This document shows, piece after piece, positions 1 through 30,791 of a stretch of DNA of 30,791 nucleotides. The DNA comes from a virus. Made by a program: the position numbers and the translations under genes. Positions within the stretch are counted from its first letter, which is position 1, and each line of letters opens with the position of its first letter. Under the pieces are notes generated by a model. The model did not search any database, was not told where the DNA came from, and worked only from the letters and a program-made list of their open reading frames with translations. The stretch is taken from IMG/VR virus record IMGVR_UViG_3300025889_000604, positions 1 to 30,791 of that record; one strand, 5' to 3'.

Positions 1-359
1 TGCAAAGCCTGCAAACGTCGCTAGGCACAGTATGGCCGCAACCAAATCTGCACGAAGAAGCCGCTGACGAAATCACCCGCCTTCGCGAAGAACTTGCATC
101 AGCCAAACAAGCAGCAGCGGCATACGAAGCGTGGAAGTTTCCCGAAGACATTCAGGCGCTGACAGTGGAAAACGAGCGCCTGCGCGAAGAAACCGCGCGG
201 CTGCGGGAGGTGCTGGCGCCTTTTGTAGATGCGGGAAACTTTAAGGTTTTTATTAGCACGGCAATCACGAAAGAGGAATGTTTTGTTTCGATAAATGTCA
301 AAGAACGCGATTTACGCCGCGCCCGCGCCGCTATTCGAGAGGGAGGGAAGGATGACTGA
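1..359 (+). CDS. Partial coiled-coil early phage protein
   Basis: The frame is open from base 3 and has no start in the window, so the N-terminus lies to the left. At least 118 residues remain. I do not recognise a named family. The sequence is rich in Glu, Arg and Leu with heptad-like runs (ADEITRLREEL, then ENERLREETARLREVL), which predicts a coiled coil, followed by a less charged segment and the C-terminal tail RRARAAIREGG. That tail and the ADEITRLREE run recur in the next coiled-coil genes of this cluster, so these genes are paralogues or were shuffled. The stop lies 8 bases inside the next gene, indicating translational coupling. The function is unknown; a small early oligomeric protein is an inference. 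Confidence 0.7.
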   Translation, partial: QSLQTSLGTVWPQPNLHEEAADEITRLREELASAKQAAAAYEAWKFPEDIQALTVENERLREETARLREVLAPFVDAGNFKVFISTAITKEECFVSINVKERDLRRARAAIREGGKDD

Positions 360-659
360 AGCCGAGCGCGAAGAACTAGCCGCCGTCACCGAACGTATGT
401 CGCGGCTGGACTTTGAGCGGACAGCGGCTGAATTGGAGCGTGACGCCCTGCGCGCAGAAAACGCGCGGCTGCGGGAGGCGTTGGAGCCGTTTTCAGCCCT
501 GTTCTTATATCCGGATGATTTGGGGGTTGAATATGCGGAAGACATTCGCTCTGACCCTGATTGGGATGATGTTGCAAACGGCGTCCAGTCAGAAAACGTA
601 TTTGTGTTGAGACGAGATATCCGCCGCGCCCGCGCCGCTATTCGAGAGGGAGGGAAGGA
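315..659 (+). repeat. Exact 38-base direct repeat at 315-352 and 622-659
   Basis: Bases 315-352 and 622-659 are identical. Each copy encodes the tail RRARAAIREGGK of one gene and contains the purine-rich ribosome-binding site (GAGAGGGAGGGAAGG) of the next. After the repeat the copies differ by one inserted A, so the overlap with the following start changes from 8 to 4 bases. A degenerate third copy is at about 819-842, ahead of the next small gene. The unit looks like a mobile junction of gene tail plus downstream ribosome-binding site, left by duplication of small genes. Confidence 0.9.
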
Positions 660-663
660 ATGA
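352..663 (+). CDS. Coiled-coil early phage protein, paralogue of the preceding gene
   Basis: This encodes 103 residues. The ATG at 352 is preferred because GGGAGGGAAGG lies directly upstream and it overlaps the previous stop by 8 bases; an in-frame ATG at 295 lies inside the previous gene and lacks that context. The N-terminal half is a charged helix (TEAEREELAAVTERM, then RAENARLREALEPF) predicted to form a coiled coil. The middle is acidic. The C-terminus RRARAAIREGG repeats that of the preceding gene, and the DNA behind it is an exact 38-base duplication. The stop overlaps the next start in an ATGA junction. The function is unknown. Confidence 0.75.
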   Translation: MTEAEREELAAVTERMSRLDFERTAAELERDALRAENARLREALEPFSALFLYPDDLGVEYAEDIRSDPDWDDVANGVQSENVFVLRRDIRRARAAIREGGKE

Positions 664-845
664 CTGAACACGAAATTAAAATTCCAGAACCGTCGGAGTG
701 GCATTGCGAACTATTTGGCACAGGAGCGGAAGGGATAGTCTTGCGGCCGACTAAGGGTCGTGAGCCTAATTTCTTCTGGCGCTGGATGCAGTTCGTTTTC
801 TTCGGCAACAAGTGGGTGCGCCGCTATTCGGGAGGGACAGGATGA
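660..845 (+). CDS. Small Trp-rich conserved phage protein
   Basis: This encodes 61 residues and starts in an ATGA overlap with the preceding stop. The body PSEWHCELFGTGAEGI followed by FFWRWMQFVFFGNKWVRR is rich in Trp and Phe and resembles a small protein I have seen in other phages, with no known function. The aromatic stretch FFWRWMQFVFF could associate with membrane but is short and flanked by Arg, so a soluble compact fold is equally possible. The C-terminus RRYSGG is encoded by a degenerate copy of the repeat behind the neighbouring coiled-coil genes. It ends in an ATGA overlap with the next gene. Confidence 0.75.
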   Translation: MTEHEIKIPEPSEWHCELFGTGAEGIVLRPTKGREPNFFWRWMQFVFFGNKWVRRYSGGTG

Positions 846-1030
846 GTGAAGACATCTGCGACAGGCTTGTGCGCTTTGATTTGCACAAAAAATGCCTGTC
901 CTCAGACCTTGAAGTAGAAGCCGCCGACGAAATCACCCGCCTGCGCGAAGAGAACGCGCGGCTCCGAAAATTGCTTTTTGATTTTGAGAATTTTCAGGAA
1001 ATCTATGAGAAAGCAATGGAGACAAAATGA
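842..1030 (+). CDS. Small coiled-coil phage protein
   Basis: This encodes 62 residues. The ATG at 842 overlaps the previous stop as ATGA and has GGGAGGGACAGG upstream; a more distant in-frame ATG at 812 lies within the upstream gene and is less likely. The centre (EAADEITRLREENARLRKLL) nearly repeats a segment of the first gene of the window, at DNA level too (compare 918-960 with 57-95). A single amphipathic helix forming a short coiled coil is predicted. The stop overlaps the next start by ATGA. The function is unknown. Confidence 0.75.
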   Translation: MSEDICDRLVRFDLHKKCLSSDLEVEAADEITRLREENARLRKLLFDFENFQEIYEKAMETK

Positions 1031-1404
1031 CCGAAGATGCATCTTTCAAAATAAAGGGCCTTGAGACCCTGTTAAATGACAATCAGAAAGCTCGCAATGA
1101 ATTGCTTCACAAGCAGGAGCTTTATCCATTTGTGATGCGCCTTCTGAACGAGTCGGACAAAGGAAATGAGCTTTATCCATTCCTTGTTCGAGTTCTGGAA
1201 GAAAACAAAGAGCTTGTTCGTCGTCTTTCTGATTGCCAGAAAGCATACGGAATTATGGAAATAAGGGAGGTAGACAATCGGAGACGCACAAACGAATTGT
1301 ATGCAGAAAGAGAAAGGCTGGAAGCAGCAAATAATTTTTTGAAAAAAGAAAACGAAACTTTGAAAGCCAAAGCCGCAAAATCCGCAAAAAGGAAGCCAAA
1401 ATGA
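1027..1404 (+). CDS. Coiled-coil phage protein
   Basis: This encodes 125 residues, starting in an ATGA overlap. The chain is almost entirely charged helix. Two imperfect repeats, ELYPFVMRLLNES and ELYPFLVRVLEEN, lie near residues 30-60, and a Lys/Glu-rich helix at the C-terminus ends in AKAAKSAKRKPK, a basic tail that could bind nucleic acid. Its codons are more AT-rich than those of the flanking genes, which may mark a more recent arrival. The stop overlaps the next small gene. No family is recognised. Confidence 0.75.
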   Translation: MTEDASFKIKGLETLLNDNQKARNELLHKQELYPFVMRLLNESDKGNELYPFLVRVLEENKELVRRLSDCQKAYGIMEIREVDNRRRTNELYAERERLEAANNFLKKENETLKAKAAKSAKRKPK

Positions 1405-1544
1405 CATGGATCCTCACCCTCTGGATATATGGCGCAGGAGTTATCACTCAGGAGCATTCATCTCAATCGACATGCGAACGCGCCGCTCGCGAGATACGAT
1501 CAAGCGTGATTGGCGGAATGGGCTATTCCTGCAACATGAAATGA
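1401..1544 (+). CDS. Small secreted or membrane-associated phage protein
   Basis: This encodes 47 residues: MTWILTLWIYGAGVITQE, then a segment with SQSTCERAAREIRSS, ending GYSCNMK. It starts in an ATGA overlap with the previous stop. The hydrophobic start followed by a Cys-containing helix and a second Cys near the C-terminus matches a recurring type of very small phage protein with an N-terminal membrane or signal segment and two cysteines. The function is unknown. The stop is 8 bases before the next start. Confidence 0.6.
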   Translation: MTWILTLWIYGAGVITQEHSSQSTCERAAREIRSSVIGGMGYSCNMK

Positions 1545-1551
1545 GGCAGTC

Positions 1552-1725
1552 ATGGACATTTTTACAGATTCTGAATTTTGGTTTTTCGTGGCTCCATGCT
1601 GGGCTTTGGGCGGATGGGCGGGTTGGAAACTTGCTGAATGGGAAGAGGAAGGCTTCGATGAGATATTCCGCATTGATGTGCGCTATCGCTTTGTCAGCTT
1701 GTTCCGTTCAATTGCCCGGCTCTAA
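1552..1725 (+). CDS. Small single-span membrane protein
   Basis: This encodes 57 residues. The segment FWFFVAPCWALGGWAGWKL (about residues 9-27) is a likely membrane span, followed by an acidic stretch (EWEEEGFDEIF) and a basic C-terminus (RYRFVSLFRSIARL). The upstream ribosome-binding site is weak (GAGGCAGTC). The last 68 bases overlap, one frame ahead, with a predicted lipoprotein gene. No family is recognised. That it is coding rests on operon spacing and composition. Confidence 0.5.
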   Translation: MDIFTDSEFWFFVAPCWALGGWAGWKLAEWEEEGFDEIFRIDVRYRFVSLFRSIARL

Positions 1726-2074
1726 TTATGGATGCACGGCGGCGCATGGCGGAGATCCGAGGAATTGTTGGCAGGCGCTGAAGCTCGACCAGCCGCGCCC
1801 TGCTCAGGGTCGGAGTTATCATTCCGCCGGAACAATGAGCCTCGCTCATGCGACATGCGTCAAACAAAACAGCCAGTGGTGGTTTCATGGGGCGCATCAT
1901 CCGGTCACTAAGGAAATTAGCAATGAAGGGAATGCTGTTTTACGCCGAGCCTATGGCTTACGCTATCCTGCTGTTGTGGATTATCTTGACAATCGTGGGG
2001 CTTTAGCGACGACGCGCTGGACAAAGCTTTCGGGCCTTGATCTAAACAGGCTTGGCGTTCCGTTGTGCAATTAG
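1658..2074 (+). CDS. Predicted lipoprotein of unknown function
   Basis: This encodes 138 residues from the ATG at 1658, with GAGGAAGG five bases upstream; the frame is also open further upstream but lacks a comparable site. The N-terminus MRYSALMCAIALSACSVQLP is a short signal peptide with an LSAC lipobox, predicting cleavage before Cys15 and lipidation. The rest has several Cys and Trp residues and no motif I recognise. The gene begins inside the preceding membrane-protein gene in the +1 frame. Other short frames are open across 1728-2006, so the distal half is less certain than the signal peptide. Confidence 0.5.
   Translation: MRYSALMCAIALSACSVQLPGSNYGCTAAHGGDPRNCWQALKLDQPRPAQGRSYHSAGTMSLAHATCVKQNSQWWFHGAHHPVTKEISNEGNAVLRRAYGLRYPAVVDYLDNRGALATTRWTKLSGLDLNRLGVPLCN
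1887..2006 (+). CDS. Candidate nested small membrane protein
   Basis: A 39-residue frame inside the lipoprotein gene, one frame over, encodes a basic N-terminus (MGRIIRSLRKLAMKG) and then a convincing membrane span (AYAILLLWIILTIVGL). A second start at 1923 has AAGGAAAT just upstream. The charge pattern fits a single-span protein with its N-terminus inside. It may be real or a chance frame; hydrophobic composition and the possible ribosome-binding site are the only support. Confidence 0.25.
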   Translation: MGRIIRSLRKLAMKGMLFYAEPMAYAILLLWIILTIVGL

Positions 2075-2087
2075 AGAGAGCAATCTT

Positions 2088-3071
2088 ATGCCTGTATATT
2101 ACAACGAAATAGAACCATACCCCGCGCAATGGCTACGCAATCTGATCAAGGCGGGGCGCATACCGGATGGAGAGGTAGATGAGCGATCAATCGTTGACGT
2201 GCGGCCCGAAGACCTCAGGGGGTTTGACCAGTGTCACTTCTTCGCAGGCGTCGCCGGGTGGAGCAGGGCCCTCCAGCTCGCCGGCTGGCCCGACGACAGA
2301 CCTGTTTGGACCGGCTCCTGTCCCTGCCAGCCGTTCAGCGTCGCCGGGCGCGGCAAGGGAACAGCCGACGAGCGGCATCTCTGGCCAGAGTTTTACCGGC
2401 TTATCCGCGAGTGCAAACCTGCAATCGTCATTGGCGAGCAGGTTGCGTCGCGCGCTGGGCGAGAATGGCTCTCCGGAGTGTTCGCTGATCTGGAAGGAGT
2501 GGGATATGCCGGGGCGGGAGCCGATCTGTGCGCAGCGGGCGTCGGGGCGCCGCACATCAGGCAGCGGCTCTACTGGGTCGCATTGGCCGACGCCGAAAGC
2601 CTCGGACGGAGAGGGCGGGCGCACGACGAAGACGAAGGGCGGCGGGAACAGCCACCTGCCAATTCATGCGAGGGAAGCGGCGACGTGGCCGACGCCGACA
2701 TCATCAGATCATCTGCACAACAATTCGGAAACGATAGAGCGATGGACGGAGAGGGCTGCGGAGAAGAAAAAGCAGGGCATACATCTGCAATTTGCTCTTC
2801 GGCATGCCGTCCAGACATGGCCGACGCCGACGACGCGGGACGGGAAGGACGGTCAATACTGCCCGAACGTGCCGACGAACTCTCTCCTTGGTCGCGAGGC
2901 GTGGAGTGGCGACGGGGAGCCGACGGCAAAGAGAGGCGCGTTAAATCCGGAGTTCGTCTGCTGGTTGATGGGGTTCCCAACCGAGTGGGACGACTGCGGG
3001 GTTACGGTAACGCGATTGTCCCGCCGCTCGCGGCCAGGGTGATTGAGGCAGTGATGGAGATAATCGAATAA
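2088..3071 (+). CDS. C5 cytosine-specific DNA methyltransferase
   Basis: This 327-residue enzyme is predicted to transfer a methyl group from S-adenosylmethionine to C5 of cytosine in phage DNA, probably protecting it from host restriction. Visible motifs are motif I FFAGVAGW (51-58), motif IV PCQPFS with catalytic Cys80, motif VI as GEQV (Glu117, replacing the usual ENV, common in phage enzymes), motif VIII APHIRQRLYW (154-163) and the C-terminal motif X GYGNAIVPP (305-313). The region between, about 166-290, is the expected target-recognition domain but is low complexity with recurring ADAE/ADAD units. The start at 2088 follows GAGAGAG. A second long frame overlaps nearly the whole gene. 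Confidence 0.93.
   Translation: MPVYYNEIEPYPAQWLRNLIKAGRIPDGEVDERSIVDVRPEDLRGFDQCHFFAGVAGWSRALQLAGWPDDRPVWTGSCPCQPFSVAGRGKGTADERHLWPEFYRLIRECKPAIVIGEQVASRAGREWLSGVFADLEGVGYAGAGADLCAAGVGAPHIRQRLYWVALADAESLGRRGRAHDEDEGRREQPPANSCEGSGDVADADIIRSSAQQFGNDRAMDGEGCGEEKAGHTSAICSSACRPDMADADDAGREGRSILPERADELSPWSRGVEWRRGADGKERRVKSGVRLLVDGVPNRVGRLRGYGNAIVPPLAARVIEAVMEIIE
2179..3042 (+). CDS. Overlapping WPTP-repeat phage protein nested in the methyltransferase gene
   Basis: A 287-residue frame lies entirely inside the methyltransferase gene, one frame ahead. Its ATG has an excellent ribosome-binding site, GGAGAGG at 2169-2175. It carries GSPECSLIWKEWDMP (97-111), three WPTP units (136, 170, 214), an ordinary-looking segment (ETIERWTERAAEKKKQG) and LNPEFVCWLMGFPTEW (255-270). 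From memory, this set (GSPE.SL.WK.WDMP, WPTP..SD, LNP.F..WLMGFP) is shared by phage and prophage proteins often labelled hypothetical or methyltransferase-related. The WPTP units lie opposite the ADAD units of the other frame. Both products may be made, or this frame may be a conserved shadow. Confidence 0.5.
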   Translation: MSDQSLTCGPKTSGGLTSVTSSQASPGGAGPSSSPAGPTTDLFGPAPVPASRSASPGAAREQPTSGISGQSFTGLSASANLQSSLASRLRRALGENGSPECSLIWKEWDMPGREPICAQRASGRRTSGSGSTGSHWPTPKASDGEGGRTTKTKGGGNSHLPIHAREAATWPTPTSSDHLHNNSETIERWTERAAEKKKQGIHLQFALRHAVQTWPTPTTRDGKDGQYCPNVPTNSLLGREAWSGDGEPTAKRGALNPEFVCWLMGFPTEWDDCGVTVTRLSRRSRPG

Positions 3072-3100
3072 TCCCCATAAAAGGCGAATAATCCCCATAA
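3065..3100 (+). repeat. Two 16-base direct repeats between genes
   Basis: CGAATAATCCCCATAA occurs at 3065-3080 and again at 3085-3100, a 20-base period. The first copy spans the methyltransferase stop codon and the second runs into the ribosome-binding site (AAGGAG) of the next gene. It could be a tandem duplication or a paired binding site controlling the next gene. The sequence gives no further clue. Confidence 0.8.
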
Positions 3101-3112
3101 GGAGAACATGAC

Positions 3113-3787
3113 ATGGCGCCAGGACGTTACAGATCAAAGCAGAAGCCGGCGGCCGAAAAAGGCTTCGCCTCCTCCACCCGCCCGACTATCCCGTGGCAGC
3201 AGACCGCCGGCATGTATCTCGCCGGACAGGAGTGGGTCGACGAGGTGGATCTCGTCACCCTTGAGATGGACCGCAAGTGGGGGCGGGGGCGTTTGCGGCT
3301 GGCTGTCGACCCGGACATCCGGGAGAAATACGACCGGCAAAGGTATCTCTATTTGCAGGCTCTGTGGGAGGGCCAGCTGGAGGACCTCAGGCGCGAAGCC
3401 GGCATGATGGTCAAGGCGCTCCGGAGATGCGACGAGCTCGCCTCCATAGCCGGCAAGAAACCAATCCACCCGAGCGTCTGGGAGGTCACCCTTGACGACG
3501 GCCGGGTGGCGGCCATTGTCCGCGAGCCGGAGGCGCTTCAGTTTGTGGCCGCAGACGGGCGCTACGTGGTCGTCTATGACCTTGAAGAGATAGGCAAGCT
3601 ACTACCCTACCTCTCCGACGTTTGCGCGATCAAGGAGGCGTTTCCGGGGGCCACAGTGGCCAGGACGGCCGGAGCCATCAAGGACCCGTTCGCCGCAATG
3701 GAGGGGATCGACACGCACGGCATCTTTGACGTCAGGGCCCCGATTGACGACGTCATGAATTTTGAAGACGACAGCGTTCCATTCTGA
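3113..3787 (+). CDS. Phage protein with SSB-like acidic C-terminal tip
   Basis: This encodes 224 residues. The ATG at 3113 is chosen over an out-of-frame ATG at 3108 because AAGGAG is about eight bases upstream. The N-terminus is basic (GRYRSKQKPAAEKG). Residues about 60-110 are helical and charged; about 125-160 alternate as strands (SVWEVTLDDGRVAAIVREP, then RYVVVYDLEEIGKLL). The last residues, NFEDDSVPF, closely resemble the acidic tip of bacterial single-stranded DNA-binding protein (FDDDIPF), which docks replication and repair proteins. I cannot identify an OB fold, so it may be a divergent SSB or a protein that mimics the SSB tail. The function is otherwise unknown. Confidence 0.75.
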   Translation: MAPGRYRSKQKPAAEKGFASSTRPTIPWQQTAGMYLAGQEWVDEVDLVTLEMDRKWGRGRLRLAVDPDIREKYDRQRYLYLQALWEGQLEDLRREAGMMVKALRRCDELASIAGKKPIHPSVWEVTLDDGRVAAIVREPEALQFVAADGRYVVVYDLEEIGKLLPYLSDVCAIKEAFPGATVARTAGAIKDPFAAMEGIDTHGIFDVRAPIDDVMNFEDDSVPF

Positions 3788-3805
3788 GTAGTCAAGGATT
3801 GCTTG

Positions 3806-4135
3806 ATGACTGACGACGCAACAATCGGGCGGCAGGCGAGGGATGACGCCCTCGACGCCGTCCTGAATAAAAACGCCATCTGGCGCACACATGTTCTGGA
3901 CTTCATCGAGAACCGGCTGCCCCAGGGCTGGGTCGGCACGGGCGAGGACATCCGCCGGCTGGCAGTGGAGGACGGCCTGCCAAATCCCGGCCACCCCAAT
4001 GCGTGGGGCGCCGTGATCATGTATGCCGTTAAAAATAAAAATTGGCTGCAATGGACCGGCAAAGTGAGGCCGATGACGCAGCGAAGCAGCCACGCGAGGC
4101 TGACGCGGGAGTATGTTCGCTTCGACCCGCTGTAA
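3806..4135 (+). CDS. Conserved small phage protein, possible winged-helix-like fold
   Basis: This encodes 109 residues; the ATG at 3806 follows AAGGATT. The arrangement (a helix; GTGEDIRRLAVEDGLPNPGHP; NAWGAVIMYAVKNKNW; then RSSHARLTREYVR) matches a small protein I recall from many phages and prophages, where an RS.HAR..P.Y tail follows an AWGAV helix. The helical layout could be a winged helix, but its biochemical role is not established. It is the last gene of the left plus-strand block and is followed within six bases by a strong terminator. Confidence 0.8.
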   Translation: MTDDATIGRQARDDALDAVLNKNAIWRTHVLDFIENRLPQGWVGTGEDIRRLAVEDGLPNPGHPNAWGAVIMYAVKNKNWLQWTGKVRPMTQRSSHARLTREYVRFDPL

Positions 4136-4140
4136 CAAAA

Positions 4141-4166
4141 AGGGCCCCTTGCGGGGCCCTCTTTTT
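4141..4166. terminator. Bidirectional Rho-independent terminator between convergent blocks
   Basis: The 8-bp stem AGGGCCCC/GGGGCCCT (4141-4148 and 4153-4160) has loop TTGC and is followed by CTTTTT. The left side is preceded by an A run (AAAAA), so on the minus strand it is followed by a T run as well. It lies between the last gene of the left plus block and the last gene of the minus block, whose TAA is inside the T tract. It should stop transcription from both sides. Confidence 0.92.
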
Positions 4167-4407
4167 ATGCGGACGTATTTTCATCTGCCTCCGCCCGCAA
4201 TTCCATGCAAACAACTTCCAGCAACCAGTCTCTGTCAATCTGGTCTTCCCGGAGGCCGTGCACCAGAACGGCCACCAGCCTTGGAACCGGGTGCGTGCCG
4301 CACAGCCATGAAGTGACCTGCCGCTCTGTCTTCCCGCATATTGTCGCAAGATCCCTGTTGGACAGGCCAAGCTCCGACATGCTTTGTTTAAGCATTATTG
4401 GCTGCAT
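4165..4407 (-). CDS. Small HTH DNA-binding regulator (Cro/YdaS-like)
   Basis: This encodes 80 residues. The segment LSNRDLATICGKTERQVTSW followed by LCGTHPVPRLVAVLVHGL has the spacing of a phage Cro/YdaS-type helix-turn-helix: a helix, a GxT-R-V recognition helix ending in Trp, then PVPR and a hydrophobic helix. It is the last gene of the minus operon and its stop overlaps the terminator. Two Met codons (residues 1 and 5) could start it; the first is two bases after the preceding stop. It is the only recognisable DNA-binding regulator in the window and a candidate for the two inverted-repeat operators at the minus promoters, but that link is inference. Confidence 0.8.
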   Translation of the reverse strand: MQPIMLKQSMSELGLSNRDLATICGKTERQVTSWLCGTHPVPRLVAVLVHGLREDQIDRDWLLEVVCMELRAEADENTSA

Positions 4408-4409
4408 GA

Positions 4410-4676
4410 TTACACCGGCAGCAATCTGCGCGTCACACGTGCCGGCGCCTCGGCGTCAAATTGCCTGCGGCTTTCTATTACGCCCTCCACGCGTCTCAGC
4501 TTCTCGTGAACGTATCTGGCGCAATCGAGCTCCGTCCAGTTTGGCGACGTTGACGCCGGGTCGCGTTTTGATAGCCGGCAAAAAACGCCCCACAACACCG
4601 GGTTGACCTCCCAGCATGGATCGAGGCGGCAATCCTCTTCAGAGTAAAATTTAGCCCATGGATAAACGGCGCTCAT
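4410..4676 (-). CDS. Small hypothetical phage protein
   Basis: This encodes 88 residues starting MSAVYPWAKFYSEEDCRLDP. The start at 4676 is chosen because GGGAGACAGAAA precedes it and it overlaps the upstream stop in ATGA; the longer frame reaching 4838 runs through the next two genes. It has several Trp and Cys residues (CWEVNPVLWGVFCRL) and a basic helical C-terminus (RYVHEKLRRVEGVIESRRQF). I do not recognise a family. It sits in a run of coupled small genes. Confidence 0.7.
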   Translation of the reverse strand: MSAVYPWAKFYSEEDCRLDPCWEVNPVLWGVFCRLSKRDPASTSPNWTELDCARYVHEKLRRVEGVIESRRQFDAEAPARVTRRLLPV

Positions 4677-4786
4677 TTTCTGTCTCCCGCTTTTATGACG
4701 GCCCAAACAATGATGAAGGCGATGAGGCCCCCGCCGACCAGAAAGCCGACGGTGACCAGTAGCGTAGCAAGAACCATAGCCATCAT
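4673..4786 (-). CDS. Very small single-span membrane protein
   Basis: This encodes 37 residues: a strongly hydrophobic segment (VLATLLVTVGFLVGGGLIAF, about residues 5-24, continuing IIVWAVI) ending with a short basic tail KAGDRK. The start overlaps the upstream stop as ATGA, and its own stop overlaps the next start as ATGA, so it is tightly coupled on both sides. A second ATG follows immediately and is better spaced from GGGGGAG. The Gly-rich centre could favour helix packing. The function is unknown; a holin-like role is possible but unsupported. Confidence 0.65.
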   Translation of the reverse strand: MMAMVLATLLVTVGFLVGGGLIAFIIVWAVIKAGDRK

Positions 4787-5025
4787 GCTCCCCCATGGCG
4801 TTGTATTGTGGTGACCATCGCCAAAATGCCGAACACAAGTTCCATCACCCTTGCTTCATGCACTGATCCGGGGACTATCGACACCCCGCGGCGCTTCAGC
4901 GTTTTGTCAATTGAGGCAAACAATTCATCCGCCATCTCATATCTTTGCCCGGCGGTGATTTCGGGGCGATCCGGCTCCTGCGGCGGAAAGTATGCCGTTG
5001 CGTTCCAGTCGACATTAATTGGCAT
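4783..5025 (-). CDS. Small hypothetical phage protein
   Basis: This encodes 80 residues starting MPINVDWNATAYFPPQEPDR. GGGGAG lies about ten bases before the ATG. The N-terminal part is Pro-rich; the rest is helical (YEMADELFASIDKTLKRRG, then VMELVFGILAMVTTIQR). The C-terminal hydrophobic helix may pack in a small bundle. It overlaps the preceding gene by 11 bases and the next by four. I recognise no family. Confidence 0.7.
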   Translation of the reverse strand: MPINVDWNATAYFPPQEPDRPEITAGQRYEMADELFASIDKTLKRRGVSIVPGSVHEARVMELVFGILAMVTTIQRHGGA

Positions 5026-5266
5026 TTTGCTTATGCTCCCCGTATCGCGGATTAAACAGATGATACCCGTTTTTGCAAAGCCATATCGCGAGATGCTCCC
5101 CCTCGCGGCAATCTACGGCAATTGACTTGCCGCGATACTGCCACCCCTCGGCAATGACGTTTTCGGCAAAAAACTCTTCAGCCTCGGGGGTGACGGGTTC
5201 AAAGAACCAGATCGATGACCACGCCTCTGCGTGCACCAGAACATCGATATTTTTAATGCTGCTCAT
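5015..5266 (-). CDS. Small hypothetical phage protein
   Basis: This encodes 83 residues from the ATG at 5266, which has GAGGAGAAG upstream; the frame extends to 5293 but the shorter start has the better ribosome-binding site. The sequence (VHAEAWSSIWFFEPVTPEAE, then FFAENVIAEGWQYRGKSIAVD) suggests a small alpha/beta fold with a helix of the 'AEEFFAENV' type. It lies between the clamp gene and another small unknown. The function is not known. Confidence 0.75.
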   Translation of the reverse strand: MSSIKNIDVLVHAEAWSSIWFFEPVTPEAEEFFAENVIAEGWQYRGKSIAVDCREGEHLAIWLCKNGYHLFNPRYGEHKQNAN

Positions 5267-5280
5267 GATGACTTCTCCTC

Positions 5281-5874
5281 TTATTTCGTCCAATCAGGGC
5301 GTTCATATTCAGGCGCGCTCAGGCGGTGGGGCATTACGGCGCACACGTAGCTGACGCCGTCGACGCCGGGGAAGTAGACGGGAGCCGGACTAAGGCCGTT
5401 GTGGTAGACGCAAACGCGCCCCTCCTTGTCCCCCAGCGCCTTCGCGATCTTGCCGAAGTCGGCGAGATACCGCGGGTTGAATTGCGCTGTCTCGCCGTTG
5501 ACCCCGTTCGGGATGATGCGGCGCCAGTCCGGGAACGTCGCATCAATCGGGCGGAACAGGTAATCCCGGCCGCAATACTGCAGCAGATACTTGCCGTCAG
5601 CGGCCGGCGTGATTGTCCCATATGGGACGGGTTTGAATATTTTGATCTCCGCCACGATCTCCGAGGGGATGATGATCACAAAGGGCGTCGGCTCCTCGCC
5701 TTCGTCCCACGTCGCCTTGTCATTGAAGGCGGCGATGCGGTGGCCGTCGGTTGCGACGCATGTGATGTCGTCGACGCGCGCATCCACGCAGACCCCGTTC
5801 AAATAATATCTGGTTTCTTCCTTGCCGCAGACGGTCGCCGCCGCCTTCAGAAGATTGATGTCTATTGCAGGCAT
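5281..5874 (-). CDS. Two-domain beta-sliding-clamp (DnaN-like) homologue
   Basis: This encodes 197 residues. It matches domains 2 and 3 of bacterial DNA polymerase III beta clamp: RYYLNG (22-27) and ATDGHRIA (41-48), FPDWRRIIP (114-122) and the C-terminal VMPHRL (180-185), corresponding to RYYLNG, ATDGHRLA, FPDYRRVLP and VMPMRL of the E. coli protein. Domain 1, about 120 residues, is missing. It should encircle DNA and tether a polymerase or other partners. Family knowledge says beta dimers carry six domains in a ring, so a two-domain form would need three subunits, as in T4 gp45 or PCNA. The ATG follows GGAGACAG. Confidence 0.88.
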   Translation of the reverse strand: MPAIDINLLKAAATVCGKEETRYYLNGVCVDARVDDITCVATDGHRIAAFNDKATWDEGEEPTPFVIIIPSEIVAEIKIFKPVPYGTITPAADGKYLLQYCGRDYLFRPIDATFPDWRRIIPNGVNGETAQFNPRYLADFGKIAKALGDKEGRVCVYHNGLSPAPVYFPGVDGVSYVCAVMPHRLSAPEYERPDWTK

Positions 5875-5911
5875 GTTTCTGTCTCCATGTTACAGGCATT
5901 TTGAAGAAGGA

Positions 5912-6067
5912 TCATTGATCCTCGTAAAACGTGTCCCACCACGCGTCTTCCCATATCCTCGCCAGCTTTTCGCTGACGCCGACGTAAGGATTGTCCGAGC
6001 AACGGACGCAGTCCTTGTAGGCATAGTGGCCTTCGCTGTAGACGATCTCTTCCACTTTAATCTCCAT
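5912..6067 (-). CDS. Very small acidic phage protein with paired cysteines
   Basis: This encodes 51 residues: MEIKVEEIVYSEGHYAYKDC, RCSDNPYVGVSEKLARIW, then EDAWWDTFYEDQ. One base-triplet upstream there is another ATG (6070). The C-V-R-C pair sits near residues 20-23. Acidic and aromatic residues dominate the C-terminus. The ribosome-binding site is weak (GATGAG). It lies between the clamp gene and a small conserved gene with gaps of 37 and 57 bases. No family is recognised. Confidence 0.6.
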   Translation of the reverse strand: MEIKVEEIVYSEGHYAYKDCVRCSDNPYVGVSEKLARIWEDAWWDTFYEDQ

Positions 6068-6124
6068 CATGGTCTCATCAGAGCCCGCCTTACGGGCTGA
6101 CGGGGCCGGGGCCCCGTTTCGACC

Positions 6125-6439
6125 TTACGCAACGTTGGCGAGCAGCGGCTTGACGCGCAGCGCCTTGGTGGGCTTGCCGACCTTGGTGAGGGCGGCGATC
6201 TGGTCCTCTGTGGCGCCGAGCTGGCGCAGCAGGTTCAGGGCGGCGTCCTTGTCGAGCGTGCGGGCGCCAGCCTTGGTGTCGATGGCGACGATGCACGCGT
6301 CGCCGTAAACCTCGGCGTCGTCGCCGGCGGCGTCGAGCAGCTCCTTGCGGGCGGCGTCAACGCGGGCGGTGATCTTCTCCTGCTCGAACTTGAGGAGGGC
6401 GTAGGCGTCGGCGAGCGGGGCGATGTTGGAAGCGGTCAT
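6125..6439 (-). CDS. Conserved small phage protein, first gene of the P1 operon
   Basis: This encodes 104 residues from the ATG at 6439, preceded by GGAGATTGAT. An N-terminal charged helix (ADAYALLKFEQEKITARVDA) leads to a beta segment (VYGDACIVAIDTKAGARTLD) and then a short helix and the strand KPTKALRVKPLL. The layout (helix, short beta segment, TLDKDAAL, RQLGATEDQIAAL, then K.VRVKPLL) resembles small phage proteins encoded next to replication or recombination genes, where a function has not been shown. It is the first gene after promoter P1, about 30 bases downstream of the predicted transcript start. Confidence 0.75.
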   Translation of the reverse strand: MTASNIAPLADAYALLKFEQEKITARVDAARKELLDAAGDDAEVYGDACIVAIDTKAGARTLDKDAALNLLRQLGATEDQIAALTKVGKPTKALRVKPLLANVA

Positions 6440-6475
6440 ATCAATCTCCGTAAGATGCAAGATCACGATGAACGC

Positions 6476-6505
6476 TTTATACAGGAAGTTTCTTCCTGCT
6501 GTCAA
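6476..6505 (-). promoter_or_regulatory. P1: minus-strand promoter with inverted-repeat operator
   Basis: Read on the minus strand: TTGACA (6505-6500), 16 bases, TGTATA (6483-6478), also TATAAA at 18 spacing. The spacer holds a perfect 7-bp inverted repeat, CAGGAAG/CTTCCTG, separated by three bases. It would drive the 104-residue gene and everything down to the HTH gene. A repressor on this repeat would sit between -35 and -10. A second promoter at 8152-8179 has the same layout and most of the same bases. Confidence 0.8.
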
Positions 6506-6526
6506 TAACAATCTTAGTATATTCTC

Positions 6527-6556
6527 AAAAAAAATCAGGGGGCCGGAACCCCCTGA
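6527..6556 (-). terminator. Rho-independent terminator of the helicase gene
   Basis: Minus strand: stem TCAGGGGG/CCCCCTGA (6556-6549 and 6542-6535), six-base loop, followed by eight T residues (6534-6527). It is 23 bases past the helicase stop codon. It separates helicase transcripts from promoter P1, whose -35 is about 22 bases beyond. Confidence 0.93.
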
Positions 6557-6578
6557 AAAATAACGGGTAACAATTTGC

Positions 6579-8105
6579 CTAGTCCGCCGACCTTGGCACG
6601 GTCACCTCTATCAGCGACTGTTTGGCCCTCGTTGCCGCCACGTAGCACAGGTTATTTTCCTGATCGTATTGCCAACGCTGCGTCGCAAATCGGCTCGGGA
6701 GGGTGTTCTCGCGGTCCAGCCAGTAAACCGTGTCCCACTCGCGCCCCTTGGCCTTGTGGATAGTGGACAGCACCAGCATCCGGTCGACGTTATCCTCAAA
6801 CAGTCCCTGAATAGTGTCCACGACAGCGGTGATGCTGTCGCGGTTCTCCGCGCGGCACTTTGCCGTAATTACCCGGATCGTGTCAGCCTGATCCTTGATC
6901 GACTGCGCGCCGGCGGCGTCATTACGCGCCTTGGCCCGGATAATATTGGTCTCGGACCACACGCCAACGGCCTCCTCCAGACCATGCAGCGTCTTCACCC
7001 GCCGCCACTTGGTCGCCAGCTTGATCAGACCCTTGCCAATGTCGCGACCTTCTACGCGACAGGGGACGCCATCCCGGATCAGGCTGAAGGCCAGCGTAAC
7101 GAGCGGCTTGGTGTTGCGGCACAAAATTGCTGTGCCGCCGGTCAGGTCATTGCGGGCGTGCAGCTCTGAGTAGTCAATCAGGCTAACCGATCCCTCGGGG
7201 GCGTCCTCGTGCGCCTCAATGTGGTCGACCCATTGATGCGCGTGCCCAACGACCGCCTTCGGACACCGATAAGTAACAGTCAGCGGAAGCTCGATGGCGT
7301 TGAAGTCGTCGCGGATCAAATCCAGCGCGTCAGCGTCGGCCCCCGTGAAGCCATAGATCGCCTGCCGGCGGTCGCCAACGGCTACAACGCGGCCGCCCGG
7401 AGACAGAACAGCCTTCACCAGAGCGCGGCGCGCCGGGTTGGTGTCCTGCGCCTCGTCGATGAACACCCATGGATAGGTCCAGAACCGCAATTTAAGCAGC
7501 ACTGGCAGGTAAACCATGTCGTCAAAATCAATCACGTCGGTTCGGGTATTAGAAGCCTTGAGGACATCAATCGCCGCGTTGACGATTTCTCCGGCGCGCT
7601 CCTGGGCGTCTTCCTTTTCGCGCCCAAGCAGGTCGAAGTGATCGATTATGTCAAACCACTTGCTTTCGTCGTCAATCGCGCCGTAGACGCCAATGGCGCG
7701 CTGCTTCGCCAAAGAGACAAGGGAGGCGACGACTTCGGAATACACGCGCACGACGTGATCCGGGTAAACGCTCTTGCCGGCTTCGGCGATAAGGTTTGTC
7801 ACCTTCAGCCCCTCAACCTTGACCCTCGGGAAGGTCTTTTTGTAGGCCGAGAGGCCAAACGAATGCACTGTTCCGGCCTTCGCCTTCTTCCAGTCTACGT
7901 TGCGAGCCGCCAGCTTGCCGCTGATTTCGTCGGCAATTTTCTTGTTGTAGGCAAGCAATGCGACAGACCCCTCCGCCCGCTCAACCGCCTCAATCAGCGT
8001 CGTTGTTTTGCCGGCGCCCGCCACAGCCTCAAGGACGCAGGACCCCTTGCCCTTGACGACCCAATCCAGAAAAGCCGCCTGCTGCGGCGATGCTACAAAT
8101 GCCAT
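6579..8105 (-). CDS. UvrD/Rep-like superfamily 1 DNA helicase
   Basis: This 508-residue ATP-dependent DNA helicase is predicted to unwind DNA in phage replication or recombination. Motifs in order: Q-motif PQQ (7-9), Walker A GAGKT (30-34), motif Ia TVHSFG (79-84), Walker B DEAQD (217-221), motif III GDRRQAIYGFTGA (244-256), motif IV TYRCP shortly after, motif V HKAKGREWD (450-458) and motif VI YVAATRAK (488-495). All catalytic motifs look intact. It is shorter than cellular UvrD (about 700 residues), as phage members often are. The ATG follows GGAGATAG and sits about 40 bases downstream of promoter P2 with a hairpin between. A terminator follows its stop. Confidence 0.95.
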   Translation of the reverse strand: MAFVASPQQAAFLDWVVKGKGSCVLEAVAGAGKTTTLIEAVERAEGSVALLAYNKKIADEISGKLAARNVDWKKAKAGTVHSFGLSAYKKTFPRVKVEGLKVTNLIAEAGKSVYPDHVVRVYSEVVASLVSLAKQRAIGVYGAIDDESKWFDIIDHFDLLGREKEDAQERAGEIVNAAIDVLKASNTRTDVIDFDDMVYLPVLLKLRFWTYPWVFIDEAQDTNPARRALVKAVLSPGGRVVAVGDRRQAIYGFTGADADALDLIRDDFNAIELPLTVTYRCPKAVVGHAHQWVDHIEAHEDAPEGSVSLIDYSELHARNDLTGGTAILCRNTKPLVTLAFSLIRDGVPCRVEGRDIGKGLIKLATKWRRVKTLHGLEEAVGVWSETNIIRAKARNDAAGAQSIKDQADTIRVITAKCRAENRDSITAVVDTIQGLFEDNVDRMLVLSTIHKAKGREWDTVYWLDRENTLPSRFATQRWQYDQENNLCYVAATRAKQSLIEVTVPRSAD

Positions 8106-8124
8106 GTTCTATCTCCATGAAATA

Positions 8125-8148
8125 AGGGGGCGCCTTGCGACGCCCCCT
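8125..8148 (-). other. GC-rich hairpin at the 5' end of the helicase transcript
   Basis: An 8-bp stem (A plus GGGGGCG at 8125-8132; CGCCCCC plus T at 8141-8148) with loop CCTTGCGA. On the minus strand it is followed by TTATTT. Position is odd: it starts where the predicted P2 transcript starts, so it is either a terminator for read-through from upstream genes or a 5' stem-loop of the helicase mRNA. Confidence 0.8.
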
Positions 8149-8151
8149 CTT

Positions 8152-8179
8152 GATACAGGAAGTAACTTCTACCTGTCAA
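8152..8179 (-). promoter_or_regulatory. P2: minus-strand promoter with operator, upstream of the helicase gene
   Basis: Read on the minus strand: TTGACA (8179-8174), 16 bases, TGTATC (8157-8152). It shares most bases with P1, including GAAG, ACTTCCTGTAT and TTGACAG. The spacer repeat is looser than in P1: an ACAGG/CCTGT outer pair and AAGT/ACTT inner pair. The -35 box overlaps the TGA of the upstream gene (8178-8176). Confidence 0.78.
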
Positions 8180-8415
8180 GGGGTCAGAGAAATATCAGGC
8201 CTGTCCAGCCACGTCACTTTGGGGAGTGTGACGCCCTTTTCTCTTGCCCGCCGACGCGCCTGCCCAAACGCCCGCTTGCCTTCGATGATTTTGCGGTAGT
8301 CCGGGTCTTCTTCCAGCCGCTTGAGAAAGTCGTTTCTCGCCTTCTGGAATTTTGGGTCAATTTTATTTTGCAGGTAGATTTGGCCCAGGGTCTTGCTTCT
8401 CGATATCGCTGTCAT
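8176..8415 (-). CDS. Small basic hypothetical phage protein
   Basis: This encodes 79 residues from the ATG at 8415, with GGAGAGAAAC just upstream. The sequence is basic and helical (FQKARNDFLKRLEEDPDYRK, then GKRAFGQARRRAREKGV), ending KVTWLDRPDISLTP. Net positive charge suggests DNA or RNA contact, but no motif is recognised. It overlaps the upstream gene by 53 bases and its stop overlaps the -35 box of P2. Confidence 0.7.
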   Translation of the reverse strand: MTAISRSKTLGQIYLQNKIDPKFQKARNDFLKRLEEDPDYRKIIEGKRAFGQARRRAREKGVTLPKVTWLDRPDISLTP

Positions 8416-8689
8416 GTTTCTCTCCAAATGTTGGCTCTATTTCCAATTGAACTCTGACGTATTCCGCCATCCACTCGTATATTCTGCTTGCCGCCTCATA
8501 GTCAGAGGGGTTTTTCTCCAGCCTCTCCGCCATCCTCCGAACGCCCAGCACCGCATTGTCCCTCACGGCGACGAGCCGGCCCAGGTGACGCCGCGCCTCC
8601 TCCTCCCTCTCCGCCTGCGCCACTATTGCCTCTATTTTCGCCTCCAGCTCCTCCAGCGTCTCTGACTTCTTCCGACCCTGTTTGCTCAT
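8363..8689 (-). CDS. Coiled-coil hypothetical phage protein
   Basis: This encodes 108 residues. The ATG at 8689 has AAGGAGACGGG upstream. Residues about 8-75 form a long charged helix (ETLEELEAKIEAIVAQAERE, then RNAVLGVRRMAERLEKNP-type segments) predicted as coiled coil; the C-terminus is disordered and acidic. It overlaps the 3' end of the gene upstream by 188 bases in another frame and the next gene by 53 bases. The function is unknown; a replication or nucleoprotein accessory role is only suggested by location. Confidence 0.75.
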   Translation of the reverse strand: MSKQGRKKSETLEELEAKIEAIVAQAEREEEARRHLGRLVAVRDNAVLGVRRMAERLEKNPSDYEAASRIYEWMAEYVRVQLEIEPTFGEKHDSDIEKQDPGPNLPAK

Positions 8690-8894
8690 TTTTCCCGTCT
8701 CCTTTGTGCGGCACCGGGTGGAGCGCCCGAACCTCCGATTTCAGTCTGCTGAAGCTGAAGTTGTAGATTTCGCCATACGGAATAACGAGCTTGCCGCGCT
8801 GGCCAAAAATTACAATTTCCTTTGCAGTCCCGATGACGTTGTATCCCTCATGGTCAAACTTTATGCACCACCTCATGAAGTCGATCATCTTCAT
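8502..8894 (-). CDS. Small phage protein with an overlapping Gly-rich C-terminus
   Basis: This encodes 130 residues. The first 68 (MKMIDFMRWCIKFDHEGYNV, then EIVIFGQRGKLVIPYGEIYN) look like an ordinary small beta-rich domain. The last 62 lie over the coiled-coil gene in another frame and read as Gly/Glu/Arg-rich low complexity (GGAGGENRGNSG, GEGGGGAASPGP). The ATG at 8894 follows GGGGAATG. It is the first gene after promoter P3. The C-terminal extension may be disordered or may be a by-product of the overlap. Confidence 0.65.
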   Translation of the reverse strand: MKMIDFMRWCIKFDHEGYNVIGTAKEIVIFGQRGKLVIPYGEIYNFSFSRLKSEVRALHPVPHKGDGKNEQTGSEEVRDAGGAGGENRGNSGAGGEGGGGAASPGPARRREGQCGAGRSEDGGEAGEKPL

Positions 8895-8921
8895 TGAACA
8901 TTCCCCGACTGAGGAAAATTC

Positions 8922-8951
8922 ATACTAAGTGCGGCATCCCGGGCGTGTCAA
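8922..8951 (-). promoter_or_regulatory. P3: minus-strand promoter for the first minus genes
   Basis: Minus strand: TTGACA (8951-8946), 18-base spacer, TAGTAT (8927-8922). It is 28 bases ahead of the first minus-strand gene. Unlike P1 and P2 it has no CAGGAAG-type inverted repeat, so it should be controlled differently. Confidence 0.65.
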
Positions 8952-9018
8952 CGGGAAATTGCATTTTTTGCCATTTTCGCGCATCATGTTGACCTTTATG
9001 GCTTTGAGGCGCTTGACA

Positions 9019-9234
9019 ATGGATGACGGACTAATTGACATCCTCGCTGCCGGCATCTGCGCCTTTGGCGTTGGAATAGATCGGGATCAGGACGGATGCG
9101 GCAGACTGGCCCTGAGGGAGCCAAGCCAGCCGTGTCCCGCAAGTTGTGATTTTTGTCGGCTTCAGGCCGAGTTTTTGGCGGTAATAGCAGCTGAATACCT
9201 GGGGGTCATAAATGTCAGCGAACAACCAGCTTAA
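9019..9234 (+). CDS. Small Cys-rich hypothetical phage protein
   Basis: This encodes 71 residues from the ATG at 9019 (GAGG about nine bases upstream; an in-frame ATG at 8998 is possible). The core has a cysteine cluster, CPASCDFCRLQ, after an earlier CGRL, then a helix (AEFLAVIAAEYLGVINV). Four cysteines suggest a small zinc site or disulfide-held fold. It is the first gene of the right plus block and its stop lies 23 bases inside the next gene. The family is not recognised. Confidence 0.6.
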   Translation: MDDGLIDILAAGICAFGVGIDRDQDGCGRLALREPSQPCPASCDFCRLQAEFLAVIAAEYLGVINVSEQPA

Positions 9235-9535
9235 GAGTATTGTGGAGCGCATCGAAAAGCTTGAGGAAGAAAAGGCCGCGATTGCAAACGACATCAAGGA
9301 TATTTTTGCCGAGGCGAAGGGAGCCGGGTTCGACCCGAAAATCCTGAAACAGGTTTTGGGCCTGAGGAAGAAAGACGCCTCAAAGAGGGCCGAGGAGCAA
9401 GCCCTCTTGTCTGTTTATATGGATGCCCTCGGCATGCTTGCGGGGACGCCATTGGGCAATGCGGCCGCCAGCCAATATTCCAGCTCCATCCGGACGCCTG
9501 TGGATCTTGACGGTGATGAGGCGGAAGAGTTCTAG
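9212..9535 (+). CDS. DUF2312 / GapR-like DNA-binding protein
   Basis: This encodes 107 residues. The N-terminal 75 (LKSIVERIEKLEEEKAAIAN, then DIKDIFAEAKGAGFDPKILK and QVLGLRKKD) match the DUF2312 (UPF0335) family, whose Caulobacter member GapR binds overtwisted, AT-rich DNA and stimulates topoisomerases. The family is typical of Alphaproteobacteria and is also found in their phages. The C-terminal tail ends in the acidic DLDGDEAEEF. It probably acts on phage DNA topology during replication or packaging. It sits just before the terminase genes, with GGGGGTC before its ATG. Confidence 0.92.
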   Translation: MSANNQLKSIVERIEKLEEEKAAIANDIKDIFAEAKGAGFDPKILKQVLGLRKKDASKRAEEQALLSVYMDALGMLAGTPLGNAAASQYSSSIRTPVDLDGDEAEEF

Positions 9536-9544
9536 GATCGTGGG

Positions 9545-9565
9545 CCGGGGGCCTCGCGCCCCCGG
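9545..9565 (+). other. GC-rich hairpin between the GapR-like gene and the terminase small subunit
   Basis: Stem CCGGGGGC/GCCCCCGG (9545-9552 and 9558-9565) with loop CTCGC, followed by ATTAAATG and no T run. It is ten bases past the stop. It is more likely an mRNA hairpin or processing site than an efficient terminator. Confidence 0.7.
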
Positions 9566-9577
9566 ATTAAATGCGAG

Positions 9578-10048
9578 ATGACGATGAGCGACGAGAAGAC
9601 GGTTAAAAACAAAACCGGGCGCCCATCAAAGTATTTGCCGGAATACTGCGAGCGCGTCATAGAGCTGGGGAAAGAAGGAAAGAGCATCGCGCAGATTGCT
9701 TCTGCGTTTGATGTTGATAAAGCCAGCATTTACAGGTGGGAAGAGGCGCACGAAGAGTTCCGCACAGCTCTCGCACGCGCGAAGGCTCACTCGCAGTGCT
9801 GGTGGGAGAATGCGGCGCAGGAAAATGTCAGCAATAAAAACTTCAATGCGCAGATTTGGTTGAAGAGCGTGGCGTCGCGGTTCCGCGAGGATTACACTGA
9901 TAAGCAGGTGACGGAAGTCAGCGGCCCGAACGGGTCGCCGTTGCAGGTTCAGTCGCAGGTGATAGACGCGCGGAAGCTTGACGCCGATCAGCGCGCCGCG
10001 TTGCGATCAATGATTGAGGCGGCAAGATCGGAGAAGAAAAATGCTTAA
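9578..10048 (+). CDS. terS: Terminase small subunit
   Basis: This 156-residue DNA-recognition subunit of the packaging motor is expected to bind the phage packaging site and recruit the large subunit. The N-terminus has GRPSKYLPEYCERVIELGKE and an HTH segment (IAQIASAFDVDKASIYRWEE), then the typical RAKAHSQCWWENAAQ and NAQIWLKSVASRFREDY. A second in-frame ATG six bases on is an alternative start. It is followed, with one 98-residue gene between, by the large subunit. Confidence 0.92.
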   Translation: MTMSDEKTVKNKTGRPSKYLPEYCERVIELGKEGKSIAQIASAFDVDKASIYRWEEAHEEFRTALARAKAHSQCWWENAAQENVSNKNFNAQIWLKSVASRFREDYTDKQVTEVSGPNGSPLQVQSQVIDARKLDADQRAALRSMIEAARSEKKNA

Positions 10049-10337
10049 ATGCAGCGACGCAAACAATTGCTCCGAGGAGTTTAGAGCCTACGCAAAAAAA
10101 ATGGAGATTGTTGTTGGCGGCATCATGGACATTATGGCGGCTCATCTTGAGCCGGGACCTGAAGAGATTAATGCCATTGCATGCGTGATAACAAATGTTC
10201 TTTCGAGGCATTTTCAATCATGCGATGAAGCCTCAGAGGCCTTGCATATTTTTAACAAATCCGTTGCCGTAATAATGGCTGGCGCCGACGAGTTCCACTT
10301 GACATCATGGGCCGACGATGAGGCGACGCTTAATTAG
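10041..10337 (+). CDS. Hypothetical phage protein between the terminase genes
   Basis: This encodes 98 residues starting MLKCSDANNCSEEFRAYAKK. It overlaps the small terminase gene by 8 bases, and GGAGAAGAAA precedes its ATG, so coupled translation is likely. It is helical (MEIVVGGIMDIMAAHLEPGP, EEINAIACVITNVLSR, ALHIFNKSVAVIMAGAD) with an acidic C-terminus. No family is recognised. Its place between the two terminase genes hints at a packaging accessory but this is inference. Confidence 0.7.
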   Translation: MLKCSDANNCSEEFRAYAKKMEIVVGGIMDIMAAHLEPGPEEINAIACVITNVLSRHFQSCDEASEALHIFNKSVAVIMAGADEFHLTSWADDEATLN

Positions 10338-10342
10338 GCCCG

Positions 10343-11962
10343 ATGCTTGATATCCCGCACATTGATCTCGCCCGGCAAGAGTTCGAACTTGATCGCGCCG
10401 ACGCCGAAGATAGCCTTGCCGAGTTCATCCGTCAGGCGTGGCATGTGCTTGAGCCGGGGCAGGATTATGTCCACGGGTGGCATATTGATTTTATTTGCGA
10501 GCATCTTGAGGCCATTACAGATGGCGTCGAGTTCGACAGCGGCGCGCATTACAATCGCCTGCTAATTAACGTGCCGCCGGGCACGATGAAGTCCCTCACT
10601 GTTGGCGTGTTCTGGCCGGCGTGGGAGTGGGGGCCGCGCAATATGCCCCATTTGCGCTACGTTTGCGCATCTCACAGCCAAAGCCTCGCCATCCGCGACA
10701 GCATGAAGATGCGGCGCCTGATTATGTCGGAGTGGTATCAGGCGAGGTGGGGCGACCGCGTCAAGCTGGTCGGCGACCAGAACGCAAAAACAAAATTTGA
10801 GACGACGTCGACAGGGTTCCGGGAGGCTGTCGCCGCCGGGTCGATCACTGGAGCTCGCGGTGATCGCGTGATCATTGACGACCCGCATAGCGTTGAGGGC
10901 GCCTCGTCTGATCAAATGCGGGCGTCAACCATTGAATGGTTTCTGGAGGCAGTGCCAACGCGCCTCAATAATCCGAAATCCAGCGCGATTGTCACCGTTA
11001 TGCAGAGGCTGCACCATGAAGATGTCTCGGGCGTCATCCTCGACCGCAATCTTGGCTACGATCACATTTGCCTGCCGATGCTTTATGATCCCGCCGCCGC
11101 CAAGGAAACGATGCTGGGCTTCAAGGACCCGAGAACAGAGGATGGCGAACTTCTTTTCCCGCAGCGTTTCCCTGAAGACGTGGTAGATCGAGATCGCCGG
11201 GTCATGGGCGAATACGCCTTCGCCGGCCAAATGCAGCAAACGCCAACGCCGCGCGGCGGCGGCGTCATCAAGCGGGACTGGTGGCAGCGCTACAATCGCG
11301 ATAGCTACCCGCCATTCGATTACATTCTCGCGTCCCTCGATACGGCCTACACCCTTAAGCAGGAAAACGACCCAAGCGCCATGACAGTGTGGGGTGTGTG
11401 GACGGGCGGAGACATGACGGCGCAGATCACGCGGGCGCTGACGGTCGATGGCTCTCCGACTATGATGGCCAGGACTTACACGCCAGAGCACCCCAAGGCC
11501 ATGATGATCTACGCCTGGCAGGACCGCCTCGAATTGCATGAGCTCGTCGAAAGGGTGCGGGAGACCATGCAGAACTATGGCGTCGACAAGCTGCTGATCG
11601 AAAACAAGGCGGCCGGGCACAGCGTTGCGCAGGAGATCAGACGCGTTTATGGTCACGACGATTTTGGCGTTCAGCTGATCGATCCAAGGGGGCAGGACAA
11701 GCTTGCGCGGCTCTACAGTGTTCAGCACCTTTTTGAAGAGGGGCTGATCTACGCGCCAGACAGGTCGTGGGCGGATATGGTCATTACGCAGGCCGAGCAG
11801 TTTCCAAAGGCCGCCCATGACGATCTTGTCGACACGGTTAGCATGGCGCTGCGCCATCTTCGGGAGCTCGGGCTGCTTGTGCGCGGGGCGGAATTTACCG
11901 CAGAGCTCAACGATAGTATGCTGCATCGCGGCTCTGAGGAGGAGCCGCTCTATCCAGTATAG
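10343..11962 (+). CDS. terL: Terminase large subunit
   Basis: This 539-residue ATPase-nuclease drives DNA into the prohead and cuts it. The ATPase domain has a deviant Walker A VPPGTMKS (77-84), adenine-region ASHSQS at about 109-114, and Walker B RVIIDD (175-180). The nuclease domain has the acidic residues expected of the RNase-H-like fold: SLDTAY (Asp333), LLIENKAAG (Glu420) and HDDLVD (493-497). The length is normal. The start has only a weak GGCCCG upstream, six bases after the previous stop, so coupling may supply initiation. Confidence 0.95.
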   Translation: MLDIPHIDLARQEFELDRADAEDSLAEFIRQAWHVLEPGQDYVHGWHIDFICEHLEAITDGVEFDSGAHYNRLLINVPPGTMKSLTVGVFWPAWEWGPRNMPHLRYVCASHSQSLAIRDSMKMRRLIMSEWYQARWGDRVKLVGDQNAKTKFETTSTGFREAVAAGSITGARGDRVIIDDPHSVEGASSDQMRASTIEWFLEAVPTRLNNPKSSAIVTVMQRLHHEDVSGVILDRNLGYDHICLPMLYDPAAAKETMLGFKDPRTEDGELLFPQRFPEDVVDRDRRVMGEYAFAGQMQQTPTPRGGGVIKRDWWQRYNRDSYPPFDYILASLDTAYTLKQENDPSAMTVWGVWTGGDMTAQITRALTVDGSPTMMARTYTPEHPKAMMIYAWQDRLELHELVERVRETMQNYGVDKLLIENKAAGHSVAQEIRRVYGHDDFGVQLIDPRGQDKLARLYSVQHLFEEGLIYAPDRSWADMVITQAEQFPKAAHDDLVDTVSMALRHLRELGLLVRGAEFTAELNDSMLHRGSEEEPLYPV

Positions 11963-11978
11963 TTACGGGGGCAAGAAG

Positions 11979-12203
11979 ATGCGGCGCCGGATACTGGCCA
12001 ACGCTGTCGTGGACGTCATCCGCGAGGCGCCACCGGCCTCCAGAGAGCTTAGTATTTATCGCGTTGAGGCGTGGGGGAAGGAACCCCACGACTATGTGCG
12101 CGTATATGAAATTGCCGCGCGAGATGCTAATATGGCCGCTCGCGAGGGGTTAGATCGTTTCACAGAAGAAATTGGCGATCTGTTAGACAAGCAGGAACAC
12201 TGA
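11979..12203 (+). CDS. Small hypothetical phage protein
   Basis: This encodes 74 residues starting MRRRILANAVVDVIREAPPA. GGGGGCAAGAAG precedes the ATG at 11979; the frame is open further upstream but that region is the terminase gene. It reads as a basic N-terminal helix, a beta stretch (ELSIYRVEAWGKEPHDYVRV) and an acidic C-terminal helix (REGLDRFTEEIGDLLDK). The spacing to the portal gene is one base. The function is unknown. Confidence 0.7.
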   Translation: MRRRILANAVVDVIREAPPASRELSIYRVEAWGKEPHDYVRVYEIAARDANMAAREGLDRFTEEIGDLLDKQEH

Positions 12204-12204
12204 C

Positions 12205-14640
12205 ATGCCGATGACGCCGGGGCTCAATCCCAATCTCCGCCTCCAGCAGGATGAGCCGGAGGCGGGGCTCGCGCCGGCGGAAGATGTCGTAATTGAAATT
12301 TCTGAAGGCAGCCCAAAGATCGACACCGACGACCGCGGCAACATTATGCGGATCGAGCACGACGATGGATCCGTCAGCCTGTCACTTGACGGCAAACCAA
12401 TTGAGGAGGCATCAAGAGCCGAGCGGGCGCAGGAGTGGTTTGCCAACCTGGTCGATGACATTGACGCCGGAACGCTTAACCTGATCGCCGACGACCTCCT
12501 GCGCGGCGTGCGGGATGACATTGAAAGCAGGAAGGACTGGATTGAGGATCGGGCGCAGGGCATAAAGCTCCTCGGCCTCACCGTCGAAATCCCCGGGCTA
12601 CAGGGCGCCACCGACGGAGCCCCGGTTGAGGGCATGAGCCGCGTCCGCCACCCGCTTTTGCTTGAGGCCGTCCTCCGCTTTCAGGCGAATAGCCGATCCG
12701 AGATGCTGCCGACCGACGGGCCGGTGAAGGTGCGCGTCGACAGTATCGGCACAACGATCCAGACGGACTTTCTGGCGGACGCGCTGGAAAAGGATTTCAA
12801 TGCCTACCTCACCGCTGTCGCCAAAGAATACTATCCTGATACTGACAGGATGTTGTTTATGCTGGGTTTCGGCGGGACCGCATTCAAGAAGGTTTACTTC
12901 TGCCCCTTGCGCGGTCGCCCGGTCAGCGAAACGGTGGATGCGGATGACCTCATCGTTAACAATTCCGCGACGACCCTTCAGGACGCCAAGCGGATAACGC
13001 ATCGCGTTTACGCCAAGGCGTCGACGGTGCGCAGGCTGCAAATCCTTGGCGTCTACCGCGACATTGATCTGGCGACGCCAATGTTCGAGGCGCATGACGC
13101 CGTGCAGAGGGAGAAAGCCGAGCAGCAAGGCATTGCCGTCGAGGCGCGTAATCCGGAGGATCGTGAGCGCGAGATTTATGAAATTTACTGCGAGCTCGAT
13201 ATCCCCGGCTTTGAGCATAAATACAGGGGCCAGCTCACCGGACTTGAAATCCCGTATCGCGTAACTATCGATTTGTCTTCCCGGGAAGTCCTTTCCATTG
13301 TCAGAAATTATGACGAGCCAACGGGCGACGAAGGCGACGAGTTGCCGGAGGCGCGCCAGAACTTTGTCAAATACACATTTGTGCCCGGCATGGGCTTCTA
13401 CGATATCGGCCTTCTCCACATCCTCGGGAACACGACCAACGCCGTGACGGCGGCGTGGCGCGAAATGCTCGACGCCGGCATGTATGCCAATTTCCCCGGC
13501 TTCCTGATGGCCGACACCGGCGCCCGCCAGAACACGAACATCTTCCGCGTTCCGCCCGGCGGTGGCGCCCTTGTGAAGACGGGCGGCCTGCCGATCAATC
13601 AGGCGATCATGCCGCTCCCATACAAGGAGCCGGGCGGCGCCATGATGACGCTGGTCAGCAACATGGTCGAGACAGGGCAGCGCGTTGGGGGAACGGCGGA
13701 GCTGGCCGTTGGCGAGGGGCGGCAGGACGCCCCGGTCGGGACGACGCTGGCTTTGATCGATCAGGCGACAAAGGTTATGAACGCGGTCCATAAGCGGATG
13801 CATGCCGCGCAGGCGGATGAGTTCCAGCTAATGTTGCGCTGCTTCAGGGAGCATCCAAATAGTTTCTGGAAGAAGTTGCGCGGGCCATCGCTTGAGTGGA
13901 ACGAGAGCATCTTCAATCAGGCGATCAACAATTACGAGCTCGTTCCGCAAGCGGACCCAAACACTGCAAGCCACACCCAGCGCGTAATGAAGATCATGGC
14001 GCTTAAGCAGCTGCAACAGGCGAACCCGAGCATGTATGACGCCGTGGCAATTGATCGCGCCGCCATGAAGGCGATGGGGTGGAGCAACCCTGAGCAATTC
14101 ATTGCCGCGCCGTCTGCGCCTGTGCCGCCGCCCGAGGCGCAGGCAAAAATGGCTGAGCTGCAAATCAAGAAGCAGGAAGCAGACACAAAGCAGATGCTGG
14201 CGCAGGCCGAGGTCGCCAAAATCCAGAGCGAGATGGGCGCCGCCGGGCAGGACGGCCAGCAGCTTGATCCCAATAAGATTATCGACATCCAGATGAAGCA
14301 GGCCGAGATCCGCCAGAAGGAAATGGACCTTGAATTGAAGCGCATGGAACTTGAGCAGGCGATGCGGCAATCCGGCATGGACATGCAAATGCAGCAGGCC
14401 GACATCACCGCCAAAATGCGCCAGAACCTGATCGACCAGAAGGACAATGAGCTGGACAACTGGAACCGGCAAAAGGATCGCGAGAGCTCTGAGCGCATTG
14501 CGGCGGTGAAGCTGGCGCAGGACGTCATGAAGACGCCGGGCGGCTACGCCGAGATGAAGAAGATCCTTAGCCCTGATTTGCTAAGGACGCTTGAGAGCAG
14601 GGAAGACACGCCTCCTCCGAGCATTTCCGGGCTGGAGTAA
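12205..14640 (+). CDS. Portal protein
   Basis: This 811-residue protein should form the head's dodecameric DNA portal and the terminase dock. It follows the large terminase with one small gene between. Residues about 95-200 (WIEDRAQGIKLLGL, RVRHPLLLEAVLRFQANSRS) and about 370-500 (FYDIGLLHILGNTTNAVTAA, FRVPPGGGALVKTG, ELAVGEGRQDAPVGTT) fit the podovirus portal family. The last 160 residues hold a long Gln/Met/Lys/Glu-rich coiled coil (KMAELQIKKQEADTKQ onward), the expected barrel or tail extension. AGGAAC precedes the ATG. The size is typical of short-tailed phage portals. Confidence 0.88.
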   Translation: MPMTPGLNPNLRLQQDEPEAGLAPAEDVVIEISEGSPKIDTDDRGNIMRIEHDDGSVSLSLDGKPIEEASRAERAQEWFANLVDDIDAGTLNLIADDLLRGVRDDIESRKDWIEDRAQGIKLLGLTVEIPGLQGATDGAPVEGMSRVRHPLLLEAVLRFQANSRSEMLPTDGPVKVRVDSIGTTIQTDFLADALEKDFNAYLTAVAKEYYPDTDRMLFMLGFGGTAFKKVYFCPLRGRPVSETVDADDLIVNNSATTLQDAKRITHRVYAKASTVRRLQILGVYRDIDLATPMFEAHDAVQREKAEQQGIAVEARNPEDREREIYEIYCELDIPGFEHKYRGQLTGLEIPYRVTIDLSSREVLSIVRNYDEPTGDEGDELPEARQNFVKYTFVPGMGFYDIGLLHILGNTTNAVTAAWREMLDAGMYANFPGFLMADTGARQNTNIFRVPPGGGALVKTGGLPINQAIMPLPYKEPGGAMMTLVSNMVETGQRVGGTAELAVGEGRQDAPVGTTLALIDQATKVMNAVHKRMHAAQADEFQLMLRCFREHPNSFWKKLRGPSLEWNESIFNQAINNYELVPQADPNTASHTQRVMKIMALKQLQQANPSMYDAVAIDRAAMKAMGWSNPEQFIAAPSAPVPPPEAQAKMAELQIKKQEADTKQMLAQAEVAKIQSEMGAAGQDGQQLDPNKIIDIQMKQAEIRQKEMDLELKRMELEQAMRQSGMDMQMQQADITAKMRQNLIDQKDNELDNWNRQKDRESSERIAAVKLAQDVMKTPGGYAEMKKILSPDLLRTLESREDTPPPSISGLE

Positions 14641-14644
14641 GCCA

Positions 14645-17600
14645 ATGATCAAGGATACCCGCACGCCTCCCGTGAAGTTGCTCGAAGACGAGTATCCCAC
14701 GCACTACCTGCCGCATGTCGGCAGGCAGGTGATGGAGAGCGGTGGCGCCCCAAAACAGCTTCCTCCCATTGATGTTGGGGCCATTGCGCCTCAATACAAA
14801 GAGCCCCCAAAGCCCGTCGTATCTGACATGATGCAAAACCAAATTGCCGAAATTGGCGACAGGGAAATTGCAAAAGGGCTTGCAAAATACGGTCGTGGAC
14901 CTCTTGTTTCTTCCAATGTCGGGATGCCGCTGAAGGCCGGGCCGGAGCAGTCTTTCTGGGAAAAGGCTAGAGACAAAATGCTGGGGCTGGACTATGGCCG
15001 CCCGTCCGTTGAGCGCCGTCAGGCCGTGGAGGGCATAGGAAGCGCTATAGAAGCAGCCAAGCTTGCTGCATATGCGTACCCGGCGACCCGCGCCCCAATG
15101 GGTGTTTTTGATTTTACAAAGTCGGTAGCGGAAGGACGACCAATTGAGGCGTCTCTGGCGTCCGCTTTTTTGCCGGGCGGTAAATACGCCAAATACGCAG
15201 GCGCGGCTTTGGCCAGCCAAGCCGGGCCGGAAGAGGCCAAAGCCACCTTCATTGGCGAGGCGGCTCGCCTGACGCCGTCTCTGCGCCGCGCCCTTGAGCT
15301 TTCACGCAAGTATCTGAACGTTGATCGCCCGCAGGACGTCTGGCGGCAATACGACTGGGCTCCCGACCCCTCCGGACGCATGGTCAGCGAGCTTTCCGAC
15401 GAAGGCGCCCGCCTGATCCCGCAGGGCCTGGCCAGGTTCAGAACGGGTGAAACAATGTCTCTTGGCGACATTTTGTCGCACCCTGAGGTATATGATCGCT
15501 ACCCCTCGTCCTACACGACGAAGGTTACGCCTTATCTTCCGAAGGAAGAGGGGGAGCGCGGCTATTACTCGCCGCTTTTGGATTATATCGGCATCAATGA
15601 GCGGCTTGGTGACCGCCAGCTAATGAAAACGCTGCTTCATGAGCATCAGCACCGCATCCAGAACATTGAAGGCATGTCGCCGGGTGCGCGGACTGAGATG
15701 TTTAAGGGACCTGAGGCCGTCGCCCGGCCTCATGAGGAGCGGCTGTCCCAGCTCCTTGGCGCCATGAAGCTTCAGGAGATTATGCGGGAGAACCCCGGCA
15801 TTGATCCGCTCGATGCGAAAGTTATTGCCGGGGCCAGAGGCATCCCGATTGTCGGCGGCTCTACTCATCACACGCACAAGGGCGCGGAGGAGTTGGCTCA
15901 AGAGGCAGAGTTTTTGCGCCGTGGCATAGACGATATTTACGCGACGCACCCAACGGCGCATGAGCAGTATCTCCGCACGCTTGGAGAGTGGTCAGCCCGC
16001 CTGCCCGGCGAGCGTCTTGAGCTGACGATGCCTGAGCGCCGCGTCCGTTTTCCGTTTGACCCCAATTACCCGGTGAATGTTTTGCCGGTAACATCGAGGC
16101 CGCTCGGAAACCTTCCTGGCCCCCGGTGGGAAGCAGAGCGCGAGCGGGCGATTGAGCTGGCTCGCCAGCTTCGTCGTGAGCCGTTGCCGGCAGAGCCGCG
16201 CCCATCTCTCTCCCCTGAGCAAGAGGCTCTTGAGGAAGACATGATGCAGTTCGCCCTTGAGGCCGAGGCGCGCAAGCGGGCCGGGGTTCCGCCGCCAGCC
16301 TTTGGCCCTGCGCTCTTGCCGACCATCAAGAAGGCAGGCGGTGGACCGATTGCAAAGCTTCTCGGCAAGCTTTTGCCCGAGGGATCAGGCTATGTGCCGC
16401 GCAAGGGGTTCCCGGGCGTCGTCAATCTCCCCGGCATTGGCCGCGTCGAGCCGCGACCCATCGAGCCGATTGAAAGCATTTCCCGGCGCTTTGCCGGCCC
16501 CGCGCACGACGCCCCGGTCGTCCCGATCAACCCGGAGTTTTCCGAGCGCGTCGCCCGCGAATATGAAGGCATGCGGCACGCGCCAAAAGACCCCGTTGTG
16601 CGCCGCGCCTTTGAGGCCCTGGCGGATGAGACAATGGCGCAGTATCGCGCCGCAAAGGATCTCGGGCTGGACATCAGGTTCCTGAAACCCGGGCAGGCGG
16701 ACCCCTACGCGGCAAGCCCGGGCCTTGGATACGAGGACATTGTCAATCGCGGCCGCCTGTTCGTGTTCCCGACCGAGCAGGGCTTCGGCAGCACGGGCGG
16801 CCTGAACGCAACCAACGTTCTCCTGAAGGGCGCGGGGCAAGTGGGCGACAAGCCGGATGCGGTCGTCAACGACGCCTTCCGCGTCATCCACGATCTTTAC
16901 GGGCACTTTGGCCCCGGCAACCCGTTCTTCCGCGCCCCGGGCGAGGAGCGGGCGTATCAGCTGCACAAACGCATGTTCTCGCCTGAGGCCGTGCCGGCGT
17001 TGGCGTCAGAAACGCGCGGGCAGAACAGCTGGGTTAATTTTGGCCCGATGGCCGAGCGCAATCGCGCCGCCTCCGGCGCGGAAACCCATTACGCTGATCA
17101 AAAGACGGGCGTGATGGCGCCGTGGGCGACGGAAGAGCCTCCGCCTGTTGGTGCGGATATTGAGCAGTTTATTCTCAACAAAAGAGAGAGCGGCGGCCGC
17201 GCCAAATACGAAGGTGGCGGCAAGGCGGCGCTGATCGGAGCCGCCTTGAAGGCCGCAGAGGAGTTCATCCCCTACACCAAAAGGATGTTCTTCACTCACA
17301 ATATTGACCCGCTAAATCTTAAAAGGGCCATCGAAACCGGCGGATTGCCGGCGCCAAGCATGGCGGTATCAACGCCGACAACCAGTGATCTTTCTGATTT
17401 CGGTCCGATTGCCCTTGTCGGCAAGCCTGAGAAATTTAGCCCAACGGCCAAGTCGCCCGTTTATGGGCAGGATATCTGGTCGCCTCGCGTTCCGAATACG
17501 AGGGAATATGAGCGCACCATGTTCTCGCCCAGTGACCCCAATGCATTTGAGGGCCGGGGATTTTTCAGCATGCTGCATGATCGCCCGATGCCTGGCACAA

Positions 17601-19543
17601 TGGAAAATTTGCTCGCCGAGATGAACGCCAGGCCCGTTATTGGCGGGGAGTTCATGCTGCCTGGAGCCAAGCGTCCGGATGAGGCGGACGTTGGTTATAT
17701 TATATCTACCCTGACGCCTCGATACAAAACAATGCAGGATCTTCAGGCCGCCCGCGAGCGGCTTGTGCCGCCCGGAATTTTTGGCCAGCGACTTTTTGAC
17801 GTCAGCAGGGAGCACGCAGCGCTCTCAGAGGCCTTGGGCGGTCGGGGCAAGGCGGACGATCACTTTGGCCACGCTATTCTTGACGCCATAGAGGCCCGCC
17901 GGGCTGCCGAACCGGGGCAGAGGGGTCTGCCGTTTTTTTCGCGAATACGCTCTCATTACCCGGAAATATCGCCCGAGCAGGAAAAACGCGTTGGGCGGCA
18001 CATCACAAGTCTTGCGGAGATGCCTGCGAAATATTTCGAGGCCAAGCCCGGGCGCGCGGTTAGTTTGTCGGATGAGTTTGTCGGCGCCGCTATCCCGGCT
18101 TCGAGGGCCAGCGAGCTGGGGCCGCTTCTTGAGCGCGCCGGCATTCGTCGAATTGAGCAGTATGATCCGGTGCGGTCAAACATGGGAACAACTATTATGG
18201 AGCGTTTCCCTGAGGCCGGATTTGCGTCAGGGGGCGTTGTGCCGCGCGCGGACGACGATGACTTCTTCCGCCGCATGGCTTTGTGGACCTATGCGGTTGC
18301 GCCGCTGTTTGCCGGGCCGCGAGATGTGCGTCGCCATGGTTTTGCAGGCGGCGGAAAAATTATTGAGCAAGCGATCAAGGCGGCAAAGCTTATTACGTCG
18401 GAAGGCAAGCCAACCGTTCGTGGTATGGTTAATGAGGCACCGCTTTTCCCTGACGTCTACAAAAACCCTCGACTGCTGGCTGAGGAAGCCGAAAGCCGCG
18501 TCGCCCCCGAGGATCCGTTGCTGAAGCGCCTGTGGGGCGTCACCCGGGAAGACATGTTTAACATTGCTGGCTCGCGCCCGGGCAATAGGGAGCCTGTCCT
18601 GGCCGCCGGCTCGGCAAATCCCCGCGGAGTTAATTACGCCGCAGAAGGCGTCATGGTTCCTGAAAACGCCGGGCGCCTGCAAAGCATTTTGGAAGAAGGG
18701 CGCAAGCAGCCAGGGTTAAGAACAGGCATGATGCCGTGGTATTACATGGACCCGGTTCATGCGCGTCTTGAGCAGATGTTCGATCCCGACGAGGCGCGCA
18801 ACAGATACAATCTCCTGAACACGTCGATTGCGATGATGTCGCCGGCCAGTAGCGTGCCGACGGAAATCAATCGCGGCCTCGGGGCATATCATCTTGCGCT
18901 GCAGGGGCGATTTGAGGACTTTATTCGCGGAGGCGGCAAGCCCAGTGAAGCCATTGGGGGCATTCTTCCGGCATACATGCGTGAGCGCATGCTTGGGCAC
19001 AAGGTTCACTCAACGTCGCAAGCTGGCCCCTGGGAGAGATACATGCGAACGGGCGTCGTCGACATGGGCAGCCCAAAGGTGACGCTGTATGCGCAATCAT
19101 CCGGTGTGCCGGCCACTGGTTTTCAGACCAGGCTTCCGGTGCCCGACGCACATTACACGCGCATCCTCGGCATGCCGGATGTCCGCAGGACAGCGGACCC
19201 GGCAGTTTCCATGAAAATGAACGAGTATCGCCCCGTCGGCCCGTGGTTCCGCGAAGAGGTTGCAAGGCCGCTTGAGATGGAGGCCGTTCCTGCGCAGGCG
19301 CTACTGTGGGGGACGGGGTCCGGAGCCACTGGTGTGGATAGCCCAATTGGGGCGCCGAAGCTTGAAATGCTTTCGCAGCATATCGGAAATGTTGCGCGTC
19401 ACTATCGCGTTTCCCCCGAGACGGCGAGAGACCTCATCCTGCAAGGCACGCTTTATTCAAGCGGCGGCTCTGTAATCAATCGCGCTCTTGATGTAGTATC
19501 CAATCTTCCACGTCATCAGGTGGAGCCGGGGACGCCCGGGTAA
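14645..19543 (+). CDS. Giant multi-domain polyvalent virion protein
   Basis: This 1632-residue protein starts at 14645 (GGAG eleven bases upstream) right after the portal. It has several segments matching large polyvalent protein-associated domains, found in phage proteins thought to be ejected with the DNA: (1) HEHQH (332-336) in a LLHEHQHRIQNIEG context, a possible HExxH zinc-protease-like site; (2) about 740-800, DAFRVIHDLYGHFG then ETRGQNSWVN; (3) from about 882, THNIDPLNLKRAIETGGLPA; (4) a C-terminal region (about 1450-1600) with HKVHSTSQAGP and VPAQALLWGTGSG. Short Gly-doublet linkers (FASGGVV, FAGGGKI, YEGGGKA) separate them. It is probably an internal virion protein entering the host. 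Catalytic activity is unproven. Confidence 0.85.
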   Translation: MIKDTRTPPVKLLEDEYPTHYLPHVGRQVMESGGAPKQLPPIDVGAIAPQYKEPPKPVVSDMMQNQIAEIGDREIAKGLAKYGRGPLVSSNVGMPLKAGPEQSFWEKARDKMLGLDYGRPSVERRQAVEGIGSAIEAAKLAAYAYPATRAPMGVFDFTKSVAEGRPIEASLASAFLPGGKYAKYAGAALASQAGPEEAKATFIGEAARLTPSLRRALELSRKYLNVDRPQDVWRQYDWAPDPSGRMVSELSDEGARLIPQGLARFRTGETMSLGDILSHPEVYDRYPSSYTTKVTPYLPKEEGERGYYSPLLDYIGINERLGDRQLMKTLLHEHQHRIQNIEGMSPGARTEMFKGPEAVARPHEERLSQLLGAMKLQEIMRENPGIDPLDAKVIAGARGIPIVGGSTHHTHKGAEELAQEAEFLRRGIDDIYATHPTAHEQYLRTLGEWSARLPGERLELTMPERRVRFPFDPNYPVNVLPVTSRPLGNLPGPRWEAERERAIELARQLRREPLPAEPRPSLSPEQEALEEDMMQFALEAEARKRAGVPPPAFGPALLPTIKKAGGGPIAKLLGKLLPEGSGYVPRKGFPGVVNLPGIGRVEPRPIEPIESISRRFAGPAHDAPVVPINPEFSERVAREYEGMRHAPKDPVVRRAFEALADETMAQYRAAKDLGLDIRFLKPGQADPYAASPGLGYEDIVNRGRLFVFPTEQGFGSTGGLNATNVLLKGAGQVGDKPDAVVNDAFRVIHDLYGHFGPGNPFFRAPGEERAYQLHKRMFSPEAVPALASETRGQNSWVNFGPMAERNRAASGAETHYADQKTGVMAPWATEEPPPVGADIEQFILNKRESGGRAKYEGGGKAALIGAALKAAEEFIPYTKRMFFTHNIDPLNLKRAIETGGLPAPSMAVSTPTTSDLSDFGPIALVGKPEKFSPTAKSPVYGQDIWSPRVPNTREYERTMFSPSDPNAFEGRGFFSMLHDRPMPGTMENLLAEMNARPVIGGEFMLPGAKRPDEADVGYIISTLTPRYKTMQDLQAARERLVPPGIFGQRLFDVSREHAALSEALGGRGKADDHFGHAILDAIEARRAAEPGQRGLPFFSRIRSHYPEISPEQEKRVGRHITSLAEMPAKYFEAKPGRAVSLSDEFVGAAIPASRASELGPLLERAGIRRIEQYDPVRSNMGTTIMERFPEAGFASGGVVPRADDDDFFRRMALWTYAVAPLFAGPRDVRRHGFAGGGKIIEQAIKAAKLITSEGKPTVRGMVNEAPLFPDVYKNPRLLAEEAESRVAPEDPLLKRLWGVTREDMFNIAGSRPGNREPVLAAGSANPRGVNYAAEGVMVPENAGRLQSILEEGRKQPGLRTGMMPWYYMDPVHARLEQMFDPDEARNRYNLLNTSIAMMSPASSVPTEINRGLGAYHLALQGRFEDFIRGGGKPSEAIGGILPAYMRERMLGHKVHSTSQAGPWERYMRTGVVDMGSPKVTLYAQSSGVPATGFQTRLPVPDAHYTRILGMPDVRRTADPAVSMKMNEYRPVGPWFREEVARPLEMEAVPAQALLWGTGSGATGVDSPIGAPKLEMLSQHIGNVARHYRVSPETARDLILQGTLYSSGGSVINRALDVVSNLPRHQVEPGTPG

Positions 19544-19560
19544 TCTGGCCGGAGTAACAA

Positions 19561-20634
19561 ATGTCTAACCTTGCCAAAAAGGCCCGCGAGGCCATGAAAT
19601 CAAAGGCTCGTCAGTGGGCGGGAGCCAAGGACCAAAAGGTCGACAGCTCCGATTGGTCTCCCGCAGAGCCAATCAATGCCGACGTAAAAACCGGCATGCG
19701 CCCGGTGTCACGCCGCGCTTATAAGTCCGGCGGCAAGGTTGAGGGCGACAGCTACGCAAAGCAAATTGTCAATCGCAATGTCAAAGAGGCGAACGAAAGC
19801 CGTCCGGGCATCAAGCATGTTGGCGGCATGAAGGCTGGCGGCCGAACAAAAAAGAACATCGGCGGCGTCCTGGAAAAAATCAGTCCGGCCTACAGCCTGC
19901 TGCGATCTGCGCAGCGCGGCGGCCGCGATGAAGAACGCGACGCAGGCGAGCAGATGAAGGGAGCCATGATGGCTAACCTCGCCAATCGCAAATCAGGCGG
20001 CGGCGTTAAAGACAAAAAGGCTCTCGGGGCAATTGACCCATCCGCCAAACGAGAGGCGGCGGGGCACTATAAAAAGGGCGGCGAAGCCAAACCCCCGCAG
20101 GCCGCCAGCCGCATGAGGCGCGCAACGGGCGGCGCCGCGTTGGACGTTGCCGGCATGAAGAAGGCGGGAAAGAAGCACGCCTCCGGAAAGGGCAAGACCA
20201 ACATCAATATTGTTATTGCCGCGGGGAAGGGCCAAGGCATGCCTCCGGCTGATGTAATGGCGCCGCCGGCGGCAATGCCGATGCCGATGCCGCCGCCGCC
20301 AATGGCTGGGCCGCCGGCTGCAGCCATGCCGCCTATGCCTCCAATGCCGCCCGCCGGAGCTGGCCCCATGCCCCCAATGCCGCCCGTTCCGGGCCGCAAG
20401 GCCGGGGGGCGCATCACCAAGGCCGCCAGCTCCTACAAAGACATGAAAGCCGGGGCGGCAAGCGGCGAGGGGCGTCTGCAAAAGACCGAAATCGCCCGAC
20501 GCCACAAGGATGCCCCCGCCCGCAAGTCCGGGGGGCGCATTAGCAAGGTGGCCAAGTCCTATAAGGATATGACCGCTGGCGCCGCAAGCGGCGAGGGGCG
20601 CCTTCAGAAAACCGATATTGCGAAGGCAAAGTAG
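19561..20634 (+). CDS. Gly-doublet, Pro/Met-rich virion-associated protein
   Basis: This encodes 357 residues, highly basic with low complexity. It repeats Lys-x-GG units (YKSGGKV, MKAGGRT, RKSGGGV, KKGGEA, RKAGGRI). Residues about 227-278 are a Pro/Met run (PMPMPPPPMAGPP and related). Two 34-residue repeats follow at 279-312 and 321-354. The first 45 residues form a Lys-rich amphipathic helix. The Lys-x-GG units are like those of the giant upstream protein and of small proteins downstream, so they may be a shared virion-assembly or membrane-contact signal. I recognise no domain. It follows the giant gene by 17 bases. Confidence 0.8.
   Translation: MSNLAKKAREAMKSKARQWAGAKDQKVDSSDWSPAEPINADVKTGMRPVSRRAYKSGGKVEGDSYAKQIVNRNVKEANESRPGIKHVGGMKAGGRTKKNIGGVLEKISPAYSLLRSAQRGGRDEERDAGEQMKGAMMANLANRKSGGGVKDKKALGAIDPSAKREAAGHYKKGGEAKPPQAASRMRRATGGAALDVAGMKKAGKKHASGKGKTNINIVIAAGKGQGMPPADVMAPPAAMPMPMPPPPMAGPPAAAMPPMPPMPPAGAGPMPPMPPVPGRKAGGRITKAASSYKDMKAGAASGEGRLQKTEIARRHKDAPARKSGGRISKVAKSYKDMTAGAASGEGRLQKTDIAKAK
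20395..20622 (+). repeat. Tandem 102-base repeat encoding 34 residues
   Basis: Two copies (20395-20496 and 20521-20622) sit in the 3' end of the Gly-doublet gene, separated by 24 bases. Both encode RK[AS]GGRI[TS]K, then SYKDM, AGAASGEGRLQKT and an Ile-Ala end. The protein copies differ at about seven positions and the DNA at more, many synonymous, which suggests purifying selection on the repeat. Confidence 0.9.
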
Positions 20635-20656
20635 ATACAGCGGCCACTCGCTGTAA

Positions 20657-20696
20657 GGGGTCGGAGGCCTTGACCCCCTTCTCGGCTTCCGACCCC
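20657..20696 (+). other. Long hairpin after the Gly-doublet gene
   Basis: A 13-bp stem (GGGGTCGGAGGCC with GGCTTCCGACCCC, one G-T wobble; arms 20657-20669 and 20684-20696) with a 14-base loop. No T run follows. It is 22 bases past the stop and 18 bases before the next start. It may be a processing site or a weak terminator. Confidence 0.75.
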
Positions 20697-20714
20697 GACC
20701 AATAGGGGGATATT

Positions 20715-20930
20715 GTGGCTACTTACACGCGCAACAATATGTTTGCTCAGGAACTTGAGCGGCTGATAGATGCAGAAGTCGAGAGGATGAAAGAGAACGT
20801 TTCTTTGGGATTTGTGGAAAATTTCAGCGACTACAAATACGTCGCCGGAAAGTTGGCGGGGCTTCGCTCTGTCAAGGACCTGATGGCCGAGGCTTCGGCT
20901 ATCTGTGATGGCAAACCGCGCGAAAACTAA
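20715..20930 (+). CDS. Small hypothetical phage protein (GTG start)
   Basis: This encodes 71 residues from a GTG at 20715, with AGGGGGAT four bases upstream; the next in-frame ATG is eight codons on and lacks a comparable site. The sequence is helical and acidic (FAQELERLIDAEVERMKENV, FSDYKYVAGKLAGLRSVKDL). Similar small genes occur between portal and scaffold genes of podoviruses; a head-assembly role is inference. Confidence 0.75.
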   Translation: MATYTRNNMFAQELERLIDAEVERMKENVSLGFVENFSDYKYVAGKLAGLRSVKDLMAEASAICDGKPREN

Positions 20931-20941
20931 GGGGTGAGCGC

Positions 20942-21334
20942 ATGACTAACCTGATAATGGATCACGAAGGCGATCCAAAGCAAAAGCTTATCGATGCCCT
21001 TGGCGACTTGTCGGAAATTGAGTTGTTCAACAACAAAATTCTTGTCGCCGTTTACATCAGGCCGGAGAAAACAAAGAGCGGCCTGTATCTCAGCGACAAA
21101 TATCGCGATGAAGATCGGTTCCAGGGGAAGGTTGGCCTGCTTGTTGGCGCCGGCCCGGATGCCTTTGCCGACGAAAATGGCGCGTGGTTTCGCGGAACCA
21201 GCTTCAATCTTCATGACTGGCTTGTTTTCAGGCCATCTGACGGTTGGAGCATCACAGTAAATGGCGTTTTGTGCCGCGTTTTGTCGGACACAAACGTTCA
21301 GATGCGCATTCAGTCTCCCGACGCAGCGTGGTAA
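20942..21334 (+). CDS. GroES-like co-chaperonin protein
   Basis: This encodes 130 residues. The core has GroES/cpn10 architecture: NNKILVAVYIRPEKTKSGLY then LSDKYRD, QGKVGLLVGAGPDAF, then HDWLVFRPSDGWSITVNGVL and CRVLSDTNVQMRI. This parallels cpn10's opening strand, mobile-loop KT-GG-I-(L/I) motif, the GKV-AVGPG strand and the C-terminal D-I strand. By analogy with T4 gp31 it would cap the host GroEL and help fold a capsid protein; it is encoded among head genes, fitting this. The putative mobile loop (KTKSGLY) has a single Gly where bacterial GroES has two. The ATG follows GGGGTGAG. Confidence 0.78.
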   Translation: MTNLIMDHEGDPKQKLIDALGDLSEIELFNNKILVAVYIRPEKTKSGLYLSDKYRDEDRFQGKVGLLVGAGPDAFADENGAWFRGTSFNLHDWLVFRPSDGWSITVNGVLCRVLSDTNVQMRIQSPDAAW

Positions 21335-21346
21335 TGGAGAAAAGTA

Positions 21347-22273
21347 ATGTCTGAAGATCATGATCACGTCGATGTTGTTATTGAAGAGACAAAGGAAGAG
21401 AAAAAAGAAGAAACGCAAGTAGAAATCGTCGACGAAACGCCAGAAACGGCGGCAAAATCGGAAAAGCCTCCGGTAATTGAGCCCCAGGAAGGCATTCAGG
21501 AGCTTAAAAGGCGCCTTGAGGCCGAGCAAAAGGCTCGTCAGGAGGCTGAACACCGCGCCAGATTGGCTGCGCAGCATGCCGAGCAGGCCCAAGGGCATGT
21601 TGAGGACGCCAACTACCAGCTTGTCGTCAACGCAATCGGCACACTGAAGGAACGGTCAGACACCCTCAAGGCCGCCTACAAAGAGGCAATGAGCGTTGGC
21701 GATTATGACAAGCTGGCGGACATCCAGGAGGCTATTTCCGTCAATGCGTCGCAGCTCTCAGAGCTTAATCGCGGCGCAAGAGCAATGAAAGAGGCGATGG
21801 ATGAGGCGGTGGAGAGGGCAAAACGCCAGCCTGTTGAGCCTATGCCCCGCACGGCCGATCCGATTGAGGATATGGCTTCGCGTGTTTCTGAGCGGTCGGC
21901 TTCGTGGTTGCGTGCAAATAGGGAAAATCTTCAGGACGCGCAGAAAATTGGCCGGATGTTTCGCGCGCATCAGGATGCCGTTGAAGACGGCATTGTGGCG
22001 GATAGCCCTGAATACTTCGCCTACATTGAAAACCGGCTTGGCATAAGAAAGCAGGCGGCTGAAGACAACGCAATGTCGGAGGCCGCCGCGCCGGTCGCCC
22101 CTCGGCGCGCCCCCCAGCCCCCTCCGGCCCCAGTGTCTCGCGGCACGTCGCGTCCTAATGTGATCAGGCTGACAAAGGATCAGGCTGAGCACGCGAAGAT
22201 GTTTGGCATGACGGAGAAGGAGTATGCGCTTGAACTGACGCGCCTGCGTGAAGAAGGCAAGGTCGCACATTAA
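21347..22273 (+). CDS. Putative capsid scaffolding protein
   Basis: This encodes 308 residues: an acidic, disordered N-terminus (EETKEEKKEETQVEIVDETP), then a long charged helix from about residue 50 (ELKRRLEAEQKARQEAEHRA) predicted as coiled coil, then helices to about residue 240, a Pro/Ala-rich stretch (PRRAPQPPPAPV) and a basic C-terminal helix (EYALELTRLREEGK). This layout of acidic start, coiled coil and basic C-terminal helix is typical of scaffolding proteins, and it lies ahead of the capsid genes. GGAGAAAAG precedes the ATG. Confidence 0.75.
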   Translation: MSEDHDHVDVVIEETKEEKKEETQVEIVDETPETAAKSEKPPVIEPQEGIQELKRRLEAEQKARQEAEHRARLAAQHAEQAQGHVEDANYQLVVNAIGTLKERSDTLKAAYKEAMSVGDYDKLADIQEAISVNASQLSELNRGARAMKEAMDEAVERAKRQPVEPMPRTADPIEDMASRVSERSASWLRANRENLQDAQKIGRMFRAHQDAVEDGIVADSPEYFAYIENRLGIRKQAAEDNAMSEAAAPVAPRRAPQPPPAPVSRGTSRPNVIRLTKDQAEHAKMFGMTEKEYALELTRLREEGKVAH

Positions 22274-22284
22274 CGGAGACAAAT

Positions 22285-22842
22285 ATGAATACGCCTGCAG
22301 TGACAAAAAAAGGAATGTTCGCCAAAGCCGCCGCGTCAATTGACGAGGCTCCGCCAATGAGGCCGCAGATGAGAGATGAAGACCCTCGGGCGAGAGCCGC
22401 GAAGCGCGCAGCAGAACTTCGCGGCCACCTTGAGGAGGACCTGGCCGGCTCGGTTGATGAATTTTATGTCGACCCGGAGATGGTGCAGGATGGGTGGACG
22501 TATGAGTGGAAGCGGCACACAGTCATGGGGGCCGAGGATCCTTCCTACCAAATCCATCTTGCGCGCATGGGGTGGACGCCTGTGCCTACATCGCGACACC
22601 CCGGCATGATGCCTTACAACACGACAGAGACGATCATTATGCGCAAGGGCATGATCCTGATGGAGTGCCCGACCGAAATTGTCGAGGAGCGTCGGGCGTT
22701 TGATATAAAAAAGGCCCGGGATCAGGTGCGGGCGAAAGAGGAGCAGCTTGCGGGCACTCCGGACGGGACGATGACCCGCGATCACCGGGAAACGCGGCCA
22801 AAGATCAAAAAGTCTTACGAGCCCATGCCCATCCCGGAGTAG
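22285..22842 (+). CDS. Conserved phage virion-region protein
   Basis: This encodes 185 residues. The segment FYVDPEMVQDGWTYEWKRHT, GWTPVPTSRHPGMMP, IIMRKGMILMECP, then the C-terminal DQVRAKEEQLAGTPDGTMTR and a PKIKKSYEPMPIP ending match a phage protein I recall near scaffold and capsid genes. Its function is not established. The middle is a beta-rich domain; the C-terminus is charged helix plus a Pro-rich tail. It is probably head-associated, as a non-major structural or assembly protein. GGAGACAAAT precedes the ATG. Confidence 0.8.
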   Translation: MNTPAVTKKGMFAKAAASIDEAPPMRPQMRDEDPRARAAKRAAELRGHLEEDLAGSVDEFYVDPEMVQDGWTYEWKRHTVMGAEDPSYQIHLARMGWTPVPTSRHPGMMPYNTTETIIMRKGMILMECPTEIVEERRAFDIKKARDQVRAKEEQLAGTPDGTMTRDHRETRPKIKKSYEPMPIPE

Positions 22843-22846
22843 TGTC

Positions 22847-23062
22847 ATGCATCACACAACCTTTCAGTATCTTGAGCCATCTGATCGGCAAAAGGGCCGG
22901 ATGCAGGAAATCCGGGATGCGGCCCAGACCTACATGGAAAGGGTCATGGACCTTGTGCCTCCGGGCGACGATAAGGAGCATGTCATCCGCCTGATCCGAG
23001 GCTCCGCAATGTGGGCGAACGTCGCCATAACACGCTACGCGGACGGCACGCCAAGAGAGTGA
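22847..23062 (+). CDS. Acb2-like anti-CBASS cyclic nucleotide sponge
   Basis: This encodes 71 residues, the last gene before a terminator and four bases after the previous stop (GGAG seven bases before the ATG). The pattern MQEIRDAAQTYMERVMDLVP, then MWANVAITR (55-63), matches the small Acb2/Tad1-hairpin family (a helix with IR, a turn with Cys/Val-Pro, then M-W/F-A-N-x-x-I-A/T-R). Known members bind cyclic di- or trinucleotide messengers of host CBASS immunity and prevent effector activation. Variation: the usual REKSL-type segment reads KEHVI, and the helix before MWAN is IRLIRGSA. The assignment rests on motif memory, not a search. Confidence 0.72.
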   Translation: MHHTTFQYLEPSDRQKGRMQEIRDAAQTYMERVMDLVPPGDDKEHVIRLIRGSAMWANVAITRYADGTPRE

Positions 23063-23074
23063 CTTCTCAAAAAA

Positions 23075-23104
23075 GGGGCGGCTTCTGGCCGCCTCTTTAC
23101 TTTT
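23075..23104 (+). terminator. Terminator after the Acb2-like gene
   Basis: Stem GGGGCGGC/GCCGCCTC (23075-23082 and 23088-23095; one G-T pair) with loop TTCTG, followed by TTTACTTTT. It is 12 bases past the stop codon. It would separate the packaging/scaffold block from the capsid gene block. Confidence 0.85.
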
Positions 23105-23124
23105 CATCATTGTTTATAGATAAT
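23096..23124 (+). promoter_or_regulatory. Candidate promoter for the capsid block
   Basis: TTTACT (23096-23101), 17-base spacer, GATAAT (23119-23124). The -35 begins inside the terminator's T tail. A transcript start near 23131 would leave a leader of about 110 bases before the first capsid-block gene. The -10 is good, the -35 moderate. Confidence 0.5.
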
Positions 23125-23239
23125 GCCCCCAGGCTGCAAGACGGCTCGGGCCTCCCCGGCGTGAGGCATTAGCACTTCCTGGTTCTACAATCGCCCCGGC
23201 GCGCGATGAAGGAGCCTCCTGTAAAAAGGAGAACCTGTC

Positions 23240-23827
23240 ATGGCGAACACAGCCGCCTACAACGGTTTCCAGCAGTATAGCGGCACCGGCTCTGCACCAA
23301 CCTATGAGCAGGTAGCCGTTCAGATCGCTTACAATGCAAGCGCGATTTATTACGGCGATCCCGTAAATCCGGATGGCAATGGCTATGTCGTAGTCGGCGT
23401 CACCTCCTCGGGGTCGGGCAACACTCAGGTTGCCGGCATTTTTGTTGGGTGCAAGTATCTCTCAATCGCGCAGAAGCGTGTCGTCTGGTCAAACTATTGG
23501 CCGGGATCCGACGTGGCTTCGACACAGACGGTTGAGGGCTATATCATCAATGACCCCAATGCAAAGTTCGTTGCTCAGTTCGGCAACGTGTCCGTCGATC
23601 AGACATACGTTAACGCCAATGTCGGGTTTAACATTGGGTCTGGCACGGCGGCCAACGGTCTTTCCGGCGCGTATCTTGCGACCGTTGGGACAGACAATAG
23701 CTTGCCGTTTCGTGTTGTCGCCCTTGTAACTGATCCGCCTGGTCAAAACGGAACAGAAAGCGGCGCCTATCAAAAGGCAATTGTCGCCTTCAACAACGTA
23801 AGCACCAAGCAGCTTACTGGCGTTTAA
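23240..23827 (+). CDS. Putative capsid-associated (decoration) protein
   Basis: This encodes 195 residues, just upstream of the major capsid gene. It is beta-rich with many Gly, Ser and Asn residues (AIYYGDPVNPDGNGYVVVGV, then VAGIFVGCKYLSIAQKRVVW, SNYWPGS) and resembles structural proteins seen beside the capsid gene in podoviruses, with an early pocket of the type YxGD.V and a later PFRVVAL. No catalytic motif is seen. A head decoration or trimeric fibre-like role is inferred. GGAG at 23229-23232 is about eight bases before the ATG. Confidence 0.72.
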   Translation: MANTAAYNGFQQYSGTGSAPTYEQVAVQIAYNASAIYYGDPVNPDGNGYVVVGVTSSGSGNTQVAGIFVGCKYLSIAQKRVVWSNYWPGSDVASTQTVEGYIINDPNAKFVAQFGNVSVDQTYVNANVGFNIGSGTAANGLSGAYLATVGTDNSLPFRVVALVTDPPGQNGTESGAYQKAIVAFNNVSTKQLTGV

Positions 23828-23843
23828 AAAGGAGTAAGGACCA

Positions 23844-24749
23844 ATGGCTGTTAATCTTTCCGCCATCAAAGACCTTCTCCTCCCCGGCCTGCGGGGAATT
23901 GAAGGCAAGTATGAGCAGATCCCGTCGCAATACGACAAGATCTTCACGAAGCACAACTCTAAAATGGCGCTTGAGCGCACTGCAGAGATGCGCTTCCTGG
24001 GGCTTGCCCAGCTAAAGACGGAAGGTGGTCAGACGGCGTTCGATAATGGCGCCGGCGAGCGTTATGTGTATAACCAGGAGCACGTTGAAATCGGCCTTGG
24101 TTACGCCATTACGCGCAAGGCCATCGACGACAATCTGTATAAGTCACAGTTCATGCCGTCGAACCTTGGCCTGATTGAAAGCTTTCATCAGACGAAGGAA
24201 ATCTACGGCGCGAATGTCCTCAACACGGCTCAGACCTACTCTGCGTCCGTTGGCGGCGACGGCAAGGCTCTTTGCGCCACCGATCACCCGATTGATGGAA
24301 GCACCGTCTCAAACAAGACGACGGTCGACCTGAACGAGGCGACGCTTCTTAATGCGATGATCTCAATCAGGACGAATTTCAAGGACCAGGCTGGTCTGAA
24401 GATTTTCGCCCGCGGTCGTCGTCTGGTTGTGCCGCCGGCTCTTGAGCCGACTGCAATCCGCCTGACGAAGACTGAGTTGCGCCCCGGCACGGCGGACAAT
24501 GATGTGAATGCGATCATGATGACTGCCGGCGGATTGCCGGAGGGTTACATGTCCAATGACTTCTTGACCTCCTCGACGGCGTGGTTCCTGCTGACCAACA
24601 TCGACGGCCTCTCCTACATGGAGCGTATTCCGTTCGAGACTGATATGCAGATCGACTTCGTTACAGACAACTTGCTGGTCAAGGCTTACGAGCGCTACTC
24701 GTTCTCGTATTACAACTGGCGTTCAATCTACGGATCGTTCCCGTCGTAA
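23844..24749 (+). CDS. Major capsid protein (Mu gpT-like)
   Basis: This 301-residue protein forms the icosahedral shell. Features seen: an N-terminal helix (LLLPGLRGIEGKYEQIPSQY) without the long delta domain of HK97, a beta-rich centre (VEIGLGYAITRKAIDDNLYK), FARGRRLVVPPALEP and a C-terminal AYERYSFSYYNWRSIYGSFP. The RRLVVPPALEPTA and TKTELRPGT signatures fit Mu-gpT-like capsids, consistent with a separate scaffold gene upstream. GGAGTAAGGACC precedes the ATG. A terminator follows. Confidence 0.9.
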   Translation: MAVNLSAIKDLLLPGLRGIEGKYEQIPSQYDKIFTKHNSKMALERTAEMRFLGLAQLKTEGGQTAFDNGAGERYVYNQEHVEIGLGYAITRKAIDDNLYKSQFMPSNLGLIESFHQTKEIYGANVLNTAQTYSASVGGDGKALCATDHPIDGSTVSNKTTVDLNEATLLNAMISIRTNFKDQAGLKIFARGRRLVVPPALEPTAIRLTKTELRPGTADNDVNAIMMTAGGLPEGYMSNDFLTSSTAWFLLTNIDGLSYMERIPFETDMQIDFVTDNLLVKAYERYSFSYYNWRSIYGSFPS

Positions 24750-24758
24750 TAAATGCAG

Positions 24759-24790
24759 AGCGGGGCCATAAATGGTCCCGCTTTGTCTTG
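24759..24790 (+). terminator. Terminator after the major capsid gene
   Basis: Stem AGCGGGGCC/GGTCCCGCT (24759-24767 and 24774-24782; one G-T pair) with loop ATAAAT, followed by TTGTCTTGG. The T run is interrupted, so read-through to the downstream virion genes is likely partial, as for an abundant capsid transcript. Confidence 0.8.
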
Positions 24791-24864
24791 GTGCTTGAAT
24801 TGCGTCGACCGGCCAAGCGGACGCTGCACAGACGACGCAATCAATCTTTGTGCAGGAGGAGTAA

Positions 24865-25332
24865 ATGGGAACAACAACCTTTACTGGCCCCATCAGGGCC
24901 GGCAACGTTCTTAACACCACCGGGTCTTCCGCCGGATCTGTGAGGAACGTTGGATACGTCCAGATGGTTCAGTCTGTCGCCGTCACGCAGTCTGCCACGG
25001 CCGCCGCCACGGCAATCTGTTTGCCTGCGAATAGCCAGATTGTCGGCATCACCGCTCTTGTATCCGTTGCCTTTACTGGCGCCTCTGCGGGGCTGAATAT
25101 TGGCACCTCGGCTACGTCAACAGAGCTCGTTGCGGCTGCAAACTTCCTGCTTAATGCCGTTGGGCTTTTTTCGGCAAGCCCGGGCACTGACGCCACGCGC
25201 ACGGCGGCCTGGGTAGACGTTGGGGCGAACGACGTGATCATTTATGTCAAAGCAGCCAATGCGCCTTCCGGGTCCACTGGGGCGGCTACGCTTAGCATCG
25301 AATATGTGCAGGCCTACAACCTGACACCGTAA
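24865..25332 (+). CDS. Small virion structural protein
   Basis: This encodes 155 residues rich in Ala, Ser, Thr and Val: MGTTTFTGPIRAGNVLNT, then VVQSVAVTQ-type strands, AAATAICLPANSQIVGITAL and EYVQAYNLTP at the end. The composition and position after the major capsid gene fit a beta-sandwich structural protein (decoration, vertex or connector). AGGAGGAG lies directly upstream of the ATG. The exact role is unknown. Confidence 0.72.
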   Translation: MGTTTFTGPIRAGNVLNTTGSSAGSVRNVGYVQMVQSVAVTQSATAAATAICLPANSQIVGITALVSVAFTGASAGLNIGTSATSTELVAAANFLLNAVGLFSASPGTDATRTAAWVDVGANDVIIYVKAANAPSGSTGAATLSIEYVQAYNLTP

Positions 25333-25344
25333 CAGGAGGTTCTC

Positions 25345-25557
25345 ATGGGTGCTTACAAAGGAAAGGCTTCGACCATCAAGGAAGCCGGAGAGAAGACCGA
25401 CGGCTTCAAGAAGGGTGGCGGCTGCATGAAAAAGGGCGGCAAGGCCGTTATGTCCAAGGCGGAGAAGGGCGAGAAGCCTGCCCGCGCCACGGGCGGCGGC
25501 GTGTTTTCGTCAGCCAAAGGCGGCACGCCGCGCGGGGCGGCCCCGAAGCCGTATTGA
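25345..25557 (+). CDS. Lys/Gly-rich virion-region small protein
   Basis: This encodes 70 residues of basic low complexity with Lys-x-GG units (KKGGGCMKKGGKA, ATGGGVF, KGGTPRGAA). Such proteins recur near podovirus head genes and are of unknown function. It shares its units with the Gly-doublet gene and the giant protein upstream. ACAGGAGGT precedes the ATG. It probably binds nucleic acid or membranes by charge, but no evidence fixes that. Confidence 0.75.
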   Translation: MGAYKGKASTIKEAGEKTDGFKKGGGCMKKGGKAVMSKAEKGEKPARATGGGVFSSAKGGTPRGAAPKPY

Positions 25558-25589
25558 TGGCGGCGCTTCTTGTGGCATAGAGCAATCAG

Positions 25590-25612
25590 CGGGGGCATCG
25601 AGCCCCCGTTTT
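25590..25612 (+). terminator. Terminator after the Lys/Gly-rich gene
   Basis: Stem CGGGGGC/GCCCCCG (25590-25596 and 25602-25608) with loop ATCGA, followed by TTTT. It lies between two small virion-region genes. Confidence 0.85.
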
Positions 25613-25628
25613 GCCAAGAGAGGGCGAT

Positions 25629-25898
25629 ATGGCGAAATCTCCTGCCTGGCAGCGGGCTGCCGGAAAAAATAAAGAAGGCGGCTTAAACGCCAAGGGGCGC
25701 GCGTCGGCGAAGGCGCAGGGCATGAACCTGAAGCCTCCGGTGTCGAAGGAACAGGCGGCTAAGAGCGATAAGGCGGCGAGTCGTCGTTCCTCATTCTGTA
25801 GCCGTATGACCGGTATGAAGAAGAAGCTGACTGGCGCCGCGGCTGCGGCCGATCCTAATAGCCGCATCAACAAGGCCCTCAGAAAGTGGGACTGCTGA
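25629..25898 (+). CDS. DUF6321-type small phage protein
   Basis: This encodes 89 residues from the ATG at 25629. Signature segments SPAWQRAAGKNKEGGLNAKG, SSFCSRMTGMKKKLTG, then DPNSRINKALRKWDC match a small basic phage family I know as DUF6321. It is highly basic with conserved Cys in SFCSRM and a C-terminal WxC. The function is unknown; zinc binding or DNA contact are guesses. The longer frame upstream reaches into the terminator and is less likely. Confidence 0.85.
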   Translation: MAKSPAWQRAAGKNKEGGLNAKGRASAKAQGMNLKPPVSKEQAAKSDKAASRRSSFCSRMTGMKKKLTGAAAAADPNSRINKALRKWDC

Positions 25899-25899
25899 T

Positions 25900-26073
25900 A
25901 TGTCCAAGCCATTCTGGGAAAAAGACGCCCCAAAAGACGCCAAGAAGCGTGCTTTGAGCGTGAAAGGTGTTAAAATGGCAAAGGCAAAAGCTCGCGCCGC
26001 CGGCCGGCCATACCCGAACCTGGTCGACAACGTAGCGGCCGCCAGAGCGGGCCACACGAAGGGAAAACGATAA
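25900..26073 (+). CDS. Small basic virion-region protein
   Basis: This encodes 57 residues starting MSKPFWEKDAPKDAKKRALS, then KGVKMAKAKARAAGRPYPNL and VDNVAAARAGHTKGKR. It is strongly basic (many Lys/Arg), two bases after the previous stop, and its TAA overlaps the next ATG (TAATG). Small Lys-rich proteins of this type occur in podovirus head regions. The function is unknown. Confidence 0.7.
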   Translation: MSKPFWEKDAPKDAKKRALSVKGVKMAKAKARAAGRPYPNLVDNVAAARAGHTKGKR

Positions 26074-26420
26074 TGCAGGCTCGACAGGTAACAGTTTCCG
26101 ACGCATCGGGTGGAGTGAAATATTCCTCCTCAGTGCGCTTTGACGACTTCGCGCCGCCGAACATTTCGATCCAGTGCACGGTGACGGGCACGGTGAACTA
26201 CACGGTTCAGTCGTCGCTGGACGACCCGAACGACCCATTCAATCCTGTTGCTGAAGGCTCAATGACTTGGGTTGATAGTTCGGACACGAATGTTGTTGGC
26301 GCCACGGCGACGAAGCAGAGCAACTTCCTGTTCGCGCCGAAGTTTGCGCGGATTAAGCTGGCAAGCGGCAGTGGCTCTGTTGTGGCTACATTCCTCCAGA
26401 GCAGCAACGGGCCGATTTAA
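26073..26420 (+). CDS. Virion structural protein, beta-rich
   Basis: This encodes 115 residues beginning MQARQVTVSDASGGVKYSSS. Strands alternate (SIQCTVTGTVNYTVQSSLDD, SNFLFAPKFARIKLAS, SGSVVATFLQSSNGPI), a pattern seen in phage head-associated proteins with the 'CTV.GTV.Y.V..T.DDP' layout. It starts in a TAATG overlap with the preceding gene and ends in another with the next, so the three are coupled. It is probably a head or tail structural protein. Confidence 0.75.
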   Translation: MQARQVTVSDASGGVKYSSSVRFDDFAPPNISIQCTVTGTVNYTVQSSLDDPNDPFNPVAEGSMTWVDSSDTNVVGATATKQSNFLFAPKFARIKLASGSGSVVATFLQSSNGPI

Positions 26421-26629
26421 TGGCTAACGGCCTGACGACAGACCCCGGACTGAGCATTCCAACAGGTCTATCCCCCTCTGCGGGGATGACTGTTGGAACC
26501 GGATTGTCGTTTCAGGGCTTTGGTGGCGGCACGCCCGGGCCGCCGGGCAATAACGGAATACTCCAAGAAGGCAGTCTGGTTGACTTCATCATGCAAGAAG
26601 GCAACGTGGACTTTATCCTGCAGGAATAA
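26420..26629 (+). CDS. Small Gly/Pro-rich phage protein with a repeated C-terminus
   Basis: This encodes 69 residues. It carries Gly-rich loops (LSIPTGLSPSAGMTVGTGLS, FGGGTPGPPGNNG with a short collagen-like GPPG) and ends with a near repeat, VDFIMQEGN then VDFILQE. It looks like an adaptor or a small fibre-related protein preceding the large fibre gene. It starts in a TAATG overlap. The function is unknown. Confidence 0.65.
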   Translation: MANGLTTDPGLSIPTGLSPSAGMTVGTGLSFQGFGGGTPGPPGNNGILQEGSLVDFIMQEGNVDFILQE

Positions 26630-26632
26630 AAG

Positions 26633-28027
26633 ATGGCAAATCTCCCCATTTCAGGATTTCCGACTGGCGGCACAATTGCACAGGCCGGAGACGAATTTGT
26701 CATTGCTCGCAGCGGCGCAAATTACAAGCTAACAAGCTCCAGCATTTCAGCTTTCGTCCTCGGCGGCCCCACGACCCAACTCGGCGCTGCGGACGTTGCC
26801 TCCGGCGCTGTCCCCCAGACGCTACAGGTCCAGAGCAACACGGGCGCAAGCACGACCGGCCCGAACTTCACGATCAAGGGCTCCGCTGGAACGACCGCTG
26901 GCGGGTCGATTATCTTTCAGACGCACAATGGCACCTCGTATGCGGCTGCTCTGACGCTAACAAGCGCACGGAACGCAATATTTGCCGGTTCTTTGATGAA
27001 CACGGATACAATCTCCGGGATAATACCAAATTCCGGCGACTTATTTTATATAGACGTGCCCACAAATGGGCTGGCTATTCGCAATAACGCTGGTTCTTAT
27101 GCTCAGGTTTTGAGACTGACTACATCTGGCGCTTTAACGCTTGGTCCGACAAGCGCTGCCGCGACTATTCTTCCCGACGCCGCCAACACGCTCGCGCTGA
27201 GGAACAGCACGAACGCGCAGACGTTCAACGTCTACAATACCTACACCGACGCGAGCAACTATGAGCGCGGTTTTGTAAAATGGACTTCAAATCAATTTTC
27301 AATTGGACAGGAGGTTGCTGGAAGCGGAACAGCACGCGCGATTGTTATTTCCGGAAAGGCATTTACCGCCGATACTATTGATGGATATACTCTGACTTTA
27401 ACAAGCCCATCAAGAACAGACTTCACAATAAACTCAGTAGGATCAAACTTTGCTGTCTTTAATTTTGCGCGCGGAGGCACTTCAGTTTGGAATTATTATT
27501 TAAGTAACTCAACAGATGACTTTGTGATTCAAAAAGTTGGCACAGGCGCTATTGCCACATTTCTATCCGGCGGGAATGTGCAATTTAGAAGCGCCAGCTT
27601 AATCCAGTTCGGCGGCGCTACCTCCTCCTTCCCCGCGCTGAAACGCTCCAGCGCGACGCTACAGGTTCGCCTTGCGGACGATAGCGCCTACTCCAACATC
27701 GCAGCCGCGCAGCTTTACAGCCCGCCGACCGCGCTTACTTCCGGCGCGACGATTACGTGGGATGCTAATCTTTCGTCGGTAGCTACGCTGACGCTTGATC
27801 AGGTCGGCGCGACCCTGACGATTAGCAACGCCGTCGCGGGCGGCACCTATCTGGTCGTCATCACGCAGGGCACGGGCGGCAACAAGACGATTACGACGTG
27901 GACCAGCTTCAAGTGGCAGGGCGGCGCGGCTCCGACGCTCTCAACCTCTGCTGGCGCGATTGACGTTGTCACCGCCGTGTATGACGGCACCAGCTTCTAC
28001 GCCACCGCTCAGATTGGGTTTGCCTGA
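26633..28027 (+). CDS. Putative tail fibre / appendage protein
   Basis: This encodes 464 residues, Gly/Ser/Thr/Asn-rich, with beta-rich repeats. It has the segment LALRNSTNAQTFNVYNTYTD then ASNYERGFVKW, recurring in environmental phage fibre proteins, and a C-terminal portion (ALTSGATITWDANLSSVATL, then LTISNAVAGGTYLVVITQGT) suggesting a compact receptor-binding or trimerising domain. It should form part of the host-recognition apparatus. AGGAATAAAAG precedes the ATG. It overlaps the next fibre gene by one base. Confidence 0.78.
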   Translation: MANLPISGFPTGGTIAQAGDEFVIARSGANYKLTSSSISAFVLGGPTTQLGAADVASGAVPQTLQVQSNTGASTTGPNFTIKGSAGTTAGGSIIFQTHNGTSYAAALTLTSARNAIFAGSLMNTDTISGIIPNSGDLFYIDVPTNGLAIRNNAGSYAQVLRLTTSGALTLGPTSAAATILPDAANTLALRNSTNAQTFNVYNTYTDASNYERGFVKWTSNQFSIGQEVAGSGTARAIVISGKAFTADTIDGYTLTLTSPSRTDFTINSVGSNFAVFNFARGGTSVWNYYLSNSTDDFVIQKVGTGAIATFLSGGNVQFRSASLIQFGGATSSFPALKRSSATLQVRLADDSAYSNIAAAQLYSPPTALTSGATITWDANLSSVATLTLDQVGATLTISNAVAGGTYLVVITQGTGGNKTITTWTSFKWQGGAAPTLSTSAGAIDVVTAVYDGTSFYATAQIGFA

Positions 28028-30791
28028 TGCCGCTTCCCTTCCCGACTGGCCTGTATAATTCCGCGTCTCCGGTCGTTCTGGGGCTGTTTACGCAGCCGCT
28101 CAACGACTTCTCAACCCTCTCCACCACGTCCTCTATGCCGACCGGCGGGCTTATCACCCGCGCGGGCAATGCGATGCTGTATGACAGCACGGGCAAGCTG
28201 ACATATGCGCCGAATAATCTGCTGACGTATAGCAATACGTTCAATGTGACGTGGTCGGCAGCCAATGTTACTCCAACTGGCGGGCAGGCCGATCCATTAG
28301 GCGGCACAACCGCGTTCAAACTCGTTGTTACAAATGGGCAAACAAACGGGTCCATTAATCAAACAGCTATTACTGGTTCCGCAAACGACCTAATTGCATT
28401 TGACCTCACGACAGGCGCTACATCCAACCTAGCAGGAGGCGCGACCGATGCGATTGCAACAAGTTTAGGAAGCGGTTGGTGGCAGGTTTCGTTTAAAACC
28501 GCGACGACATCAGGCGCGCGTATGCTGATTACGGTCGTCGCTAAGAACGCTGGATGGAACTCAATAGGGGTTCAATTCTACAGCGGCGCAGTCTACCTAT
28601 ATCCGCGCCTGTCAAACGCTTCAGCTGGAACGGGTGACGGGACAAATGGCATTTTTGTCTATAAATCTGCGGCGTCGCTAGTCACATACGAAACCACACC
28701 CCGCTCCGGCGACCAAGTCATCACCACCACCGCCGCCTACTACGGCCCGCGCTTTGACGTAGACCCGGTAACCTTGCAGAACAAGGGGCTGCTGGTGGAG
28801 GGGGCGCGGACGAATTATCGTTCTTACTCAAGCGACTTTACGCAGACATCTGCGTGGACAAAGCTAGGCTCTTGCACCGTAAATAACACAACACTATTAA
28901 CAATTGCACCAGACGGGACTAACACAGCGCAGGCTATTGTCCCGGTCAGCAACAACAGTGTGAATGGCATTGTTGATGCCTCTGGAACGATATACTCTTC
29001 TGGAAGAACAGTTTCTTTTTACGCAAAAGCAGGGACGGGCATAAGCACAATCACTGGTCAAGACGGCGCAGGAAATGTTTGGACCGTAAACCTGTCGAAT
29101 GGGTCGTCAACATTTCCTTCTGTTTATACATACGTCTCTGTAACAAATGCCGGTAACGGCTGGTATCGCGTCGCCTTTAATACCACCAACGCCTCTTTTT
29201 ACATTGGCGCAAATTCCGGCGCAAATGGCTCAAATTATTTTTCGCTATGGGGTGTTCAGGTAGAAAACGGCGCGTTTGTCACAAGTTTTATTCCAACTGT
29301 CGCAACTGGCAGCATCGCCCGCGCCGCCGAGACATTCACGCTCGCCAGCTACACCAATCGGCTTGTCGAGAGCTTCTACATCGACGAGCAGACTGGCGGC
29401 TCGTGGTCCGCTAACATCAATGCTTCCTCCACCAGCCCGCTGACCATCTCCACGCCGACATACGGCTGGGTTACGAGCTTGCGGGCATACGTCAATGCCG
29501 CAGCCGGGACCATCTCCACGCCGACGTGGATTGACAATAGCGGCACCACCGGCAACCGGATGATGCATGACAGCACCGGGACGCTGACGTGGGCTCCGGC
29601 GAATTTGTTGTTGCAGAGCAATGCGTTTTCCAACGCTGCTTGGACATATACCAACATGACCCTTACTAGTGGTCAGACTGACCCGAATGCGGGGTCAACG
29701 GCTTGGCTTGTTTATCCGACGACCACTGGAACGGCCAGAGAAGTTTACGTCGCGAACACCTATGCAACTGGCGTTAAATACATCTTGTCACTATACGCAA
29801 AAGCGAGTGGCATGACATGGTTTGCTCTTGGAACAAACGGCCCAACCAATGGCGCGTGTGTTTGGTTTGACCTTCAGAATGGCGTAGTTGGAACTCAGGC
29901 TACAGGGCATGTCGGCTCTATAACATCTGTAGGCAGCGGTTGGTATCGTTTGTCTGTGGCCGTAACAGGCGGCGCTACGGGCGTTTCTGCATATTTTGAC
30001 TTTGCCCCTGTAGATGCAAATGGATCAGGGACAGCCACCCGAAGCGGAACAAACGGCGTTCTCGTCTGGAACGCGCAGCTAGAACAAGTCACCTACCAAG
30101 CCGCCCCCTCAACCTACATCCCAACGACCAGCGCCGCCGTGTATCAGCCGCGCTACGACTATGACCCCAGCGTGACCCCGGCGACACCAAGGGGGATGCT
30201 GATTGAGGAGAGCAGGACGAATATCGCTCTCAGCGCGTTTACGTCCGCGAATTGGACGACGGGACAGTCAACAAAAGACAGCACTATAGCTGGCCCTGAC
30301 GCTGTGTCAGGAAGCGCGCAGACGATTAAGGCTGTTGCGGGCAACGCCTATCATATGTTGTATTCGACTGCGGCTATTTCGGTAAGCGCGAACACGGACT
30401 ACACATATTCTCTTTATGCAAAGGCGGGAACGTCAAGGTATGTTAACCTAAATGTCTTTGGCAACTCGGCAAACCATTATATCTCGGCTGTGTTTGATAT
30501 TGGCGATACGTCGCTTACAGCACGCACGGAGCAGAGTGTTGGAACATCGTCTGGAACGATTGCCGGGACAAAGCAGGAATATCTCGGGAATGGCTGGTTC
30601 CGTCTTTCGTTGACAGGTAAGACATCGCAAACAACCGTTTATCTGGAAGCCTGTATCGCCTCATCTAAGACAGGAAACACGTTTAATGGCGCGGGGGAAG
30701 TAACTTTCAATGCTGCCGGGACGGAGACCATTTCTCTCTTCGGCGCACAACTCGAAGCAGGCTCCTTCCCCACCAGCTACATCCCCACGAC
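28027..30791 (+). CDS. Partial large modular fibre protein with repeated lectin-like modules
   Basis: The frame is open to the right edge: 921 complete codons without a stop. It has at least four modules of about 170-180 residues, starting near 28213, 28810, 29598 and 30211, each opening with a line such as NLLTYSNTF or NYRSYSSDFT, then a Trp, DG/DP-type loops, SVYAKAG/SLYAKAG, GWYRV/GWFRL and an ending like YIPTTS. The same layout recurs in many phage and bacterial carbohydrate-binding (CBM-like) fibre modules. Linkers repeat as well (YDSTGKLTYAPNNLL against MHDSTGTLTWAPANLL). It is likely receptor-binding. The C-terminus lies outside the window. Confidence 0.75.
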   Translation, partial: MPLPFPTGLYNSASPVVLGLFTQPLNDFSTLSTTSSMPTGGLITRAGNAMLYDSTGKLTYAPNNLLTYSNTFNVTWSAANVTPTGGQADPLGGTTAFKLVVTNGQTNGSINQTAITGSANDLIAFDLTTGATSNLAGGATDAIATSLGSGWWQVSFKTATTSGARMLITVVAKNAGWNSIGVQFYSGAVYLYPRLSNASAGTGDGTNGIFVYKSAASLVTYETTPRSGDQVITTTAAYYGPRFDVDPVTLQNKGLLVEGARTNYRSYSSDFTQTSAWTKLGSCTVNNTTLLTIAPDGTNTAQAIVPVSNNSVNGIVDASGTIYSSGRTVSFYAKAGTGISTITGQDGAGNVWTVNLSNGSSTFPSVYTYVSVTNAGNGWYRVAFNTTNASFYIGANSGANGSNYFSLWGVQVENGAFVTSFIPTVATGSIARAAETFTLASYTNRLVESFYIDEQTGGSWSANINASSTSPLTISTPTYGWVTSLRAYVNAAAGTISTPTWIDNSGTTGNRMMHDSTGTLTWAPANLLLQSNAFSNAAWTYTNMTLTSGQTDPNAGSTAWLVYPTTTGTAREVYVANTYATGVKYILSLYAKASGMTWFALGTNGPTNGACVWFDLQNGVVGTQATGHVGSITSVGSGWYRLSVAVTGGATGVSAYFDFAPVDANGSGTATRSGTNGVLVWNAQLEQVTYQAAPSTYIPTTSAAVYQPRYDYDPSVTPATPRGMLIEESRTNIALSAFTSANWTTGQSTKDSTIAGPDAVSGSAQTIKAVAGNAYHMLYSTAAISVSANTDYTYSLYAKAGTSRYVNLNVFGNSANHYISAVFDIGDTSLTARTEQSVGTSSGTIAGTKQEYLGNGWFRLSLTGKTSQTTVYLEACIASSKTGNTFNGAGEVTFNAAGTETISLFGAQLEAGSFPTSYIPT

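Follow-up and report, generated by a model that had tools for sequence, protein, structure and literature searches.

How does a gene resembling the cyclic-nucleotide sponge Acb2 come to lie among the head genes of a phage, and what would its product do there? The question is raised by a 30,791-nt stretch of viral DNA (here called the window), in which a 71-aa open reading frame (ORF) sits between a block opened by a GroES-like gene and the genes leading to the major head protein (Table 1). The original prediction assigned this ORF, here termed acb2, to the Acb2/Tad1 hairpin family, placed it in one transcript with scaffold and capsid genes, and suggested that its divergence could change ligand choice. 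What is new here is the anatomy of the insertion; the protein itself belongs to the known Acb2 hairpin family. Among the papers listed by our literature searches, none was on an acb2 gene in a head operon.

Table 1. Features of the window around acb2 (window positions)
Feature	Position	Strand	Remarks
TerL	10343-11962		Profile label
Portal	12205-14640		Profile label
GroES-like gene	20942-21334	+	phrog_3188, E 5.5e-5; Pfam Cpn10 17.4 bits, below the cut-off of 21.1
308-aa gene	21347-22273	+	Called scaffold from its position and composition alone
185-aa gene	22285-22842	+	Directly upstream of acb2; conserved in acb2-less relatives
Shine-Dalgarno-like motif, GGAG	22836-22839	+	Within the 3' end of the preceding gene, 7 nt ahead of the acb2 ATG
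acb2-like gene	22847-23062	+	71 aa, ATG to TGA; PF24729 hairpin protein
Y8 codon	22868-22870	+	Aligned with T4 Acb2 Y8 (binding-site tyrosine) and PaP2 Tyr11
R23 codon	22913-22915	+	Aligned with T4 K23 and PaP2 K26; basic residue kept
R48 codon	22988-22990	+	Aligned with T4 T68; invariant Arg in alignment A1
MWANVAITR motif	23009-23035	+	Second long helix
Intrinsic terminator-like site	23072-23106	+	Stem 23072-23098, 12 pairs, T-rich tail
Promoter-like site, TTTACT-N17-GATAAT	23096-23124	+	Overlaps the end of the terminator-like site
195-aa gene	23240-23827	+	phrog_37556, unknown function; first gene past the terminator
Major head protein	23844-24749	+	phrog_371, E 6.6e-15; Pfam Mu-like_gpT over cut-off

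The 71-aa ORF is real and conserved and is not a chance frame. Its ATG lies 4 nt past the stop codon of the 185-aa gene, and CGGAG is found at the place equivalent to the Shine-Dalgarno-like motif in three other loci that carry the gene (L005, L006, and L008). An independent profile was built from 73 relatives (L009-L081), with L002-L008 left out. This profile scored 107.9 bits (E 8.2e-33) against the acb2 frame, which was its sole match at E ≤ 10 among the 608 frames of the window, and it matched none of the 14,417 frames from 20 block-shuffled windows. The ORF is also under strong purifying selection. Compared with its counterpart in L005 (86% identical), dN/dS (NG86) was 0.083 at a dS of 0.99, with 5, 6, and 28 differences at codon positions 1, 2, and 3, respectively; the ratios against L006 and L008 were 0.20 and 0.21, where dS was saturated (1.6 and 1.8). 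All of the motifs named in the original prediction are present in the ORF, namely, I22-R23 in the first long helix, V37-P38 in the turn, KEHVI (residues 43-47), IRLIRGSA (47-54), and MWANVAITR (55-63).

Membership in the Acb2/Tad1 hairpin family is well supported, resting on the Pfam model together with intermediate sequences. In the profile search that had been proposed with the assignment, the window protein matched Pfam PF24729 (Acb2_Tad1_hairpin) with an E value of 3.3e-6 and 27.6 bits, a marginal score that exceeds the cut-off of 27 by 0.6 bits. It also matched phrog_1454 (2.9e-8), a PHROG labelled "unknown function". A scan of viral contigs gave 135 relatives, the best 80 of which were kept, and 40 of these were aligned with the window protein (41 rows, alignment A1). 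PF24729 was matched by all 41 rows at E ≤ 0.001, the best value being 5.3e-12, and the known proteins T4 Vs.4 and PaP2 p26 scored 71.4 and 66.1 bits against the same model. When the A1 profile was used, T4 and PaP2 Acb2 scored 5.9 and 6.0 bits, each equalled by 2 of 500 shuffles, and the intermediates Phabba, Tunturi_1, and S-2L scored 43.8, 35.5, and 33.3 bits, equalled by none of 500. Profile-profile comparison matched A1 to these intermediates with an E value of 7.2e-16 (probability 98.6) and to the T4/PaP2-type set with an E value of 4.9e-5 (probability 67.8); the match between the intermediates and the T4/PaP2-type set was weak (E 3.7e-4, probability 36.6, 25 columns). Neither the window protein nor the A1 profile retrieved an Acb2 chain from the sequences of solved structures; the one row obtained was a designed helical bundle. 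An NCBIfam search of the window protein gave no match, and tblastn against 50,697 phage records found 7 records with a best E value of 3e-3. Taken together, the PF24729 score over the cut-off, its recurrence in 41 of 41 rows, and the profile-profile matches uphold the predicted family assignment.

The predicted hairpin fold with paired helices was likewise supported by a structural model. In the AlphaFold2 model (single chain, 41-row alignment), helices span residues 3-7, 13-36, and 41-62, with a mean pLDDT of 92.3 (68 for residues 1-10). The window protein is thus modelled as a short N-terminal helix and two long antiparallel helices, and the Acb2 protomer is described in the same terms in PMC12043709 and PMC10419184. 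In a VIA-align search, T4 Vs.4 with cGAMP (7uq2) ranked at the top with a Z score of 7.0, followed by an unrelated RNA polymerase II chain at 6.9; thus, the fold search alone proves nothing, as it leaves Acb2 inseparable from other hairpins. Foldseek with the model gave no match at E ≤ 0.001, with 8h2j ranked 34th (E 7.9).

The residues of the putative pocket were compared in a 10-member alignment of the window protein, relatives, intermediates, and T4 and PaP2 Acb2 (A2). Y8 is the sole invariant column of A2; it is kept in at least 90% of A1, with Phe in L062 and L063. R23 is invariant in A1, and the PaP2 residue aligned with it, K26, is one that we take to be a ligand contact. R48 and R51 are invariant in A1 as well. 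In A2, the column of T4 T68 holds Thr in PaP2 and S-2L and Arg in Tunturi_1, Phabba, and the window protein (R48), and the column of T4 F82 holds Ala in PaP2 and T62 in the window protein. In T4 Acb2, Y8A is reported to disrupt cyclic dinucleotide binding (PMC12657218, PMC12657230), T68M to lower affinity (PMC12657230), and F82C to diminish binding (PMC12657218). The replacement of F82 and T68 by T62 and R48 argues against simple equivalence with the T4 pocket. For the altered ligand choice suggested by the original prediction, R48 is a concrete candidate residue.

Compared with known systems, the window protein shares with T4 Acb2 (Vs.4, PDB 7uq2) the PF24729 hairpin, Tyr8, the basic residue at position 23, and the MWA motif in the second long helix. 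T4 Acb2 differs in its 88-aa length, its long inter-helix insert, its residues F82 and T68 in place of T62 and R48, and the position of its gene in the tk/vs/regB region, which is not a head operon. PaP2 Acb2 (p26; PDB 8h2j, 8ixz) also shares PF24729, and its Tyr11 and Lys26 align with Y8 and R23, but it is 93 aa long and 18% identical to the window protein in A2. Its gene is on the minus strand, between a plus-strand virion block and minus-strand replication genes. The PF24729 proteins of S-2L, Tunturi_1 (Tunturiibacter phage), and Phabba (Mycobacterium phage) are closer in form, sharing the lack of an inter-helix insert, the Y, Q, and R positions, and an ANxxxA-type motif; their genome positions differ, lying in tail genes, in a run of small hypothetical genes, and beside tRNA genes, respectively. 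In cyanophage S-2L (MW334946.1; L166:3977-4192), the protein is encoded by an unannotated 71-aa ORF that scores 69.1 bits with PF24729; this ORF was taken to start at an internal ATG within a longer frame, and it has a tail protein gene on one side and the tail assembly gene on the other. For Tad1 of a Clostridium botulinum prophage (PDB 7uav), the hairpin domain is common by Pfam definition, and VIA-align gave a weak row (Z 5.1). Tad1 combines an N-terminal antiparallel beta-sheet with two C-terminal helices; the beta-sheet domain is missing from the 71-aa window protein, whose model contains no strand of 3 or more residues.

Where does the transcript carrying acb2 end? The head-assembly block opens with a gene for a GroES-like co-chaperonin, which is present in many capsid relatives. 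For the 308-aa gene that follows, the PHROG search gave two weak matches, with E values of 0.014 and 0.036, and both are to tail families. A 1650-codon frame (14591-19543), whose only matches are partial ones to PHROGs of unknown function, lies between the portal gene and this block. The stem directly after acb2 was the longest of 16 terminator-like sites at positions 19000-26000 (shuffles averaged 8.7), and a terminator-like stem was present in 58 of 66 homologous gaps in a scan run without shuffle control. Promoter-like sites were at chance level in a 7-kb scan of the window (3 found versus 2.8 expected). Across homologous gaps, such sites were found in 43 of 70, versus 216 of 1400 shuffled gaps. 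With terminator-like and promoter-like sites located after acb2 and ahead of the capsid gene, the upstream operon probably ends with acb2. Judged from these signals, acb2 seems to close the block formed with the GroES-like, 308-aa, and 185-aa genes, and transcription probably starts anew for the capsid gene. The predicted cotranscription stands in part: acb2 shares a block with the probable scaffold gene, in which it comes last, and a terminator-like site follows directly, but this site and the promoter-like site separate it from the capsid gene.

In this position, acb2 is an accessory cassette, and its site among the head genes is fixed. From the capsid matches listed (600 stretches), 80 loci with close capsid relatives (86-91% identity) were kept, and the 185-aa gene and the 195-aa gene are both present in 66 of these; many of the 80 are short contigs, so the relevant count is the 66 with both flanks. 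An acb2 match was found in 0 of the 80 and 0 of the 66 among the matches listed. These zeros describe a sample and not a frequency, since L005, L006, and L008, with capsid genes 86-95% identical, are absent from the capsid matches listed, were found by another scan, and all have acb2. The gene occupies this site in the window phage and in L005, L006, and L008; L002-L004 are identical to the window over 3.3 kb around acb2.

The empty site could be read directly from the relatives without the gene. The gap between the 185-aa and 195-aa genes is 397 nt in the window; it measures 104-240 nt in 59 of the 66 relatives and 492-671 nt in 7. The 177 nt past acb2 align with the whole empty gap of all six acb2-less relatives compared (L085, L110, L124, L122, L126, and L095) at 80-83%, with 135-141 identical positions over 163-172 columns, gaps excluded, and scores of 71-84 versus at most 7.5 for shuffles. 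The acb2 piece itself gave no alignment to the empty gaps of these six. Since the DNA after acb2 corresponds to the whole empty spacer, the insertion is a clean one of about 220 nt, consisting of the gene and little else and lying between the stop codon of the 185-aa gene and the terminator.

Other genes occur at the same site. Two of the 7 long gaps hold minus-strand HNH_3-AP2 endonuclease genes (L117:3840-4334 and L147:3544-4089), so the gap looks like a general cassette or homing site. Among the other long gaps, small ORFs lie before the terminator-like stem in L115 (825-1079) and L134 (4865-5185), and the gaps of L138 and L139 are of this type in length and contents; in L125 (4853-5095), a small ORF lies after the stem. 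The ORFs of L115, L125, and L134 matched no Pfam family, and those of L115 and L134 matched no PHROG either; it is possible that all three are further counter-defence cargo. A 1139-nt gap with other small ORFs is found at the site in MW202675 (L001). The 195-aa protein just downstream is 52% identical between L005 (1808-2395) and the window, whereas identity reaches 86-95% for its neighbours; this points to local recombination immediately past the cassette site.

The history of the cassette was followed on a 61-row tree of the 308-aa and 185-aa proteins. In this tree, the window and L005 stand beside six acb2-less rows in a group of eight with a support of 100, and L008 groups with the acb2-less L122 and L126, also with a support of 100. 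By parsimony, acb2 presence changes three times on the tree, as gains or losses. The tree of the 71-aa protein neither supported nor excluded one lineage for the acb2 genes of the window group, L006, and L008. A single acquisition with later losses and repeated insertion are therefore both given as possible histories, unranked. Distant capsid relatives (28-48% identity) occur in 4 of the 289 genomes in the class of G005, and no host is named by them; the genome contig L165 (Rhizobiales bacterium) encodes a 47%-identical relative.

Across the family, gene context is mixed. Of 63 non-identical relatives, 18 have structural or packaging genes and 17 have replication or recombination genes as profile-labelled neighbours within 3 kb; the other 28 have none with a label. 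These labels undercount structural cases, as many flanks are short and L006 is scored as "none" despite an 86%-identical capsid gene after acb2. Some relatives adjoin SSB, Sak4-like, and DNA polymerase genes. With relatives found near replication genes as well as near structural ones, the family is not tied to structural blocks, although structural placement is frequent; the idea that the gene lies there rather than in an early block does not hold as a family rule.

What, then, would the protein do? In our analysis, with a probability of roughly 0.7, it would be an Acb2-type hairpin sponge for cyclic oligonucleotides, carried as an accessory cassette in the head block and made with head-assembly proteins. 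Its homology to Acb2 of T4 and PaP2 suggests that it would oligomerise, presumably as a hexamer. Such an oligomer would be expected to hold the second messengers of CBASS without cutting them, and the effectors would then stay off; both the ligand and the inhibition of CBASS are extrapolated from the homologues. Late timing is suggested by the place of acb2, past the 185-aa gene and ahead of the terminator at the end of the GroES/scaffold-region block, from which it would be made with the head-assembly proteins. Published CBASS triggers include RNA from terminase genes (PMC10686824) and the Bas13 prohead protease (PMC12409349), and escape from CBASS by a phage lacking acb2 is aided by a capsid mutation (PMC10419184). 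Because such triggers come from the same late gene set, production of the sponge would coincide with the alarm. Against this rationale, the wild-type capsid gene alone was reported to cause no CBASS-dependent toxicity (PMC10419184). Acb2 also carries a cost, as it is reported to set off Panoptes (PMC12657218, PMC12657230), which could favour a scattered presence of acb2.

As an alternative, the protein could be a hairpin of the Acb2 family whose binding is directed at a different signal or has been lost. The signal could be, for instance, a cyclic oligoadenylate, the 2',3'-c-di-AMP decoy of Panoptes, or some other nucleotide, and R48 and R51 would reshape the pocket. The exchange of T4 F82 and T68 for T62 and R48, the invariance of R48 in the 41-row alignment, and the varied ligand range of homologues reported in PMC12043709 all speak for this explanation. 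However, Y8 and the basic residue at the K23/K26 position are kept, and the strong purifying selection argues against a dead protein, so that we regard it as improbable.

A head-assembly or virion component that has a hairpin by coincidence and is used with scaffold and capsid would fit the equal position of the gene in the head blocks of the window phage, L005, L006, and L008. A part of the head would hardly be expected to be missing from all 66 relatives with both flanking genes among the matches listed, to change three times on the flanking-gene tree, or to have family relatives beside replication genes such as SSB, and this explanation is very unlikely. The marginal single-sequence Pfam score is what could point to a chance ORF or a spurious family match; that idea is refuted by the 107.9 bits to an independent profile that found nothing in the shuffled frames, by the dN/dS of 0.083, and by the 135 relatives. 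The Acb2-type sponge thus remains the preferred reading. A broader proposal would join several of these points, but it is tentative and, as a whole, rather doubtful. It envisages that, throughout a large group of environmental phages, the gap from the 185-aa gene to the terminator of the head block is a standing cassette site at which counter-defence genes come and go, possibly with the help of HNH-AP2 endonucleases. The cargo in the window phage would be a sponge whose timing matches the late RNAs and structural gene products that trigger CBASS, with a pocket retuned by R48 and R51, and the subfamily with these residues (135 relatives from one scan) would bind a ligand other than those of T4 and PaP2 Acb2.

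The locus offers an unusually clean natural experiment, in which one head block is found with and without an Acb2-type sponge and the empty site can be read base by base. If the sponge works, the phage places counter-defence among its late head genes, the very source of published CBASS triggers. In that case, the site would also be a conserved slot, simple to read across a widespread group of metagenomic phages, in which further counter-defence genes may occur.
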